Positions 1-64,000 of a stretch of 64,000 bases of DNA are shown here, piece by piece. This DNA comes from a bacterium. GTDB taxonomy: Bacteria > Bacteroidota > Bacteroidia > Flavobacteriales_D > Crocinitomicaceae. Under the pieces are notes generated by a model. The model saw only the letters and a program-made list of their open reading frames with translations, was not told the DNA's origin and ran no database searches. Made by a program: the position numbers and the translations under genes. The stretch's first letter is position 1, and each line of letters begins with the position of its first letter. The stretch is taken from NCBI GenBank assembly GCA_024742305.1, contig JANSYQ010000002.1, positions 1 through 64,000 of the forward strand, given 5' to 3'.

Positions 1-269
1 GTCAACCCACGACCGACAAATGCCGGCCCACCCATCGACAAACTTGCCACGGATCCACATGGGCATGCGCGGCAGACCGCGCTATTAAAAGCAACAACCG
101 CGTGCCAAACCAATCTGCATGAATTCCCCCCATCGAAAAAAATGTATCCCCAATAACCCCAAAGTGTTCCGCGCGCATCCGATTCTTTTTTCTTCATTCT
201 TCGGTATTGCGCATCAGCAGAAAAGCTAGCACCAGCGAGTATTAGTAAGATCAACGTCCAACGCAACAT
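1..269 (-). CDS. N-terminus of a secreted protein, possibly broken (runs off the window)
   Basis: An open frame begins with an ATG four bases after the stop of the upstream pseudouridine synthase gene, so the two are probably co-transcribed. The first ~20 residues form a clear signal peptide ('LILLILAGASFSADAQ'). They are followed by a basic stretch and the motif 'GTLWGYWGY', which resembles the start of secreted/outer-membrane proteins common in Bacteroidota (family memory, not checked). After that motif the frame reads through GC-rich DNA and gives Cys-rich, low-plausibility sequence, and the adjacent frame also fails to give a convincing continuation. Either the gene is frameshifted or rearranged, or the sequence near the window edge is unreliable. 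No stop is seen before base 1. The function is unknown. Confidence 0.45.
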   Translation of the reverse strand, partial: MLRWTLILLILAGASFSADAQYRRMKKKESDARGTLWGYWGYIFFDGGNSCRLVWHAVVAFNSAVCRACPCGSVASLSMGGPAFVGRGL

Positions 270-273
270 GATT

Positions 274-1173
274 CTATGTGTTTTGTGTCATTTTCAAAAA
301 TCCAACCTCTCTTTCTGTCAAATGGCGATAACGTCCTCTTGGAAGATCTTTCTTCGTCAATCCGGCGAACGTTACTCGATCCAATTTTCGTACGGTATAT
401 CCCAAAGACTCAAACGTTCTGCGAACAATGCGATTCTTCCCTGAGTGTAGTTCAACTCCCACTTTTCTGCCGTCCTCGTCATCCAAGAAATGGGCCGCAT
501 CGAAACGCGTGGTTCCGTCCTCTAATTTAATGCCATCCACCAACATTTTCAAATGTGCTGATGAAACGTTTTTATCCAATTCTACTTCGTAGATCTTTCC
601 CGCCTTGAAACGTGGGTGCGTCAACTTTTTCGCTAAATCACCATCGTTCGTAAACAAAAGGAGTCCCGTAGTTTCTTTGTCCAATCGACCTACTGGATAA
701 ATGCGTTCTTTACATGCTTTTCTCACCAATCCCATTACCGTCTTTCGCCCCATTGGATCATCCATGGTCGTGATGAACCCTTTCGGTTTGTTCAACAGGA
801 CGTAGCGTTTCGTTTCCGCATTAATCGTTTCTCCGTCGTAACGAATTTGATCTCCCGGTTTCACTTTGTAGCCCATCTCCGTGATGATTTCACCGTTCAC
901 GGTAACTACACCCGTTTTAATCAACACATCCGCCTCTCGACGCGAGCAAACACCCGCATTCGACAAAAACTTATTCAATCGAATTTCGTTGTCGTTAAAA
1001 CTTGGTAATGGATCGCCTTTTTTCTTGCTATCCTTGAAGTCAATATACTTTTGTTTTCCTTTCTGTGCCTTTGACAGATTTGGCTTTCCAGTACGCGTTT
1101 TTCCCTTAGATAACGGGCGCTTTTTCGATTTGTTACCGGAGCTTTTTCCTCCAGCGTTTCTTGAGTTCTTCAC
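274..1173 (-). CDS. rluB: RsuA/RluB-family rRNA pseudouridine synthase
   Basis: The 299-residue product should convert a uridine of 23S (or 16S) rRNA to pseudouridine. Residues 1-60 are a Lys-rich, probably disordered extension that could bind RNA. Residues ~64-113 are an S4 RNA-binding domain ('RLNKFLSNAGVCSRREAD'). The rest is the catalytic domain, with 'LLNKPKG' and the signature 'GRLDKETTGLLLFTNDG', in which Asp165 is the expected nucleophile. 'GKNRIVRR' is also typical of the RsuA/RluB group. The start is GTG: no in-frame ATG occurs before residue ~100, and a later start would delete the S4 domain. The leader carries a promoter, a hairpin and a duplicated copy of the start region (separate entries). 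The exact subfamily (RluB, E or F) cannot be fixed by eye; RluB is the best guess. Confidence 0.9.
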   Translation of the reverse strand: MKNSRNAGGKSSGNKSKKRPLSKGKTRTGKPNLSKAQKGKQKYIDFKDSKKKGDPLPSFNDNEIRLNKFLSNAGVCSRREADVLIKTGVVTVNGEIITEMGYKVKPGDQIRYDGETINAETKRYVLLNKPKGFITTMDDPMGRKTVMGLVRKACKERIYPVGRLDKETTGLLLFTNDGDLAKKLTHPRFKAGKIYEVELDKNVSSAHLKMLVDGIKLEDGTTRFDAAHFLDDEDGRKVGVELHSGKNRIVRRTFESLGYTVRKLDRVTFAGLTKKDLPRGRYRHLTEREVGFLKMTQNT

Positions 1174-1283
1174 GAGCTTAAGTTTTTGTTTTCATCTTTC
1201 CTTCGGGTTTCGGTGCAAGCACCTACCCAAAGTCTTCGGCTCGTTTGAGGCAAAAGAGCCTCTTTTCACGAGCTTAAGTTTTT
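1169..1283 (-). promoter_or_regulatory. Structured leader with duplicated start region upstream of rluB
   Basis: The 19-mer TTCACGAGCTTAAGTTTTT occurs at 1169-1187 and again at 1265-1283. On the minus strand each copy reads ...CTTAAGCTC-GTG-AA, so the GTG start and its upstream bases are duplicated 96 bases apart. The upstream copy opens a 25-codon ORF that stops at a TGA within the leader. Between the copies lies a hairpin, GGGT-GGTGC-TT-GCACC-ACCC (1205-1228). This could be a leader-peptide or hairpin control region, or simply a local duplication. Confidence 0.4.
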
Positions 1284-1314
1284 TAATATCAGCGCAAAAA
1301 GTATAGCGCGAGTA

Positions 1315-1322
1315 CAAAGGTA
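1315..1322 (-). promoter_or_regulatory. Bacteroidota -7 promoter element (TACCTTTG) for rluB
   Basis: On the minus strand TACCTTTG matches the TAnnTTTG -7 consensus exactly. No clear TTG -33 element lies 17-23 bases upstream. It would give a leader of about 135 nt before the GTG start. Confidence 0.45.
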
Positions 1323-1355
1323 CGCTATTCCAAACGAAATGCATTGCGAAAAGTT

Positions 1356-1715
1356 TCAAAGCGTGGGATAGAATGCATTTTGAATGTGGTCAACTTGTGT
1401 TTCGTACGAATTATGAATGATAGATACGACATCGAATCGAACATCAAGATCTAGCTGCCGCTCTTGAATATAAGCGTTCGCCGCTTTGATTAAATGACGC
1501 TGCTTGGTCCTAGTTATCGAGTTTTCCGGTGCCCCGTAAGAGGTATGTTTTCGTGTTTTCACCTCAACGATGACCAATTCTTCTCCTTGCTGAGCAATAA
1601 GGTCGATTTCCTGTTTTTTCCATCGGTAATTGACCTCCAAAATGGTCAGTCCGTGGTTTTGTAAATGTCTGCGAGCAATTCCTTCGCCCGTTTTGCCAAG
1701 TTCAATGTGGTTCAT
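1356..1715 (-). CDS. YraN family (UPF0102) endonuclease-like protein
   Basis: The 119-residue product has the usual length and layout of the YraN/UPF0102 family: an N-terminal 'GKTGEGIARRHLQNHG', then 'EIDLIAQQGEELVIVEVKTR'. The latter holds the Asp and the Glu-Val-Lys of a PD-(D/E)XK-type (Holliday-junction-resolvase-like) nuclease core. The C-terminal part ('TRTKQRHLIKAANAYI', 'RFDVVSI') is also typical. The biochemical role of the family is poorly known. The start is an ATG; the gene stands alone between rluB and the YqaA-like gene on the same strand. Confidence 0.9.
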   Translation of the reverse strand: MNHIELGKTGEGIARRHLQNHGLTILEVNYRWKKQEIDLIAQQGEELVIVEVKTRKHTSYGAPENSITRTKQRHLIKAANAYIQERQLDLDVRFDVVSIIHNSYETQVDHIQNAFYPTL

Positions 1716-1795
1716 ACTTTTTCGGTTAGTGGTTACTTTAAGTTAGTGAAAAAAGTCCTTTCTCCGACCTAGCTCGCCTCTAACTTAAAAGTACG

Positions 1796-2239
1796 TCAAA
1801 AGACAGCGAAATACATCATCGCAATCACCACATATCGCACCAACTTCCCAATAAGAACCGTCAAACACAGCGGCCAAAAGCGAGACTTGAGAAAACCGAG
1901 TGCCACCAACATAGGATCACCAACTATAGGCACCCAGGCTATCAATCCCAACCAATATCCCCAACGGTTGGATCGTTTTTCCCAACGGTGAATGCGCTGC
2001 GTATTGATTCCGAATCGAGTAAACATGCGTTCATTGTTCGCGGCGTATCCTAGACCGTAGTTGGTCATTCCGCCCAGGAAATTTCCCACCGTTGCTACCG
2101 AAATAGCCAAAATGGGGTCCATTTCCAAACCAAGTCCTGAAACGAGTAGTGCCTCAGAAGGAAAGGGTATAAGTGTGGCCGCTAGGAAAGCCCCTAGAAA
2201 CAAGCCGAGATAGCCATATTCGATCCAATCTGCTGCCAT
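1796..2239 (-). CDS. YqaA/DedA-type inner-membrane protein
   Basis: The 147-residue protein has about four hydrophobic segments and the DedA/VTT-type signature region 'ATLIPFPSEALLVSGL' followed by 'GNFLGGMTNYGLGY'. A basic cytoplasmic loop ('RIHRWEKRSNRWGYW') separates the two halves. Length and motifs fit the short YqaA branch of the VTT/DedA superfamily. Members are proposed lipid scramblases or transporters of the inner membrane; the substrate here is unknown. It is divergent from the next gene, with a 73-base intergenic region. Confidence 0.85.
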   Translation of the reverse strand: MAADWIEYGYLGLFLGAFLAATLIPFPSEALLVSGLGLEMDPILAISVATVGNFLGGMTNYGLGYAANNERMFTRFGINTQRIHRWEKRSNRWGYWLGLIAWVPIVGDPMLVALGFLKSRFWPLCLTVLIGKLVRYVVIAMMYFAVF

Positions 2240-2264
2240 TCGACAAATGTACTATTCAAAAAAA

Positions 2265-2272
2265 TAACTTTG
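2265..2272 (+). promoter_or_regulatory. -7 promoter element (TAACTTTG)
   Basis: An exact TAnnTTTG match lies 40 bases upstream of the likely ATG at 2313. An ATG directly after it (2278) reads only three codons before a stop. No TTG -33 element is evident at the expected distance. Confidence 0.45.
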
Positions 2273-2312
2273 AGCGGATGAACTATTGAGACTACTAGCT
2301 GTACGGAAAAGC

Positions 2313-2933
2313 ATGAAATTCATCGTTTTCATTCTTTCCATAATTGCCTTTCAGGGCTTTGCTCAAACGGGAGCTCAAGCATTGATTATGGGGAATGTTG
2401 AGCGACTGTGTTTACCCGATTCATCTCTTATCGTTTTAGATGAATTACCTGACTCTTTGGACTCCTTCAATACCATTTTTTTGTTTTCGAACTCCACCAG
2501 TTTTCTCTCAGAAGATGATGTAGCAAAAATAGATTCGTTTGTAGTGAATGGCGGTGGATTGTATAACGGCTCCGACAATTGGCCCTTACAAGCAGAGGCA
2601 AATCAAATGACGCAGAAACTGTATCGAAAGGAGAGTTTTGGAAATTATGAGGCATCCTCAGCAAGATCGGGCGAAGCGGGCAACTTGAATTTGAAAGATT
2701 TAGACACCATTCCTGCGGGAAAAACAACCGCTGCCTTTCCCATGGATTACCGACTAAAAGTTGAAGCGTGGATTTCGGATCAACCGCTCATTTTATCCGG
2801 GCATCATGGCGATGGAAGAATTGTCGTGGACACCGGATACTCCCGTTTTTACTGTGACATACGTGATGAGAACACCGACGTCATTTTTGAACGCGTGTAT
2901 CGGTTTTTGAAAGGTGAGGTAGATTATCGGTAG
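2313..2933 (+). CDS. Secreted protein with class-I glutamine-amidotransferase-like fold
   Basis: The track extends to a TTG at 2286, but the ATG at 2313 places a clean signal peptide at the N-terminus ('MKFIVFILSIIAFQGFAQ'), so I use it (206 residues). The mature part has alternating strands and helices: 'NTIFLFSNST', then 'IDSFVVNGGGLYNGSDNWPLQAEANQM', and near the end 'GRIVVDTGYSRF'. The Gly-Gly-Gly 'elbow' after a predicted strand recalls GATase1/ThuA-like domains that lack a full catalytic triad; I see no nucleophilic Cys at the elbow. This is a fold-level guess. The gene ends directly at a G-rich repeat that is mirrored after the next gene. Confidence 0.65.
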   Translation: MKFIVFILSIIAFQGFAQTGAQALIMGNVERLCLPDSSLIVLDELPDSLDSFNTIFLFSNSTSFLSEDDVAKIDSFVVNGGGLYNGSDNWPLQAEANQMTQKLYRKESFGNYEASSARSGEAGNLNLKDLDTIPAGKTTAAFPMDYRLKVEAWISDQPLILSGHHGDGRIVVDTGYSRFYCDIRDENTDVIFERVYRFLKGEVDYR

Positions 2934-2935
2934 GG

Positions 2936-2951
2936 GGGCTAGGGGGAGGAT
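2936..2951 (+). repeat. Left arm of a 16-bp inverted repeat flanking the SIMPL gene
   Basis: GGGCTAGGGGGAGGAT is repeated exactly in inverted orientation at 3992-4007. The arms lie immediately after the stop of the preceding gene and 8 bases after the stop of the SIMPL gene. Confidence 0.8.
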
Positions 2952-3020
2952 ACTAATTTAAACTTCGTTACCTTTTTCCAAAACAGACATTTCATGGTAT
3001 AAGAACTTAATCGACACATC

Positions 3021-3983
3021 ATGAACTATTTTTTAACGCTCACCCTAATTGCTTTGACCTTTATCTGTAAAGCGCAGGTCATCAACAAACAACATACGTT
3101 GTATCAACAGGGCAATCCACAAGAGTGTGGAATTACTGGAGATCCAAATGCCTTGAGTATGATTATTCAAACCGTGTATCGCGCCAAACCGGATGGATAT
3201 CATGCCATTTTTACCACCTCATTTATTGGAAAAAGCGTTCTCGATGTTGAGTCTCAAATGAATAAGAAAACGGATAGCTTAATTACAGCAGTCGGCAAGC
3301 TAGGAATTGAACCAAGAGATGTCTTAGCAGAAATGACAACATTGGACCCGATTTTCGATGTTGGATTGAACGGGTCGTCCAATCAGCCATCCGGTTATAA
3401 GGTAACCGAAAACATTACGTTTCACGTGAGAGATTTCAATACCATCCGGTATTTGGCAAAAACCTGTCTCGATTTTCAAATCTACGATCTCACCCATGTA
3501 ACACCCTATGTTCTTCAACCCGATTTGATCTATGACACGCTTGCGGCTAAGTCCGTTGAAATACTAGAGTTCAAAAAGGAATTGAGTCGAGATATTGGAT
3601 ATGGTGCCGCGGATGGTAAGGCTTACTTTAGAAAATGTCGGAATGTGTACTATCCAAACGATATGCATCTCGTAGCTCAAATTCAAAACTCACGGATGTA
3701 CATGCACGATTTAAGTCAGAATTCTGATATCGCATACAATCGAAATCTTCGTGTGGACAGTTACAACAATCTTGATTTACGCTCTGTAGATTACGTCTTT
3801 AATCCGAATATTATTGAGCCTACCATTGACTTTCATTACCGTATTGATTACAACTACGTCTTTCCGCCCGATGAGGAGGAAGAATCAGAAAACGATGAAA
3901 ATGTGGAGAAGGTTTTCTACATCCTGAATGAGGAAGGAGAGCTTCAGCAATTAAGCTTTGGAAAGAAGAAAAAGGAGGATTGA
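3021..3983 (+). CDS. Secreted SIMPL (DUF541) domain protein
   Basis: The 320-residue product has a signal peptide ('MNYFLTLTLIALTFICKAQ'). The middle carries the SIMPL pattern: an amphipathic helix region ('LITAVGKLGIEPRDV'), then 'GYKVTENITFHVRDFNTI' and a terminal 'YFRKCRNVYYP'. SIMPL proteins are periplasmic or secreted; their role is poorly defined (some are linked to signalling or stress). The C-terminus is acidic then basic ('EEEESENDENVEK' ... 'GKKKKED'), unlike the core domain. The gene is isolated and framed by a 16-bp perfect inverted repeat. Confidence 0.75.
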   Translation: MNYFLTLTLIALTFICKAQVINKQHTLYQQGNPQECGITGDPNALSMIIQTVYRAKPDGYHAIFTTSFIGKSVLDVESQMNKKTDSLITAVGKLGIEPRDVLAEMTTLDPIFDVGLNGSSNQPSGYKVTENITFHVRDFNTIRYLAKTCLDFQIYDLTHVTPYVLQPDLIYDTLAAKSVEILEFKKELSRDIGYGAADGKAYFRKCRNVYYPNDMHLVAQIQNSRMYMHDLSQNSDIAYNRNLRVDSYNNLDLRSVDYVFNPNIIEPTIDFHYRIDYNYVFPPDEEEESENDENVEKVFYILNEEGELQQLSFGKKKKED

Positions 3984-3991
3984 CGCTTTTC

Positions 3992-4007
3992 ATCCTCCCC
4001 CTAGCCC
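3992..4007 (-). repeat. Right arm of the 16-bp inverted repeat flanking the SIMPL gene
   Basis: This is the reverse complement of GGGCTAGGGGGAGGAT at 2936-2951, with no mismatch. The unit bounded by the arms is about 1.07 kb and contains only the SIMPL gene. Confidence 0.8.
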
Positions 4008-4086
4008 TCTTCAAAGCGACGCATTGAACTCGCCGAAATAGGGGAAGAAAATGAACTGTTCAAGAATAATAATCTTTAGATTATAC

Positions 4087-4180
4087 GTCCTCCTCCCTTG
4101 AGGGAGGTGCTGAAGGCGGAGGGTGATACAAATCGGAAAGTCACCCCTGTGAGTCCCCTCAAGGGGACAGGGGGGGGGGG
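4087..4180. repeat. Pair of REP-like CTCCCT/AGGGAG palindromes in opposite orientation
   Basis: The first unit is CCTCCCTTGAGGGAGG followed by GGAGGGTGA. The second, in reverse order, is TCACCCC then GTCCCCTCAAGGGGAC and a run of ten G. Together they form a ~95-base inverted pair between the convergent SIMPL and rnc genes. A related copy lies at 57709-57741. Confidence 0.65.
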
Positions 4181-4230
4181 TAATGCCAAAAACTTATCTT
4201 TTTAATATCAAAAGAAGGACATGGTCATTT

Positions 4231-4950
4231 TTACAACTCCCCAAGCAGCTGCAATGTCTCCTTTGATGCCGCTTGTTCTGCTTTCTTTTTCGAGGATCCC
4301 GATCCGCGGCCAAATTCTTGCTCGTTAATGACCACACGCACTTTGTAGCTCCACGCAGATCCTAGGTTTTCTTCTGAGACTACCTCAAACTCCAAAGGCA
4401 AACGATTCTTTTGGCTCCAAATGAACAATTTCGATTTAAAATCAATCTCTTCTTCGAGAATTTGGTTCAGGTCAATGTATTTGCGTAGTATATGATCGTT
4501 CAAGCTCTTTTTAACTTGCAAGTATCCTGCATCCAAATAAAGTGCCCCTACGAGGGCTTCAAAGGCGTTTCCTTCAATCGTTGCCATCTTTATGGACCTA
4601 CCTCGGTTAAAACGCAACACGCTGCCGATTTCCATTTCCTCGCCAATGAGACTCAGCGTACGGCGGCTAACCACTTTCGATTTGATTTTAGTGAGATGTC
4701 CTTCATCCTCTTCAGGATAAAGATTGAACAACATTTCTGCGATTACGGCATCCAATATGGCATCGCCTAAAAACTCAAGACGTTCGTTGGAAATTTCGTC
4801 GTTGTTATGCGCAATGGATTTGTGGGTGAGCGCTCGCTGAAACAATTCCAAATTCCTCGGTCGATATCCGAAACTTTTCTCCACGAACTGAACCACGAGG
4901 AGTTCATCTTCGTTGTATTTTTTTGAGAAAAAAGGAAAAAGTGCAAGCAC
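4231..4950 (-). CDS. rnc: Ribonuclease III
   Basis: The 239-residue enzyme cleaves double-stranded RNA in rRNA and mRNA processing. The RNase III signature 'NERLEFLGDAILD' lies at residues 55-67, with the metal-binding Glu and Asp. A second acidic site is 'GNAFEALVGALYLDAG'. A double-stranded-RNA-binding domain fills the C-terminal third ('DFKSKLFIWSQKNRLPLEF' to 'KKAEQAASKETLQLL'). The gene follows fabF by four bases, completing the acpP-fabF-rnc order seen in many bacteria. Nothing odd is visible. Confidence 0.97.
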   Translation of the reverse strand: MLALFPFFSKKYNEDELLVVQFVEKSFGYRPRNLELFQRALTHKSIAHNNDEISNERLEFLGDAILDAVIAEMLFNLYPEEDEGHLTKIKSKVVSRRTLSLIGEEMEIGSVLRFNRGRSIKMATIEGNAFEALVGALYLDAGYLQVKKSLNDHILRKYIDLNQILEEEIDFKSKLFIWSQKNRLPLEFEVVSEENLGSAWSYKVRVVINEQEFGRGSGSSKKKAEQAASKETLQLLGEL

Positions 4951-4954
4951 CGTT

Positions 4955-6208
4955 TTAACCGTTGTACTTCTTAACGATCACAGTGGTGTTATGTCCTCCG
5001 AATCCGAAGGTGTTTGATAACGCGATATTCACTGTTCGTTCCTGTGCCTTATTGAACGTAAAGTTCATTTTCGGGTCAAGGTCCGGATCGTCGGTGAAGT
5101 GATTAATAGTAGGCGGAACCACATCGTTTTTCACAGCAAGAACACAGGCAATTGCTTCAATTGCTCCGGCTGCTCCCAACAAGTGCCCCGTCATCGACTT
5201 AGTGGAACTAATGTTTAGGTTATAAGCATTATCACCGAAAACTTGCTGTATGGCTTTCACCTCGGCAATATCTCCGAGTGGAGTAGATGTTCCGTGAACA
5301 TTCACGTAATCCACTTCTGAAGGATCAATCTCAGCATCTTCGATGGCCGCTTTCATGGTATTCTTCGCTCCAAGTCCTTCAGGATGCGGTGCTGTCATGT
5401 GATAAGCATCTCCTGACATTCCACCTCCGATAACTTCCGCGTATATTTTCGCGCCACGCGCTTTTGCGTGTTCGTATTCTTCTAAAATTAGAGCACCACT
5501 ACCCTCTCCCAAAACAAATCCATCACGATCCAAGTCAAATGGACGAGAAGCTGTTTCCGGAGCATCATTTCGAGTAGACAATGCTTTCAAGGCGTTAAAT
5601 CCGCCCATTCCCATTTCGTTTACACATGCCTCAGAACCACCGGTCACGATAGCATCAGCTTTACCCAAACGGATATAGTTGTACGCATCGATGATAGCGT
5701 TTGTTGAGGATGCACAGGCAGAAACCGTAACGTAGTTGGGTCCGCGCAATCCGTATTTAATGGAAATGTGTCCTGCGGCGATATCCGCAATCATTTTCGG
5801 GATAAAGAAAGGATTCAATCGAGGTGTCCCGTCACCTGTAAAGAAATCTTTGGCCTCATCTTGGAAGGTTTGAAGTCCTCCGATTCCCGATCCCCAAATC
5901 ACACCAATTCGGTCTGTATTTGGATTTGACTCCATCAATCCCGAATCTGCCATAGCTTCTGTAGAAGAAACCATGGCATACTGGGAAAATGGATCCAATT
6001 TTCTTGCTTCTTTTCTGTCAAGGTGTTCGTTTACATCAAACCCTTTTACCTCGCAAGCAAATTGTGTTTTGAACTTCGATGCGTCGAAATGTGTAATTGG
6101 AGCAGCACCACTCTTTCCATTGGTTAGACCTTCCCAATATTCAGAAACAGTATTTCCGATTGGGGTAAGCGCCCCTAGTCCAGTGACTACAACTCTCTTT
6201 AATTCCAT
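4955..6208 (-). CDS. fabF: 3-oxoacyl-[acyl-carrier-protein] synthase II
   Basis: The 417-residue condensing enzyme elongates acyl-ACP with malonyl-ACP in fatty-acid synthesis. The catalytic triad is visible: Cys165 in 'VSACASSTNAI', His305 in 'VHGTSTPLGD' and His342 in 'TKSMTGHLLGAAGAIEA', the last with its lysine (Lys337). The C-terminal 'NTFGFGGHN' is the usual KAS-II end. Length and motifs are full. It lies between acpP, which supplies its carrier, and rnc, four bases downstream. Confidence 0.98.
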   Translation of the reverse strand: MELKRVVVTGLGALTPIGNTVSEYWEGLTNGKSGAAPITHFDASKFKTQFACEVKGFDVNEHLDRKEARKLDPFSQYAMVSSTEAMADSGLMESNPNTDRIGVIWGSGIGGLQTFQDEAKDFFTGDGTPRLNPFFIPKMIADIAAGHISIKYGLRGPNYVTVSACASSTNAIIDAYNYIRLGKADAIVTGGSEACVNEMGMGGFNALKALSTRNDAPETASRPFDLDRDGFVLGEGSGALILEEYEHAKARGAKIYAEVIGGGMSGDAYHMTAPHPEGLGAKNTMKAAIEDAEIDPSEVDYVNVHGTSTPLGDIAEVKAIQQVFGDNAYNLNISSTKSMTGHLLGAAGAIEAIACVLAVKNDVVPPTINHFTDDPDLDPKMNFTFNKAQERTVNIALSNTFGFGGHNTTVIVKKYNG

Positions 6209-6250
6209 AAACGAATCGTTAGTTCAACAAAGTATTGATATGAGTAAGGT

Positions 6251-6487
6251 TTAGTTTGCGTTTTCTTCGATGTAAGAAATCGCATCTCCAACCGTTTGGA
6301 TGTTCTCTGCTTGATCGTCTGGAATAGCGATGTTGAATTCTTTTTCAAATTCCATAATCAACTCAACTGTATCCAAAGAATCTGCTCCTAGATCATTTGT
6401 GAAGCTCGCTTCGTTTGATACTTCGCTTTCTTCCACACCCAATTTATCTACGATAATAGATACTACTTTTGATTTAACGTCAGACAT
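6251..6487 (-). CDS. acpP: Acyl carrier protein
   Basis: The 78-residue acidic protein carries growing acyl chains. Ser37 in '[16 protein letters not shown]' is the site of the 4'-phosphopantetheine arm. The rest ('[21 protein letters not shown]') is the standard helix III-IV region. It heads the acpP-fabF-rnc operon, has a consensus-like promoter 31 bases upstream of its ATG, and an A/G-rich leader (AAGAAGAA) just before the start. Confidence 0.98.
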
Positions 6488-6517
6488 TTCTTCTTATTTT
6501 AAGGGTTAATTCAGCCG

Positions 6518-6547
6518 CAAAGAAAACCACAAATTATGAAAAGACAA
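6518..6547 (-). promoter_or_regulatory. Promoter of the acpP-fabF-rnc operon (TTG-N19-TTTCTTTG)
   Basis: On the minus strand TTG (6545-6547) is followed after exactly 19 bases by TTTCTTTG (6518-6525), one base off the Bacteroidota TAnnTTTG consensus. A ~30-base leader then leads to acpP. Confidence 0.6.
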
Positions 6548-6552
6548 AATTA

Positions 6553-7230
6553 TTACTCATAATATTCAATGACGTCATCCTTGGATTTGCGCTCCAAATC
6601 TGGGACTTGAACATTCTCAGCAGGATATCCTACTGGGATGAGTAAGAACGGTCTCTCGTTATCTGGTCGCTCTAGGGCTTTCGCAATAAAATTCATCGGG
6701 CTCGGCGTATGGGTCAATGCAACCAAACCGGCATTGTGCACTGCCATTAAGAAAAATCCCGCTGCCAGCCCTACTGATTCGTTCACGTAGTAATTCTGAT
6801 GCTTGGTTCCATCTTCATTCATTTCATACGGTCTTTTCAGCACAATTACGATCCAAGGGGCGATATCAATGAACTCTTTCACAGCATCGGTTCCCAATGG
6901 TTCGAGGTCTTTGAGCCATTCATCACTCATGCGCCCTCCATAGGATTTTCGCTCTTCTTCTTCTGCCAGTTCGCGAAGTTTGGACTTTAGCTCTTTATTG
7001 GATATCAAACAGAAGGTCCATGGTTGTTTGTGTGCTCCCGATGGTGCTGTGGACCCCGTCATGATAAGGTTTTCCATAACTTCCTTCGGTACCGGTTTGT
7101 CAGAAAAGTCTCTCACAGATCTTCTCGTGTTCGCCCATTCGTAAAACGATTTTGAGCGCTCCAACATTTCTTCAGCTGTGTATTGATCCCGCACGTACGG
7201 TACAAAAGGGTGGTCTTTGTCTAGTTCCAT
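6553..7230 (-). CDS. Nitroreductase-family flavoprotein, iodotyrosine-deiodinase-like
   Basis: The 225-residue protein has the FMN-dependent nitroreductase fold: 'NTRRSVRDFSDKPVP' at the N-terminus binds the FMN phosphate, and 'TGSTAPSGAHKQPW' follows. The segment 'EEEERKSYGGRMSDEWLKDL' matches by eye the active-site lid of iodotyrosine deiodinases, in which a Glu, a Tyr and a Lys clamp the halotyrosine zwitterion; a following 'IDIAPWIVIVLKRPY' fits too. Other nitroreductases lack this lid. The likely role is reductive dehalogenation or a related flavin reaction; the natural bacterial substrate is unknown. The gene is downstream of nothing obvious and has its own 213-base upstream region. Confidence 0.85.
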   Translation of the reverse strand: MELDKDHPFVPYVRDQYTAEEMLERSKSFYEWANTRRSVRDFSDKPVPKEVMENLIMTGSTAPSGAHKQPWTFCLISNKELKSKLRELAEEEERKSYGGRMSDEWLKDLEPLGTDAVKEFIDIAPWIVIVLKRPYEMNEDGTKHQNYYVNESVGLAAGFFLMAVHNAGLVALTHTPSPMNFIAKALERPDNERPFLLIPVGYPAENVQVPDLERKSKDDVIEYYE

Positions 7231-7443
7231 GATTCTTTGCGTTGATACGAATATAAGGAATGTCAGCCTTTCATAAGCCCTATCCCCTTTCTCATTACTA
7301 TTTGGGCCATTTCAACTTTGAAGTTTTTCCAAAAGGTTATGCCCGTATTACCGATAAATAAAGTTTTTCTTATCAATCGCACTCATACTTTTTCTTCTAG
7401 CTGAATTGGCATAAGTTCGTTACCTCAACTACATAATCGACCT

Positions 7444-9231
7444 ATGAAATCCATTTACGTCATCCTATTTGCATTCGCATTGCTTTCTGTTGTTTCTTGC
7501 AAAAAAGAGACTCAACCTGACTCTGATACACCAGTAACACCGGTTGGATCGACGGTATTGCATTCTGGAACAATAATTAATAAAAAAGTAGTGGGTTTGG
7601 TTACCGATAGCAATGGACTTCCCGTAGCAGACGCGCAAGTTTCCATCGGAAATCAAGTTACCTACACAAATAACATCGGTATTTTTTCTTTTGCCAGTGT
7701 TAGTCTGGATCAACAAAGAGCTTTCGCGAAAGTGAAAAAGAGTGGTTTCTTCACAAGCGGAAGAAGTTTTCGACCGGTGAACTCTGAAATGATTGAGCTG
7801 AACATCGTTCTGTTGCCTAAAACGGTGGTAGGAACATTTAACTCTAACTCGGGGGGCACTATTTCTGTCGGCAACAATGCTTCTCTTCAATTTGAACCCG
7901 GAGATATTAGTTTGGGTAATGGCTCAGCTTACTCAGGAAACGTAACTGTCTTTGCACAATATTTGGATCCAATGGCCGATGAAACATTGGACCGAATGCC
8001 CGGCGACCTTGTAGGAATCAATTCACAAGACGCAGGAGTTGGCTTGGAAACTTTTGGAATGATCGCTGTCGAATTAATAGGGGCGAACGGTGAAGAACTA
8101 AACGTAACTCCCGGACAAACCGTAGGTTTAACGATGAATGTACAGCCTATGCAATTGACCAATGCTCCATCAAGCATACCACTATGGTACTTTGAAGAGT
8201 TCAATGGGCATTGGGTGGAAGATGGAAATGCTACCCTGAATGGCAGCGCTTACGAAGGAGAGGTTGGTCATTTTACCTTTTGGAACTGCGATTACCCCGA
8301 ACCTTTGCTTGATTTTGAAGTAACAATTGTATGTAATGGAGTGCCGGTAATTGGAATTGAAGCAACATTAACCATTCCCGGCAGCTCGCCTAGAGGAGGT
8401 TCGTATTCTGATGGTCAGGGGAAAATTTACGGGGCCATTCCTGCCAACAGAGAGTTTGTTCTCACGCTAACGGATCGTTGTGGGAATGATTTCTATCAGC
8501 AGAATATCGGTCCATTTACTTCCGATGTGAATCTAGGAGAGCTTGATCAATGTGCTAACTTACCCTCTAGTTCTTTAATATCCTGCACCGTCCTTGATTG
8601 CAATAACAACCCGATACCGAATGGTGCGATAGAGTTTACTTATGATGGATATACGGATCATCTTTTTACTAATAGTTCAGGGGAAATAAATAGTTTTTAC
8701 ACGTACTGCGTAACCCCGACTAGCAATGTAGAGGTCACAGCATACAATCTCGATCAAGGAAATCAGAGTAACCCTCAATCACTTCCTTTTTCGTCGAATA
8801 TGGATTTCGGTGATATACCTACGTGTAATCAGGCTGATGAATTTGTGAACTTTACTGTCGATGGAGTAGACTATGGTATTATTGAAGTTATCAGCAACGA
8901 AATTATTGTGGGCGAGGTAAGTCTCAATCCTACATTGTATCAATTCGTAGCCTCTTATAATGGAATTGAACTCAAGTTTTTGTTTGAGGACGTTACCGCA
9001 CCTGGAACCTATCCGAATCAAGACTGGGCATTCCCTACTGGGTTTAGTCCTCTGAACATATACACACCAACAAGCAACATAGATGCCAGTGCGAACTCCA
9101 TTGATATTACTTTTTCAAACGTGGCGCTGACAACAGGTGATTATTTTGAAGGATCGTTCGGTGGGACATTCAACGATCTGCAAGGAAACCCTCATACACT
9201 GTCAGGAACATTTAAGGCAAAGCGGCAATAA
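7444..9231 (+). CDS. Large surface lipoprotein with a carboxypeptidase-regulatory-like domain
   Basis: The 595-residue product has a lipoprotein signal peptide with lipobox 'LLSVVSC' (Cys ~20) and the charged 'KKETQPDSDT' tail after it. Residues ~50-115 form a CarboxypepD_reg-like beta-sandwich ('VVGLVTDSNGLPVADAQVSIGNQVTYTNNIGIFSF'-type). The rest is a series of beta-rich segments with 'GHFTFWNCDYPEP' and paired cysteines ('SCTVLDCNNNPIPNGAIEF'), suggesting further Ig-like repeats, and a C-terminal domain of unknown type. It is probably anchored in the outer membrane. No enzyme motif is visible. It has its own upstream region of about 200 bases; I did not find an exact promoter consensus there. 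Confidence 0.75.
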   Translation: MKSIYVILFAFALLSVVSCKKETQPDSDTPVTPVGSTVLHSGTIINKKVVGLVTDSNGLPVADAQVSIGNQVTYTNNIGIFSFASVSLDQQRAFAKVKKSGFFTSGRSFRPVNSEMIELNIVLLPKTVVGTFNSNSGGTISVGNNASLQFEPGDISLGNGSAYSGNVTVFAQYLDPMADETLDRMPGDLVGINSQDAGVGLETFGMIAVELIGANGEELNVTPGQTVGLTMNVQPMQLTNAPSSIPLWYFEEFNGHWVEDGNATLNGSAYEGEVGHFTFWNCDYPEPLLDFEVTIVCNGVPVIGIEATLTIPGSSPRGGSYSDGQGKIYGAIPANREFVLTLTDRCGNDFYQQNIGPFTSDVNLGELDQCANLPSSSLISCTVLDCNNNPIPNGAIEFTYDGYTDHLFTNSSGEINSFYTYCVTPTSNVEVTAYNLDQGNQSNPQSLPFSSNMDFGDIPTCNQADEFVNFTVDGVDYGIIEVISNEIIVGEVSLNPTLYQFVASYNGIELKFLFEDVTAPGTYPNQDWAFPTGFSPLNIYTPTSNIDASANSIDITFSNVALTTGDYFEGSFGGTFNDLQGNPHTLSGTFKAKRQ

Positions 9232-9336
9232 TTGGTTGGACAGCACAAAAATAGGATGAGTTCAAACGAGGCTTTTCCTTGAATTCGTGCTGAAACTTCG
9301 GTATTTTTCGTACTTTTTTTCCATAAAATTGAACCT

Positions 9337-9894
9337 ATGTGGATTGCCCTCGGAATTGTCGGATTCCTGTTACTTGTGTTTGTAATACTTTATAACAGCC
9401 TTGTTTCTCGTAAGAATCAGGTGGAAAATGCCTTTGCCAGTATTGACGTCTATTTGAAAAAACGAGCGGATCAAATTCCTGCTTTGGTAAGTGCCGTGAA
9501 AGGCTATATGAAACATGAAAGTGAAGTGCTCACCAAAATCACCGAATTGCGCAATCAAGCAAAAAGTAATTCGTTGGGTACGGATGACCGCGTGGATGTA
9601 GAAAACGGAATTACCGATTCCATGTCTCGAATTATGATTGCCGCAGAAGCCTACCCCGATTTAAAAGCGAATGAAAATTTCCTAATGCTTCAGCGCAGTA
9701 TCAATGAAATTGAAGAACAGTTGGCTGCATCGCGCAGAGCTTTCAATGCCTCGGTAAACGATTACAACAACGGCGTAGAAACCATTCCAATGAACATGGT
9801 TGCTGGAATGATGGGCTACAAACGAATGCACTCTTTTGTAATTCCTTCTGAGAGCCGTGCGCAGTATGAATCGAACCCGGAAAATGATCTATGA
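9337..9894 (+). CDS. lemA: LemA family protein
   Basis: The 185-residue protein has one N-terminal membrane helix ('IALGIVGFLLLVFVILYNSLVS') followed by the LemA helical bundle: 'RKNQVENAFASIDVYLKKRADQIPALVSAVKGY', then 'SRRAFNASVNDYNNGVETIPMNMVAGMMGY'. These are hallmark stretches of the family. LemA proteins are membrane proteins of unclear function. The next gene (DUF3137) overlaps by four bases (ATGA), a pairing that recurs in Bacteroidota and implies a joint role. Confidence 0.93.
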   Translation: MWIALGIVGFLLLVFVILYNSLVSRKNQVENAFASIDVYLKKRADQIPALVSAVKGYMKHESEVLTKITELRNQAKSNSLGTDDRVDVENGITDSMSRIMIAAEAYPDLKANENFLMLQRSINEIEEQLAASRRAFNASVNDYNNGVETIPMNMVAGMMGYKRMHSFVIPSESRAQYESNPENDL

Positions 9895-10865
9895 AAACAA
9901 TAGAGGAGTTCAAACAGTTTTATGATACCGACTTGCAGCCGACTTTGCAAGCATTGGAACTGAAGCGGAAAAAGGCGGTCAAACTTGTGGCATTTTTAGT
10001 GGTAGCCGTTGTGGGGGCTGTTGTTCTCGCACTTGGTGCTTCTACCCTGTTTCCATCAGAAAATTTAAAATACGTAGGAATTGGTGTGAGTGCTTTGGCT
10101 GGCATCGTTTTTATCGTTGTTTTCGCTATCAAAATTAATCGGGCAAAAAAGGCGATTAAGTTGGAGTACAAGCAAGAAGTAATTAAGGAAATGATTGCCT
10201 TCGTGGATCCAAATTTGACATATACGGCTACAGGCAGTATCTCAGAAGGTGCATTTAACGGAAGTAAAATCTTTTTGAAAGATCCCGATCGCTACAAAGG
10301 TGACGACCTTATTCAGGGAACGATAGGCAGCACAGAAATTGACTTTTCGGAGATTCATGCGGAGTACTATACTACCGACAAAGATGGAAATCGGAAGTAT
10401 CACACTATTTTCAAGGGTATTTTCTTCATTGCTGACTTCCACAAGGACTTTCATGGTGAAACTATTGTTCTTCCTGATACCGCCGAGAAGTTTTTTGGAA
10501 AATTGGGCACCCTATTTCAAAAGATGAACATTTCTCGCCCGAAGTTGGTGAAGTTGGAAAATCCTGAATTTGAAAAGGCTTTCGCTGTTTATGGAACTGA
10601 TCAGGTAGAAGCTAGATACATTCTCACGCCATCTTTAATGGAACGCATTATGGATTTTCGAAAGAAATCGGGTAAAATTCATCTATCCTTTCTTCATTCC
10701 AAGGTGTACATCGCCATTTCGGTAAAAAACAATTTATTTGAACCGCCCTTTTTTAAGTCCATGTTGAAATTCGAACTGATTGAAGAATACTTCAATTACT
10801 TAATTCTGAGCGTAAACATCGTAGAAGATTTGGACCTTAATACACGTATTTGGAGTAAGGAATAA
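9891..10865 (+). CDS. DUF3137 family membrane protein
   Basis: The 324-residue product has an N-terminal helical region, two adjoining membrane helices at ~30-85 ('LVAFLVVAVVGAVVLALGAST', 'IGVSALAGIVFIVVFAI') and a large soluble domain with 'GDDLIQGTIGSTEIDFSEIHAEY' and 'TVFKGIFF'-like segments characteristic of DUF3137. Such proteins are encoded next to LemA, as here (four-base overlap). Biochemical function is unknown. Its stop lies one base from the stop of the convergent next gene, leaving no room for a terminator between them. Confidence 0.88.
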   Translation: MKTIEEFKQFYDTDLQPTLQALELKRKKAVKLVAFLVVAVVGAVVLALGASTLFPSENLKYVGIGVSALAGIVFIVVFAIKINRAKKAIKLEYKQEVIKEMIAFVDPNLTYTATGSISEGAFNGSKIFLKDPDRYKGDDLIQGTIGSTEIDFSEIHAEYYTTDKDGNRKYHTIFKGIFFIADFHKDFHGETIVLPDTAEKFFGKLGTLFQKMNISRPKLVKLENPEFEKAFAVYGTDQVEARYILTPSLMERIMDFRKKSGKIHLSFLHSKVYIAISVKNNLFEPPFFKSMLKFELIEEYFNYLILSVNIVEDLDLNTRIWSKE

Positions 10866-10866
10866 T

Positions 10867-12243
10867 CTACTCTACCGTAGGATTCTGTGCACCAGCCGGA
10901 ACTTTTACACTTCGTCCGTCTTCATAAATGATGAAGCGTGCACCGGTGTAGTATTCATCTACCACTTGCCCCATTAGATTCACAATTCGATATGTCCCTG
11001 ATGCTCCATCAGGACCGTTGTTGATAGTAATCATATCAAAAGACTTAGACGTGCCATCGAAATCCGTTTGCGTGAGGCGGTAATAATTAATTCCATTAGC
11101 ATAGCGCTCATCAAAATACTCGTAATCGGATGGAAGGTTTGTGGTTCCCGCTCCTGGAACAATCGCAAGAACTTCCCAATATTCACCATCAACGCTGCTT
11201 TCAATAGTGTAATAATCGTTGTTATGTTCAGAACGAGAGGACCAGTACAATCGGTTAGAGTGATTCTTTGTGTGTTCCCCATCGAAGGAGTATAGCTCCA
11301 CGGGCAGCGGTGTGCATGGAGCAGTTACGGAAGATACTGTTGCATCCCATCCAGCCCGATTCACCACACTGGTAGCCCAAAACTCGAAGGTCATACATTG
11401 TCCGGAGGCACAAAAGTCCATGGCGGCTGCTCCAATTCCACAATCCCCGAAAGGATTATCAGGTCCGGTAGAACTATTATCGTACAATACAGGTGAAGCT
11501 GTATTCGGTCCGTCATAAATGCGCATCCAATCCCATCCTGATGTCGTGTTCCACATGGCAAACTCGCTGAAATCAACGATTAAATATTCACCTGCTGCAG
11601 CACAAATGGTGGTGGTTGTGAAACAATTGGCATTGGCGTAATTCCCAGTACCTGTGACATCGGCACAAGGGTCGCCTCCAGCTCCTCCATCATCATGAAA
11701 GTTTTGTGTTTGCAAAGAAGTTAAATTGTAAGTGGCTGTGGCACACGCCGTGGGAATAATTGTTCCTGTTGGCGGTGGCGGTGGCGCACCTCCGGTATGA
11801 ACACATACCGTCCCGGCCATGGTTGCCGTATTGTTTCCACTGTTTCGGTGTATTTGAATGTAGTAGGTAACACCAATAGTTGTCGCGAAAGTGATGGTTG
11901 CCGTAGTTCCTGATGGTTGGTTGTCACAAGCCAACTCTCCAGTTCCGCAACTCCCTGTAAAAGCTGCAATAGTTCTATCATAATCTCCCGAAACTTCAAT
12001 TGTGGTAGAGGTTCCGGTCGCTACAAATTGATACCATCCATCATCTCGATCCTGCCCTGCTTGACAAGATGCTAATGTAGCACCTCCATTTGTATAGGAC
12101 CCCGGGAGTGTGTATGCACTTGGAGTACAAGTTGCTGAAGATGTTAATGATTGTGCTCCTGCACCGCAGGCATCGGATGGATTTTGGGAATAGCCGATAA
12201 AGGACCAAAGGCCCAGTGTTAGTAGTAAAAAGGTTTGTTTCAT
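10867..12243 (-). CDS. Secreted protein with CUB-like and Ig-like C-terminal regions
   Basis: The 458-residue product has a signal peptide ('MKQTFLLLTLGLWSFIGYSQ'). Residues ~20-150 look like a pre-peptidase C-terminal (PPC)-type beta domain ('DDGWYQFVATGTSTTIEVSG', 'TYYIQIHRNSG'). A Pro-rich linker 'PPPPPTG' follows. Residues ~165-310 resemble a CUB-like fold ('LIVDFSEFAMW', 'MRIYDGP'). The C-terminus has the 'PVELYSFDGEHTKN...LYWSSRSEHNNDYYTIESS' module common in T9SS-exported proteins of Flavobacteriales. It ends in a beta-rich tail ('YRIVNLMGQVVDEYYTGARF') that may serve as an atypical sorting domain. Probably surface-exposed; no catalytic site is seen. Confidence 0.75.
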   Translation of the reverse strand: MKQTFLLLTLGLWSFIGYSQNPSDACGAGAQSLTSSATCTPSAYTLPGSYTNGGATLASCQAGQDRDDGWYQFVATGTSTTIEVSGDYDRTIAAFTGSCGTGELACDNQPSGTTATITFATTIGVTYYIQIHRNSGNNTATMAGTVCVHTGGAPPPPPTGTIIPTACATATYNLTSLQTQNFHDDGGAGGDPCADVTGTGNYANANCFTTTTICAAAGEYLIVDFSEFAMWNTTSGWDWMRIYDGPNTASPVLYDNSSTGPDNPFGDCGIGAAAMDFCASGQCMTFEFWATSVVNRAGWDATVSSVTAPCTPLPVELYSFDGEHTKNHSNRLYWSSRSEHNNDYYTIESSVDGEYWEVLAIVPGAGTTNLPSDYEYFDERYANGINYYRLTQTDFDGTSKSFDMITINNGPDGASGTYRIVNLMGQVVDEYYTGARFIIYEDGRSVKVPAGAQNPTVE

Positions 12244-12356
12244 GGTGAATTAGCCGTATAGTTATAATTGTAGTCAAGGCAAATTACTGAATTACAACTT
12301 CTTAACTTCTCGGTTTGATCAAATCCAAACCATCAATGAACATAGTTAGTTCATGA

Positions 12357-12380
12357 TTTATCAAAACGAATTTTGATAAA
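12357..12380 (-). terminator. Perfect 10-bp hairpin with a UUCG loop (minus strand)
   Basis: TTTATCAAAA and TTTTGATAAA pair perfectly around TTCG when read on the minus strand. It lies ~27 bases after the stop of the vWA gene and upstream of the next minus-strand gene. No U-tract follows, so it may cap or stabilise the 3' end rather than act as a classic terminator. Confidence 0.45.
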
Positions 12381-12406
12381 CTACTGGATATTTGATTTTC
12401 AGTCAA

Positions 12407-14056
12407 TTACATCAATTTGAACTTATTTCCGTCAAATGTATAAGTTGACTCTGCTATGATGATACGTCCGCCTTTTTGAACATTTCCGAGGTAAATACGA
12501 CGTCCATTTACAAAGACATCTCCACCCGTAGCTTTCGCCAAATTGAGATAACACTCTCGAACTGTGCTAACATCGCCGGCGACCAAAACGTGCGTCTTCA
12601 TTTGAATTTGAGACAATAGTTGTTCATCTCGTACATCGGAGAAATTATCAACAATGAGCAACAGCGCATCGGCATTTGTTTGTTGATTCTGAGCGGCTAA
12701 CACGGCCTCAAAATCGTTCTCAGTAACATCGCCTCCATTACCGTTTCGCATGGCCTCCATTAAAGTTGCAGGCAAATCGCGGAGTTTGGTCCCGTGATAA
12801 ATTCCTCCTGTTTTTCCTGACTTTTTCTTTTTATCGTCTACGTTATCTCCATCGTTGAAGAAAGTGTAATGTACCACATTCAAGCTGTCGGCGCTGTTGG
12901 CAACCCACCAATTCATGGAAGCTAAATGCAAAGACATGCTCGTAGTAACATCCATGACCATTGCCACCTTTTCCCTTGTGATGACTTCTTCCATAGAGCG
13001 ATACACTGGACTTCTTTCCACTGTGGCAATTCGTGCTTCAGTTTGTTCATCCGGAGCAGCATTTTTAATAGCAAAGGCAGCCGCTTCGTCTTGTGTGAAT
13101 TTGGGCTTCTTTCCATCTCGATTGTACATACCGCGAACGATAGGTGAATAACTCATCCGTAAATCAATATTGACTCTGGACGCAACTGGTTTGCCGTTTT
13201 TGATGGCAGGATCCCACTTAGGCATAGCGCTCAATACATCTTCAATGGTTTTCTGCATGTAGGTCTTGGCCTCGGAAAAACGAACATCGCTAATAGTTCC
13301 ATGTTCATCTACTTCAAAACTCAGCGGCACCCATTCATCGTCTCTATTTTTCGCCACTTCACCCCCGCCAGGAATGTTCTGTTTGAAATATTGATATAAG
13401 GCAAAGTTTCCCTCCGGAAAGTTTGCTTGACGATCCATTTTTTCCGGTTCGGGCGTATGGTCGTTTGTAGGGATTTCGCGCAGCAACCCATTCTGTAAAT
13501 CTCCATTCAATTCGGAAAGGGTTGGATCGTTCATAAGGTCAAATCCCGCCGTTGGATTCTTCAAAAAAGCCTCCAAGTTTGCAATCTCGGCTTCTCGATC
13601 GTTTGTAGAGACTTCCGACCGATACTCTAGCACGAAACCATGGAAATACGACTTTCCCATTTGTGGCGACGTGCAACCTGTTTGTTCTATAATCTTCCAT
13701 TCGATGTACGGGTTCTCCAGTACTTCAGGTGCCCATTCCGCCAATTTTTGAATGCGCTGTTGGTTCAATCTTCTTTGATCGAATGAAGGGTTTTGACGAT
13801 ACCCCGTATAAATGTAATACACCGATTGCAGATGACCACTTTTACGAGAATCAACTTTTTTCAAAGCTTCTTGAGAGAAAGAAGAGGGTATTATCACCAA
13901 GTTGGGTTCTGATTTGGGCGTAAGTTGACTGACCTTTTTAGGTGTCATTTTGAGAATTCGCTCGAACAGTTCCGATTGAGCAGAAACCTGTGTGGCCGAA
14001 AAAAAGAGAAGAGAGAGAAGAGTAACAGTTCGTATCATACTCTTATAACTATTCAA
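12407..14056 (-). CDS. Secreted TonB-C-like plus von Willebrand A-like protein
   Basis: The 549-residue product has a signal peptide; ATG 14038 ('MIRTVTLLSLLFFSATQVSAQ') is an alternative start six codons in. Residues ~30-170 are an unrecognised domain. Residues ~215-305 ('FPEGNFALYQYFKQNIPGGG', 'LSFEVDEHGTISDVRF', 'MPKWDPAIKNGKPVASRVNIDLRM') match the TonB C-terminal fold as it occurs in Bacteroidota energy-transducer-like proteins. Residues ~365-540 resemble a von Willebrand A domain: 'KVAMVMDVTTSMSLHL' supplies a D-x-T-x-S MIDAS-like motif and 'ALLLIVDNFSDVRDEQLL' a second conserved strand. It is not a standard TonB because it lacks the N-terminal membrane anchor and the Pro-rich spacer. 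Function unknown, probably periplasmic. Confidence 0.72.
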   Translation of the reverse strand: MNSYKSMIRTVTLLSLLFFSATQVSAQSELFERILKMTPKKVSQLTPKSEPNLVIIPSSFSQEALKKVDSRKSGHLQSVYYIYTGYRQNPSFDQRRLNQQRIQKLAEWAPEVLENPYIEWKIIEQTGCTSPQMGKSYFHGFVLEYRSEVSTNDREAEIANLEAFLKNPTAGFDLMNDPTLSELNGDLQNGLLREIPTNDHTPEPEKMDRQANFPEGNFALYQYFKQNIPGGGEVAKNRDDEWVPLSFEVDEHGTISDVRFSEAKTYMQKTIEDVLSAMPKWDPAIKNGKPVASRVNIDLRMSYSPIVRGMYNRDGKKPKFTQDEAAAFAIKNAAPDEQTEARIATVERSPVYRSMEEVITREKVAMVMDVTTSMSLHLASMNWWVANSADSLNVVHYTFFNDGDNVDDKKKKSGKTGGIYHGTKLRDLPATLMEAMRNGNGGDVTENDFEAVLAAQNQQTNADALLLIVDNFSDVRDEQLLSQIQMKTHVLVAGDVSTVRECYLNLAKATGGDVFVNGRRIYLGNVQKGGRIIIAESTYTFDGNKFKLM

Positions 14057-14152
14057 TCGTGAATTGGTAACATCACAATTTATTCATGTTTGTGCGAAAA
14101 ATGGCATTTAGGAATGTATACTTTGACTGTTTTTAACAGTTTTACTAACCTT

Positions 14153-14179
14153 TTGTGAAGTTTTTACGATATATATTTG
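14153..14179 (+). promoter_or_regulatory. Promoter of the T9SS protein at 14211 (TTG-N16-TATATTTG)
   Basis: TATATTTG (14172-14179) is an exact TAnnTTTG box; TTG at 14153-14155 is 16 bases upstream, slightly short of the usual 17-23. A ~30-base A-rich leader ending in AAAAAAGAAGTA precedes the ATG. Confidence 0.6.
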
Positions 14180-14210
14180 TAACACTTTATTAAAACACAA
14201 AAAAGAAGTA

Positions 14211-15998
14211 ATGAAAAAATTTTACGTAACACTACTTTCGTTGGCTGTTGTCGGATCTGCATCTGCACAGGTAACGAATACTACTAATGTCGGTAAAACT
14301 TTGCTCTCTCCAGTGCACAAATCAAAAGCACAGGTTGAAGCGACGACAGATGTACAAAAAGCAACACTATGGGGGCCGAACACATTCGGAACTCCTTCAG
14401 ATTGGACTTTCAATGACAACGCTGGATCAGGAGATAACTGGGTAATTGGAACTGGAGTTCCTTCTGGACCGTTCGCAATTCCAGGCATTGCATCAACAAC
14501 TGCCAATGACGGATTCGCTTTGTTTGATTCTGATGCCTTGTGTTCAGGAAACCAAAATGCTGATGTAATTATTGCACAGCCAGTTGACTTGACAGGAAAT
14601 CCTTCTGTTGCCGTTCAGTTCGAATCGTACTACCGTGCATACCAAGGAGCTTGTTATGTAATTGCAAGTGCTGACGGTGTTAACTGGACAGAAATTCCAG
14701 TACACTCGAACATCGCATTGAACAGTTCTACTGCTAACCCTGTGACAGTTCAGGCGAACGTTTCTGCGGTAGTTGGAGATTCTGCTACTGCATGGATCGG
14801 ATTCCGTTACATCGGAGGGTGTGACTACGCTTGGATGGTGGATGATGTGTGTATCACAACTCTTCCAGACAACGATATGGCCTTGGTTCGTGGATGGCAC
14901 GCTGACATCATCACGGATTACGAATACTCTATGACTCCATTGACACAAGCACGCGAGATGATCGCTGGAGTTGTAGTGGAGAACCAAGGAGGTCAAGCAC
15001 AAACAGTTGACGTTACTTGTGATGTAACAGACGGAACAAATGTTTTGACGACTTCTACGCAGTCAGTTACATTGATTCCTGCTGAGATGGACACATTGTG
15101 GTTCAGCACAGGATTCACACCATCTGCTAACGGTAACTACCGTGCCGAATTCAGCATTCCTGCCGATATGGTAACAACAAACGATGAGTTCATCACATCT
15201 GAGTTGGAGGTGAACGACAACCTTATGGCTCACGATTACGGTGCAAATACAGCACTTGGATGGGATCCAGGGGCTAATGATCCAACAAATGCACAAGCAC
15301 CTCACTCTTGGGGTAACGTATACTACCCAGAAGTAAACCAAGAAATCCGTGGGGTTGATATCAACTTTGCTTCAGGAACAACTGCTGGATTATACGTTCT
15401 AGTTCGTGTTCAGGAAATGGATCCAAGTGGTTCTATCCAAGATCCATTGACATTCAACAATGAAATCGATCACGTAATTGACGCTTCTGAAATTGGATCA
15501 GCAATCACAACAATTGTATTCCCGAACCCTTCTATTTTGGAAGCTGGAAAAGGATACATGATTGACGTGTTCAAAGTAGACGGAACAAGTGGAAACGAAA
15601 CATTCAACATTGGTGCTTCTGAAGGAAACGATGAAGATGCAGATTTCGGAGCATTTGGATACGGTCCTTACGGTGTGAATGATGCGGTGAACTACTACCT
15701 TGGATGGGATGCTTCTCCAATCGTACGTGCGAACTTCGACCCAACTTTGGCGGTTGAAACAAACACATTGGAAGGAGTTAGCGTATATCCTAACCCATCA
15801 ACTGGTGTAATTACTGTTTCTAACGACAACGGATTCGCTAATTCTATCCGCATTTCAAACACTGCTGGTCAAATCGTTTACACCCAAGAAGTTTCTTCTG
15901 AGGTAACGGTAGACTTGTCGACTTTTGGAGCTGGAATGTACGTTGTAACTGTAGAAGGTGACAACGGATCATTGGTAGAAAAAGTAGTGATCAAGTAA
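14211..15998 (+). CDS. T9SS-exported surface protein with jelly-roll domain
   Basis: The 595-residue product has a signal peptide ('MKKFYVTLLSLAVVGSASAQ') and a C-terminal T9SS type A sorting domain at ~515-595 ('LEGVSVYPNPSTGVITVSND', ending 'GSLVEKVVIK'), so it should cross the outer membrane and be attached or released. Residues ~50-215 look like a MAM/jelly-roll adhesion domain ('TFGTPSDWTFNDNAGSGDNW', 'GFRYIGGCDYAWMVDDVCI'). A CARDB-like stretch follows ('AREMIAGVVVENQGGQAQTVDVTCDV'). Synonymous codons look strongly biased (few rare codons), which together with the strong promoter and terminator suggests high expression. The ligand is unknown. It shares its tail and 3' untranslated region with the next gene. 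Confidence 0.85.
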   Translation: MKKFYVTLLSLAVVGSASAQVTNTTNVGKTLLSPVHKSKAQVEATTDVQKATLWGPNTFGTPSDWTFNDNAGSGDNWVIGTGVPSGPFAIPGIASTTANDGFALFDSDALCSGNQNADVIIAQPVDLTGNPSVAVQFESYYRAYQGACYVIASADGVNWTEIPVHSNIALNSSTANPVTVQANVSAVVGDSATAWIGFRYIGGCDYAWMVDDVCITTLPDNDMALVRGWHADIITDYEYSMTPLTQAREMIAGVVVENQGGQAQTVDVTCDVTDGTNVLTTSTQSVTLIPAEMDTLWFSTGFTPSANGNYRAEFSIPADMVTTNDEFITSELEVNDNLMAHDYGANTALGWDPGANDPTNAQAPHSWGNVYYPEVNQEIRGVDINFASGTTAGLYVLVRVQEMDPSGSIQDPLTFNNEIDHVIDASEIGSAITTIVFPNPSILEAGKGYMIDVFKVDGTSGNETFNIGASEGNDEDADFGAFGYGPYGVNDAVNYYLGWDASPIVRANFDPTLAVETNTLEGVSVYPNPSTGVITVSNDNGFANSIRISNTAGQIVYTQEVSSEVTVDLSTFGAGMYVVTVEGDNGSLVEKVVIK

Positions 15999-16018
15999 TC
16001 ACGACCAATAATACTGGA

Positions 16019-16066
16019 AAGCGCCCGGTATCTCGACTCCGTTCGATGATCCGGGCGCTTTTTTTA
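16019..16066 (+). terminator. Intrinsic terminator after the first T9SS gene
   Basis: AAGCGCCCGG pairs perfectly with CCGGGCGCTT and is followed by a run of T. The loop is a copy of the TCTCGA...TCGATGA repeat family. Confidence 0.9.
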
Positions 16067-16131
16067 TACCATAAAATCTCCTATTAAACCATTTTGATTC
16101 ATGACCATCTAATTCATAAATTGCACTTACT

Positions 16132-17805
16132 ATGAAAGTTGGTCTGATTCTCCTCCTTTTGATCCAAAGTCTTGCCCTCATGGCTCAAAGCCCGAACCCT
16201 CCCTGCGGTGATGATTACGGGTCTGCACAGGACGAAGCCAATATCATTCAGCAAATGCGCTTTGGCACTATTTCAGATGCACAAAATGCCATAGATCAAG
16301 CAAAAAATACTCGTGGTACAAGTTTGGGCTGTCCGCAGATTGCCTACAATCATAATCCGGCAAACTACAATCAGCCAAGCTTAAACGACGTTTCTACCAT
16401 TTGGAACACCGTACATCTTCCGGCTATTGAATCGTTTACAATCAATTGTCCGAGAATTGGACGGTATGAAAACAACGCCGCACTCGGTGCCTATTATGCC
16501 AATTTAGCCGGTTTCTCGGTGGACTTAAATGTGTTGTATGATGTCGCTCAAATGCAGATGGCTCAGCAATACACTGCAGCGAACGTAAGCAATCTTGATC
16601 CACAGCATGAAGGCGTATTCGGATATGTACACACGCCGTCAAGCGATCCTTGTTATCCCGGTGGAGTAGTTGGTTCATCGGTTGCTGCGGTTTGTGCAAA
16701 TATTCCATCCTATTGCGTCACATACGACAACGGATTGTTTGCGGGTGAGGACTTTTTAATTGGCGATCAATACGATCCTTTATCCTTTTATGACGGTGGA
16801 ATCGCCTATGATCATGGATGGGTTGGCGCTCATTTGATAGAAGCAGGCATTCAACAGGTGGATGCAAATCGTAAGTCAATTATCCGAAATTCCTTATTGA
16901 ATGCAACAGACTGGGCGAAGAATCAAGAAGTTGTTAAAAATCATAATTATACAGCTAAACTGATTTGGTTACTGGCTCAAATGTACAATTGGACAGGAGA
17001 TTCCACATATCGAATTGAATTGGATTACAAGCTAAATAAGAACCTTCTTCCGTCTGTTTTAATGGACCTTGACAACAACGGTTTTGTGGATGGAACCAAT
17101 CCAAATATCGCCTTTCAAGACTTGACAACGGTTGCTGAAATGCCGGGCAGAAATTGGGATGGTCACAACTCGTTACCGTGGTACAATGCGATGAATGCTT
17201 GGGCAATTACTGACGCTTATGTCGCATTTCGAGACCGAGGAGAAACACTTCGAGCACAAGAATTAAAGCCCTATGTCATTGCCATGCTCGACAATCTATC
17301 ATGGGAAATAAACAACCTGGGCATTATTGATGACCAACTGGGCGTTCGAGATTTGACATTTGCTCTGCTGAACGGAATTTGGAAAGTTGCTCAATACGAA
17401 AATGAAGCGCATCCTGAATGGGAATCTGCAGCTTGGGCCATGTGGAATTCCGGTTATTTCAATACATATTCAACACATAGTGTATGTGTAGGTTTGTATC
17501 TATGTGTGCTTTCTAGTACACCGTATCAGCCTCTTTTCGAAAGAGAAAGCTTTGTATCCGTAACTGAGTTGGATGATGCTGCTATTCGAATTTATCCGAA
17601 CCCATCTTCAGGTGTAATCACAGTTAAGAACGAGCTTGGAGGTGAATGTCATATCGCCATTAAATCATTGACGGGACAGGAAGTGTATACGGGACGTCTC
17701 TCATCAACGGATGTAATTGACTTATCGACCTTCGGTTCGGGGATATATTTAATAGCCGTGATGAATGAAAACGGATCATTGGTAGAAAAAGTAGTGATCC
17801 AATAA
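16132..17805 (+). CDS. T9SS-exported protein of unknown function
   Basis: The 557-residue product has a signal peptide ('MKVGLILLLLIQSLALMAQ') and a C-terminal T9SS sorting domain (~480-557: 'IRIYPNPSSGVITVKNE', ending 'GSLVEKVVIQ'). The ~450-residue body is mostly helical with repeated aromatic and Asn/Asp-rich turns ('ATDWAKNQEVVKNHNYTAKLIWLLAQMYNWTGDSTY', quoted in part), suggesting an alpha/alpha-toroid as in some glycosidases and lyases; I recognise no specific family or catalytic residue. The last ~30 bases of the ORF and ~25 bases of 3' untranslated sequence are nearly identical to those of the preceding gene. Confidence 0.75.
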   Translation: MKVGLILLLLIQSLALMAQSPNPPCGDDYGSAQDEANIIQQMRFGTISDAQNAIDQAKNTRGTSLGCPQIAYNHNPANYNQPSLNDVSTIWNTVHLPAIESFTINCPRIGRYENNAALGAYYANLAGFSVDLNVLYDVAQMQMAQQYTAANVSNLDPQHEGVFGYVHTPSSDPCYPGGVVGSSVAAVCANIPSYCVTYDNGLFAGEDFLIGDQYDPLSFYDGGIAYDHGWVGAHLIEAGIQQVDANRKSIIRNSLLNATDWAKNQEVVKNHNYTAKLIWLLAQMYNWTGDSTYRIELDYKLNKNLLPSVLMDLDNNGFVDGTNPNIAFQDLTTVAEMPGRNWDGHNSLPWYNAMNAWAITDAYVAFRDRGETLRAQELKPYVIAMLDNLSWEINNLGIIDDQLGVRDLTFALLNGIWKVAQYENEAHPEWESAAWAMWNSGYFNTYSTHSVCVGLYLCVLSSTPYQPLFERESFVSVTELDDAAIRIYPNPSSGVITVKNELGGECHIAIKSLTGQEVYTGRLSSTDVIDLSTFGSGIYLIAVMNENGSLVEKVVIQ

Positions 17806-17824
17806 TCACGACCAATACTACTGG

Positions 17825-17872
17825 AAGTCCCTAGTCATCTCGACTCCGCTCAATGATTTAGGCGCTTTTTTA
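17825..17872 (+). terminator. Partly decayed terminator, copy of the one at 16019
   Basis: AAGTCCCTA and TAGGCGCTT pair with one mismatch and one wobble, followed by six T. The loop again holds the TCATCTCGACTCCGCTCAATGA repeat. The stem has diverged from the perfect version at 16019-16066. Confidence 0.6.
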
Positions 17873-17873
17873 T

Positions 17874-19607
17874 TTACTGCTTCACAAAGCGAATTCGTGC
17901 CGGATGACTTGGATAGTTCACAGAGTGAACCTCTAAGAAATAAGCTCCCGATTTCAAGTGCGACAAATTCATCGAAAACTCGGAGGTATGAACACTTTGC
18001 GATGTAATTTCCCGTCCGGAGATATCCAAAACGCGCACTTGAGACAATAACTCATCACTTTGAATGTTCAAAGTTCCCAATGTTGGATTCGGATGTACCG
18101 ATAGACTGCTCATCCATACTTCTTCAAGCCCAACCAACTGCACGGTGAACTCCACACTTACTTGGCACCCTTCGGCATCGGTAATCACCACTTCGTACGT
18201 TCCCCCGCAAAGATCTGTCGCTGTCGCTGTGGTTTGCGATTGTGGATCGTTCCATTGATAGGAATACGGCGATACTCCTCCATCCACAATTAAATAGATG
18301 GTACCGTTACAATTGTCCGAGTCAGGAGCCATAAAGTTACTATAGGTAATGGCCTGAGGCTCGGGAACGTACACACAATGATTGTCTACCTGTCCCAAAT
18401 TGTCCGTAACCTGAACACAATACGTCCCAGCGGTTAGTCCGGTGACGGTTGCCGTAGTTGCATTCCCTGCTGCAGCATCCCATTGATACGTATACGGAGG
18501 TTGTCCCTGATTGGCATTAATCGTTGCCACGCCGTCTGAATCTCCAGCACATGTAGGTTGCTGTACACTTGGGTAAAGCGCCAGTCCATTACTGGTAGGA
18601 TATGTGACCATAACTTCCATGGCTACGGGAAGGTGATCGGACATATAGTACAAGGCGTTCACCACTGAGTCGGGGTACATGCTATTTGCACCGTTAAGAA
18701 GATTGGTATTGAAATGATTTCCATCGTTTCCTACCGCATCATAGGAGTTCGCAATGTATTGAACGTCATCAACTCCTGTCATCACGTTCGAAGAAACGAG
18801 AATTTGGTCAAAACGATCATCTGACCCGCCTTTGCTACCACAATCAAAATTCAAACTAGAGCGTGTGGACTGCGTGTGAATAGCTGCAAACGAACTATTG
18901 TTGTTCCAACTTCCGGGAGCATTGATGGGATCTTGAAGAGCGAAGGGGCCTGAAACGAGGTTTTGATAACCCGACTCGTTCGATGTGTACACATTTAGAT
19001 CTCCGCATACAAAATGATGATGATCGGTTGGTTGTGTAGCAATGTAATCCATGAGCAACTGCGTTTGTGCTGCACGAATATTCACGTTAGAGCCTCCACT
19101 TCCGGCTTTCAGGTGACACATGTACACGTCGATGAAGGTCGTATCATAGAAAGTGGTGAGATTGGGATCGTTGAGATATAAAACGTAGTGATCGATATCG
19201 CGCGAACTTGTAGCAATGACATCTTGGCTGTAAAAGATGAGTTTGTTTGCGTTGTAGAATAGCTGATTGTTCAAGTCGCCACCGTTTCCATTGGGGTGCC
19301 ACTGTGCTGATTGAAAATAATTCACGCCATTGACATTCAACGATCTTGTCAAAATGCTATCAGTACCAGCCTCCGTTTGAATTTCGCACGCCACAAAGAT
19401 ATCCGGCTGTAGATAGCTTAATACTTTTCTCAATGTATCCGCACGATTGGGCACTACCGTGTTGGTTCCGCAGTCATCGCGACCGTCAGGAAAGTTAAGC
19501 ACGTTGTACGCAACAATTTTTACCGTTTCTGTTTGAGAGAAAGATGCGGATGTACACAAGACAAACGCAAGTAAGAGTAGGCTTTTCATGCTACAAAAAT
19601 ACCGCAT
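17874..19607 (-). CDS. Secreted endonuclease/exonuclease/phosphatase-family protein with SprB repeat and T9SS tail
   Basis: The 577-residue product has a signal peptide; ATG 19589 ('MKSLLLLAFVLCTSASFSQ') is a likely alternative start. Residues ~25-335 are an EEP (DNase I-like) domain: 'VKIVAYNVLNFPDG', a Glu in 'FVACEIQTEAG', 'YMCHLKAGSG', 'HHFVCGDLNVYTS' and 'YYMSDHLPVAMEV', which supply the metal-binding and catalytic Asn, Glu, His and Asp of the fold. Residues ~350-410 form a SprB repeat ('QPTCAGDSDGVATINANQGQPPYTYQW') and a second PKD-like repeat follows. The end is a T9SS sorting domain ('LSVHPNPTLGTLNIQSD'). Likely an extracellular nuclease or phosphodiesterase; the substrate is not predictable. 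It converges on the preceding gene with one base between terminator and stop. Confidence 0.88.
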   Translation of the reverse strand: MRYFCSMKSLLLLAFVLCTSASFSQTETVKIVAYNVLNFPDGRDDCGTNTVVPNRADTLRKVLSYLQPDIFVACEIQTEAGTDSILTRSLNVNGVNYFQSAQWHPNGNGGDLNNQLFYNANKLIFYSQDVIATSSRDIDHYVLYLNDPNLTTFYDTTFIDVYMCHLKAGSGGSNVNIRAAQTQLLMDYIATQPTDHHHFVCGDLNVYTSNESGYQNLVSGPFALQDPINAPGSWNNNSSFAAIHTQSTRSSLNFDCGSKGGSDDRFDQILVSSNVMTGVDDVQYIANSYDAVGNDGNHFNTNLLNGANSMYPDSVVNALYYMSDHLPVAMEVMVTYPTSNGLALYPSVQQPTCAGDSDGVATINANQGQPPYTYQWDAAAGNATTATVTGLTAGTYCVQVTDNLGQVDNHCVYVPEPQAITYSNFMAPDSDNCNGTIYLIVDGGVSPYSYQWNDPQSQTTATATDLCGGTYEVVITDAEGCQVSVEFTVQLVGLEEVWMSSLSVHPNPTLGTLNIQSDELLSQVRVLDISGREITSQSVHTSEFSMNLSHLKSGAYFLEVHSVNYPSHPARIRFVKQ

Positions 19608-19715
19608 TTTTGGTGAGAAGTGAAAAGAGAAAAGAAAGAAGATAGGATTTACATTTCAATCTTATCAACGCTTCTGACCAATCACTTCTGACCTCTGACT
19701 AATCATCTTTTCTCA

Positions 19716-21176
19716 TCAATTCATGAGGAACGGGAACCTGTAGGCAATGGACCATACGTGCGTACTTGCCAATGGCGCTCGGCGATATCGAAAACTCTGA
19801 TAACGGAACTGCAAAGCACCAATATCCAGTGCGAAGTACCAACCACCTAAGTAGCCTCCTTTACTTAACATCGGATTATTGAAGTTGGTGTTTTCCTCCG
19901 GGTCCAGGTTCTGATATTGAGATTCTGCTCCCTCGTAGGTAAACTGTTGGTTAAAAACGGCGTATCCACCCAAGGAATAACCAACAGAAGCCGCAAAGAA
20001 AGGAGTTCCTGAACCACGCTCATTAACGTACATTCCGCCCAATGCTAAAAGCAGCGAGTTTAGTTCTACACCAATATCGAGATACGACTGAAAAACACCC
20101 ATGGAGCCTTTTCCGTACGTGGAGGCACGATCTACAAATTTGTATTTCCAGTATTTGTCCTCCGCAGTTACGTTTGATTCCACTTGCGAGGCATGACCCA
20201 AGCGTCCGCCTTCAAAATTCAAACCAAGCGACATGGGTCCGACCCGCATGTGCGTGACCAATCCATACAGTCTTGTCGGTGTAGAGTGTTTTTCAAAATG
20301 AGGTGGTTGGAAAGTGATTTTCGGACCAATTCCTACGAAAGGACCAATATCCATGAATGCAGCTCGTCCAGTACTCGTAGTTGCTGTGTAGTAAGTGGTG
20401 GTTCTTTTGTAGATGAAGTTTCCTTCGCGGTAAGTTTCCGTCGATGTATGTGAGCTTGTAACGTGTACGTTTGTGTAATCGAAATAACTGGCTTTAGGAT
20501 TGAAAAGCGTGAGCATGGCATCGGCACGGAGCGTAAATCTAGGTGCGATAATTCCAGTGATACCCCATTTCTTTAAGTGCGGATTGTCAGTTATTCCTCC
20601 GCAAAAATCAATGTTGAAATCCGCTGTAACGAAGGGTGCTTGTAGGCGTACTCCAGGGGTTATGGAAATATAATTAAAATCGTCTTCCCGTTCTTTTTTA
20701 CCGCCATATACTGACCAATACTTATAACTCCCAAAGTGCAACCCTATCGACGGCATTAAACGCCAAGTTCTCGCATACGACTTCGCTTTGCCCAATCCCC
20801 AATCTGAAATCGGTACTTGCGATCCGAAGGACCACCAACGACCATAACGCGTCTCATAGGGATTAAATCCTTCTACGGTAATATCAAAACCACCCGGTTG
20901 AGCATCCTGAGAAACGGCACTACTAATAAAGTTCGCACGACAAAACCCTACATTTAAATCGAAATATCCGTAGTTGATGTTGAAGGCGCGCCATGGCTCC
21001 TCATTCTGGATGGCATCTCCAAACCTCGGGAAAGTAGTTGTGATACCCATACCCGTGTGTGCGAAAGCCAATTCTCTTAGCTCCTTTTTCGACTGTTGGA
21101 GAGAGTCGTACTTGCTTTGAGCGAAAGCAGAATCCACAAAAAAAACTAGTAGTGTGATCAAAAGTATTGAGCGCAT
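19716..21176 (-). CDS. Outer-membrane beta-barrel protein
   Basis: The track starts at 21230, but ATG 21176 places the signal peptide at the N-terminus ('MRSILLITLLVFFVDSAFAQ'), giving 486 residues. The body has many alternating hydrophobic/polar beta strands rich in Tyr, Gly and Phe ('INYGYFDLNVGFCRANFISS', 'HVWSIAYRFPFLMN' at the end with a terminal aromatic-x-aromatic pattern), typical of Bacteroidota outer-membrane barrels. I recognise no named family. It is a single gene flanked by the EEP gene (same strand) and divergent purN. Confidence 0.72.
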   Translation of the reverse strand: MRSILLITLLVFFVDSAFAQSKYDSLQQSKKELRELAFAHTGMGITTTFPRFGDAIQNEEPWRAFNINYGYFDLNVGFCRANFISSAVSQDAQPGGFDITVEGFNPYETRYGRWWSFGSQVPISDWGLGKAKSYARTWRLMPSIGLHFGSYKYWSVYGGKKEREDDFNYISITPGVRLQAPFVTADFNIDFCGGITDNPHLKKWGITGIIAPRFTLRADAMLTLFNPKASYFDYTNVHVTSSHTSTETYREGNFIYKRTTTYYTATTSTGRAAFMDIGPFVGIGPKITFQPPHFEKHSTPTRLYGLVTHMRVGPMSLGLNFEGGRLGHASQVESNVTAEDKYWKYKFVDRASTYGKGSMGVFQSYLDIGVELNSLLLALGGMYVNERGSGTPFFAASVGYSLGGYAVFNQQFTYEGAESQYQNLDPEENTNFNNPMLSKGGYLGGWYFALDIGALQFRYQSFRYRRAPLASTHVWSIAYRFPFLMN

Positions 21177-21336
21177 AGTAGGGCGATTTCTACCTAAAAA
21201 TATAAATTCCTTTTGTTTTGGGGGTATCACTAATGGGTTGAACTAAAGAGGGCAACGATACAATATGCTTCCAAGAAGCTGAGACTGAATTACGCTTATT
21301 TTAAGAGTTTTTCATGTTTCCACTTCAAGGTTTTCC

Positions 21337-21344
21337 TACCTTTG
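21337..21344 (+). promoter_or_regulatory. -7 element (TACCTTTG) four bases before the purN start
   Basis: An exact TAnnTTTG box is followed by CGGC and then the ATG at 21349. Transcription would begin at or next to the start codon, so the mRNA is probably leaderless. No TTG -33 is obvious. Confidence 0.6.
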
Positions 21345-21348
21345 CGGC

Positions 21349-21924
21349 ATGCAAACGAAACGAATTGCCATATTCGCCTCAGGCACAGGTAGTAACGCTA
21401 TAAACTTGATTCGCTTCTTTCAAGAAGATGCCGACATCGAGGTGGCATTTGTACTAAGTAACAAGGCCGAAGCGAAAGTGCTTTCCTCTGCGCAAGAATT
21501 GGGCGTGAAAACACTGCATTTCGATAACCAACAAGTGGCAGATGGTACTTTTTTGGTAGGACTTTGCAAAGAGCACCGCGTTGATTGGATCGTATTGGCG
21601 GGATACCTGCGTTTAATTCCGGCAGCGTTAATTCAGGCTTATGATCGAAAAATGATCAACCTGCACCCATCGTTGTTACCCAATTATGGCGGGAAGGGAA
21701 TGCACGGAAGAAACGTTCACGAAGCCGTAATTGCCAATGGTGAGGAAAAGTCAGGAATTACGATTCATTTTGTGAATGAAGAGTTCGACAAGGGAGAAAT
21801 CCTTGCTCAGTTCCACTGCAAGTTGACACCAGAAGATACGGTAGAAAGTTTGGAGGGAAAGATTCGTTACTTGGAGCAAACCTATTTGCCAACCGTAGTT
21901 CGCGGGGCAATTTTAAATCAATAA
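21349..21924 (+). CDS. purN: Phosphoribosylglycinamide formyltransferase
   Basis: The 191-residue enzyme formylates GAR with 10-formyl-tetrahydrofolate in purine synthesis. 'IAIFASGTGSNAINLI' is the phosphate-binding loop, 'KMINLHPSLLPNYGGKGMHG' carries the catalytic Asn104 and His106, and 'HFVNEEFDKGEIL' supplies the Asp (147). Length is typical. The MarC-type gene follows seven bases later, so the two are likely co-transcribed, though no functional link is evident. Confidence 0.97.
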   Translation: MQTKRIAIFASGTGSNAINLIRFFQEDADIEVAFVLSNKAEAKVLSSAQELGVKTLHFDNQQVADGTFLVGLCKEHRVDWIVLAGYLRLIPAALIQAYDRKMINLHPSLLPNYGGKGMHGRNVHEAVIANGEEKSGITIHFVNEEFDKGEILAQFHCKLTPEDTVESLEGKIRYLEQTYLPTVVRGAILNQ

Positions 21925-21931
21925 GCACGTC

Positions 21932-22522
21932 ATGACAGCATTTTTGGGAGGATTCGATTGGGTCGAATTGTTTAAAGCGACCATGGTACTTTTTGCGGTA
22001 GTGGACATTGTTGGTTCCATTCCGATTATTATCAAACTAAAGGAAGAGGCGGGCGAAATACATGCCGGGCGCACCAGTTTTGTCTCCTTAGTGATCATGG
22101 TGAGTTTCCTTTTTTTGGGAGAAAGCATCCTGAAGTTGTTTCACGTAGATGTGAATTCCTTCGCCGTTGCGGGGGCCTTGATATTGTTCGCGATGTCCTT
22201 GGAAATGATCATGGGCGTTCGACTATTTCGTGATGAACCTTCGGGAAAAACGGCTAGTATCGTTCCTTTGGCCTTCCCAATCATTGCCGGTGCTGGTTCT
22301 ATGACTTCCATCATCTCACTACGCGCTGAATACGAGAGCATCAATATTGTAATTGCTATCGTCATCAACATTGTGTTGGTGTACGTTGTTTTACGATTGA
22401 CCAAGCATATTGAGCGTTTGTTGGGACCTGGAGGTATTGCCATTTTGAAGAAAGTATTCGGAATTATCCTACTATCCATTGCGATAAAGCTGTTTAGTTC
22501 GAATGTAGCGTCGTTGTTCTAG
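21932..22522 (+). CDS. MarC family integral membrane protein
   Basis: The 196-residue product has about six membrane helices and the MarC/UPF0056 pattern: 'TMVLFAVVDIVGSIPIIIKL' early, 'GALILFAMSLEMIMG' in the middle, 'PLAFPIIAGAGSMTSIISL' and 'KKVFGIILLSIAIKLF' at the end. The family sits in the inner membrane; early links to multidrug resistance were not upheld, and the substrate is unknown. It is cotranscribed with purN and ends before a long hairpin shared with the convergent gene. Confidence 0.92.
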   Translation: MTAFLGGFDWVELFKATMVLFAVVDIVGSIPIIIKLKEEAGEIHAGRTSFVSLVIMVSFLFLGESILKLFHVDVNSFAVAGALILFAMSLEMIMGVRLFRDEPSGKTASIVPLAFPIIAGAGSMTSIISLRAEYESINIVIAIVINIVLVYVVLRLTKHIERLLGPGGIAILKKVFGIILLSIAIKLFSSNVASLF

Positions 22523-22536
22523 AGGTAGTCTGTTTG

Positions 22537-22600
22537 TAGAAGGTGAAAGGCTAAAAGTTGAGTTTCCTTCAACTTTGGGCATTCGGCTTTATACCTTCTA
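22537..22600. terminator. Long bipartite hairpin between convergent genes
   Basis: TAGAAGGT/ACCTTCTA (8 bp) encloses AAAGGC/GCTTT and AAAGTTGA/TCAACTTT. It is symmetric and could end transcription from both sides, although neither side has a long T-tract. Confidence 0.5.
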
Positions 22601-22616
22601 CCAGCTAAGTACGTAC

Positions 22617-23348
22617 CTACTTCAAAATCGACTTTTTATAGACGGTTACAGGAGAGCCATCAAAAAGTTGTACGGATTCTGGCTCGATGTTGGTAAGCAA
22701 GTGGAAATCTGCACCGAAGACGGTTCCAAAATCGAAGGTGATCTCGCTATCAACCGTTTTGTAAATTTTCCAATCCGAGCGATCAACTTCGTAAACGGTA
22801 CATTTTTGGTCATTCACTTGCGCCGTACCCCAATAGTGCTTTGAAAATAAATGCTCTGGGGTGTTTGTGGCAATTGGCTTACATTTCTTCTCTGTGACAA
22901 CGCTTATTTGATGCCAGCCCCCTTTTTTTATACCATAGCTTGTATGCAGATACAACGAATCTTCAGACCAGGAATGATTCATTTTACGCGTTTCATAGTT
23001 TTCCTTGTAAATGGTATTCGCTACAAAACTAACGGCTCGTTTCGGAAAGAATAATTTTGGGAAAGCCACTTCGGATCGCCATTCGTTTTCGCCAATTCTT
23101 CGCTTTACATAGAGGCGTAGATTGATCTCTTCGAATGTTTGATGAAAGGGCACTGGTATTTTCATCAACTTGGTATTGGAATAGAGAAATGCCACCAAGC
23201 TAACATAGCACTTACCCTCAAATAACTCTAACTCTGTGCCTTTTGGGATGTATTTCCTAATGAACTCTGGATCTACCACATAATTGGCTGATATCATTCG
23301 GCCCCAATCTGTTTCTAAGAATATTTTTCTGTCTTTCCTTCTACTCAA
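22617..23348 (-). CDS. DUF2071 (YqjF-like) family protein
   Basis: The 243-residue product has the DUF2071 layout: 'FLETDWGRMISANYVVDPEFIRKYIPKGTELELFEG' at the N-terminus (quoted in part), 'CYVSLVAFLYSNTKLMKIPVPFHQTFEEINLRLYV', and a later 'VSFVANTIYKENYETRKM'. The fold is acetoacetate-decarboxylase-like, but I see no catalytic lysine equivalent with confidence, and no function is established. It stands alone, convergent with the MarC-type gene. Confidence 0.88.
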   Translation of the reverse strand: MSRRKDRKIFLETDWGRMISANYVVDPEFIRKYIPKGTELELFEGKCYVSLVAFLYSNTKLMKIPVPFHQTFEEINLRLYVKRRIGENEWRSEVAFPKLFFPKRAVSFVANTIYKENYETRKMNHSWSEDSLYLHTSYGIKKGGWHQISVVTEKKCKPIATNTPEHLFSKHYWGTAQVNDQKCTVYEVDRSDWKIYKTVDSEITFDFGTVFGADFHLLTNIEPESVQLFDGSPVTVYKKSILK

Positions 23349-23539
23349 ACCCTTCTCTATATTGACAGCTTAAAGTTATAGGAAAGTTTGTTGTTGGGCA
23401 AGGGAATCGTGTTTCTTCAAATGCGAAATGATTAGAGACCGTGGGTGCGCTTTATTTCGTAGTTAAAATAATAAATTGGAGGTGCTCATAATTTGAGGGT
23501 AATTTTAATTGATTAGAGGCTAGATAGTATTGAAATGCG

Positions 23540-23923
23540 CTAGAATAAAAATATCGTTCTTAACCAAAAAAATTGTTCCCAAAAGGCTAGTGTTGTTATT
23601 AGAGAAAATAACATTCCTAACACGAATAAAGTTACTCGAAGTGATTGTAGTGGCTGTTTAATTTTCCAGTAATATGAGATAAGAAACTCAATGCCCCAAC
23701 CAAGGCAATAGGAAATGTTTGCCGCGAAGAGAAAGAAGATTGAAGTAATAATTAACTCTTTCAATTCGTGAGCAACATATTTCCAGTACTCAAAAATAAC
23801 AATTGACTGAACTGCGAGAATACTTAGGTTGTACCGAATTCTTTTTCGCTCCCACCAGCGTAAGGTTTCACGAAAAGGGTATTCTTTCTCAGGGAGGAAG
23901 TCGTTGTCAATTTCTTTAGTCAT
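23540..23923 (-). CDS. Small membrane protein with a 2TM-type domain, unknown function
   Basis: The 127-residue product has a charged N-terminus ('DNDFLPEKEYPFRETLRWWERKRIRYN') and then three or four membrane helices ('NLSILAVQSIVIFEYW', 'LIITSIFFLFAANISYCLGWGIEFLI', 'LFVLGMLFSLITTLAFWEQFF'). I do not recognise the family. The 190 bases downstream, toward the DUF2071 gene, hold nothing I can name. Confidence 0.6.
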   Translation of the reverse strand: MTKEIDNDFLPEKEYPFRETLRWWERKRIRYNLSILAVQSIVIFEYWKYVAHELKELIITSIFFLFAANISYCLGWGIEFLISYYWKIKQPLQSLRVTLFVLGMLFSLITTLAFWEQFFWLRTIFLF

Positions 23924-23987
23924 AGTGGTTCTTCTCGTTTATTACACAAATAATGATCTTTTACATCTCGTATTTTGCCCAAATTCG

Positions 23988-24019
23988 ACAATTCTAGAAT
24001 TGCCAAATTGTAGAATTGT
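23988..24019. repeat. AT-rich palindrome between two minus-strand genes
   Basis: ACAATTCTA pairs with TAGAATTGT, and the left arm itself overlaps the perfect palindrome CAATTCTAGAATTG. No T-tract follows on either strand. Confidence 0.5.
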
Positions 24020-24033
24020 ATAAATGCCTCACT

Positions 24034-24405
24034 TTAATCTCCAATAATCAAAATAGGAAACCACGATTCCGTATCAGAAAACCATATATTCCGTAGAGCG
24101 GTATCGCCTTGAAACAAATATTTGTTATACCGTTCGGAATACCTTCCCACATCCCCAAACTTCAATTTTTCCTTGGTAGGGTGTAAAAAAAGCGTATCTC
24201 CAATTTGAACCCAATTACCGGCAGCCACAAAACCAAATGTACAACTGTTCACTCGATGTACAAACCGTCCGTTATCCCTCAATATCAATTCTTCCTTTTC
24301 GTATCCCGTATTATAAGAAAAACGTCTGCTTTTTTGAGTCTCAACGGTACTGAAACCGAAAAGGAAACCGAGTAAGAACAGCAGCACCATTCCCTTCACA
24401 TACAT
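24034..24405 (-). CDS. Small secreted or anchored protein of unknown function
   Basis: The track starts at 24480, inside the upstream WG-repeat gene. ATG 24405 removes the overlap, lies 22 bases after that gene's stop and starts a hydrophobic N-terminus ('MYVKGMVLLFLLGFLFGFSTVE'), giving 123 residues. The mature part reads as a small beta-sandwich ('GRFVHRVNSCTFGFVAAGNWVQIGDTLFLHP'), a pattern seen in Bacteroidota proteins near repeat-rich surface proteins. It is likely the last gene of the 24-29.4 kb operon. No function is evident. Confidence 0.6.
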   Translation of the reverse strand: MYVKGMVLLFLLGFLFGFSTVETQKSRRFSYNTGYEKEELILRDNGRFVHRVNSCTFGFVAAGNWVQIGDTLFLHPTKEKLKFGDVGRYSERYNKYLFQGDTALRNIWFSDTESWFPILIIGD

Positions 24406-24427
24406 TCTCTGATTCTTCACAAACTTT

Positions 24428-27400
24428 CTATTCGATCCGCTCCCATTTCTCCTTCTTCTGATAATAAAACCATTCTCCATTCAACTCAAATACCATCACG
24501 TCTTCATCAATGAAATAACAACGATGGTACGGAATACCGTTCATCTGCTCTAAATGAGCATCAAACAAGTTGATTACATAATTTTGTGTAGCGCGAAATT
24601 CGCCTTCTCCTGCATAGTACAATCGATCATACTTTGTTGGTATAATTTGCTCATCATCACGCACGGCACCATACTTTCCAAACTCTTTAACCAAAGTCAT
24701 CTCATTCTCTGATGCTGCATTGGATAGTGCTTGTTCCCTCTCGGTAACTTTATTCAATTCACCGGATTGCGCTACAAGAAAACTTGTGTCCGACGTTTTT
24801 ATCAAAAGATCGTCGGAATACGTTTTAACGCGCGCATCTTCCTCCGAGGTGTGGATGAGCTTTCCATCTGAATTGAGAATCAACTTATTCTTCTTCCCAT
24901 CAATGACTAAGAAAGCACCATATTCTTTTGGTCCCGAAGCTTTTTTATAGGTCGACTCAACACCGTTTGCATCCAAAACGAACAGTTTCTTTTTCTTCTT
25001 GTAAACGACGGCATTTTGAACACAATACGGTTTGATTTCCGAGGCAACTTCCATCGCTTTGGGGTTTCCGAATGGTCGCAATGTGTAGGTTTCGTCTTCC
25101 ACTTTTCGATAAAAAACGCGATTGCCCAAATAGGTCTCTTCAGCTAGAAGCGTATCGTAGATTTTTGTCTCGGCATCAAACCACACCTCCTGAGGTAACT
25201 CCCGAACCTTGTAGAGACTGCCTTCTATGTGCGTCAATGTTTCACTCGTCTCCACGACAACCTCTCCAGTAACCGAATAAATTCCTTTCAAGTCGTTATT
25301 GTTGGCAGAGAAAAAGCCGTTGTTCACCTTGCCGACTTGTGTGAACTCTCTGTCGATTACCGGCTGTCCATCTCGAGTCAGTACACGCCAAATTCCGGAC
25401 GATTTCACGCCAAAAAAGCCTTCACCGAGGTATTGAATTCGGTCTTGATTGGAGACATACATCGTTCCATTTGGATCAACGAGATCGAAACCATTTGGAT
25501 TCTTTTGAATCAACCTTCCTGCGTAATAATTGCGTGGTAGTGAGTCGGAGGTGATGTACTCAAATTCCGGAAAATCTTCGTGAATGATGTAGGTGGATGT
25601 GCCTTCCTCTTTGAGTTCTAAACGGGTTTCGAATCTATTTGCAATCTCTTTGTAGTCGATGCATTTTCGGCTGGGTAATGCTTTTTCATCTTCGCGCCAA
25701 ATAAAATCACGGAGGTCCCAAAGTGCAGTATCGCCGAGGTTTTTCGAAAAGATGAAATCTCCCGATTCAGTAAAGCGAAAATCGTGGAAGGTTTTATGTG
25801 GGTTAAAACGAAGACACGACGTTCCGAAACGGAAGGAGTTTGCATCGGACACACGTCGTTTCCCACCTTCGAAACGAATTCCTAGATTGGGATTCATGAT
25901 GATAGGCGCCGATTCTTTGGTCATGCGCAATCCGCCGAGCATATTGAAATAGTGATAGTACTCGAACAAGCTGATTTCGGCTGAGTCGATAGAACAGACA
26001 ACAGGTTTCGCGTCAATCAGATACATTTTGGGAAGATTGACACCAAACTGGCGACTAAATGTGAGGTTCATTTCTGATAACTCACCGAAGGAGAAAGGCA
26101 TACTTTCATGTGGCACTTCAATGGTTCCATGATTGTTTTTGTTCTGTGCCACAACCGTGAAACTCCAATTGGAAGAAGTATTATGTGCCACCGATTCAGC
26201 TGAGACCAAATCTTTATTCTCAATGTGCGCATTTCCTTGGTACATGTGATCATAAACGGCTCTGCGGCGCAGATCAATTCCATCAGCCAATTGAAAAGTT
26301 CCCTCATCCAATCGTTCCCCGAAATGTCCTTCCAGTCCCGTGCTTTGAATTTCTTTGTAAATGGGCTCCACCGCCAATCCTTTCTTTTGGAAATAACGCA
26401 ATCCGAATTGTCCGTTCAATTGATTCTCCTCTAGATAAGATCTACCCCATCCTCCAAGACCCCATCTAACACGTGAGTCCCAATTGCCTTTTTTGACTAC
26501 GAGGCTGCTTACATTAGGATAGATCACACTTTCTTCTATTTCCGTATCGTCATCCAGCACCAAAACTTCAATTTCATTGTCTCGGTAGAGCTTCGCTGTT
26601 TGATTTCCGAAATTGTAATCGTTGAATTTTTTTGAGGTCAATCGCCCGCGAATATTCGCCAACAATAGTTTTCCTGAAAAATCTTCAAACACAATGGCGT
26701 AAAAAGGATCTTCCCATGAGTTTCCATTTTCCACGCGATAATGGCGGAATTGGGGTTCGAAAATGATGTCTCCATCTATACTCGCCAGTCCAATTTGATT
26801 TCCATATTCGAGAAAGAAGCAATTGTTTCCGTATTCGATAAAGTTGTATTTCAGAGGGATGATGACTTTCCCTCGCTTGTCCACTACGCCCGTTAATTCA
26901 TTGTCAATCACGAGCAGGCGATCGGGATCTCCGGTAGAAAATATGTTGGCGTAATTAGGTTGAAATAGCTGCACACCTGACTTGGTTACGAGGCCGCAAG
27001 AATCACCACGGAAAAACTTAAAATAACCAAGTTCACTGTCCACCAATTCAATTTTATCGTATCTCGGCGAAATATGAACGGTTCCATTCACCTCCATTAG
27101 CCCTACCTTTCCTCCATTTCTAAAGGCTAAAAAATCACCGCCAATAAGGAAGTAATCATCGTATCCTGACACTGTTTTATCTCCTACATGAAGCGTAGCA
27201 TTCGATCTATTGGGACCATAAATCTTGATTGCTTCTACACGGATAAAACGCTTGAAATAGGTGTAAATAACGACATCGTTCCCCTGCGAATCATACGTGT
27301 TTTGGGAGGTGAAATTATAATACCACCAACGTCCATTCTTTTTGTAGCGCACAAAATTATCCCGCATTAATTCAAACTCGGGGGTTGCAGTTCCTAACAA

Positions 27401-28024
27401 ATCCTTGCCTTGATAATCGAAAAAACGATACTGATCGCCGTCGAAAGCGAGAATGACTTCATAAGACTTGTTGTACCAATTTGGCAATAGTAAGGGTTGA
27501 ACTGCAATATAAACGGGAGGAACAGTGACCGCTCCATAGGAATATATCCCCACTTTGTTTTTGGTGTACAAATACACAAGTTCCCCTTTGCAAGATATGG
27601 AGTCCAATTCAAGGGTGTCTATTGAATATTCAAACTCGGAGAATTTCGGAAAATACCATTCCTTCCCCTTGCTACCAATAACGCCATAAACGGTGGTGGC
27701 AATCGTATCGTATTCAAAGGGCAAGATAGTATCACCACTATGACTTAACGCCCCATACCAGCCATCCTTTTTTAAGGCGTAGTAATCACTGAAGTTTCCT
27801 TGTGGTAACCACTCATCAAATTGAAACGAATCATTTACGGTTCCCGAATCAAGATCGAAGAGTGTCCACGAATTTCCGACTTTGTAAGGGATGTAGTTTG
27901 ATTCCAATGCTTCCAATGAATCCCAGTAGGCGATGTCTGCAAGCATTAAGGAATCTTCCTCACTCATTTGAGCATAAGCGGCACTGTAAACAAGAAAAAG
28001 AAGGCAGATAATTATGTACCTCAT
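24428..28024 (-). CDS. Very large secreted WG-repeat protein
   Basis: The 1198-residue product has a signal peptide ('MRYIIICLLFLVYSAAYAQ') and many WG-type repeats, e.g. 'DGWYGALSHSGDTILPFEYD', 'GKVGLMEVNGTVHISPRYD', 'LTGVVDKRGKVIIPLKYN' and 'QIGLASIDGDIIFEPQF'. In each, a Gly-centred turn is followed by 'I.P.Y'-like residues. A middle region (~600-800) without clear repeats separates two repeat blocks. WG repeats are thought to be binding scaffolds; the ligand is unknown. The ATG overlaps the stop of the upstream lipoprotein gene by four bases, so the two are translationally coupled. Confidence 0.85.
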   Translation of the reverse strand: MRYIIICLLFLVYSAAYAQMSEEDSLMLADIAYWDSLEALESNYIPYKVGNSWTLFDLDSGTVNDSFQFDEWLPQGNFSDYYALKKDGWYGALSHSGDTILPFEYDTIATTVYGVIGSKGKEWYFPKFSEFEYSIDTLELDSISCKGELVYLYTKNKVGIYSYGAVTVPPVYIAVQPLLLPNWYNKSYEVILAFDGDQYRFFDYQGKDLLGTATPEFELMRDNFVRYKKNGRWWYYNFTSQNTYDSQGNDVVIYTYFKRFIRVEAIKIYGPNRSNATLHVGDKTVSGYDDYFLIGGDFLAFRNGGKVGLMEVNGTVHISPRYDKIELVDSELGYFKFFRGDSCGLVTKSGVQLFQPNYANIFSTGDPDRLLVIDNELTGVVDKRGKVIIPLKYNFIEYGNNCFFLEYGNQIGLASIDGDIIFEPQFRHYRVENGNSWEDPFYAIVFEDFSGKLLLANIRGRLTSKKFNDYNFGNQTAKLYRDNEIEVLVLDDDTEIEESVIYPNVSSLVVKKGNWDSRVRWGLGGWGRSYLEENQLNGQFGLRYFQKKGLAVEPIYKEIQSTGLEGHFGERLDEGTFQLADGIDLRRRAVYDHMYQGNAHIENKDLVSAESVAHNTSSNWSFTVVAQNKNNHGTIEVPHESMPFSFGELSEMNLTFSRQFGVNLPKMYLIDAKPVVCSIDSAEISLFEYYHYFNMLGGLRMTKESAPIIMNPNLGIRFEGGKRRVSDANSFRFGTSCLRFNPHKTFHDFRFTESGDFIFSKNLGDTALWDLRDFIWREDEKALPSRKCIDYKEIANRFETRLELKEEGTSTYIIHEDFPEFEYITSDSLPRNYYAGRLIQKNPNGFDLVDPNGTMYVSNQDRIQYLGEGFFGVKSSGIWRVLTRDGQPVIDREFTQVGKVNNGFFSANNNDLKGIYSVTGEVVVETSETLTHIEGSLYKVRELPQEVWFDAETKIYDTLLAEETYLGNRVFYRKVEDETYTLRPFGNPKAMEVASEIKPYCVQNAVVYKKKKKLFVLDANGVESTYKKASGPKEYGAFLVIDGKKNKLILNSDGKLIHTSEEDARVKTYSDDLLIKTSDTSFLVAQSGELNKVTEREQALSNAASENEMTLVKEFGKYGAVRDDEQIIPTKYDRLYYAGEGEFRATQNYVINLFDAHLEQMNGIPYHRCYFIDEDVMVFELNGEWFYYQKKEKWERIE

Positions 28025-29412
28025 ACACTCTGAATAAATGCCTCTAATTCTGTTGGATCTTCAATCTTGATGTGCTTTTTCAGCTTGAATTGGATGGTGG
28101 AGCCCGGTTCTCGTTTCTTCAAGTTCATCTTCCTCAAATCCCGAGATGATAAGTAGTAAACTTGATTATCAGTATCTATAGCGATCAATCGGTTTTTAAT
28201 GTCCGGATTGATCGAAAACTTCTCGAAAGAGCCTTCGTAATATTGCACCACAATTCGTCGATCCGTTGGAAGCAAGTAGAAACTCATTCCGGCGATATCA
28301 CCGCCACCTTCTAAACTGAAATCCGCAACGAAGTGCGTTACTTTCGGATCATAATAGTAGACGTCATAATTGTACACGGCCAATTCATCCACATTAAATA
28401 CTCTCAGTAGTGCTTTTTCTCGTTTCAATTGATCAGAAATCTTTTTCATCTCTTTGGACGCAGCCACAGTTCTCGCCATGATTTCTGCCATTAGCTTGTT
28501 CTTTCGATCCAATAATTTCCCTTGGTAAATAGGAACAGCATCTATGGTCAGCTCTCTATTATCATTCGACTCGAACGTAAGGCGATATTCCAAAAATGGT
28601 TGCTCTGTTGTATCGAGATGAACCAGTTTATACGTAGTGGCGAAAGCTCCAATATTCGCCGGGTTTAACTTGGGATCCGTTCCCGAATACTTCCACATTA
28701 CTCCGTTCATGTCTCTGAGGTAATCGCTGGAGAAACCGGCTAATTTGATATCGAAAAGTTGATCTCCCTTTTGGTATTTTACCGGCTTTTTCGGAGTAGG
28801 TTGAATCTGCGTTTCCAATTGGCGCATCTCTTCCTCCTGCTCTTCGATGTATGGATTTTTAATGGGTTGACAGTCGGTATCCTTTAGCTCCCAGTTGGTT
28901 CCTTCTTCGTTGAGCTGCCAAAAATCGAACGGTCCATCGACATCCGTTGCGAGTTCTACCTTGATTTCTTTCCCCTCGGCCAATTCTAGCTCTCGACCAT
29001 CTTGCGAAGCACTGATTTCAAACATACCGGCACTTTCGAATACTTCCTCTTCGCCATTTTCTTTGGTGTGCACCATGGTAATGTCGCTAGCAATAATTTC
29101 ACCACGATTGGAATATTCCGAAAATTCTAGCTCCACTTCACCTTCTACAGGTTTGCCATCATCTTTGTACACGAAAGCATTCTCCGGCACTTCAATGCGC
29201 GTTCCTTCGTCGGTGCGAATGGTGTGGCGTTTGTTGTGAATGATGCGGAACGTTTGTGCAAGCGTGAGGAATGTTGCTCCGATAAGCGCCTGAACTTTGT
29301 TGTCTTTAAGAGCGCTATTTTGTCTGTTTTCCTGAATAGGATTCGTAGTACTTTGCTCACTACAAGCGGTAATGAGAATGAAAGCAGCTAGGATTAGAGA
29401 TACGTGTTTCAT
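28021..29412 (-). CDS. Lipoprotein of unknown function coupled to the WG-repeat gene
   Basis: The 463-residue product has a lipobox ('LILAAFILITACSEQ', Cys17). Residues ~65-170 form a beta-rich domain of the kind 'GTRIEVPENAFVYKDDGKPVEGEVELEF', in which a threshold-like 'I.VP..AF....G.PV.G.V' pattern recurs in Bacteroidota lipoproteins and recalls ZU5-type domains. A Glu/Gln-rich linker lies at ~190-215, followed by a second beta-rich domain and a helix ('AASKEMKKISDQLKREKALL'). It probably sits on the outer membrane and works with the WG-repeat protein that overlaps it by four bases. The name of the family is not known to me. Confidence 0.7.
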   Translation of the reverse strand: MKHVSLILAAFILITACSEQSTTNPIQENRQNSALKDNKVQALIGATFLTLAQTFRIIHNKRHTIRTDEGTRIEVPENAFVYKDDGKPVEGEVELEFSEYSNRGEIIASDITMVHTKENGEEEVFESAGMFEISASQDGRELELAEGKEIKVELATDVDGPFDFWQLNEEGTNWELKDTDCQPIKNPYIEEQEEEMRQLETQIQPTPKKPVKYQKGDQLFDIKLAGFSSDYLRDMNGVMWKYSGTDPKLNPANIGAFATTYKLVHLDTTEQPFLEYRLTFESNDNRELTIDAVPIYQGKLLDRKNKLMAEIMARTVAASKEMKKISDQLKREKALLRVFNVDELAVYNYDVYYYDPKVTHFVADFSLEGGGDIAGMSFYLLPTDRRIVVQYYEGSFEKFSINPDIKNRLIAIDTDNQVYYLSSRDLRKMNLKKREPGSTIQFKLKKHIKIEDPTELEAFIQSV

Positions 29413-29570
29413 AAGATCGGGTCTTTAGTGATAAATGTCCGATTACTTGAAAAGTAAACAATCTTCTTCCTTTTTTGGCTGAAAACAGGAGGAAATCGAA
29501 TGAAATTAAGAAGTTTTAGTACATATTGTTTCTAAAAACTGACGCACTCACACCTCACACTCCATCCTAC

Positions 29571-31304
29571 TTATCTTCCTGGCGTAAAGGTTCCCGGTTG
29601 ATTCGTTTGCCCCTCAATAACACGCATGCCATGTTCGTAATCACGCTCTTCAAGCACACGACCGCGTTTGTCGTAGATGATGAATTTACCGTGCTTCAAT
29701 CCATCTTTGTAGTCCATTTCTTGGAGCAGTTTTCCTCGTCTGCTGTACTGCTTCATTCTTCCATGTAGCTTTCCTTCTTTGTAATTGGAAATAACAGCAG
29801 GGAGGCGGCCTCCAGGATGGTGAGCGATCCATTCGCCGTGTTTTTCGCCTTCTTTGTATTCACCTTTCTCGGTGAGTTTGTAATCTTCTTGGGAGTAACT
29901 TTCCGCCAATCCGTGCTCCTTACTTTCCATATGAACACGATCGCTCATGATTTTATCATTGAACTTGTTCTTCTTTTTGAAAAGCTTGTACGTAGTAACG
30001 TTTTTCAGGCGCCCGTTTTCAAAATACTCTCGCCATTCGCCAACCTTTAAATTGTCCTTGTATTCTCCCTCCACAAGCGGCTTACCATTCGTGTAGAAGG
30101 AATTCCATTCGCCGTCTAATTCTCCATTCGAGAATGTTGCCTTGTTTTTCAAGTCACCGGTATCCCAATAGTTCGACCATTCGCCGTTTTCTTTTCCATC
30201 GACGTAATCGCCCTCCATGAGCAACGTGCCGTCTTCGTACCACGTTCTCCACGTGCCGTTTTTCTCATCTTCAGCAAAGGTTCCTTTTTTGAATTCCTGA
30301 CCGTTTTTGTAATAGTAGGTCCATTCGCCTACGCGGTCGCCCATATCGTAATTCGCATAGTAAGAAACTTCTCCGGTTGGATACCAGTATACCCACTTAC
30401 CGTGCTGCTGATCTTCAACAAAAGAACCTTCCATGTCGCGGTCGCCTTTGTTGGTGTACCACGTCCATTTTCCATCTTTTTGACCGTTCACGTAATTTCC
30501 CTCCACATTCAACTGACCGTTGTCGTAATAGTACTCGTACCTACCGTTCAGTCTTCCATCCACATAGTGGCTCACTTTTTCTAAGTCGCCTGTGTAATAG
30601 AAAAACTCCCATTTTCCATCCTTATTCCCGTTGTTGAAACTACCTTTCAGCGTTGGATATCCGTAAATACTGTACTCGATAAACTCGCCGTGTTTGAGTC
30701 CGTCTCTGTAGTTGTACCATTCTTTGGTGGCACCTGTCGTGTAGTAATCGGCCATTTCCCCGTTACCATTTTCCACGGCTTGCGTATGTAGCGAGTCCGG
30801 ATAGTAGTATTCCCACAGGTAATTATCTTCTCCTTTGACTTCCTCTACCGACTTCAAATGTCCATCTCGATAATAATACTCCCAACGACCAACGGGTTCG
30901 TCCATATCGTACTCTCCCATGACCTTGATGTTGCCGTTTTCGTACCACTCGGTGTAAACGCTATCTTGTCGATCCCATTTGAAATATCCTTCCGTTTTCT
31001 TCGCTCCGTTGTCGTAGTACTGCGTCACGTTTCCGAAAAGCATGCCTTTGTAGTAATTCCGTACTTCTTCCAAATCGCCCAGTCGCGTGTAGTACTCCCA
31101 TTTACCGTGCTCATCTGTTGTTTCACAAGCTTCGTCATTACAGGTACTATCCTTGTAATACTTACCACGGGAAAGCACTTGTTTTTTCTCGTAATCCCAG
31201 AACGTACGTTTCGACTTAGTGAGGTTGTATCGACTGATTTCAATTTCTTGCGCTTGACCTGAAAATGTCAACAAAAGGGAGAATATGAAGAGTATTTTTT
31301 TCAA
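29571..31304 (-). CDS. Secreted MORN/YwqK-type repeat protein
   Basis: The 577-residue product has a signal peptide ('MKKILFIFSLLLTFSGQAQ') and about 17 tandem repeats of 20-24 residues of the form 'G.WEYYY.DG.L..EG.Y..G...G.W', for example 'GKWEFFYYTGDLEKVSHYVDGR' (part). These belong to the MORN-variant group named after YwqK, sometimes labelled an antitoxin component; no toxin gene lies nearby, so that label should not be used here. It is probably a surface or periplasmic beta-meander scaffold. A second such protein lies at 46808. Confidence 0.88.
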   Translation of the reverse strand: MKKILFIFSLLLTFSGQAQEIEISRYNLTKSKRTFWDYEKKQVLSRGKYYKDSTCNDEACETTDEHGKWEYYTRLGDLEEVRNYYKGMLFGNVTQYYDNGAKKTEGYFKWDRQDSVYTEWYENGNIKVMGEYDMDEPVGRWEYYYRDGHLKSVEEVKGEDNYLWEYYYPDSLHTQAVENGNGEMADYYTTGATKEWYNYRDGLKHGEFIEYSIYGYPTLKGSFNNGNKDGKWEFFYYTGDLEKVSHYVDGRLNGRYEYYYDNGQLNVEGNYVNGQKDGKWTWYTNKGDRDMEGSFVEDQQHGKWVYWYPTGEVSYYANYDMGDRVGEWTYYYKNGQEFKKGTFAEDEKNGTWRTWYEDGTLLMEGDYVDGKENGEWSNYWDTGDLKNKATFSNGELDGEWNSFYTNGKPLVEGEYKDNLKVGEWREYFENGRLKNVTTYKLFKKKNKFNDKIMSDRVHMESKEHGLAESYSQEDYKLTEKGEYKEGEKHGEWIAHHPGGRLPAVISNYKEGKLHGRMKQYSRRGKLLQEMDYKDGLKHGKFIIYDKRGRVLEERDYEHGMRVIEGQTNQPGTFTPGR

Positions 31305-31338
31305 AGGAGATTGTTTACTAACTATAACTTCAATTTCT

Positions 31339-31983
31339 TTACTTGGTTACTAATCCTATGATTCCTTGCGTGACCAGCACCAATCCAAATCCGACAAAAA
31401 CAATGCCGACCATGCGATTGAGACCCATCAACAGTCGAGGCGTGACCAAAGAGCGGAGTCGTTTTGCGCCAATAATTTTGAGGAAATCAATGGAAAAGAA
31501 GGTGACCAAAATGTAGGTTAAATACAAAATCATAGAGCTGCCGTGTTCGTCCCCATCACCTGCTCCTAAGGTCATTACTGAGAACCAATAGAAGACCACC
31601 AAAGGATTCATCATGTTGAGCAGAAACCCTTTGAGTGCTAGAATAATGTATCCGGCTGCATTGGGAACGACTTCAAATTCTTTGGTTGATTCTGATTTCT
31701 TCACTTTTTTGAAAAAGGTATAAACACCATACACCAAAAAGAGGGAACCACCGACCAACCGAAGGATAGAATTGTCATTTCCTTCTGCGAGCTCTGCCAC
31801 TTGAGTGAAGAAGACGAAGGCAATGACGATGTAAACGATGTCAGAAATTAACACACCAAGATCAACTGCCAGCGCGGCTTTTACACCTTTTCGAATACTG
31901 GTTTCCAGTAGAACAAAGAAAACGGGGCCAACCATTATGCTTAGTAAAAGTCCGGTGGCGACGCCTTTCAATAATAGATCCAT
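31339..31983 (-). CDS. LysE-family translocator
   Basis: The 214-residue product has about six membrane helices and the LysE/RhtB opening 'GVATGLLLSIMVGPVFFVLLETSIRKGVKAALAVDLGVLISDI' (quoted in part: 'MVGPVFFVLLETSIRKG'). A conserved 'LLNMMNPLVVFYWFSV' follows in the second half. The family exports amino acids; the substrate here is unknown. It has its own promoter on the minus strand (TACTTTTG) and is divergent from the small acidic protein. Confidence 0.9.
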   Translation of the reverse strand: MDLLLKGVATGLLLSIMVGPVFFVLLETSIRKGVKAALAVDLGVLISDIVYIVIAFVFFTQVAELAEGNDNSILRLVGGSLFLVYGVYTFFKKVKKSESTKEFEVVPNAAGYIILALKGFLLNMMNPLVVFYWFSVMTLGAGDGDEHGSSMILYLTYILVTFFSIDFLKIIGAKRLRSLVTPRLLMGLNRMVGIVFVGFGLVLVTQGIIGLVTK

Positions 31984-32006
31984 GGGTTTAGGGCTGCTCT
32001 TCGTAA

Positions 32007-32014
32007 CAAAAGTA
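32007..32014 (-). promoter_or_regulatory. -7 element (TACTTTTG) for the LysE-type gene
   Basis: An exact TAnnTTTG match on the minus strand lies 24 bases before the start. No clear -33 element is present. Confidence 0.45.
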
Positions 32015-32097
32015 CGATTTCATTTAACTTTTGCCCGTTCACAATTGGCTTTTTATAAAATGTTCGCAGGTGTTCGCGGTAATTGAAGTAAGTTAAT

Positions 32098-32105
32098 TAC
32101 TTTTG
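32098..32105 (+). promoter_or_regulatory. -7 element (TACTTTTG) for the gene at 32148
   Basis: An exact TAnnTTTG match lies 42 bases before the ATG. It overlaps the TTG that the ORF track used as a start at 32103, which argues for the later ATG. Confidence 0.5.
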
Positions 32106-32147
32106 TCTGCGAAGTACGTAAAAGGTGTCATCCGCATTAACGAAATT

Positions 32148-32507
32148 ATGAAACTCGAAGCAGCTAATAAAAAACTCGAAGCGATCATTAAAAACGTGGA
32201 AAAGAATGGTCTTTCCGCAGATAACTTGATCGATGACTTAAAGGAACTTCGCGAGTACGCTTTGAAGGAGCAGGATCCGTTGGTGACGAAGGTACTCCGT
32301 CTTAGTTATGAATATTTGGGAGAAAATAATTCTTTTGATGTTCAGGCTCAGTTTGAAGAGGACGAAGAAGAAAATGAGTACCCAATTGAAATTGAGGATA
32401 CTGAAAACTTCCTTTACTTGATGAACTTGCTGAAAAACGCAGATCACAAAATCAACCGAGAAGAAATTAAAGATTACCGTACTGCTCTGAAATTGGAGTT
32501 GTACTAA
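32148..32507 (+). CDS. Small acidic helical protein of unknown function
   Basis: The 119-residue product begins at the first ATG; the longer start at 32103 falls inside the promoter. It is helical ('MKLEAANKKLEAIIKNVEKNG', 'LIDDLKELREYALKEQDPLVTKVLRLSYEYL') with an acidic linker ('QFEEDEEENEYPIEIEDTE') and a C-terminal helix pair. I do not recognise the family, though small acidic proteins of this type are conserved in Bacteroidota. It is followed by an intrinsic terminator, so it is monocistronic. Confidence 0.7.
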   Translation: MKLEAANKKLEAIIKNVEKNGLSADNLIDDLKELREYALKEQDPLVTKVLRLSYEYLGENNSFDVQAQFEEDEEENEYPIEIEDTENFLYLMNLLKNADHKINREEIKDYRTALKLELY

Positions 32508-32530
32508 AGATCGAATTCAAGAATAGTTTA

Positions 32531-32568
32531 AAACCGCGTCTCGACAAGCTCGACGACCGGTTTTTTTT
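32531..32568 (+). terminator. Terminator after the small acidic protein
   Basis: AAACCG and CGGTTT form the stem base, followed by eight T. The loop is TCTCGACAAGCTCGACGA, a member of the dispersed TCTCGA repeat family. Confidence 0.75.
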
Positions 32569-32663
32569 GTTTGCCCCTTTATTTTTAGAGTACCCAAACG
32601 AATTTCCAACCATTTTTTAGACTTTCTCAACACTAGATATATCAAGGGTTTGAGCACTCTTGC

Positions 32664-32840
32664 TTAGAATCATTCTAATTTTTTTTTCCTTTCGTGCCAA
32701 CCCTTTTTCAAACAGGTGCGTCTTAGTAATGAATATTGAAATTCTGGTTTATTCAATATTTGGTTTTATTTTCCTTGCAGGTACCTGAAAAGAGCTCCTA
32801 CCTCGGACAAAAGTCTTAGAGTTCTTTTCAGGTTTTTTTT
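32664..32840 (+). ncRNA. Candidate structured non-coding RNA in a 515-base gap
   Basis: The interval between the terminator at 32568 and the ATG at 33023 has no plausible protein gene. It holds three stem-loops in a row: TTAGAATCATTCTAA with nine T (32664 on), AATATTGAA/TTCAATATT (32732-32760) and a 15-bp stem ACCTGAAAAGAGCTC/GAGTTCTTTTCAGGT with an inner GGAC-AAAA-GTCT hairpin, ending in eight T (32783-32840). The last is a strong intrinsic terminator with no coding gene in front of it, which suggests a small RNA ending there. I do not recognise a known RNA family and no exact promoter box is found upstream, so this is a hypothesis. Confidence 0.35.
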
Positions 32841-32860
32841 AAGCGATTATTTTGACGTAC

Positions 32861-32876
32861 CTCGAGCCTGTCGAGA
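32861..32876. repeat. Copy of the TCTCGA/TCGAGA repeat family
   Basis: CTCGAGCCTGTCGAGA shares its core with the copies at 39921, 49236 and 49352. It lies in otherwise featureless DNA ahead of the vWA gene. Confidence 0.6.
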
Positions 32877-33022
32877 AGTGAATGATTGGTAAGACTACCA
32901 TCTTACCATTCGTGCTCGCTCAATGCGTCGCTGGCTCAATATCCGAAACCTACCCTATTTTTTTGTGATTTTCCTGTAACCTATTTTCTTGATCTGCATT
33001 ATGATAGAAACCAGAAATTGTT

Positions 33023-35317
33023 ATGCAAGCATTATTTTACCTCCTGTTCACTGGGCTGCTCCTGCTCTTCCCTTTTGTGAACTTCGCCCAAAACTCATCA
33101 GAATTTTCTTACGAACTGCGTGTTACCAACATGAAAGGACAACCCGACTCCGGACGAGAAGTTGTTTTTGTGGAAACAAGCACCTTTGAACGTCGCGCTT
33201 TCAAAACCGATGCCTCAGGTCAATTGTCGCTTACTTTTGATCGCGGTAAAATATGGCTCGGATCTGTTGGTGAGATGCGTAACTGTATTGAGATTGATGT
33301 CTCTTTCGGTGGTCGTGGAAGTCGCACTATGACTTATGATCCTGTTGGATGGGAACGCGAAAATCAAGTGCTTCCCGATCGCAGATCCATTGCGTTCACT
33401 GAAGTGGATCAAACACGACTAACGACACGAGAGAAGCCGACCACCAACGAAACGGTTTTGACCATCATGCTTCAAGATCAGAAAAGAAGAAGCTATTCAA
33501 AAGTGGAGGTTGCATTGGTTTGTTTTGAAACAGAAACGAAATACATTTCTAAGACGGACGCTGCCGGAAAAGCAACATTCAAACTGCCGATTAATCAGAA
33601 TTATGAAATTGACGTAGATGGTGTTGAGTCGCTGAAATACATTGACCTAGGACCAAGAGCCATGACCCAAACGATGGGAATCATGTATCAGCCGCGAACT
33701 TTTACAGAGCAAAAAGACGACCGATTCATCGTTCAAAACGTGCCGAAAGATACAGAGCCGAGTTCTTCCCATGCGCGGGTAAAATTGAAAGTGCGAAAAG
33801 ATTACGATCCTGCCATCAATGAGGCGGTGTATGTGCGTATGCTTCAATCGAATAAGGTGTACCGAGCAAAAACAAACGATCAAGGTGAAGTAACGTTTAT
33901 GCTGCCGATTCGTGCGAAATACGCAGTGGATTTCAAGTATCAGCGCGATGCCGATTTGATTGATTTATCAAAAGTGAAAGGAATTGCATTTCAGAACATG
34001 GGCGTGAATTACATCGTTGATCCACGATTGGCAAACATTGAGGAGTTTATTCCAGCGGTGGATGAATTGGTCGAGTATGACATGCATAGTTTTGTCGACG
34101 CACAATATCCCGAACCAACTGCCAATGATGTTGACTTCCAACTAAAATGGGGCAACAAGTTCAACAAGAATTCGAAAGAAGCCTTGCTTGAAGTGGGGAT
34201 GCGCGTGAAGTCGAAAATGACGCGAAAATCTCCTGATCCATTGAACATCTGTTTCGTTGTGGACAAAAGTGGTTCGATGTCCGGTGAAGACAGAATTGGT
34301 CAATTGAAAAAATCAATGATCAAATTCATAGAGCAGTTAAGCCCGGATGATATTGTTTCTATTGTCGTCTTTGAGAGCAATGCCACATTGGCGGTTCCGG
34401 CAGCGAAGGTGAAGGATAAAAAGGCCATTATTGACATCATTCATGCCATTCAAGCCACGGGAGGAACGAATATTTACTCGGGAATGGTGATGGGATTTGA
34501 AGAGGTGCAGAAGCTGAAAACGGCAAAAACGATTGATCGCGTTATTCTTCTGACAGACGGATACGGTAGCACACCTCCGGAGCAAGTCATTGCCGAGGCG
34601 AAAAAATACATCGCTGGAGGAACCGAACTATCTTGTGTTGGTGTTGGAATTGACTACAACAAAGAATTATTGTCTTTGTTAGCATCAGCGGGAGGCGGGT
34701 TATTGCACTTAGCATCTACGTCTTCGGGAATTGAAGAAGTTTTCCAGCGCGAATTGGAAAGTATCTTGTATCCGATGGCAAAAGAAGCACAGTTGACCGT
34801 TCGTTACAACGATAAAATTGTATATCGCCAGTTGTACGGCTACGCTAACGAAAAGGTGACTCCAGGAAAAATGAACGTGGAGATACCGCATCTTTTCCCA
34901 GGGTTGAGTCAAATGGCACTGATTAAGTTCGACCTTATCAACCCGACGAAAGACATTATCAAAGAAAAAGTGGTGGTGACTCTCGAATATACGGATGCCG
35001 TTACTGGAAAACCGGTTACCATTGAGAAGAAAATTCATCCCGAGTGGACAGATGCTACGGGCGAGTTGGACATGGCGATCGATCGTGAGCACAAAAAGGT
35101 TCTTGCCGTGGCCATCGCCAATCAATCGTTGAAACAGATGTCGAATTCGTTTGAGTCTGGAGATAATGATGCGGCGAAAGCGGCGCTAGAAAGTGCTATT
35201 GCACAGCTACAAAACTTGTTCCCTGACGCCACACCTTCTGAGTTGCTTGCAGTAGTGGATCAGTTGCAGGTTTATGTGGATGCGTTCCAAATACTGAAGG
35301 AACAAAGTAATTATTAG
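33023..35317 (+). CDS. Secreted von Willebrand A-domain protein
   Basis: The 764-residue product has a signal peptide ('MQALFYLLFTGLLLLFPFVNFAQ'). Residues ~25-350 contain three similar beta-sandwich repeats of ~100 residues ('VTNMKGQPDSGREVVFVET', 'VEVALVCFETETKYISKTDAAGKATFKLPI', 'NEAVYVRMLQSNKVYRAKTNDQGEVTFMLPI'). Residues ~400-590 are a vWA domain with a complete MIDAS motif 'DKSGSMSG', a downstream Thr ('TGGTNIYSG') and 'ILLTDG'. The C-terminal third is beta-rich and ends in helices. Domain order resembles inter-alpha-trypsin-inhibitor-like bacterial proteins. It should bind a ligand in a metal-dependent way outside the inner membrane; the partner is unknown. A strong terminator follows. 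Confidence 0.85.
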   Translation: MQALFYLLFTGLLLLFPFVNFAQNSSEFSYELRVTNMKGQPDSGREVVFVETSTFERRAFKTDASGQLSLTFDRGKIWLGSVGEMRNCIEIDVSFGGRGSRTMTYDPVGWERENQVLPDRRSIAFTEVDQTRLTTREKPTTNETVLTIMLQDQKRRSYSKVEVALVCFETETKYISKTDAAGKATFKLPINQNYEIDVDGVESLKYIDLGPRAMTQTMGIMYQPRTFTEQKDDRFIVQNVPKDTEPSSSHARVKLKVRKDYDPAINEAVYVRMLQSNKVYRAKTNDQGEVTFMLPIRAKYAVDFKYQRDADLIDLSKVKGIAFQNMGVNYIVDPRLANIEEFIPAVDELVEYDMHSFVDAQYPEPTANDVDFQLKWGNKFNKNSKEALLEVGMRVKSKMTRKSPDPLNICFVVDKSGSMSGEDRIGQLKKSMIKFIEQLSPDDIVSIVVFESNATLAVPAAKVKDKKAIIDIIHAIQATGGTNIYSGMVMGFEEVQKLKTAKTIDRVILLTDGYGSTPPEQVIAEAKKYIAGGTELSCVGVGIDYNKELLSLLASAGGGLLHLASTSSGIEEVFQRELESILYPMAKEAQLTVRYNDKIVYRQLYGYANEKVTPGKMNVEIPHLFPGLSQMALIKFDLINPTKDIIKEKVVVTLEYTDAVTGKPVTIEKKIHPEWTDATGELDMAIDREHKKVLAVAIANQSLKQMSNSFESGDNDAAKAALESAIAQLQNLFPDATPSELLAVVDQLQVYVDAFQILKEQSNY

Positions 35318-35324
35318 TGCAATG

Positions 35325-35356
35325 AAAAGGAGCGACTTTCATCGCTCCTTTTGCTT
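35325..35356 (+). terminator. Intrinsic terminator after the vWA gene
   Basis: AAAAGGAGCGA pairs perfectly (11 bp) with TCGCTCCTTTT around CTTTCA. The stem itself supplies a short T-run. Confidence 0.85.
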
Positions 35357-35441
35357 TGATAATGCGACGAATTAAGTTTCCGTTTCTTAAATTGAAATTT
35401 GAAAGTTTTACTATTCGTAGATTAATTCCACTGTTTAAAAA

Positions 35442-35471
35442 TTGAATGTTTTCGTTAAAAATGTAACTTTG
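35442..35471 (+). promoter_or_regulatory. Full consensus promoter (TTG-N19-TAACTTTG) next to an ATG
   Basis: TTG (35442-35444) is followed after exactly 19 bases by TAACTTTG (35464-35471); the ATG begins four bases later at 35476. Transcription should start at or beside the start codon, so the message is probably leaderless. Confidence 0.75.
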
Positions 35472-35475
35472 ACGG

Positions 35476-37026
35476 ATGAAATCTATTATCTCTTGTCTAC
35501 TACTAATTCTCTCTTTCAACTTAACCGCCCAAACTGGCTCCTCGGAATTACTCGGTGAGTATGAGCATATTGGGGCAAGTGAATTGTTCATCAATTCGGT
35601 CGTAGAAATAAACGGTTCGTACTATTCTATTATTGGTGATGCTGGCGATCAGGCGTTAAAATGGTCAAAGGAAGTAGAAATTGACATCCTCACTGTCTCT
35701 CGATTCTCCGATTCAGAAACTCGCAAAATTGGACCAGAGTTGGAATTCTCGCAATCGGAAGGATCTATACTTAGCTTCACACGCTTGGGTTCAAACCCAG
35801 TCTTGATTACAAAATCGTATGATAAAAAGAGTGAGATACTCCAGTATTTCGTAACTCTTATTGACCCTCAATCACTGGATATTGTAGATAAAAGGTTGTT
35901 ATTTGAGACAAGCTCAGAAAAATTTCCAATCGTAAATTTTTGCTCCTCTCCTGACTATTCTAAACTAGGTCTAAGCATATCAACGGACAGTAAAATCATC
36001 TTAACCACATTTGATTCCGAGGCTGAAAAGATTTGGGAAACGGAGATTATGGGATTTGTACAGTCTACTTTTCTTCGAAATTTAGATAACCGAATCTTTA
36101 TTGAAAATAATTATAACGATAGAGTCATCATGGATAATCAAGGCTGCATCTATATGTGTGCTTATCCTAAGGCTGGACCGAACGAGTATGCCTACCAAAA
36201 ATCATCACACCTATTCTATATTTCAGAAGACGGTACAGAAATATGGTCAGAAGAACTTACAAAGCCAAAAGGCTATCTGATAGACTACAAATTACAGCAA
36301 ATAGAAAACGGAATTGTATGCGCGGGATTTTATGGAGGAGCGATCAGCGGAAGCTTTCAAGTTAAAGGGGCCTCTTCAATTCTATTTAAGCCCGATAAGA
36401 AGCAGCTTACAAATTACAATGAGCAGCCCATTTCCTTTGAATTAATGATCACAGGGTACGAGGATAAAACACTTAAGGAGGCATTGAAAGACAAGGAAAA
36501 AGGGAGAAGCTGTAATCAGCTAATAATATCAAACGTAAAAATAGTAGGAGGGAAAGAGAATGTGTACTTACTTGGAGAACAATTCTTTGCAACATCTACG
36601 GATAATGGCGGAGTATATTACACTGCTGGAGACGTAATTTACCTACCCATTACATCAGATGGGTCGATTAATACTGTAGATAAAATTACGAAACGGCAAT
36701 ATTCTGGAAAAAAACAGAAAGAGATAATCGCTTATTCTTGTGGAGTAGTCAACGAAGACTTACTAGTTCTTTTCAACGATAATAAGGAAAATCCAATGAC
36801 TGTGAAATCAGTCGAAGATGTCGATTTTTTTAAGGCATTTTCTACGAGAAAGGCTGTACCTATTATGGTAGAAATTTCACCAGACGGCGAAGCATCAAAA
36901 AGTGTTGCGAACGACGACCTTGATCATTTCATTTACCTAGGTACCAAAGTTTACAGTTTGGAAGAAGATGTCTTTTTGTACATAGGTGAAGCAGATGACA
37001 CATCACTATATAAGTGGGTTGAGTAA
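35476..37026 (+). CDS. Secreted protein, probably beta-propeller-like, unknown function
   Basis: The 516-residue product has a signal peptide ('MKSIISCLLLILSFNLTAQ'). The mature part is a series of beta blades with repeated 'DNQGCIYMC', 'SEDGTEIWSEEL' and 'PITSDGSINTVDKI' segments, in which D-x-G turns come at regular distance, as in propeller proteins. Residues ~300-345 ('SFELMITGYEDKTLKEALKDKEKGRS') form an inserted helical segment. I do not recognise a named family. The gene is preceded by a consensus promoter with essentially no leader. Confidence 0.7.
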   Translation: MKSIISCLLLILSFNLTAQTGSSELLGEYEHIGASELFINSVVEINGSYYSIIGDAGDQALKWSKEVEIDILTVSRFSDSETRKIGPELEFSQSEGSILSFTRLGSNPVLITKSYDKKSEILQYFVTLIDPQSLDIVDKRLLFETSSEKFPIVNFCSSPDYSKLGLSISTDSKIILTTFDSEAEKIWETEIMGFVQSTFLRNLDNRIFIENNYNDRVIMDNQGCIYMCAYPKAGPNEYAYQKSSHLFYISEDGTEIWSEELTKPKGYLIDYKLQQIENGIVCAGFYGGAISGSFQVKGASSILFKPDKKQLTNYNEQPISFELMITGYEDKTLKEALKDKEKGRSCNQLIISNVKIVGGKENVYLLGEQFFATSTDNGGVYYTAGDVIYLPITSDGSINTVDKITKRQYSGKKQKEIIAYSCGVVNEDLLVLFNDNKENPMTVKSVEDVDFFKAFSTRKAVPIMVEISPDGEASKSVANDDLDHFIYLGTKVYSLEEDVFLYIGEADDTSLYKWVE

Positions 37027-37091
37027 CATGCGTTTATTCATCGCCGAGAATTAAGAAGAATTTTGTCGCTCCTTTTTCACATCGTGAATAG

Positions 37092-37742
37092 TTAGCTCGA
37101 TTTCTTCAAATGTCCAAACGAGGGAACTTCATTAGCTCGTGCATAAGGATAAGAAGCAATGCGCTTCAAACTGTAATAGTTGTTCAATCCACCGATTCCC
37201 ACATCAAAGATTTTATCCAAACGGATGTATCCTTTGTCGTCTAAACTTTCTTCTGGAAGAATGATTTCCTGAATTTCACCGATGATTAAACGCGTATCGT
37301 TCGCTTCGATGAGTATTTCCTCTTTGAACTTCATCCCAATTTTAACGTAGCTCTCCTTCACGAAAGGTGCAGCAAAATCATACAGGTATTCTTCTGTCAA
37401 ACCACAGCGTTCAAATTCCGAATCTCCATGATCGAATTTCGCGGAAGTGTAATGCGCTTTTTCCGTTATCGTCTCGTGCACGTGATTGATCGTGTAATAC
37501 CCAGTTTCTTTAATGTTGTCGTAGGTATTGCGATTCACCTCTCCCGTAGGTCGTAAAATGAATCCCAATAGCGGGGGATTGCTCCCCAAATGAACTACCG
37601 AACTGAATATACTCACATTGCTTCCAAATTTTTGGGAGTACGTGCCGATCAAATTGGCCGGTTTAATTCCTGTAATTCCGTTGATCAGATTCAATCGACG
37701 AACTCGATGCATTTCTTCTATGGATTTTCTACTCACTCTCAT
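37092..37742 (-). CDS. Flavin-reductase-like (split-barrel FMN-binding) protein
   Basis: The 216-residue product fits the flavoredoxin-like branch of the split-barrel flavin reductases: 'LINGITGIKPANLIGTYSQKFGSNVSIFSSVVHLGSNPPLLGFILRPTGEVNRNTYDNIKETGYYTIN' (parts: 'SIFSSVVHLGSNPPLLGF', 'RNTYDNIKETGYYTIN'), with 'HYTSAKFDHGDSEF' after it. It should bind FMN and use NAD(P)H or another donor. The partner is unknown. A 59-codon ORF ends five bases upstream of its start, so the two, and probably folE, are in one transcription unit. Confidence 0.88.
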   Translation of the reverse strand: MRVSRKSIEEMHRVRRLNLINGITGIKPANLIGTYSQKFGSNVSIFSSVVHLGSNPPLLGFILRPTGEVNRNTYDNIKETGYYTINHVHETITEKAHYTSAKFDHGDSEFERCGLTEEYLYDFAAPFVKESYVKIGMKFKEEILIEANDTRLIIGEIQEIILPEESLDDKGYIRLDKIFDVGIGGLNNYYSLKRIASYPYARANEVPSFGHLKKSS

Positions 37743-37747
37743 ACTAC

Positions 37748-37927
37748 CTAATTTAAATACGCGACTTTAAGCTCCTCAATCTGATCCTGAAGACGCTTTG
37801 CTTTCAACAACTTTTCTTTAGATGCGGGAGGATTTTGAATATGTAGCAATTGCGCATCTCTAATCAATGCTTCGTAACGGTCCGATAGCTGCTCTATCCG
37901 ACTTCTAAATTTGAAACGATACACCAT
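37748..37927 (-). CDS. Small 59-residue helical protein (below the ORF-track cut-off)
   Basis: ATG 37927 to TAG 37748 gives 59 residues: 'MVYRFKFRSRIEQLSDRY' followed by 'LQDQIEELKVAYLN' at the end. The layout is two amphipathic helices with a basic start, similar to the small Lacal_2735-type proteins of Flavobacteria (a resemblance from memory, not checked). It lies in the same direction between folE and the flavin reductase gene, five bases before the latter, which supports it as real. Confidence 0.6.
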   Translation of the reverse strand: MVYRFKFRSRIEQLSDRYEALIRDAQLLHIQNPPASKEKLLKAKRLQDQIEELKVAYLN

Positions 37928-37975
37928 AACTCATTATTTAGTTCCGGCGAATGATCCTCCTTAATAGGATGTTTT

Positions 37976-38692
37976 TCACTCCATCCGGATGTAATCCAAA
38001 AATTCTCTTTTGGTGGCTTGCTCTTTAAATTTACCACCGTAATATGCTGTAACGGTAGTAGAATTTGTGTCTTCAATACCACGCGATGCCACACATAAGT
38101 GCTCTGCATTCACCACTACCGCAATATCTTCTGTTCCTAAAATCTCTTTCAGCTCGTTCGCAATCTGATTCGTCAAACGTTCTTGTACCTGCGGGCGTTT
38201 CGCAAAATGACGAACAATCCGGTTGAGTTTCGAAAGTCCGATAACCTTTCCGTTGGAAATGTAGGCCACGTGAGCTCTACCGATGATTGGAACAAAGTGG
38301 TGCTCACAATTTGAGTAGAGTGTTATGTCCTTCTCTACCAACATTTCGTTGTACTTGTATTTGTTCTCAAAAAGGGCGACTTTCGGCTTGTTTCGATCAT
38401 CTAATCCGGAAAAAATTTCCTCTACGTACATCTTCGCCACACGTTCAGGCGTACCGCGAAGTGAATCATCTGTCAGGTCCAACCCCAAAGTTTCCATGAT
38501 GTCGCGAAATTTCTCAGCGATCACCGCTTTTTTCTCTTCATTCGTTAGCACGAAGGCATCCTCGCGCATTGGAGTATCCAACGACGTCCCGATATGTTGA
38601 TCACCTATCTCCTCCACTGTGACATCGTGCCCGTTTAGAGCACTGGTCCCGTTAATCTGCTGGGTATTCAACAATGTTCCGTTCAGTTTCAT
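37976..38692 (-). CDS. folE: GTP cyclohydrolase I
   Basis: The 238-residue enzyme makes 7,8-dihydroneopterin triphosphate from GTP. The Zn ligands are visible: Cys129 and His132 in 'YSNCEHHFVP' and Cys200 in 'AEHLCVASRGI'. 'GLSKLNRIVRHFAKRPQVQERLTNQI' is the standard FolE helix-loop. Residues 1-45 are an extra N-terminal extension, common in the family. The start of folE lies inside the 3' end of the preceding 6-pyruvoyl-tetrahydropterin-synthase-like gene (41-base overlap), consistent with coupled synthesis of a pterin or deazapurine. Confidence 0.96.
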   Translation of the reverse strand: MKLNGTLLNTQQINGTSALNGHDVTVEEIGDQHIGTSLDTPMREDAFVLTNEEKKAVIAEKFRDIMETLGLDLTDDSLRGTPERVAKMYVEEIFSGLDDRNKPKVALFENKYKYNEMLVEKDITLYSNCEHHFVPIIGRAHVAYISNGKVIGLSKLNRIVRHFAKRPQVQERLTNQIANELKEILGTEDIAVVVNAEHLCVASRGIEDTNSTTVTAYYGGKFKEQATKREFLDYIRME

Positions 38693-39068
38693 ACAGTTTA
38701 ATTTTTAATTCAAGTTCATCAGAAAGCACTTGTCTCAAATTTTCAAAAATCACCTTAGCAATATTCTCCGCCGTTGGATTTAGTTCTTTGAATTCCTCTG
38801 TATCGAGGTTGAGATTTTTGTGATCGTATTTATCTACCACATGCTCCCGAATCAAGTTCTTTAAAATTTTCGCATCCATGACATAGCCCGAGTCTTGATC
38901 GATGAATCCAGTTACCTTCACTTCCAAGTCGTAATTGTGTCCATGATAGTTAGGGTTGTTGCATTTTCCGAAGATTTCTCGGTTTTTCTCATCACTCCAA
39001 TGGGGATTATGCAAGCGATGTGCTGCATTAAAATGTTCCTTTCGAATGATTGCCGTTTTGTGAGCCAT
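38652..39068 (-). CDS. queD: 6-carboxytetrahydropterin synthase / 6-pyruvoyl-tetrahydropterin synthase family
   Basis: I use ATG 39068; the track start at 39089 adds seven residues. The 138-residue product has the Zn site His17 ('FNAAHRLHN') and 'NYHGHNYDLEV' with two more His, and a Cys in 'FGKCNNPNYHG' at the position of the catalytic Cys. It acts on dihydroneopterin triphosphate, the product of FolE, whose gene overlaps it by 41 bases. The product could feed queuosine (QueD) or a tetrahydrobiopterin-like cofactor; no other queuosine gene is in the window, so the symbol is tentative. Confidence 0.88.
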   Translation of the reverse strand: MAHKTAIIRKEHFNAAHRLHNPHWSDEKNREIFGKCNNPNYHGHNYDLEVKVTGFIDQDSGYVMDAKILKNLIREHVVDKYDHKNLNLDTEEFKELNPTAENIAKVIFENLRQVLSDELELKIKLYETERNIVEYPAD

Positions 39069-39186
39069 GACTGCTGTTTTCAATGCCAAGGTATAAAATG
39101 TTTAACTATAATGGAAATTTGTTAAACAAAATATGTGTTAAAAATTTACCCGGGTAGATTTACACTCTTCTTTTGGACAGAGATTT

Positions 39187-42045
39187 CTAACAATACTTAC
39201 AGAAAGAGAAAAACCCTGTATCCGTGTGTTGGAAAGGGATATCGGTGTCGTAAACGTGCTCTAAAATTGTTTGAAGATACGTTGGGAAGGCGTCTACGGC
39301 ATCTTGCATACTGATAGACTTTGTATCTAAGTAGAAAGGTTCACTTTTTCCGGAAACAAGCGAAATGATGGTCGGATCTGCTAATTTGCCCTCATTTTTT
39401 TGATACAGAAAAGCGTATTGCAATAATTGGAGTACGTGCTTTTTGTTGGACATCGTTTCCACTATTTGATCGGCGTCGATATCATTTTTTCGCATTTCGA
39501 CATCGGTTTTTTGTACGCGCCCAGTTTTGTAATCGACAATTCGTATGCGTTCCCCAATTCTATCAATCCGGTCTATGATACCGCGAAGGCGTACTTTTTT
39601 CTCCTTTCCTCTTACGTTTACCGAAACGGTAGCTTCGTACTCCTTCTCCAATGCCTCAATGTACACAGGTTCGGTTTGCTGAGACAAGAACGCGATTTCA
39701 GATTTCAAAAAGCGTTCTGTTAACTCCATCGCCATTTGGTAGGACAATAGATTTTTCCCTTTCATGAATGCAGACTCCTGATTATTGAAGTGCTTCATGA
39801 ATTCTTTGTGGAGAACGAGAGGATATTCCTTGAGCATTTTTTCAACGTCGAAGGAAGTAATTGCTACCATTCCTTGGGCATCTCGACCGTCTCCATGATC
39901 CAAGTTTTTGTCAATCGATCTTCGAGCCTGCCGAGAGGTCGGCTGAGAAGAAACAAACGGCTCATATAAGATTTCCAGCGTATTGTGAATGAACGTTCCG
40001 AAAGTGCTGTGCTCTACTTCTTCCTCGACGGTAGTTGCTTCTCCAAAATCCATCACATAACGGAAATAGAAATCTAGCGGACAAGTGAGATATTTCTTCA
40101 ACATTGAAGCCGAGGTAGAGCCTTCGAACAATTCATCCAAGCGAGCGAATAACTCAGGCGTTTTTTCAATCTCGCGATACAATTCTTCTCTCGAAGTCTT
40201 CAAAGAATAAATGCGTTTGTTCAGTCGCATGTTTGGATTTACGCGCGCCAATTCCATCTCCAACTGCATCAAATATCGACTAGGCTCGTTGCTTCCAATA
40301 GATTCATCCGCACTTGTGTAGGTCACCAATAATTCCTCACAATGGTGCAATAAACGATAAAAGTGGTGGGCGAAGATGCCTTGTTTTTCCCGTGGTGTTG
40401 GAAGTTCCAAATAACGGCGTAAATCCATTGGAATGAGTGTTTGAATAGAATTGGTTGGCGGTAACATTCCTTCGTTCATACCTAGGCAGATAATCCTTTT
40501 GAAGTCGAGTCCGCGCGTTTCCAGCATTCCCATAATTTGAAGTCCGTCTGTTGGATTTCCATGATAAGCAATACTCTTTCGGGACCAATGTTGATGGAAA
40601 AGCAGTCGGAAACTTTTCAGTTGCATGCTAGGCAATCCTTCGTTCACAAGGTTTTCCATTTCGAGAAGCGCACTATCGAAGCATTGCAACATCGCTCGTT
40701 CAAATGCCATGGTATCCGAAAGGTTGGCGTACAATCGTTGGTTCATCTCTCGGAACAAGGTCATCGCACTGCCCCAGTTTTCGTTCCAGTCGGTGGTGAT
40801 GCACTGCAATAGTTCCTTGGCGATTCCTTGTAATTCAATTGTATCGACATTCAAGAAAATCCGATTGCACTCAATGATTTCGTGTTCCAACTGCAATTGC
40901 GCTGCTTTTTCCTCCTCCGTACAAACTGCCTGTACTAAAGGATGATTCCAAAAGGCCTGTAAATCTTGAAAGTACAGCGCTTGGGTTCTAAACCTTGCTT
41001 TGTTTTCCTGAATACCGAAGACGAGATCTACCCAAGTTTTAATGGCTGTATTCCGAATGGGAAGTCCGAGCGAGATATTTGCCTTACCAATGGATTTTGG
41101 AAGGTTTTTTACCATGGGAGCGATCAAGGATTCATCCGCAAGAAGCAGCACGGTATCGTTCAATTCCTCCTTTGACAATGCTGCCAATGCCGTAGCGGCC
41201 ACCTTAACCTGACCGGTTTTCTGAACAGATTCTATGACATTTACGTCCATCGGTTTCAAGGAAAGGACATCCTGCACTCGTGGTAGTTTCGGTTCGTCCA
41301 AAAACGATGATATCTCTCGTAGAAAAGTGCCTGCTTCGTGTGTTTTCTTTTCGTAGTAGAACGTATCTGCATCCAATAAATAATGTCCTCGACCGTAGCG
41401 AACCAATTGCCGCACAATACTCATTTCCGCTTTGGATAGCGCGTTGAATCCAGCGAAAACGAAATGATGTTCTTTATCTTCTTGAAACACGGGTTGAATA
41501 TCCTCGGCGAGTGCTTTGTATGCGCTTCCCATGTAACATTGTTCGTTCGCATCAAGCTTTTTGTTCAACGCGTAGTAATAACCGGGAAGGCGATCCCAAA
41601 ACTCCATGAATCGCTTTTGACTGGCGGTTAACTCTTGCTCACCGAAGCTCCAATTTTCAATTTCTTTGATGTCCGCCAAATTTCTGAAAACTTGTTTCGC
41701 ATCAAGCAAGTAACGATCAATTTCATTGAAATCAGAAAGCAAAATATTCCCCCAATTTAGAAACTCTTCGAACGATCGGTCCTCTTCTGTTTTGGCCTGC
41801 TCCAGTTGGATTTCAAACAGAGCGAGTAAAGCCCGTGTAGAATCAATCACTGTTCGTTTAGATAATTGGCGTACCCATCGATCCATGGTGATCATTTCAG
41901 GCGCTAAAATGGGTTTTCTGGCGGCTTCCACTAATGCTTTGGAAACGAATTTACGCATCCGTTCAGAGGGCAGAATTAGCGTCACATGCGCGAGATCAAG
42001 ATCTTGCTCCTTGATATAGTTGGCTATGTATTGAGTAAAGGTCAT
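39187..42045 (-). CDS. AddB-like PD-(D/E)XK nuclease / inactive helicase-like protein
   Basis: The 952-residue product has an N-terminal helicase-like half without a Walker A motif ('LAHVTLILPSERMRKFVSKAL', 'MITMDRWVRQLS') and a later UvrD-like stretch 'DGLQIMGMLETRGLDFKRIICLGMNEG'. The C-terminal nuclease has 'RLRGIIDRIDRIGERIRIVDYKTGR', whose Asp and Asp-x-Lys form the PD-(D/E)XK site. Cysteines in 'KKYLTCPLDFYF' and in the terminal 'FSFCKYC' recall the Fe-S staple of AddB, but the protein stops right after the third Cys, so the fourth is absent. No AddA-like partner is in the window. It probably helps process DNA ends. A copy of the TCTCGA repeat lies inside the reading frame. Confidence 0.82.
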   Translation of the reverse strand: MTFTQYIANYIKEQDLDLAHVTLILPSERMRKFVSKALVEAARKPILAPEMITMDRWVRQLSKRTVIDSTRALLALFEIQLEQAKTEEDRSFEEFLNWGNILLSDFNEIDRYLLDAKQVFRNLADIKEIENWSFGEQELTASQKRFMEFWDRLPGYYYALNKKLDANEQCYMGSAYKALAEDIQPVFQEDKEHHFVFAGFNALSKAEMSIVRQLVRYGRGHYLLDADTFYYEKKTHEAGTFLREISSFLDEPKLPRVQDVLSLKPMDVNVIESVQKTGQVKVAATALAALSKEELNDTVLLLADESLIAPMVKNLPKSIGKANISLGLPIRNTAIKTWVDLVFGIQENKARFRTQALYFQDLQAFWNHPLVQAVCTEEEKAAQLQLEHEIIECNRIFLNVDTIELQGIAKELLQCITTDWNENWGSAMTLFREMNQRLYANLSDTMAFERAMLQCFDSALLEMENLVNEGLPSMQLKSFRLLFHQHWSRKSIAYHGNPTDGLQIMGMLETRGLDFKRIICLGMNEGMLPPTNSIQTLIPMDLRRYLELPTPREKQGIFAHHFYRLLHHCEELLVTYTSADESIGSNEPSRYLMQLEMELARVNPNMRLNKRIYSLKTSREELYREIEKTPELFARLDELFEGSTSASMLKKYLTCPLDFYFRYVMDFGEATTVEEEVEHSTFGTFIHNTLEILYEPFVSSQPTSRQARRSIDKNLDHGDGRDAQGMVAITSFDVEKMLKEYPLVLHKEFMKHFNNQESAFMKGKNLLSYQMAMELTERFLKSEIAFLSQQTEPVYIEALEKEYEATVSVNVRGKEKKVRLRGIIDRIDRIGERIRIVDYKTGRVQKTDVEMRKNDIDADQIVETMSNKKHVLQLLQYAFLYQKNEGKLADPTIISLVSGKSEPFYLDTKSISMQDAVDAFPTYLQTILEHVYDTDIPFQHTDTGFFSFCKYC
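39921..39942. repeat. TCTCGA-family repeat inside the AddB-like reading frame
   Basis: TTCGAGCCTGCCGAGAGG matches the intergenic copy at 32861 (CTCGAGCCTGTCGAGA) with two differences across the core, and adds a short in-frame segment, 'SSQPTSRQARRSID', to the protein in a linker before the nuclease domain. Confidence 0.55.
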
Positions 42046-43185
42046 TTACACTTTTCGCGTTAGAAAGTTCCAGTAAGTTGATTTGTTTAGCACCGACGTT
42101 TTTGCCTCGGGATACAACTCTTCAAAGGACTTTGGAATCTTCACTTTCTTTCGTGTGGCATAGCTAAATATCGATGGATCGGCTTTGTACGCCATGAGGG
42201 TTTCAGCACCTTTTTCAATGAAGTCCATTTGTTGGCGCGTATGAGTTCTCCAGAAGTATAATTCCTTGTCCATTTTATGCGTTCGAATCCACTTGACGCG
42301 CTCGGAAATCATGTAGTTCCGCCAAAGTGCATCCAAGTCATTGCGGAACTCCGGCTTATGAAAATTTTGAATCAATGCATTCCGTATTCCGTTATCCTGG
42401 AAGTAAATACAATGTGTTTTCTTTAGTTCGTAGCGGTGTCCGTTGTAAAAGGACGGCAATCGAATCAATAAAAACGCCTTTTCAAATAGGTCGATATAGC
42501 GCTCAATCGTTTCATTATCTACGCCGCAACGTTGAGCTACATCGTTGTAGGATATTGGCTCACCACATTGGAAGGCCAATATTTTGAGCATTTTCATCAA
42601 CTTATCGGCTTTGTTTACGCGATCCTTTGCTCCTAATTGTGTGTGCAACACATCGTCGATGAGATCGGTCAGATGTTTGGATGCGTTATCGAGATCGCTC
42701 AACACGTTCGGGTAATTCCCGAAAATCAGGCGTTCCTCGAGCAGTTCCACCTCATGTGTCAACCCGAAATGTTGCGCTGCTTCGCTAAAAGAAGGTGCAT
42801 ACAGTGAAAACAGCATACCTTCCATCTCCAATGCCGTACGTAACTCAGGGTCCATCATGGGTGGATAGGAGCAAGTGACGATCAAAGTTGCTTTGAGATC
42901 ACCTACAAGGGTCATTTCCAAAATTGATTGCAAATTTGGTAAGAACTGGGCCTGACGAAGAATCAGGAATGGTTCGGTATATTCCGCGAGCTGCCCCGGA
43001 TTTTCTTCCACCGATTTTCGCACGCTCTTTTGTGATAGGTCGATGATGGAAAACGATTGTGAATTCTCTTGCAGAGTACTCGCAATTAAGGTTTGCTTTC
43101 CGGCTCCTTTCGGTCCCTCAATAAGAACGAGTTTACTTTTGGAAATGGCTTCAGAAACTGCCGCATGAATGCCGCGTTGAATCAT
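42046..43185 (-). CDS. AAA ATPase with DUF4143-like C-terminus
   Basis: The 379-residue product begins with a Walker A motif in 'LVLIEGPKGAGKQTLIAS' (the usual final Lys-Ser/Thr is Lys-Gln-Thr). A hydrophobic 'EPFLILRQAQFLPNLQSIL' is at the Walker B position but shows Arg-Gln instead of the acidic pair. Residues ~190-260 are a winged-helix-like segment ('CGEPISYNDVAQRCGVDNETIERYIDLFEKAFLLIRLPSF'), and 'VKWIRTHKMDKELYFWRTHTRQQMDFIEKG' matches the DUF4143 nuclease-like end. The stop lies directly against the start of the AddB-like gene, so they are co-transcribed. The weak Walker B suggests altered ATPase activity. Confidence 0.8.
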   Translation of the reverse strand: MIQRGIHAAVSEAISKSKLVLIEGPKGAGKQTLIASTLQENSQSFSIIDLSQKSVRKSVEENPGQLAEYTEPFLILRQAQFLPNLQSILEMTLVGDLKATLIVTCSYPPMMDPELRTALEMEGMLFSLYAPSFSEAAQHFGLTHEVELLEERLIFGNYPNVLSDLDNASKHLTDLIDDVLHTQLGAKDRVNKADKLMKMLKILAFQCGEPISYNDVAQRCGVDNETIERYIDLFEKAFLLIRLPSFYNGHRYELKKTHCIYFQDNGIRNALIQNFHKPEFRNDLDALWRNYMISERVKWIRTHKMDKELYFWRTHTRQQMDFIEKGAETLMAYKADPSIFSYATRKKVKIPKSFEELYPEAKTSVLNKSTYWNFLTRKV

Positions 43186-43346
43186 AGTGCTGTTTTCTTT
43201 CGAAGATAACTTTTTTGGTTAGTTAATCGCTTTTTATTGTTGAATTTTGCGTTTTATCAGGATTGCTTGAGTATTTGAGCGCTTCGCTTTTCGACAGTTT
43301 GACTTTTCGACAAGTCAAAAAATCGAACAGTCAAAATATCTACTCC

Positions 43347-44573
43347 CTACTCCATTCTGAACGTATCAAAAAAGCGAAAGGCGCGGGGGGAGTTCATGAA
43401 TTTATTTCCTCCAAATGCTTTGAGAACAATGACGTATTCTTCTGTGAGTAAAACGCGCATCCATGACATGGAATTGTCCCAGTATTCTTGCCCCAAACCT
43501 TGAATGGCTTCACCTCCATTTGGAAGCTCAATTTTCTCGTAAGGGCTTTCTTCAGGACTTGGTAAATATTCTGCTGCTGCATCCTCCCAAGAATCGATAT
43601 CCAAACGATCGTACACCTCAATGGAGTAGGAATTTCCCTGTCCGAATTCACGGTAAATACTGCTTACATGTTGTTCATCATAAAGACCGAGTTCTTGCGG
43701 TTTGCCAGGAAAAGAAATGGTCAGTCCAAGAGAATCGACGGAGTACTCATAGGTTCGCATCGCCTTAACTGCTTTTTCAGCCAGGGTTCGATGTTCGGCA
43801 TACGTGGCTTCTATTTTTCGTACGGTGTACCCTTTTTGCCCAAGAAGACTTATGATGCCTTGATCTCCAGCTAAATGCCCGGCTCCCACTGCGCAGAAAA
43901 CAGATTTCTCCGAAAGTACTTGTTCCAATGAGTCCACCATACTGATATTTCTGTCTGTAATCAACGATTGATAATATCTTGGAACAATAGATAGTGAGGT
44001 CTTTACAAAATCATTGAGTCCGTAAATATCCCCCTCTAAATACAGTCCTATCATTTCTTCCTTCGTGGATAGAATGGCGCCAAGATTTCCTTCTTCGAAG
44101 TCGAAAGAGGAGTAATCGCTAATGTCAGGAACGACATTCATTTGAAATTCAATGGTCTCTAACGGATAGAACTCCTTCCCTGCATTGAAGCAATACTGCT
44201 GGAAATATGCATCTAAAAATTGTGGCATTCCATCCTCATCGCCATACGCAGATTTACTCGCTCGTGCATTGCTTGTGTAAGGCTTACCATCGCTATCAAA
44301 CTTTAGTTTGACGTTTCCTTTACGAGCATCGAAAGTTTCAAAAATGGAGAAGATGTCTGTTTCTAGAGAAATAACCTCCGCTTGATCCATCGCATAGTAA
44401 ACGCTGTCGGGTAATTGAAACAAGCGTTTATCATTGGAATGCATGCTGCCGAATAGATACGATTTCTTACCATTTTTTGCTTTCACCTCCCACAATAATG
44501 CATAATGTTCCTGCTGTCCAAATGAAAATCCGGAAGAAAGAAGAACGAATAAGAGGATCAAAATTGACTTCAT
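43347..44573 (-). CDS. TraB/GumN-family secreted protein
   Basis: I use ATG 44573; the track start at 44591 overlaps hutI by four bases. The 408-residue product has a signal peptide ('MKSILILLFVLLSSGFSFG') and the TraB/GumN motifs 'ALLWEVKAKNGKKSYLFGSMHSND' and 'AEVISLETDIF', then the second conserved element 'SVFCAVGAGHLAGDQGIISLLGQKGYTVRKI'. The first 'GSMH' and the 'GAGHL' are the putative metal-dependent catalytic His motifs seen in TIKI-like proteases. The C-terminal 130 residues are unrelated to the family and look like a small beta domain. A protease role is only inferred. Confidence 0.85.
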   Translation of the reverse strand: MKSILILLFVLLSSGFSFGQQEHYALLWEVKAKNGKKSYLFGSMHSNDKRLFQLPDSVYYAMDQAEVISLETDIFSIFETFDARKGNVKLKFDSDGKPYTSNARASKSAYGDEDGMPQFLDAYFQQYCFNAGKEFYPLETIEFQMNVVPDISDYSSFDFEEGNLGAILSTKEEMIGLYLEGDIYGLNDFVKTSLSIVPRYYQSLITDRNISMVDSLEQVLSEKSVFCAVGAGHLAGDQGIISLLGQKGYTVRKIEATYAEHRTLAEKAVKAMRTYEYSVDSLGLTISFPGKPQELGLYDEQHVSSIYREFGQGNSYSIEVYDRLDIDSWEDAAAEYLPSPEESPYEKIELPNGGEAIQGLGQEYWDNSMSWMRVLLTEEYVIVLKAFGGNKFMNSPRAFRFFDTFRME

Positions 44574-44587
44574 AGCACTACAACGCA

Positions 44588-45820
44588 TCAAAAAATGAGC
44601 CGCTCTATCAGCTGATCTCCAAATGCATAGGGAATATACGCCAAATTTGGGATTTCTTTGGTAAGAATCACAGGAGATTTTTTACCGAGTGAGATTGTAC
44701 CGTGTGTATCGGACAAATCCATGGCATAAGCGGCATTGATGGTAAGTGCGTTAAGCGCTTCCTCTGGGGTCATTTTCATTTTTACGCAAGCCAAGGACCA
44801 AACGAAGCTAAGGTTTCCACTTGGTGTAGACCCTGGATTGAAGTCACTTGCGAGTGCCACAGGCAGATCGTTGTCCATTAGCCTTCTAGCATCACCATAA
44901 GGAATAGAAAGGAAATGAGAACAACTTGGTAAAATAGTTGGCATGGTAGACCCTGACTTTAACGCTTCGATATCGGCATCTTCCAATTCCTCCAAATGAT
45001 CTACGGATAAGGCGCCCAACTCTACGGCTTTGGCTATTCCTCCGAGGGCAGAAAATTGATTCACGTGCACTTTGGGTTTGAGTCCAATCTTGATTCCTGC
45101 CTCTAAAATCTCCGCCATCTCATCCACAGAGAAATAGTTGCGCTCACAAAAAACGTCGATGTAATCCGCTAGATTCTCTTCGGCAATTTTCGGTAGCATT
45201 TCGTTGATGATAAGGTCGATATACCCTCGATGATCTTCTTTGAACTCTGCCGGGAAAGCATGCGCTCCCAAGAAGGTTGATTTTATGGCAATCGGACAAG
45301 CTTCCTTCAGTCTCTTGATTACGCGGAGCATTTTCAATTCGGCATCTACCGAAAGTCCGTAACCCGATTTAATTTCCAACGCTCCCGTACCGTAGGACAT
45401 CAATCGTTCTACGCGCTCTTTGGACGCGTCGAACAAATCATCTTCTGACATTTCGGCCAATCGTCGGGCAGAGTTCAATATTCCACCGCCTTTCAAGGCT
45501 ATTTCTTCGTAGGACAAACCATTGATTCGGTCCACGAATTCCTCCTCACGCGACTTGGCAAATACGGTGTGTGTATGTGAGTCGCAAAAAGCTGGAAGCA
45601 CGTACTTTCCTTCCGCGTCGATGACCTCCAAGTCGCGCCAATCGGTAATTCCGCCCCATTCCGACATAGGTCCGTACGCAATGATTTCTCCATCTTCCAA
45701 TGCTAGAAACGCATCTTCGATGATAGGCAGATTTTTCATTTCGGCACCTTTGCGAATCTTTGGTAGATTTTCTCCGCATTGCACCAGTCCTTTAATGTTT
45801 TTGATGAGTGTTTTTGCCAT
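44588..45820 (-). CDS. hutI: Imidazolonepropionase
   Basis: The 410-residue amidohydrolase hydrolyses imidazolone propionate in histidine degradation. Metal-binding 'DSHTHTVFA', 'GALEIKSGYGLSVDAELKML', 'STFLGAHAFP', 'KPKVHVNQFSALGGIAKAVELGALSVDHLEEL' and 'ALASDFNPGSTPSGNL' are all at the expected places. Length is typical. The other hut genes are not in the window; hutI is followed by the TraB/GumN gene, with which it may be co-transcribed. Confidence 0.96.
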   Translation of the reverse strand: MAKTLIKNIKGLVQCGENLPKIRKGAEMKNLPIIEDAFLALEDGEIIAYGPMSEWGGITDWRDLEVIDAEGKYVLPAFCDSHTHTVFAKSREEEFVDRINGLSYEEIALKGGGILNSARRLAEMSEDDLFDASKERVERLMSYGTGALEIKSGYGLSVDAELKMLRVIKRLKEACPIAIKSTFLGAHAFPAEFKEDHRGYIDLIINEMLPKIAEENLADYIDVFCERNYFSVDEMAEILEAGIKIGLKPKVHVNQFSALGGIAKAVELGALSVDHLEELEDADIEALKSGSTMPTILPSCSHFLSIPYGDARRLMDNDLPVALASDFNPGSTPSGNLSFVWSLACVKMKMTPEEALNALTINAAYAMDLSDTHGTISLGKKSPVILTKEIPNLAYIPYAFGDQLIERLIF

Positions 45821-45924
45821 GAGGCAATGTTAATGAAAATAGACTAAAGACAATCAGACTTTAGACAAAAGACCTCGTGCTCTCGAAGTGCAATGATAAC
45901 CCACTTGTTTTTTTATTCGTCAAT

Positions 45925-45954
45925 TTGGTCAATTAAAGAAAATAGGTATCTTTG
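45925..45954 (+). promoter_or_regulatory. Full consensus promoter of tRNA-Leu (TTG-N19-TATCTTTG)
   Basis: TTG (45925-45927), 19 bases, then TATCTTTG (45947-45954), an exact Bacteroidota match; the mature tRNA begins 25 bases later. Confidence 0.8.
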
Positions 45955-45979
45955 CGCTCGCTCTATCAGAGAAAAGTAT

Positions 45980-46061
45980 GCCTGGGTGGCGGAACTGGTA
46001 GACGCGCTGGATTCAAAATCCAGTTCCTTCGGGAGTGAGGGTTCGATTCCCTCCCCAGGTA
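45980..46061 (+). tRNA. tRNA-Leu (anticodon CAA)
   Basis: Acceptor stem GCCTGGG/CCCAGGT (first pair G-U), D-arm GCGGAACTGGTAGACGC, anticodon arm CTGGATT-CAA-AATCCAG, a long variable arm (TTCCTTCGGGA) and T-arm GAGGGTTCGATTCCCTC. The long variable arm and CAA anticodon give leucine (codon TTG). CCA is not encoded. The ORF track translates through it ('WVAELVDALDSKSSSFGSEG'), a known artefact of tRNA-Leu. Confidence 0.98.
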
Positions 46062-46117
46062 CGAAAGTCAGAGTGAGAAATGAGAGTGAGAGCGATCATT
46101 GAAACTCTGACTTTTTT
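46059..46117 (+). terminator. tRNA-Leu terminator; first copy of a 59-bp direct repeat
   Basis: AAAGTCAGAGT pairs with ACTCTGACTTT (11 bp) around ~23 bases and is followed by T. The whole 59-base segment, starting in the last bases of the tRNA, recurs at 46599-46657 exactly 540 bases downstream with one mismatch (46103/46643). Confidence 0.85.
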
Positions 46118-46190
46118 TTCGCTCTCAAACCCCAACTCACATTTTTTTAATTCAACATTTTAGGTAACTTAATTTAGAAACCTACCTACT

Positions 46191-46544
46191 ATGTTTGATT
46201 TTGAAAAACTTACTATTTACAAAAAAGCGAAACTCTTTAATTCACAAATTCGATCATTTATCGACTCCACTCCATTGGACCGTACAACGAAAGATCAACT
46301 AAGACGTGCCTCATTCAGCATTGTTTTGAATATTGCTGAGGGGTCAGGCAGATTTACTAATCCAGATCGGAGGAATTTCTTCGTGATTGCGAGAAGTTCT
46401 GCTTTTGAATGTGTTGCAATTCTTGATATCTTAAAAGATGAGCAGACCTTAGATCAAACACAATATGAAAACTTTTACACGAACGCCGAGGAAATCTCAA
46501 AAATCCTTTTCGCCTTGATAAAAAATCTTAGTGTTAAACCCTAA
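46191..46544 (+). CDS. Four-helix-bundle protein (23S IVS / bAvd-like)
   Basis: The 117-residue product matches the family of four-helix proteins found in 23S rRNA intervening sequences and as the accessory protein (Avd) of diversity-generating retroelements: 'FEKLTIYKKAKLFNSQIRSFI', 'DQLRRASFSIVLNIAEGSGRFTNPDRRNFFVIARSSAFECVAILDIL' (parts: 'SIVLNIAEGSGR', 'ARSSAFECVAILDIL'). No 23S gene, reverse transcriptase or variable repeat is near, so this is a stand-alone copy. It lies between the two 59-bp repeats right after the tRNA. Its own function is unknown. Confidence 0.9.
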   Translation: MFDFEKLTIYKKAKLFNSQIRSFIDSTPLDRTTKDQLRRASFSIVLNIAEGSGRFTNPDRRNFFVIARSSAFECVAILDILKDEQTLDQTQYENFYTNAEEISKILFALIKNLSVKP

Positions 46545-46598
46545 GTATATTCTCAATTTCCTTATGGATGTTTTGGTTCGATAATTGTTCCGCTCCGA

Positions 46599-46657
46599 GT
46601 ACGAAAGTCAGAGTGAGAAATGAGAGTGAGAGCGATCATTGACACTCTGACTTTTTT
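46599..46657 (+). repeat. Second copy of the 59-bp repeat (duplicated tRNA-Leu terminator)
   Basis: It equals 46059-46117 except for one base, and shortly upstream 'GGTTCGAT' (46575-46582) resembles the tRNA T-arm (46040-46047). It can still form the terminator hairpin. Confidence 0.8.
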
Positions 46658-46807
46658 CTTTTATACTCACTCTGAGGCTCAAACTTACTGAGGATCAAAC
46701 CAATTAAACTGAACATAACTTTGCTGAAAGCGCTAGGGGTTATCACAAACTCTCCTTTATTTCACTGTACTTTTCCGTAACTTTCATCTTTGTTCTATCT
46801 TGAACTC

Positions 46808-47761
46808 ATGAAAACACTCCTATTTTTTTGTGTTTTGTTCCTTACAAGAGCTGCTTTCGGCCAAACCGATACCATCAATCAATTGGATGGCAATGGTCTA
46901 AAACAAGGGTATTGGATTCATTATGGAGAAGAGCATCTAGATCAAGGATTTCCTCTCAATGCCATTTATTCAGAAGGCGTATATGTAAATGACAAAAAGC
47001 AAGGTTATTGGAAGAGGTATCATATCAATGGTTCCATACGGCTACTCGGACACTATGAAAATGATAAGCCCTGTGGAGATTACACCAAGTACTTCGAAGA
47101 TGGTACCATCGAGGAGGAAGGTACGTATTGCAACGATAAATATTTCGGAGAACTCAAAAGATACCACCCCAATGGAGTATTGAAGTATCGGTCGAAGTAC
47201 AGTCAAAAAGGAGTAGAAATAGATACCACTTTTTACTATTCGGAAGTTTCAACTGTCCGAAACATGATTATTCATGATTCCGTTATGGGTATCTCACAAG
47301 CGATAAGTTATAATGACTTCGGCGAAATAACTGATTTTACCGTGGAACCATATTCTTGCGAGGAAAAGCCATTTAGACTGAAGAATTTTATTGACACCAC
47401 TCAATCTGTATCTGAAGGTATCGCTGGGACCTATTATTGTATAATGACGTATTCTGGAACGCCTATTTATCAAGAGTTCATTTTAATTATTCACTCAGAC
47501 CTACATTACGAGGTGGTTTCGTATAACTATGAACAATGCTATGGGACGCTACACTCTTTTGAAGGTACAATTACGGATCAAGTAACTGAAATTGAGTTCA
47601 GTGAAAGAGGTCCTTTACCCAAGTACCTCAACAAAGAAAGTTTCGGATTTGAGAGTGTTCCCGTTACGAAATATCGAGACCACCGGGTAACATTTCGATT
47701 TAAAAAAGGAAAATTAAATCCTGATTTTCGGATTCCTAAATCGCCTACATCAGTGAGATAA
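46808..47761 (+). CDS. Secreted MORN/YwqK-type repeat protein with unique C-terminus
   Basis: I use ATG 46808 rather than the upstream TTG at 46790. The 317-residue product has a signal peptide ('MKTLLFFCVLFLTRAAFGQ'), four MORN-like repeats ('GYWKRYHINGSIRLLGHYENDKPCGDYTKYFEDGTIEEEGTY' in parts: 'GDYTKYFEDGTIEEEG') and a ~170-residue C-terminal beta domain of unknown type with 'GTYYCIMTYSGTPIYQEFILI'. It relates in its N-terminus to the larger protein at 29571. Its 3' end overlaps the convergent gene by 17 bases. Function unknown, probably surface-linked. Confidence 0.78.
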   Translation: MKTLLFFCVLFLTRAAFGQTDTINQLDGNGLKQGYWIHYGEEHLDQGFPLNAIYSEGVYVNDKKQGYWKRYHINGSIRLLGHYENDKPCGDYTKYFEDGTIEEEGTYCNDKYFGELKRYHPNGVLKYRSKYSQKGVEIDTTFYYSEVSTVRNMIIHDSVMGISQAISYNDFGEITDFTVEPYSCEEKPFRLKNFIDTTQSVSEGIAGTYYCIMTYSGTPIYQEFILIIHSDLHYEVVSYNYEQCYGTLHSFEGTITDQVTEIEFSERGPLPKYLNKESFGFESVPVTKYRDHRVTFRFKKGKLNPDFRIPKSPTSVR

Positions 47762-48908
47762 AACTTGGCAAGAAGCTTGACACGATTGGAGCAGCTACGG
47801 CAAACGCAACTTTTAAATTTTGAAGTGCACTTTGGGTCATAACCAGCTCTGTTTTCGCTTCTTTTAAATCGAGCGATGCATCCTTTTTCGCACCCTCGTA
47901 GACTTGGTCGAGTAATTCACGACTCTTGGCACGAATGTATAGATGAACGGGAATATAAATCATCGCCAATAAAAACGAGAATAATAATCCATAAGCATAG
48001 CTTACTTCGTCTGGATAAATCTCAAAACCCGGAATGTCGATCGCATCGTTTAATGATGCTCCTAATGCTGTTGAGGTGAGAACAGAAAAAACCACAAGTG
48101 CTGCCATCGTGTGCAAACATCGTTTCAATGTGGCTTCCAACTTATTCAACGCTCTTGAAGCGGCTTCTATAGATCTCTTATCATTCCCTTTCAATGTTAT
48201 CTTGTCTGCAACAACGGGGATGATAAATACCGTAGTAATAATTGGCAGTTGCAAGAAAAGCGTGATGCGTACAACGGCATCCAAAACCCAACCGCCTTCC
48301 AATATCACGCCAAATTTGTCAATAAAATCACTTGGTTTCAGGATATTCCCACCTTGACCTGAAAAGTATCCAGCCGCAGCACCAAAGAGAATAGCCAATC
48401 CCAAACATATTCCAATTATCCTCAGTCTATTTTCTAAATCGACAGTTAGCGTTCTGATTTCATAGACAAAAACTACACAGGCGCCTCCTGCAATACTCAT
48501 CATAATGATGATTAACAACGTCCAATTTAAAAAGGAAGTGTTCTGATGATATGCCGCATCATGAACATCCATAGTAAACGTACTCTTGTGTTTCTTTTTG
48601 TGCCCCGAAACGTGAGACTCAAGCACCGTAGAATCTATTTCAGATGAATCTTGCTCAGGTGTTTCTTTCTGGATATATTTCTTAACCTTGTCGGTGGAGT
48701 CCTTCGAATATTGATTCAAATACGTCACCGTCAGCGTATCATTCTTCGCATGCCCATTGTAGTTAATTACAAACTCTTCAACGTTCTTGGGAACGGGATT
48801 GCTATTATCCATGATTAATTTGAAGCCGACAGAACCTGCGGCTAGCGCAAAAACGACTATGATCAACACATGATACGACTTATAATGTAACTTGTTGACT
48901 TTTTCCAT
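47745..48908 (-). CDS. Polytopic membrane protein of unknown function
   Basis: I use ATG 48908 ('MEKVNKLHYKSYHVLII'); the track start at 48941 is 11 codons earlier. The 387-residue product has one N-terminal helix, a ~100-residue polar loop with a His/Lys-rich stretch ('HVSGHKKKHKSTFTMD'), then about four membrane helices ('TLLIIIMMSIAGGACVVFVYEI', 'IGICLGLAILFGAAAGYFSGQ', 'ITLFLQLPIITTVFIIPVVA', 'GLLFSFLLAMIYIPVHLYI') and a cytoplasmic coiled helix. No family is recognised. It is a single gene, convergent with the MORN gene. Confidence 0.65.
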   Translation of the reverse strand: MEKVNKLHYKSYHVLIIVVFALAAGSVGFKLIMDNSNPVPKNVEEFVINYNGHAKNDTLTVTYLNQYSKDSTDKVKKYIQKETPEQDSSEIDSTVLESHVSGHKKKHKSTFTMDVHDAAYHQNTSFLNWTLLIIIMMSIAGGACVVFVYEIRTLTVDLENRLRIIGICLGLAILFGAAAGYFSGQGGNILKPSDFIDKFGVILEGGWVLDAVVRITLFLQLPIITTVFIIPVVADKITLKGNDKRSIEAASRALNKLEATLKRCLHTMAALVVFSVLTSTALGASLNDAIDIPGFEIYPDEVSYAYGLLFSFLLAMIYIPVHLYIRAKSRELLDQVYEGAKKDASLDLKEAKTELVMTQSALQNLKVAFAVAAPIVSSFLPSFISLM

Positions 48909-48996
48909 GATATTACTAGTGATGTATGGATAAATGTACAAGAAAAACTTGCAAATCTGACGATTAAGTTAATGGTGAAGTATTTACCTTTATTCC

Positions 48997-49206
48997 ATGG
49001 AAGACATACTCGACATCATTGTAGGCATATTTTCAGGAAATGCCACCACCCTACGCTCCGTTCTTGTGATAGTCGCTGGAGTGCTTCTCATCATTTTCTC
49101 TCCGCTGGGAATTGTCACTTGGATTTTCGGCGCTGGTCTGATCGTTTTGGGTATTGTTTTTCTTGTCATCAGCCTCTTTATGGACTCTAACAAAAAAGAA
49201 AAATAA
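48997..49206 (+). CDS. Small two-helix membrane protein
   Basis: The 69-residue product has a short acidic start ('MEDILDIIVGIFSG') and two membrane helices ('VLVIVAGVLLIIFSPLGIVTW', 'GAGLIVLGIVFLVISLFMD') with a basic tail ('SNKKEK'). I prefer this frame to the overlapping ORFs of similar length because of the clean hydrophobic pattern and an upstream TACCTTTA box at ~48986. Function unknown. Confidence 0.65.
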   Translation: MEDILDIIVGIFSGNATTLRSVLVIVAGVLLIIFSPLGIVTWIFGAGLIVLGIVFLVISLFMDSNKKEK

Positions 49207-49235
49207 TATCACCATCGGAAGGTAAGCTACACTTT

Positions 49236-49375
49236 GGTCATCGAGCTTGTCGAGATGCCAATGTGCTAGACTTTAGTCCGTCAAAAGCACGGTAATTCAT
49301 TCAAAGGACAATTTAGTATCAGGATTACAGCGTGAGATCGAAATTCATAACGGCATCTCGACAAGCTCGATGACC
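49236..49375. repeat. Perfect 24-bp inverted repeat with a 92-base spacer
   Basis: The arm 49236-49259 (GGTCATCGAGCTTGTC...) is the exact reverse complement of 49352-49375. The core TCGAGCTTGTCGAGA is shared with 32539 and similar sites. The spacer holds no ORF. No T-tract or target duplication is seen. Confidence 0.85.
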
Positions 49376-49416
49376 GTTATCCTCTTAAAAACAATAAAAC
49401 TGTAATGTTTTATCGT

Positions 49417-49893
49417 CTACAAGCCCAACAAATGCTCCTCTACCCAAGCATGCAAGCGCAACTCCTCTTCAAAGCGCTCCAACGAGCCAATGAGCATGCT
49501 TCCAAAAGGATTCTTTGCATAACGTCCGCTCTTCAATAACTGGATAATTTCTACAAGAAACGGCTCCTGATCTTCGTGGGAAATGAGATGTGTATTCTCC
49601 TCTATATTTCCTGAAAGGGCTTGCGGGTACAATACTTGCTCCTCGTGCTTCATGTGCCATTGCATTTCCAATTGGAACTTTTGGAACAAATTGAACACCG
49701 CCGTCAAAGCTGGAGAATTGGGATACAACTTTATCAACCCTAAGAACTGCTGTTCAATCTTAGGTATATCGCGCTCCAAATAACGAACATGCGCATCCTT
49801 TAAGTAGTGAACGATCTCAACATTCGATCCCTCCAAAAGGTGAACGGGTACATCAATAAACTGAACGAGATTTTTGGATGGCGTGTAAGACAT
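49417..49893 (-). CDS. Hemerythrin-like (RIC/YtfE-type) protein
   Basis: The 158-residue product has the HHE cation-binding pattern of the di-iron domain: 'IVHYLKDAHVRYLERDIPKIEQ' with two His, 'EMQWHMKHEEQVLYPQALSG' with His and Glu, 'ISHEDQEPFLVEI' and 'LHAWVEEHLLGL'. It corresponds to the C-terminal domain of the iron-centre repair proteins (RIC/YtfE/ScdA) and lacks the N-terminal ScdA domain. A role in repairing Fe-S clusters or sensing oxygen/NO is likely but not shown. It is convergent with nothing nearby; the repeat at 49236 lies downstream. Confidence 0.85.
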   Translation of the reverse strand: MSYTPSKNLVQFIDVPVHLLEGSNVEIVHYLKDAHVRYLERDIPKIEQQFLGLIKLYPNSPALTAVFNLFQKFQLEMQWHMKHEEQVLYPQALSGNIEENTHLISHEDQEPFLVEIIQLLKSGRYAKNPFGSMLIGSLERFEEELRLHAWVEEHLLGL

Positions 49894-50000
49894 GAAATTG
49901 CAGATTTAGCGTGTTTTCTCAAAGTTAGGGCAATCCACCCTTCAAAGCAATACCGCATTTCAGGTATAATTTATCTGTATATTTCCGAAAAATCCAATTT

Positions 50001-50432
50001 ATGCTGACACGCGAAGAACAAGTCGCCTTTTGTGAAAAGTGTACCAACCGAAAGCCTTCCATGCAAGGTCTGCTCTGTAAGCTTACTGATGAAAAAGCCA
50101 CGTTTGAAGAAACCTGTCCCGATTTCGAATTGGACGAATTAGAACAATTCAACTTGGAAAAACAACGTCGTGATGCAAAGTATGGAGATGCGCCGGGAGC
50201 TGAAATCGAAGTGGGTGTCTTAAATGGTGGAATCATTGGTGGTTCACTTGCTATAATTGGCTCCATCGTATGGTTCTTCGGTGCTTGGATCTACATGGAC
50301 ATTATCTTCTTCTATCCACCGGTTTTATTGGTGATTGGAATTGTTGCCCTTGTCCGAGGCATTCAGGCTCAAAAAGAGAAAAAAAGAAAAGCGGCAAGAC
50401 AAGACAATGTTTTAGACGCCGAATTAGATTAA
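50001..50432 (+). CDS. Small membrane protein with an N-terminal Cys cluster
   Basis: The 143-residue product begins 'MLTREEQVAFCEKCTNRKPSMQGLLCKLTDEKATFEETCPDFELDE' (in part: 'FCEKCTNRKPSMQGLLCKLT'), a C-x2-C ... C ... C arrangement that could bind zinc. Two adjoining membrane helices follow ('GGIIGGSLAIIGSIVWFFGAW', 'IIFFYPPVLLVIGIVALVRG') and a basic tail. The pattern occurs in uncharacterised Bacteroidota proteins. Function unknown. It is followed by a promoter-containing region for the iron-related operon. Confidence 0.75.
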   Translation: MLTREEQVAFCEKCTNRKPSMQGLLCKLTDEKATFEETCPDFELDELEQFNLEKQRRDAKYGDAPGAEIEVGVLNGGIIGGSLAIIGSIVWFFGAWIYMDIIFFYPPVLLVIGIVALVRGIQAQKEKKRKAARQDNVLDAELD

Positions 50433-50580
50433 AACCAATACCGCGATTATGGTATTCTTCATTAAATCCTAATGAAGGTTTTGTAAACACTTTTCCGTAT
50501 ATTCGGCTCTATATAACTGTAATACTGACACTTACAAATATTTCTTATTTAGAATAATTTTAAATACCACATTTAGGGTA

Positions 50581-50611
50581 TTGTGAAAACTGCCCCTCGT
50601 TCATTTCTTTG
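50581..50611 (+). promoter_or_regulatory. Promoter of the DUF4856-imelysin-HTTM-receptor operon (TTG-N20-TTTCTTTG)
   Basis: TTG (50581-50583) and TTTCTTTG (50604-50611) with 20 bases between them, the same -7 variant as for acpP. The leader to ATG 50645 is about 30 bases. No clear Fur-type palindrome is recognised. Confidence 0.6.
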
Positions 50612-50644
50612 TACCGGATTAATTATTCGGCAAAAAACAGAAAA

Positions 50645-51796
50645 ATGAAGATTACTTACTTGACAATCGTTCTTGTAGCAGGTGCACTAACCTTCACCTC
50701 ATGTAAAAAGAAAGGATGTACTGATCCTACCGCATTAAACTATGATGCCAGCGCAGAAAAAGATGACGGCTCATGCGAGGAAGATCCAGGACCTTCTTAC
50801 ACAACACCTTCAACTTATGTATTTACCGATGCCAACGGAAACAACACCGTGGCGTATCAAGGTCAAACAGACCGATTGAATCAATTGAGCGAAATGACCG
50901 CACTGATGGGAACGGGAACTTCGGCTCCAGTAGATGCACAAGCATTGAAAGACATGTTTGCAAATGTAGGCGATAACGGTAACGGCAACTTCACTTTCAC
51001 CTCAACTAAACAATTAAAGAACAAAACATTCCCGGCAGATCAAGCCCTATTTGAAGGATGGATGGACGATTTCGCAGCAGCGAGTCAATCACATGCCATG
51101 ACCGCTTCTGATGGACAAGCTGGAACGTTGACAACCAATTCAGGCTCTACGTACTTGTTCGATGAAAACGGAATCGAACACAAGCAATTCATCGAAAAAG
51201 GATTGATGGGAGCTACATTTATGTACCAAGCATTAGTAGTGTATTTTGGAGATGGCAAAATGAACGTGGACAACACTACTGCCGAAGATCCTGCCAATGG
51301 AGCGTACTACACTGCTATGGAGCACCACTTCGATGAGGCTTTCGGATACTTCGGAGTTGATGTAGACTTCCCGGCGAACATTCCTGATCGTTTTTGGGGG
51401 AAATACTGCAACCAGCAGGATCCATTGATCAACTGCAACGAGGACATGATGAACAACTTCTTGAAAGGACGTGCAGCCATTACTGGCAACGTACTTTCAG
51501 ATCGTGATGCTGCAATTTCAGCGCTAAGAACAGAGTGGGAAGATATCTCAGCATACCAAACAGTAAAATACATCAACGATTGTTTGAATTACTTCGGATC
51601 AGACGACGCGGCTTTCCTTCACGCATTGGCAGAGGCGTACGCCTTCGCTTGGAACTTGCGCTATGCTCCTACAGAAACACGTCGTATGACAACTACAGAG
51701 CACGCTGATTTGATGTCTTTGTTCCCCACTAACTTTTGGAATACAACGATCACCGATTTGAACAACATCAAAAACGCTATCGAAGCAAAGTATTAA
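50645..51796 (+). CDS. DUF4856 lipoprotein
   Basis: I use ATG 50645; the track start at 50609 (TTG) lies inside the promoter. The 383-residue product has a lipobox ('VAGALTFTSCKKKG', Cys ~19), a 'GCTDPTALNYDASAEKDDGSCEE' cysteine repeat typical of Bacteroidota surface proteins, and the DUF4856 domain ('STYVFTDANGNNTVAYQGQTDRLNQL', 'HHFDEAFGYFGVDVDFPANIPDRFWGKY'). DUF4856 proteins co-occur with imelysins. It heads a four-gene operon that ends in a TonB-dependent receptor, so a role in metal (iron) capture at the surface is inferred. Confidence 0.88.
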   Translation: MKITYLTIVLVAGALTFTSCKKKGCTDPTALNYDASAEKDDGSCEEDPGPSYTTPSTYVFTDANGNNTVAYQGQTDRLNQLSEMTALMGTGTSAPVDAQALKDMFANVGDNGNGNFTFTSTKQLKNKTFPADQALFEGWMDDFAAASQSHAMTASDGQAGTLTTNSGSTYLFDENGIEHKQFIEKGLMGATFMYQALVVYFGDGKMNVDNTTAEDPANGAYYTAMEHHFDEAFGYFGVDVDFPANIPDRFWGKYCNQQDPLINCNEDMMNNFLKGRAAITGNVLSDRDAAISALRTEWEDISAYQTVKYINDCLNYFGSDDAAFLHALAEAYAFAWNLRYAPTETRRMTTTEHADLMSLFPTNFWNTTITDLNNIKNAIEAKY

Positions 51797-51853
51797 TAAT
51801 TGAAAATGTAAAATGCTTCTCAATTTTTCTTTTTCAATTTTCAATTAATTCAA

Positions 51854-52912
51854 ATGACTTTCAAACGACTTTCAATCATAGGCTTACTAGCTGTTCTCAC
51901 CTTGGGAACAGCCGTGAGCTGTAAACCAGATCCGGAACCAACACCTGACTTTGACAAGGCATCTTTGTTGACCAACATTGCGGACAGTCAAATAATTCCA
52001 GCCTTGGATGATTTTGACACGAAGCTTGGTACTTTGGAAACGGATTATTTGGCATTTCAAGCCAACCCAAATGCTACCACGCTAGAAACCGTGCGCAATA
52101 GTTGGAAAAATGCCTACATCTCATGGCAAAAAGTAAAAATCTACGATTTCGGGCCGGTGCGAGATTATGCATTGAAAGGAGCAACCGGAACATTCCCAAC
52201 GGACACAACGAAAATCAACAACAACATCGCCTCCGGTTCTTACACACTGGGAACAGCGGCTAACGTTGACGCCATCGGATTGCCTTCCTTGGATTACTTG
52301 CTGTATCGAAATGACGCACTGAACACGCTAACCAACAATGCTAATGCCATGCAATATGGTCTGGATGTGGTTCAGAAAATGAAAACAGAAGTTGCCGCAG
52401 TGAAATCACAGTGGTCGTCTTACCGTTCAACGTTCATTGCATCTACGGGAACGGAAACCACTTCTTCCTTCTCAGAATTTGTCAATGAATTCAACCGCGA
52501 TTACGAATTAGCGAAAAATGCCAAGGTGGGCATTCCCATTGGAAAGCAAAGCTTGGACATCGCTCTACCTGAATATATCGAGGCGCGCTACTCCGGAATT
52601 TCATTTGATCTTTTGGAAGCAAGCATCATCGCTTTGAAAAATGCGTACACGGGAGGAGCTGGCGTTGGTTTCGATGACTATTTACTCCACTTGGAACGCA
52701 GCGAATTGAACAATACTATTAATGCCAACTTCGACGGGATTCTTGCCAAGATTGACACGTTCAACGGAACATTGGAGGAAGAAACGGCGAACAACTGGTC
52801 GGAAATGAATGATTTGTACACACTCTTGCAAGGACAGGTGGTGTATTTAAAAACGGATATGACGTCCGCATTTGGAGTTCTAATTACGTATCAAGACAAC
52901 GACGGTGATTAA
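51854..52912 (+). CDS. Imelysin-family lipoprotein
   Basis: The 352-residue product has a lipobox ('TLGTAVSCKPDPE', Cys ~23) and the helical imelysin (peptidase M75) fold: 'SWKNAYISWQKVKIYDFGPVRDYALKGATGTFP' (in part), 'VDAIGLPSLDYLLYR' at the position of the family's GxHxxE motif, 'AVKSQWSSYRSTFIASTG' and 'GIPIGKQSLDIALPEYIEARYSGISFDLL'. The His and Glu of GxHxxE are replaced by Pro and Asp, as in the non-peptidase members that are linked to iron uptake. It overlaps the HTTM gene by eight bases and so is coupled to it. Confidence 0.9.
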   Translation: MTFKRLSIIGLLAVLTLGTAVSCKPDPEPTPDFDKASLLTNIADSQIIPALDDFDTKLGTLETDYLAFQANPNATTLETVRNSWKNAYISWQKVKIYDFGPVRDYALKGATGTFPTDTTKINNNIASGSYTLGTAANVDAIGLPSLDYLLYRNDALNTLTNNANAMQYGLDVVQKMKTEVAAVKSQWSSYRSTFIASTGTETTSSFSEFVNEFNRDYELAKNAKVGIPIGKQSLDIALPEYIEARYSGISFDLLEASIIALKNAYTGGAGVGFDDYLLHLERSELNNTINANFDGILAKIDTFNGTLEEETANNWSEMNDLYTLLQGQVVYLKTDMTSAFGVLITYQDNDGD

Positions 52913-54281
52913 TGCGCTGAGAGATAAACTATCCTTTCACAAAGAGGTTTCCATTGCCCCACTAATTATTTTTCGAATAATTTTTGGGGCTTTGATGCTT
53001 TTTGGCGTTTTGCGCTTTATAAGCAAAGGCTGGGTGCATCAATTGTATATTGAACCTCAGTATTTCTTCGGCTATCTTGGCTTTGAATGGGTGAAACCAT
53101 TAGAGGGAAACCTCATGTATTTGCCCTTCGTTTTAATGGTGATTGCAGCCTTGGGAATTTTACTCGGCGCTTTCTATCGCATCTCAGCATTCGTATTTTT
53201 TATCTGCTTTACCTACGTGGAACTGTTAGACAAATCGAACTATCTGAACCACTATTATTTTGTGAGTTTGATGAGCTTTCTGATGGTACTGGTTCCTGCC
53301 AATCGACGTTTTTCTATTGATGCTTGGCTTCGACCTCAAATTCGACAAAAAACAACCGAGCAATGGCACATTGGTATTTTGAAGTTTCAGTTGGCCGTGG
53401 TCTACATTTTTGCTGGAATCGCAAAGCTACATGCCGATTGGTTATTCGAAGCGGAACCCCTTAGAACATGGCTTCAGGCGCATCATAACATTCCATTAGT
53501 TGGTGGACTCATGCAAGAAAAATGGCTGGCTTTCGCGTTCAGTTGGACGGGCTGCATCTACGATTTGTTCATTGTCTTCTTCCTGCTGAGTAATCGCTTT
53601 CGACCCTATGCCTACTTTTTCGTCATTTTCTTCCATGTGGTAACGTGGTACCTCTTCCCTATCGGTGTATTCCCATGGGTGATGATTTTCTCTACCTTGA
53701 TTTTCTTCCACGAAGAAACCCACCAAAAAGTACTGAACTGGCTGGAAGGATTATGGGGCAGAGCAAAAAGCTCGAAAGAGTTGATTACACAACGAAGAGG
53801 AACCTCAAAAGCGATGCGTTATTTCCTCATCGTGTTCATTGCCGCCCAATTACTGATTCCGTTTCGTTACGTTTTGTATCCCGGTGATTTGTTTTGGAAC
53901 GAAGAAGGGTTCCGGTTTTCATGGCGCGTTATGTTGATGCACAAGGAAGGATACGCCACTTTTTACTTGCATGACAAAGCTACCGGACGCGAATCGGAAA
54001 TCAACAATGCGAAGTTTTTAACGCGAACGCAAGAAGATCAAATGGCAACACAGCCAGACATGATTCTGCAATACGCCCGCATTCTCAAAAATTATTACGA
54101 CGGTAAAACCTTACACTACGGGGAGCATAAATTCAAGATTGAAGATCCTGCGATATATGCGCGCATTTATGTGTCCTTGAATGGACGTCCGTCACAGCTT
54201 TTTGTGGATAAGAAACACGATTTGGCTTCATTGCCGTACAATTTAAAACACCGTAACTGGATAGAGCCTTTTCAACCGTGA
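52905..54281 (+). CDS. HTTM domain protein (vitamin K-dependent gamma-carboxylase-like)
   Basis: The 458-residue product starts at GTG 52905; the nearby ATG at 52912 is out of frame and reads only two codons. It has at least eight membrane helices in the HTTM arrangement, with 'SIAPLIIFRIIFGALMLFGVLRF', 'YVELLDKSNYLNHYYFVSLMSFLMVLVPANRRFSIDAW' (in part) and 'FQLAVVYIFAGIAKLHADWL', which contains the conserved 'Y.FAGIAKL..DWL'. The ~120-residue soluble C-terminus follows. The family is homologous to gamma-glutamyl carboxylase, but the catalytic role in bacteria is unknown. It overlaps both neighbours (8 and 4 bases), so all four genes are coupled. Confidence 0.9.
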   Translation: MINALRDKLSFHKEVSIAPLIIFRIIFGALMLFGVLRFISKGWVHQLYIEPQYFFGYLGFEWVKPLEGNLMYLPFVLMVIAALGILLGAFYRISAFVFFICFTYVELLDKSNYLNHYYFVSLMSFLMVLVPANRRFSIDAWLRPQIRQKTTEQWHIGILKFQLAVVYIFAGIAKLHADWLFEAEPLRTWLQAHHNIPLVGGLMQEKWLAFAFSWTGCIYDLFIVFFLLSNRFRPYAYFFVIFFHVVTWYLFPIGVFPWVMIFSTLIFFHEETHQKVLNWLEGLWGRAKSSKELITQRRGTSKAMRYFLIVFIAAQLLIPFRYVLYPGDLFWNEEGFRFSWRVMLMHKEGYATFYLHDKATGRESEINNAKFLTRTQEDQMATQPDMILQYARILKNYYDGKTLHYGEHKFKIEDPAIYARIYVSLNGRPSQLFVDKKHDLASLPYNLKHRNWIEPFQP

Positions 54282-56668
54282 AATTCCTTCTGTACATAGC
54301 ATTTTTGACAATGGCGCTCTCCAGTTGGGGGCAACTTTCCGGTACCGTAATGGATACCAAAGGCGGAACAATTCCGGGAGTTCGAATTAAAAATATGAAC
54401 GCAGATATTTTGTGCGATGCCGATCTTGATGGTAAGTTCAAATTGAAAGGAAACATTGGTGATACCTTGCGTTTTTCCATGCACGGATTCGATACCACCT
54501 ATATTGCGTTTGATAAATCGAATAAAACGATTACCCTAATGTCCGTTCAAGATATCGGTGAAGTGAACGTGATCCGAAAACGTCTAGCGGATTTCGATGT
54601 GGGTTACTTGCCTCCGATCAAAGGCGTTCAGATTTACACAGGAACGGGACAAATCATTAAACTGGATCGACTCAATGGAGCAAAGTCTGCCGCAAATCCG
54701 CGGGAAATGTTTGCCAAAATTCCAGGGTTGAATATTTGGGAAAGCGATGGAGCCGGAATTCAAATTGGAATTGGTGGGCGTGGATTGAGCCCGAATCGAA
54801 CGGCGAATTTCAATACGCGTCAAAACGGTCACGATATTAGTGCCGATGCATTAGGATACCCCGAAAGTTACTACACACCACCGTTTGAAGCGCTGGAATC
54901 TGTGGAGATAATTCGCGGATCGGCGGCCTTGCAATTCGGAACGCAATTCGGTGGATTGTTGAACTTCATCATCAAAGAACCACCAACAACAACTCCTTTC
55001 GAATTTACGACAAGAAATACGGTAGGGACCTACGGATATTTCGGCACGTTTAATCGCATTGCAGGATCTAAAAACCGATTCTTCTATCAAGTGTACCACC
55101 AATACAAGCGTGGCGATGGCTACCGGGAGAACAGCGAGTTCAATCAGCACCAATTGTTTGGTCAGATTGGCTATCATATCACCGAAAGAACTAAAGTCCG
55201 TTTGGAGTACACGCACATGAATTACTTGGCGCGTCAAGCCGGTGGACTTTCCGATTTACAATTCGAACAGAACCCGCGCCAAAGTTTGCGCGATCGCAAC
55301 TGGTTCAACGTGAACTGGAATACGCTTGCCTTCCATTTCGATCACGAGTTCTCGGACCAGGCTTACTTAAACGTTCGCGCTTTTGGAATGCATTCCAGCC
55401 GTAAGACTCTTGGTTTCCTCGGGAAAATCACGCAACAAGATCCGGGAGGTGCACGTGAAATGCTGTCAGGTGACTTTCAAAATGCTGGTGTTGAAGCCCG
55501 TTTCTTGCGTCGCTACATTCCGAATCAAGGGAAAGATATTCGTGGTGCGGTGTTGCTCGGTGGACGCTACTATCAAGGACAAACGATTGCCAATCAAGGA
55601 ATTGCAACCGATGGAAACGATGCCGATTTCACGTATCAAAACCCCAATGACTTGGAAGGTTCCTCGTTCACTTATCCCTCTCAAAATGCCTCGCTCTTTG
55701 CAGAAAATATCTTGTTCATTGGCAAAAAATTAACGCTCAATGCCGGAGTTCGTTTGGAGCACATCAACAGCGGTTCGGGCGGTTATTACAAACAGTATTT
55801 GATTCATCCGGTGAACAACGATACGCTGAATATTTACACGCGCACGGATTCCAACGTCGTCTCTCGTCAAGTGCCATTATTCGGTGGAGGACTTTCTTAC
55901 AAGGTGTCGAAACGTGCTAAATTGTACACCAATTTTACGCAGAATTACCGCGCCATCAACTTTACCGACATCCGCGTGAATAACCCCAACGTGGTGGTAG
56001 ACAGCACCATGCGTGATGAATATGGCTACACTGCCGAACTTGGTTTCCGAGGAATGAAAAAGGATTACTGGATCTACGATATTGCAGGATTCTATGTCTT
56101 TTACGGCGATAAAATCGGGTTGGCTCCAAAGCCGGGAACGGTGTTGAAAGAGCGCACAAATATTGGCGATGCCCGTAATTTTGGCGTGGAAATTTTTAGT
56201 GAGTTCGACTTCGTGAAAGCCTTAACGGATTCATCGAATCATTCTCTTTCTTTGTTCGTTAATGCGGCGTACATCAATGCCAAGTACATTCGTTCGAAAG
56301 AACCCAACTTTGTCGATAAGCAAGTGGAATACGTGAGTCCAGTCATTTTAAAATCTGGATTGCGGTATCGCTACAAAACGTGGAGTTTCCAAGTGCAGGG
56401 AAGCTATAACGCAGCGCAATTTGCTGATGCTTCGAATTCGGTAGTGCCTTCAGGCGATGCCGTCATAGGCGAAGTGCCTGCGTATTACGTGTTCGACATG
56501 TCCGGTCGCTACACGTTTCCAAAGTATTTCCAAGTGGAATTTGGCGTGAACAACTTCACCAACCAATCCTACTTTACCCGAAGAGCGACGGGCTACCCTG
56601 GGCCGGGAATTTTACCATCGGATGGCATCACGGCGTATGTCACCGTTCAATTCAAAATCAGTAAATAA
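54278..56668 (+). CDS. TonB-dependent outer-membrane receptor (FecA-like)
   Basis: The 796-residue product starts at GTG 54278, inside the HTTM stop (GTGA overlap), and has a signal peptide ('MKFLLYIAFLTMALSSWGQ'). A carboxypeptidase-regulatory-like domain occupies ~20-95, a plug domain ~110-235 ('PREMFAKIPGLNIWESDGAGIQIGIGGRG', 'ALESVEIIRGSAALQFGTQFGGLLNFI') and a beta barrel the rest, with a conserved end 'ITAYVTVQFKISK'. The plug signature and length fit receptors for ferric citrate or other siderophores. A TonB box is not clear. Together with imelysin, DUF4856 and HTTM proteins this makes an iron-uptake locus likely; the substrate is unknown. Confidence 0.92.
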   Translation: MKFLLYIAFLTMALSSWGQLSGTVMDTKGGTIPGVRIKNMNADILCDADLDGKFKLKGNIGDTLRFSMHGFDTTYIAFDKSNKTITLMSVQDIGEVNVIRKRLADFDVGYLPPIKGVQIYTGTGQIIKLDRLNGAKSAANPREMFAKIPGLNIWESDGAGIQIGIGGRGLSPNRTANFNTRQNGHDISADALGYPESYYTPPFEALESVEIIRGSAALQFGTQFGGLLNFIIKEPPTTTPFEFTTRNTVGTYGYFGTFNRIAGSKNRFFYQVYHQYKRGDGYRENSEFNQHQLFGQIGYHITERTKVRLEYTHMNYLARQAGGLSDLQFEQNPRQSLRDRNWFNVNWNTLAFHFDHEFSDQAYLNVRAFGMHSSRKTLGFLGKITQQDPGGAREMLSGDFQNAGVEARFLRRYIPNQGKDIRGAVLLGGRYYQGQTIANQGIATDGNDADFTYQNPNDLEGSSFTYPSQNASLFAENILFIGKKLTLNAGVRLEHINSGSGGYYKQYLIHPVNNDTLNIYTRTDSNVVSRQVPLFGGGLSYKVSKRAKLYTNFTQNYRAINFTDIRVNNPNVVVDSTMRDEYGYTAELGFRGMKKDYWIYDIAGFYVFYGDKIGLAPKPGTVLKERTNIGDARNFGVEIFSEFDFVKALTDSSNHSLSLFVNAAYINAKYIRSKEPNFVDKQVEYVSPVILKSGLRYRYKTWSFQVQGSYNAAQFADASNSVVPSGDAVIGEVPAYYVFDMSGRYTFPKYFQVEFGVNNFTNQSYFTRRATGYPGPGILPSDGITAYVTVQFKISK

Positions 56669-57545
56669 GCGGAAGTTTGTCGGAGATTACCCGAAGACTT
56701 TTCACGCGATCAACAATCAGCTCTCCATCCACCTCCATTTGAATCGTAGGGTGCAACTGTTGAAATTCGACTTGTGATGCAGCGGAATAGGTCAATTGAC
56801 GATGTTGAATGTGACGTCCTTTTTTTAGATCACCCAACTTTGATGCGTAGGTCAAAAGTGAAACGTCCCCAACGATGGTAATTCCCAAATCGCCGCTGTT
56901 TAGCGATGCTTCCGGATGAATTGTCAATCCGTAGCCGAAATCGCGCCCGTTGCAAAAGGCGATTAACAACGCTTTTCCTTCCCAGCTTTCTCCATTCAAA
57001 AGCAGTTGCACTTTGCGCTTCCGATAACTCAAAAAAGCACGAATAATCGCCAATGAATACGCCAGTTTGCCGCGTATGCCCTTTTTTCGTTGTCGCTCTA
57101 AAAGCTGCACCACTTTTGCTCCGAAACCTAGGTCGGCAATGTTCAAAAAAGCACGCTCGCCAGCATCCATTTCCACCAATCCGTAATCGACGTGCTTCAC
57201 GTTCAGCGCCTCTAGGTTGTACACAAAAACTCTTGGGTCGAAGGGCTGCAACATCCGTTGGAAATCATTTCCGGTGCCGTCAGGAAGAATACCAATAGCG
57301 CAACATTCTGGTTGTGATTGATGCCATCCATTCAAAACTTCATTGCACGTACCATCGCCACCCACCGCAATAATCACTTGTTTGGATTGTGACCACGCTC
57401 GCGCTATTTCGATGGCGTGTTTGGAATATTGCGTGGTACTTACCTCGGTTTCCAATCGCGGGGAGTTTTGCGCCAATTGGATAGTTTGCAGAGCTTTTTC
57501 ACTTTGCTTCCTTGAACCATTGACTATAAACCCGACGCGAATCAT
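56658..57545 (-). CDS. Diacylglycerol-kinase-family lipid kinase (YegS/BmrU-type)
   Basis: The 295-residue product has the DAGK catalytic signature 'VIIAVGGDGTCNEVLNGW' (GGDGT, ~57-61) and 'ILPDGTGNDFQRML', then 'AFLNIADLGFGAKVVQLL' and the C-terminal 'QMEVDGELIVDRV'. It should phosphorylate a lipid such as diacylglycerol or a sphingoid/undecaprenyl-type substrate at the membrane face; the substrate cannot be read. It converges on the receptor gene with an 11-base overlap. Confidence 0.92.
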   Translation of the reverse strand: MIRVGFIVNGSRKQSEKALQTIQLAQNSPRLETEVSTTQYSKHAIEIARAWSQSKQVIIAVGGDGTCNEVLNGWHQSQPECCAIGILPDGTGNDFQRMLQPFDPRVFVYNLEALNVKHVDYGLVEMDAGERAFLNIADLGFGAKVVQLLERQRKKGIRGKLAYSLAIIRAFLSYRKRKVQLLLNGESWEGKALLIAFCNGRDFGYGLTIHPEASLNSGDLGITIVGDVSLLTYASKLGDLKKGRHIQHRQLTYSAASQVEFQQLHPTIQMEVDGELIVDRVKSLRVISDKLPLIY

Positions 57546-57708
57546 TGCAGTACAAGGTACTTAATTTCGGTGAGTGAGATTTCGAAGGGGGTTATTCTTA
57601 GTATTCACTACAGCTCCTGCACCGGAGCCATACCTTCGCAAGGCTTTGACGGAAAATTAGGGAATTATAAGGGTGAAGACATTGCCAAGCCAAGTCGCTA
57701 TATTTTGT

Positions 57709-57741
57709 CACCCTCCCGAGACCTCCCTCTAGGGAGGAGGG
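57709..57741. repeat. REP-like CTCCCT/AGGGAG palindrome
   Basis: CACCCTCCCGAGACCTCCCT is followed by CTAGGGAGG and resembles, in reverse orientation, the units at 4087-4180. The perfect stem is CCTCCCT/AGGGAGG with a two-base loop. The surrounding 57546-57763 stretch has no other feature that I can name. Confidence 0.6.
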
Positions 57742-57763
57742 AATTTATCCTTGACTGACGAAC

Positions 57764-58870
57764 TCATCTACCCGGCGGTTTCAACTCTTCCAAAGTCAAG
57801 AATCCGTCCTTGTTCTGATCTACCCGGTCAAAGTCGTTTTGCAACGGACCACGTGCTTCGGAGCGCTCAATTTTTCCATCGCCGTTGGTGTCCATCATTT
57901 TCATTAGCTCCTTTGGGTCAGGTCTATCTCCACCGCGCGGCATTCTCGGTGGTGGTCCGCTGGTGTTTTGTCTGCCATTCATTCCAACAACAGTCAACGG
58001 TCCATTTTTGAAATCTTCACTGGGACCGCCTTTAAAACAGATGGGCGTAGACGGAAAGTTATCCGTGATTACGTAGTAATATTCGTTGTCGCTTTCTAGT
58101 GTTTTTCCAAATCTTCCATTACAGGGATCAAGCTCAGACGTTCCTTCCACGTATTCGTAATCTTGAAAGTAGGTGCCGTCGTATTCACCATCTGGAGCCG
58201 CTTTCCCATCCCCTGGACGTTCACCTTCTTTCAAACGGTAGCCGCTTTCGTATGCTGTAATTTCACCCGATTCGTTGTAGCCCCACTTGTAATAAATTGG
58301 GTATCCGTCAGCGGCGTAACCCACTTTGATCATCTCTGATCCGTCCGCCTGAATTTCATCCAAATAAGCACTCGGCGTTCCGTGGTAGTGATATTTTCCG
58401 TTGGGTTGCACGTGTCCGTTGTTGCAGTCAAGACCGAGATCGACAGTACTCGTTAAGGTGGTAATATTCCACTTATAATTGGTGCCGCCCGAACCTCGGA
58501 AAAACTCTCCGGTGAACGGATCGAGCTCCACACCTGAGAACAAAACGCCCATGCGAATGCCTTGCGCCGAAATGAAATCGTCTGCTGGTGTTGGGTGCAA
58601 GGGAATTTCGTAGGTCACTTTGTGCGGTTGAATGGTATTTGGATTCCCTTGATTGGGAAACGCTCCGGTTTTGTGTTGCGGAATGCCATTCGCGGTGATG
58701 ATGCGCACACCTCTCTGCTCATCAATTTCTTCCTCGTACACGTGTTCGTGCTTGGGTTCCGTTTGGCAACTTTCAGGACTGAGAAAAATGCGGAAGGTGC
58801 TGGTATCGCTTTGGTACTGCCCGAAAGCAGAAGAACTGACGATTAAAGAGAAATAAAGGAGTCGTGTCAT
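57764..58870 (-). CDS. Secreted YHYH-domain protein with C-terminal EF-hands
   Basis: The track starts at 58930; ATG 58870 gives a clean signal peptide ('MTRLLYFSLIVSSSAFGQ') and 368 residues. The central part is a YHYH domain with 'DCNNGHVQPNGKYHYHGTPSAYL' and 'GYAADGYPIYYKWGY', a pattern typical of the family. It may bind a metal through its His residues. A Pro/Gly-rich linker ('TSGPPPRMPRGGDRPDP') leads to two EF-hand loops ('MDTNGDGKIERSE' and 'VDQNKDGFLTLEE'), both with complete calcium ligands. So this is a calcium-binding, probably periplasmic or surface protein. The role of YHYH domains is unknown. Confidence 0.88.
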   Translation of the reverse strand: MTRLLYFSLIVSSSAFGQYQSDTSTFRIFLSPESCQTEPKHEHVYEEEIDEQRGVRIITANGIPQHKTGAFPNQGNPNTIQPHKVTYEIPLHPTPADDFISAQGIRMGVLFSGVELDPFTGEFFRGSGGTNYKWNITTLTSTVDLGLDCNNGHVQPNGKYHYHGTPSAYLDEIQADGSEMIKVGYAADGYPIYYKWGYNESGEITAYESGYRLKEGERPGDGKAAPDGEYDGTYFQDYEYVEGTSELDPCNGRFGKTLESDNEYYYVITDNFPSTPICFKGGPSEDFKNGPLTVVGMNGRQNTSGPPPRMPRGGDRPDPKELMKMMDTNGDGKIERSEARGPLQNDFDRVDQNKDGFLTLEELKPPGR

Positions 58871-58984
58871 GCTGTTATGTAAGATTGATACTCCTTGTGT
58901 TGCCGGATAGTTGGAAAACTTGTGGTTCAATATTATTCTCCAAGTTTCAAAAATTTAATCGTTCTCAAATGATTCTGGTTTTCT

Positions 58985-59389
58985 TTATGACCGTTTGCCA
59001 AATACATTCTTTGAAAAAGTTTTAAAGTAATCGTCTGCCAAATTCATTTGTTTAGAAAACAGCTTAATGTAATTCTTCAATTCAATTTCAGGAAGATACA
59101 ACACCCTCTTTTTAACGGCTTCGAACTCTTCAAAGGTATATCTTCTTGGGTTGGGATGCCCTGTTCCAAAAGTGGCTTGCGTTTCTCTAAAGAGGATAAA
59201 ATAGAACGCCTTAAACCGAAACGCATCCGACTTTAAAATCTCCAAATCTTGCTCTGAAATTGGAAACTCAACGGACAGCTCTGCATGTCCGGATGAAACC
59301 GGGAAACAATACATATAGCCCATCTCACTTTTGTAGATAAAAGGGCTGTACCCTTTGCTTAGACTGTATACTTCCGAGGCTCTACTCAT
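58985..59389 (-). CDS. Small protein of unknown function next to the accessory cassette
   Basis: The track start at 59413 falls inside the attC-like palindrome at 59397-59478; ATG 59389 avoids it and gives 134 residues. The product is soluble and mixed alpha/beta ('SPFIYKSEMGYMYCFPVSSGHAELSVEFPI', 'RFKAFYFILFRETQATFGTGHPNPRRYTFEEFEAVKKRV' in part) with a helical, basic C-terminus. I do not recognise it. It is the gene immediately downstream of the attC-like site, in the same direction as the TIR and SIR2 genes, so it may be another cassette gene. Confidence 0.6.
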   Translation of the reverse strand: MSRASEVYSLSKGYSPFIYKSEMGYMYCFPVSSGHAELSVEFPISEQDLEILKSDAFRFKAFYFILFRETQATFGTGHPNPRRYTFEEFEAVKKRVLYLPEIELKNYIKLFSKQMNLADDYFKTFSKNVFGKRS

Positions 59390-59396
59390 GGGCGGG

Positions 59397-59478
59397 GAAT
59401 AACCGTTTTGCACTAGGTAATGTGGCGTTTTCTCTCGAGTGTAATTGTTGCGCCATTTTGCTTAGTGCATGCTATGCC
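59397..59478 (-). other. attC-like imperfect palindrome after the TIR gene
   Basis: On the minus strand GCATAGC starts the site, then GCACTA...TAGTGC and AATGGCG...CGCC-ACATT form two stems around a ~25-base loop, and AAAACGGTTATTCC closes it. The outer boxes correspond in place to the inverse core (xxxxAAC) and core (GTTxxxx) sites of integron attC, with one departure in the first (GC rather than AC). It is 82 bases long, within the usual attC range. Confidence 0.4.
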
Positions 59479-59481
59479 TAT

Positions 59482-60255
59482 TTATTCATTTAATAATCTA
59501 ATTGTTTGCCTTACTATATTCACAAATAATTCTTCTCTCTCAATTTCATCCATTTTGATCAACGGGCGATCAGGAGGATTCATTGCCTGAAATTGATTCA
59601 ACTCCTCAAGGGATTCAAACAGACAAGGTTTTAGAATTACAGTTAGAATTGTCGCCCCATTAATTTCCGCGGCTTCAAGTAATGGTGGCAGCTCATGGGA
59701 AGAAATAAAGTCAGAACCCATAAAATCAGTACTTACTAAAAGAATTGCCACCTTCGTTTCTTCAATTGCTTTCTTAATTTCATCTTTCCATTTAGCACCT
59801 GGATTAATTTTGCTATCATCCCAAAATTCAATTTTATCTAGGAAAGGCTTAAAGTGCCTTTGAATTTCTTTCATATATTCCTTGTCAGCATGTGAATAGC
59901 TTACAAAAACTTTACTCCTAGATTTATTCGATGTAGTTGACTTCTTGTGGGCAACTGCGGGAAGAGTGCCTAACTCTTGTTTTAGATAAAATAGGAATTT
60001 TTCTGTCCTTATTTCATAATCACAACTCGGTGAGGCTTGGCCATCATGTCTTTCATTTCTATGATTTTGTAACTCAGATTTTGCATATAACTCGACTTGA
60101 TCAAGAAAAATAGCCTTTGACTCTTGAGAGTAGAAGTCTGTTAATTTGTCTTTAATCTTTTCGAATTGTGATGCTGCAGTTTGTTGCGCGTCTAGATGGA
60201 TGAAGTACTCCATAAACTCTGAGGCCTCATGTCGAATTAATTGTTCATCATTCAT
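59482..60255 (-). CDS. TIR-domain protein
   Basis: The 257-residue product has a helical N-terminal region (~1-105, unknown, 'ASEFMEYFIHLDAQQTAASQFEKIKDKL' in part), a linker and a TIR domain at ~114-212: 'SKVFVSYSHADKEYMKEI' (strand A and box 1), 'FWDDSKINPGAKWKDEIKKAIEETKVAILLVSTDFMGSDFI' (parts) and 'SSHELPPLLEAAE', in which Glu188 is the expected catalytic glutamate. TIR domains of this kind hydrolyse or cyclise NAD+, and in bacterial defence they make a signal such as a cyclic ADP-ribose isomer. It is eight bases downstream of the SIR2-TIR gene and co-transcribed with it. Its low GC matches that neighbour. Confidence 0.85.
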   Translation of the reverse strand: MNDEQLIRHEASEFMEYFIHLDAQQTAASQFEKIKDKLTDFYSQESKAIFLDQVELYAKSELQNHRNERHDGQASPSCDYEIRTEKFLFYLKQELGTLPAVAHKKSTTSNKSRSKVFVSYSHADKEYMKEIQRHFKPFLDKIEFWDDSKINPGAKWKDEIKKAIEETKVAILLVSTDFMGSDFISSHELPPLLEAAEINGATILTVILKPCLFESLEELNQFQAMNPPDRPLIKMDEIEREELFVNIVRQTIRLLNE

Positions 60256-60263
60256 TGTTATGC

Positions 60264-61553
60264 CTATTTTCCTTTTAACATTTTATCAATTTCAGCAATA
60301 GTATTTTCATTGAGTTCAGGTATCCTTGTGTAAAGTTTGTTCATCAGAATTTTTGGAGGGTCAATTTCTCCAATAACTAAAAACAACAGTTTAATTCTAT
60401 TCTCAGATTCCTTTAATAAAATATATTCCAACTCCCTTCCAAATTGTTCAGACGTTGAAGAATTCTTTGTAATTATTACTAAACCAATTTGAGTATTTTT
60501 AAAGTGTTTTTTAATTAAGGTTTGATCAAAGGTTTCACTGAACAACCATCCTTGATAATTATTCGACGATTTTCTAATTCTATTAGCAATTTGATTTTGA
60601 ATTTTCTCATCTTTTTGAGATGATATTATTAGTATGTTCTTTAATTCACTTTGATCGGCTTGTTTTTCTGAAACTACTTTGTTTTCAGTTTTTTGATATA
60701 ATTCATTTAAGAAACTATCAACTTGTGAATGAGTTTTATCAGTCTTGTACTCAATGATTTCTAACCTCTTATCTAGAAGCAATCTCCGTTTTTCTGTTAG
60801 ATTGAATTTAGTTTCTGGAAGTAAAACAAAGTGTCTATCCAAAGTACGAGAAAAAACTGATGATAATCTGTCCAATATGTAATCTAAATCTGGATCTGAA
60901 CCGCCGAAGCCAACGAAAAGAACGGTGTGAGTAGTAAACAATGTTTCTAGAAAATTCAAATATTCAGGAGTTCTAAAAAGTAAATTGGAATAGCTTCTAC
61001 TTCCAAGAATGATGGTTTCAGGTCTATCTATATCTCCGTGTATTTTGAAAAGAAAAAACTTATTTTTCCTTAAAGGCGAAGAAATTGATTTTAAATCTTC
61101 TTGAGTAAACTTAACAGGCATTTTCCCAGAATTTTCCAACGAATATCCGCCCTCAACCAATGCGTCATAGTTACTTGTTAAAATTGCACGAAAATTAATC
61201 TTATTTATAAGCCTATGTGTTTCGGTGGGCTTAACTTCTTCATCTCGGAATGTTAAGTTTAGAAAATCTGAAAATTCTCCAACTCCGATACATTCTTGAA
61301 GCTCTTGGGCAGCCATCAACAGATTGTTTCTACTAATCATGTCTCTAATTTCTTCTGGATCGCTCCAAAAGGTTACATTTTTGTCAATTGCCCAATCCAA
61401 GAGTTCTTCGAGAAAAACTGACCAGCTTGGCAAGTTCTTTCCGTTACTCCTCTTAACTTTTGAAGAAAGCCCTGATCCTATAAATAGAACACATTTACGT
61501 TCTTCGATTGAATTAGTCAGTTCTTGTGGTATTATTCCTTGAAATTTCTTCAT
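60264..61553 (-). CDS. SIR2 protein with C-terminal TIR-like domain
   Basis: The 429-residue product has a SIR2-like (SIR2_2) domain at ~1-290: 'VLFIGSGLSSKV' (NAD-binding loop), 'FRAILTSNYDALVE' (Asn128, Asp130), 'KIHGDID' with His172 as catalytic base and 'VLFVGFGGSDPDLDYIL'. After a charged linker (~290-304), residues 305-~395 ('NILIISSQKDEKIQNQIANRIRKS', 'LVIITKNSSTSEQFGRELEYILL') have a TIR-like alpha/beta pattern with a Glu in 'FGRELEY' at the position of the catalytic Glu. SIR2 domains of this class deplete NAD+ in anti-phage systems. The combination with a separate TIR gene resembles Thoeris, in which a TIR-made signal activates a SIR2 effector, but there the sensing domain is SLOG. 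Confidence 0.83.
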   Translation of the reverse strand: MKKFQGIIPQELTNSIEERKCVLFIGSGLSSKVKRSNGKNLPSWSVFLEELLDWAIDKNVTFWSDPEEIRDMISRNNLLMAAQELQECIGVGEFSDFLNLTFRDEEVKPTETHRLINKINFRAILTSNYDALVEGGYSLENSGKMPVKFTQEDLKSISSPLRKNKFFLFKIHGDIDRPETIILGSRSYSNLLFRTPEYLNFLETLFTTHTVLFVGFGGSDPDLDYILDRLSSVFSRTLDRHFVLLPETKFNLTEKRRLLLDKRLEIIEYKTDKTHSQVDSFLNELYQKTENKVVSEKQADQSELKNILIISSQKDEKIQNQIANRIRKSSNNYQGWLFSETFDQTLIKKHFKNTQIGLVIITKNSSTSEQFGRELEYILLKESENRIKLLFLVIGEIDPPKILMNKLYTRIPELNENTIAEIDKMLKGK

Positions 61554-61567
61554 GCTGTGTTAATTAG

Positions 61568-61622
61568 GCATAACGTTTTGCGGCTAAGCCAACGTATTAA
61601 TGTGGCTTAGGTGTTGTTATGG
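61568..61622 (-). other. attC-like palindrome after the nuclease-like gene
   Basis: On the minus strand CCATAAC begins right after the stop of the nuclease-like gene. CTAAGCCA then pairs with TGGCTTAG (8 bp) around an 11-base loop, and CGCAAAACGTTATGC closes it. Outer boxes CATAAC and GTTATG are perfectly complementary. It is 55 bases long, near the short limit of attC sites, and there is no T-tract. Confidence 0.45.
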
Positions 61623-63998
61623 TTATTTTGATTTTTTTATATGTTCCTCCCATTTATCACTCAATACTTCGCCCCACGTTTTAATTTTGAGATGTTTTTT
61701 TAGCGTTAATTCACTCAGGTTAGAAATGAACCCTTCATTTCTATGATACGCATGCATTTGTGATTCATACTCGTTAAGTGCATCATACACTTCTGAAGGC
61801 ATAAGTTCTTTTCTTGTTAATATCATGATCGAATTAATTGGCCTATGATCATTTCCTTTTCTATAGTGATCCACAAGTAATTTTAATTGATCCTTTTCAA
61901 ATTTTGTTAGTTTATCTTTAAGTGTGGCAAAAACTAAGGTGGAACCCGGAATATCATCTCCAAGCATTTTCATTCTATTAAAGTCCTCTTGTTCAAAATC
62001 ATTAAATGTTTTACACTCACATAATAGCAATTCTGCGCCTTGGTCATTCCCAACACTTCTTTTAATCAATGTAGCCAAATCTACTTCTAGTTTTTCCTTT
62101 CCTTCCTGTTTCAATTCAAATCCAGCTAGAGGTGTTAATGCCCCAAACATATCAGCCAGCTCTCGCTTAAATAGGTTCAAACAAAGAAATACTGTCATCA
62201 AACCACCAACCTTATTGTTTCTGCTAAATGGACCGATACCTCGATAAGCCCATTTTATTTCATTTGGATTATAACTCGGAAGTTCAAATGACCTTCTACA
62301 GACGTTACAGGTCATTGTATTTTGTAGTTGATTCGGTAAGAAGAATGATTTTTGATGACATACGGTACATTTTAGTTGAGCTCCTAATTCAATTATTTTA
62401 TCATCTAAAAGTGTGTAAATCAAGCTTTCAACATGTCCATTATTGTTGTTTTTAAATGTTCTTTTTATTGTCCCAATAAGAGGCTGATGTTCAATAACCT
62501 TCCCATTCTCAAAGAGAGAAATAATTTCAAATGTTTCAATTTTTCCAAGAAAATAAGCTCCACGTAATCCTCCAAGATTTTTAATGACTTCTTCGGCAAG
62601 CTTTCCATTAGAATGTATTTCCAAAGTTTTTCCTTTATGCTTGAAGAATTCGGTATAGAAATCTTTGGCGCTTGGTATTTGAAATTGTATTCTTCTGTCG
62701 CCTGATCGAACATAATGGAAAACCTTTTTACTAGTTAGGCGCCATTTTTTTCTATCATAGGTTCCTACTATGCTATTCCAATCAGCTGTTGTTATATCTG
62801 AGATTGCTCCGGCTTTCAAAAATGAATCATCATTAAATGACATTTCTATTTCAACCTTGTAGAAGGTGTCACGAAATCCGTGATTTTCTATTTTAAAAGG
62901 GAGATCGTTTGCCTCAAATCGAATATAATCGTGGTCTACTTCATGTTGATCATATTCATTCGAAGAATATTGAAAGCAACTAACTGCTTTGTCAGCATCT
63001 AAAGTTTGGTAGTCTTCCCAATATCTTGGTTTCCAGTTATAATTTGCAAACTGAACTTTAAGCTTAGATTTATCTGCACAAGTATTTAGAAACGCATTGA
63101 GTTTCTTAGCATCTTTAGAGTTTATCCCAATACCAGGAATGACATTTAAAATGTTCATTACCGTACTACCTTCATTTCTAACGTACCATTCAATAAAATC
63201 ACATGTAAGTTTAATTATGTATTCTTGACTCAATTCTTCTATTGGTAGAGGGATTAAATTCCAACCAAGGGCACGTAAATTCCAGAAATTTTGAATGTCA
63301 ATCAGGTCATTATTCTTGATAACATATATTGCAGAAGCGCGATACCATCCTTGCTCCCTGCCAATGGAGAGTTTATACATGCTTATTTCATACGGACCGT
63401 AAGCATTTAAGCGTGTTTCTGATGGCTTATAGTTTTGCTTGATTCTAGGATTCTCGTAAAATTTCGAATCTTTAAATCTTTCATTGATTTTCTTGTGAAT
63501 ATCTTCGTTTAGCGCACCAATTGTTGTCCTTATTAATAATGCATTTTTGTTAAATGTCGGTAATGAAATTTTGAGGGAGTCGTTCCGAACATATTTAAAT
63601 TCATTTTCATTTAGACACTCGAGTAATTGAAAAATGTCGATACCATTAGATGAATGACCACGAATTAATTTGTCTTTGAACTGTGTGAAGGAAATAATAT
63701 TTCTGTCGTCGGATATTTCTTTAACAAGCTCCTCACTTAATGTGTCGTCGTAGACAATAACATCAACATTGTAGTTGTCTAAAGTATTGTAATAATAAGT
63801 TTCCGTTGGAACTGAAATACCCAGTCCATTAATGAATGACTCTGACAGGTTCTTATACAACGGTATAATAGGAGAATAAAAACCGCCCCATAAAGCACAG
63901 CTTAAACCTACCGCACTATCAAAACTCTTTTTTGAATTTGGACGAGTTAGAAAACAAAATTTAATCGGGGCTACCCTTTGATTTATTCCTACATACAT
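61623..63998 (-). CDS. Large protein with zinc ribbon and PD-(D/E)XK-like nuclease motif (start may lie beyond the window)
   Basis: The 791 residues run from an ATG two bases inside the window edge, so the gene could extend upstream. The N-terminal ~110 residues ('PIKFCFLTRPNSKKSFDSAV', 'ALWGGFYSPIIPLYKNLSES') form a domain I have no name for; a large middle part (~110-540) is alpha/beta and also unnamed. Residues 544-567 hold a zinc ribbon ('CTVC' ... 'CNVC'). Residues ~620-700 look like a PD-(D/E)XK nuclease: 'EVDLATLI' (Asp640) and 'ELLLCECKTFND' (Glu661-Cys-Lys663), as in Mrr/NERD-like enzymes. No ATPase motif is seen. It is encoded upstream of the SIR2 and TIR genes in the same direction and is similarly AT-rich. 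A DNA- or RNA-targeting defence role is plausible but inferred. Confidence 0.7.
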   Translation of the reverse strand: MYVGINQRVAPIKFCFLTRPNSKKSFDSAVGLSCALWGGFYSPIIPLYKNLSESFINGLGISVPTETYYYNTLDNYNVDVIVYDDTLSEELVKEISDDRNIISFTQFKDKLIRGHSSNGIDIFQLLECLNENEFKYVRNDSLKISLPTFNKNALLIRTTIGALNEDIHKKINERFKDSKFYENPRIKQNYKPSETRLNAYGPYEISMYKLSIGREQGWYRASAIYVIKNNDLIDIQNFWNLRALGWNLIPLPIEELSQEYIIKLTCDFIEWYVRNEGSTVMNILNVIPGIGINSKDAKKLNAFLNTCADKSKLKVQFANYNWKPRYWEDYQTLDADKAVSCFQYSSNEYDQHEVDHDYIRFEANDLPFKIENHGFRDTFYKVEIEMSFNDDSFLKAGAISDITTADWNSIVGTYDRKKWRLTSKKVFHYVRSGDRRIQFQIPSAKDFYTEFFKHKGKTLEIHSNGKLAEEVIKNLGGLRGAYFLGKIETFEIISLFENGKVIEHQPLIGTIKRTFKNNNNGHVESLIYTLLDDKIIELGAQLKCTVCHQKSFFLPNQLQNTMTCNVCRRSFELPSYNPNEIKWAYRGIGPFSRNNKVGGLMTVFLCLNLFKRELADMFGALTPLAGFELKQEGKEKLEVDLATLIKRSVGNDQGAELLLCECKTFNDFEQEDFNRMKMLGDDIPGSTLVFATLKDKLTKFEKDQLKLLVDHYRKGNDHRPINSIMILTRKELMPSEVYDALNEYESQMHAYHRNEGFISNLSELTLKKHLKIKTWGEVLSDKWEEHIKKSK

Positions 63999-64000
63999 TC

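Follow-up and report, generated by a model that had tools for sequence, protein, structure and literature searches.

A hairpin-flanked S23/Avd-like gene behind tRNA-Leu(CAA) in a member of the Crocinitomicaceae and related units at tRNA and tmRNA 3' ends in Bacteroidota

The closest described systems and the tRNA-Leu(CAA) locus

Proteins of the S23/IVP family are encoded in intervening sequences (IVS) of the 23S rRNA in Coxiella and Leptospira; these sequences carry inverted repeats, and their origin and mobility have been described as unclear (PMC4990558). Insertions in the 16S and 23S rRNA of CPR bacteria contain IVP or GIY-YIG/LAGLIDADG ORFs (PMC11270868); both the protein family and its general habit are already known. 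The unit described here lies in a stretch of 64,000 nt of a Crocinitomicaceae genome (GCA_024742305.1, contig JANSYQ010000002.1, positions 1 to 64,000; hereafter the window, its host genome being G000). It shares with the rRNA insertions the protein family, a place within the transcription unit of a stable RNA, ends formed by hairpins or repeats and a size of 0.4-0.6 kb, and in both cases mobility is proposed and unproven. In contrast to the rRNA insertions, which lie within an rRNA, it adjoins a tRNA or tmRNA 3' end; it is bounded by a terminator-like hairpin in direct repeat, and the same hairpins can enclose other cargo.

The 3' ends of tRNA genes are classic targets of tyrosine recombinases. 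With the islands directed to them our units have in common the insertion at the tRNA 3' end and a tRNA-like tail at the far junction, whereas they measure only 0.5-1.3 kb, lack an integrase and carry a hairpin module at each junction. They resemble integron cassettes (attC hairpins, IntI) in that arrays of cargo are split by hairpin modules of ~130 bp and the cassettes have no recombinase of their own; this likeness is one of layout, and unlike integron cassettes they are anchored to tRNA or tmRNA genes in genomes of which none of ten yielded an IntI above cut-off. The Avd protein of diversity-generating retroelements (DGR; 4DWL, 8UB7) shares the four-helix-bundle fold of the encoded protein, but no reverse transcriptase was found in the host genome of the window. 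In the open-access literature that we searched, the coverage of which is incomplete, no description was found of the tRNA/tmRNA-end hairpin, of its S23 clade or of the arrays.

The anchor of the unit is tRNA-Leu(CAA) at 45980..46062 on the plus strand (ARAGORN; 59 bits with the Rfam tRNA model), which was the sole real match in a permissive Rfam scan of 45500-47300, with no rRNA. A gene on the minus strand (44588..45820), whose label as putative hutI is read from the sequence, lies upstream of tRNA-Leu(CAA) in many members of the genus and served as synteny marker. A repeat search gave a direct repeat of 68 nt (46050-46117 and 46590-46657, 93% identity) with a spacing of exactly 540, including a 59-nt core from 46058 and 46598 with a single mismatch; this agrees with the preliminary description, in which a segment of about 59 bp starting in the last bases of the tRNA recurred 540 bp downstream. 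A near-exact repeat of this length is far beyond chance. The tRNA contributes just ~4 nt (GTAC) to the repeated part, the remainder being mostly a hairpin/terminator module, which we call M.

The left M (46063..46143, plus strand), supported by the direct repeat, a match to the R1 hairpin model and compensatory pairs in relatives, consists of a terminator-like hairpin with T-run (46064-46116) and a complementary CGCTCTCAAACCCCAACTCAC. The right M together with ATACTCACTCTGAGGCTCAAACTTACTG occupies 46603..46692 on the same strand, and its core is identical to the left copy in 58 of 59 positions. A scan of the 64 kb with the model, which was built from relatives, showed two strong places only, of ~58 bits each, at 46065-46113 (58.1 bits) and 46605-46653 (58.8 bits). 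Directly before the right copy there is an att-like tail (GTTCGATAATTGTTCCGCTCCGAGTAC, 46576..46602, plus strand). The sole sizeable gene between the copies is the Avd/23S-IVS-type gene at 46191..46544 on the plus strand, as had been stated before. Short AGACTAAAGACAATCAGACTTTAGACAAAAGAC repeats were seen at 45842-45890, just upstream of the tRNA promoter region.

The S23 clade and the hairpin at tRNA and tmRNA 3' ends

The gene encodes a protein of 117 aa that matches PF05635 (E 1.8e-25) and TIGR02436 above the curated cut-off. Its AlphaFold model is a four-helix bundle (pLDDT 96), for which Foldseek returned 2GSC and 2RLD as the best solved structures, followed by the DGR Avd protein (4DWL/8UB7; TM 0.75-0.78). 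Between the window gene and its G018 orthologue dN/dS is 0.07, values of 0.04-0.16 were obtained for 14 of 15 pairs (one saturated), and 73 of 76 checked ORFs are intact; purifying selection and intact reading frames thus indicate that the S23 protein is functional. A search with PADLOC gave no match that would point to a defence function of the window unit.

Relatives of the gene were gathered by protein similarity alone (at least 50% identity), which yielded 100 distinct loci forming one clade (SH-aLRT 100). In 55 of these loci the S23 gene has a tRNA or tmRNA gene of the same orientation no more than 600 bp upstream, at distances of 70-532 bp, and in one locus the upstream gene is on the opposite strand; of the 18 other S23 genes in the genus, none is near a tRNA or tmRNA. 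The anchors comprise 15 kinds of tRNA (Leu with four anticodons, Arg with four, Lys with two, Glu, His, Phe, Met and Asn) and tmRNA, and at least 15 target changes are required on the tree. Some of the remaining loci are cut by contig ends, lie in tandem arrays or follow tRNA tails. The layout is present in isolates (Crocinitomix catalasitica, L101; Fluviicola chungangensis, L134 and L135; Chryseolinea, L108) as well as in metagenome bins, and is therefore not an assembly artefact. At two loci (L190, L195) an S23 gene of the same clade is convergent to tRNA-Leu(CAA), ~200 bp from the tRNA 3' end.

The hairpin of M is formed by AAAGTCAGAGTG...CACTCTGACTTTTTT with an inner GAGCGAGAGCGA core; directly behind it comes a sequence that is the complement of the 5' arm. 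Its outer stem is kept by paired changes: among 26 relatives 30 cells are changed on both sides, against 9.1 after shuffling and 3-11 when the partner is slid away from the true pairing. Many M copies can also be folded into a long alternative hairpin that would undo the terminator, so that a switch of M between the two predicted structures is possible.

We scanned the genomes of 40 relatives with a covariance model of M that holds no tRNA information (E<=2.2e-5). Fifteen of the 24 matches start 0-7 nt past the 3' end of an intact tRNA or tmRNA gene on the same strand, namely tRNA-Leu(CAA/UAA/GAG), tRNA-Arg and tmRNA; the other nine comprise the second copy of the window, further copies in tandem, some that follow a partial tRNA tail, and a cluster of three with S23 remnants. 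About ten of the 24 are solo copies without an S23 gene, of which the genome of the window contributes one, at its tmRNA, and sites with a tRNA and a single M without the gene occur in G021 and G023. G023 carries near-identical M copies at two different tRNA-Leu genes, and the single S23 gene of that genome falls on a different branch. An apparent solo copy in G001 was dropped on inspection, the match being an A-run only. Both relatives of the gene and solo hairpins are hence met again at many tRNA and tmRNA 3' ends, which supports the earlier suggestion of a minimal element at the tRNA end. Elsewhere in the genome of the window (G000:C10:59532-59581, L259) an M is found behind a partial tRNA-Leu-like tail (TAGTCCTGGGCAC), with a TTCCGATTACTCGGAA palindrome before the tail.

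Cargo and junctions

The M-S23-tail-M layout of the window is repeated at tRNA-Leu(UAA) in another genus, and the same hairpin also flanks cargo other than S23, which further backs the reading as a minimal element. M of Fluviicola measures about 130-150 bp and follows tRNA-Met, -Val, -Arg, -Phe, -Ala and tmRNA. At tRNA-Met we found two ORFs between matching M copies, and at tRNA-Val a DUF6000 gene and GTCATTCCCCAC between two M copies; an integrase is absent from these M-cargo-M units of 1.2-1.3 kb. Longer M arrays are likewise present in Fluviicola. At tRNA-Val, homology between Fluviicola species stops at the tRNA 3' end. Behind it, the DUF6000 unit is found in G178; a GIY-YIG gene is present in G166, there with a tRNA tail and M, and also in G160 and G088; and G142 has neither DUF6000 unit, GIY-YIG gene, tail nor M. 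The DUF6000 gene (80% DNA identity) is located at tRNA-Val in G178 and behind M in a tmRNA-anchored array in G237; this presence at two anchors is the best evidence that cargo may change anchors. M-like arrays with orphan genes (DUF4145, DUF6896 and unknowns) that are not at a tRNA were noted at L308 and L310 of Fluviicola chungangensis, where a junction motif GGTTCGACTTACGAACC precedes the tail.

Small GIY-YIG genes with an intact tRNA on one side and a partial tRNA copy on the other were also observed (L006 2390-1930 in G018, L007 1538-2360 in G021 and L335 320-640 in G166), and L018 of G051 shows GIY-YIG fragments only in the same position. They make up a second family of Bacteroidota inserts that carry tRNA fragments. 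The GIY-YIG units of G018, G021 and G166 share with the M units the hotspots and the form of a small single-gene insert with tRNA 3' fragments; they differ from them by the gene, by a longer tRNA fragment and by a tRNA arm that in several inserts is replaced by a TCCCGA..TCGGGA palindrome.

Among 74 M copies the position of an upstream TTCGA peaks at 21 nt (33 cases) and at 26 nt (nine cases), with four cases at 18 nt and at most one at every other offset. The first peak is the position of the T-loop of the window's tRNA-Leu(CAA), 21 nt upstream of the left M. The nine junctions of the second peak, the right copy of the window and eight others, are non-tRNA by inspection. Since they have the spacing in common, the degenerate GGTTCGAT at 46575-46582, already noticed upstream of the second copy for its likeness to the tRNA T-arm, belongs to a shared junction. 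The last 13 bases of the tail before the right M are identical to the tRNA-Leu(UAA) tail of G035 (13/13), against 9/13 for the tRNA-Leu(CAA) anchor; tRNA-Leu(UAA) of the window's own genome was rejected as donor with just 11/13.

Right-hand repeats are present in 22 of 54 anchored loci, compared with 3% in mismatched pairs. A right-hand tail matching the locus's own tRNA over at least 6 nt is rare (3 of 52 anchored loci), and duplication of the tail is therefore not general. A site shorter by exactly the 540 bases was not seen in any relative, the downstream flanks of which diverge; the sole relative sharing both flanks with the window, G018, is occupied, without the right copy and with a GIY-YIG insert between tRNA and gene.

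Proposed movement and alternative explanations

While the association with tRNA and tmRNA 3' ends and the diversity of the sites are directly observed, the following mechanism is a proposal. Most probably, in our view, the window unit is a tRNA-end cassette of the form M-S23-tail that is moved by a recombinase acting in trans and belongs to a family at the tRNA and tmRNA 3' ends of Bacteroidota. M would take the place of the terminator of the stable-RNA gene and keep transcription termination intact, followed by the cargo, a short tRNA-like tail and the next M. Movement would consist in recombination of the tRNA end, or of a tail, with the tail of a cassette, and with M at both ends the cargo could be lost, leaving a solo M. 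The S23 gene would be read through from the tRNA promoter, and by analogy with Avd and its RNA the S23 protein might bind the M hairpin. Against this reading, M could partly be an ordinary, vertically inherited family of tRNA terminators.

The window unit itself encodes no recombinase, as the S23 gene stands alone between the repeats, and our searches identified no trans-acting one for it. There was no match in G000 to PF01797, the Y1 transposase that a REP/RAYT or IS200/IS605-like system would need, and in ten genomes no protein reached the integron integrase cut-off of 265 bits, the best score in G000 being 106; both enzymes were accordingly discarded as candidates. The host does have tyrosine recombinases. 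The one with this score, an IntI-like protein at G000:C5:18259-19062, belongs to a set of 106-120 bits, all without the middle segment of the integron integrase model, found in 6 of the 10 genomes (G000, G018, G021, G023, G178 and G142). Neither an M nor a tRNA lies near the two loci examined, those of G021 and G018. Candidates for the trans-acting enzyme would be this IntI-like recombinase or the GIY-YIG nucleases, which recur at the same tRNAs in relatives.

The unit may alternatively be the relic of an integrase-borne island at tRNA-Leu that has lost the integrase and most of its cargo, with one gene left between attL and attR. Apart from the preference of tyrosine recombinases for tRNA 3' ends, this is favoured by integrase-like ORFs directly upstream of M-S23, beside tRNA or tmRNA tails of 10-24 nt, at five loci (L144, L106, L132, L186 and L105), their likeness to tyrosine recombinases being judged from sequence. 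One of these loci, L144, is 99.5% identical to the tRNA-bearing L151 apart from its upstream side. We had considered such tails on the left of M at tRNA-less loci to be carried by the unit, and dropped this as a general argument on account of the five ORFs and the L144/L151 comparison; the tails are better read as probable scars of larger islands, which appear to use the same tRNA ends. Yet compact units with the same hairpin recur at 15 tRNA kinds and tmRNA, and the units of 1.2-1.3 kb with other cargo have no integrase either. Also, the long repeat is the hairpin, which exists solo too, so that of the duplicated attachment sites suggested in the preliminary description only the short att-like tail with TTCGA at fixed spacing stands. 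We consider an island relic unlikely.

That M is merely a phylum-wide terminator family of tRNA and tmRNA genes, with the S23 gene as a long-resident neighbour that is read through, would fit the T-run after M, the compensatory changes in its stem, its mostly solo occurrence and the purifying selection on the gene. It accords poorly with the unrelated terminators found at the same tRNA in most members of the genus, the near-identical M copies at two different tRNAs of G023, the unrelated cargo flanked by M and the at least 15 target changes, and we regard it as improbable.

Hardly any more credit can be given to the view that the tRNA end with its terminator was duplicated in tandem on the spot, around an ordinary gene and without any mobility; a tandem duplication had been the other option in the preliminary description. 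Tandem M copies do exist (L233, L240) and the two hairpins of the window are nearly identical, but a recent duplication would have copied tRNA bases as well, and the 58/59 identity stops abruptly at GTAC with different bases upstream; a conserved M beside a tail that is not conserved is ill-fitting for this explanation. Moreover, other genera have the same layout at tmRNA and at tRNAs unrelated to this one, with the gene travelling with M. A retroelement-like process, in which the Avd-like protein helps a reverse transcriptase to copy a tRNA-M-S23 RNA to new sites, would suit the fold and the tendency of homology between related units to stop at the S23 stop codon, but is very improbable, as PF00078 (RVT_1) has no match in the 99.9% complete host genome, in G018 or in G021, which also removed a trans-acting reverse transcriptase from our candidates, and many tails are integrase scars instead.

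On the reading as trans-mobilised cassettes, the hairpin with or without the S23 gene at so many tRNA and tmRNA ends points to a family of mobile passengers that ride on stable-RNA genes and have drawn little notice. It is possible, although less likely than not, that they represent an undescribed cassette system of Bacteroidota anchored at stable RNAs, in which M copies would serve as recombination sites for mobile S23/Avd, GIY-YIG and orphan cargo in integron-like arrays without integron integrase, and of which the IVS and DGR Avd proteins would be offshoots, derived from hairpin binders. The tie between the S23 clade and a conserved hairpin supplies a natural candidate ligand, RNA or DNA, for binding tests, the M-S23 loci provide marked insertion sites and strains for watching gain and loss, and M labels tRNA-anchored cargo arrays in Bacteroidota, where unknown genes collect.

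Away from tRNA loci, the S23 genes of the genus have locus-specific inverted-repeat flanks built of short units of 6-8 nt (L001, L003, L004, L045-L073). In a set of 26 loci that includes the window locus, 24 exceeded the 95th percentile of random positions for inverted repeats and 20 the 99th, which echoes the inverted repeats of the 23S rRNA IVS (PMC4990558) and is as may be expected of IVS-like mobile units. The flanks of the window gene have a weak inverted-repeat score (24), and direct repeats dominate there.
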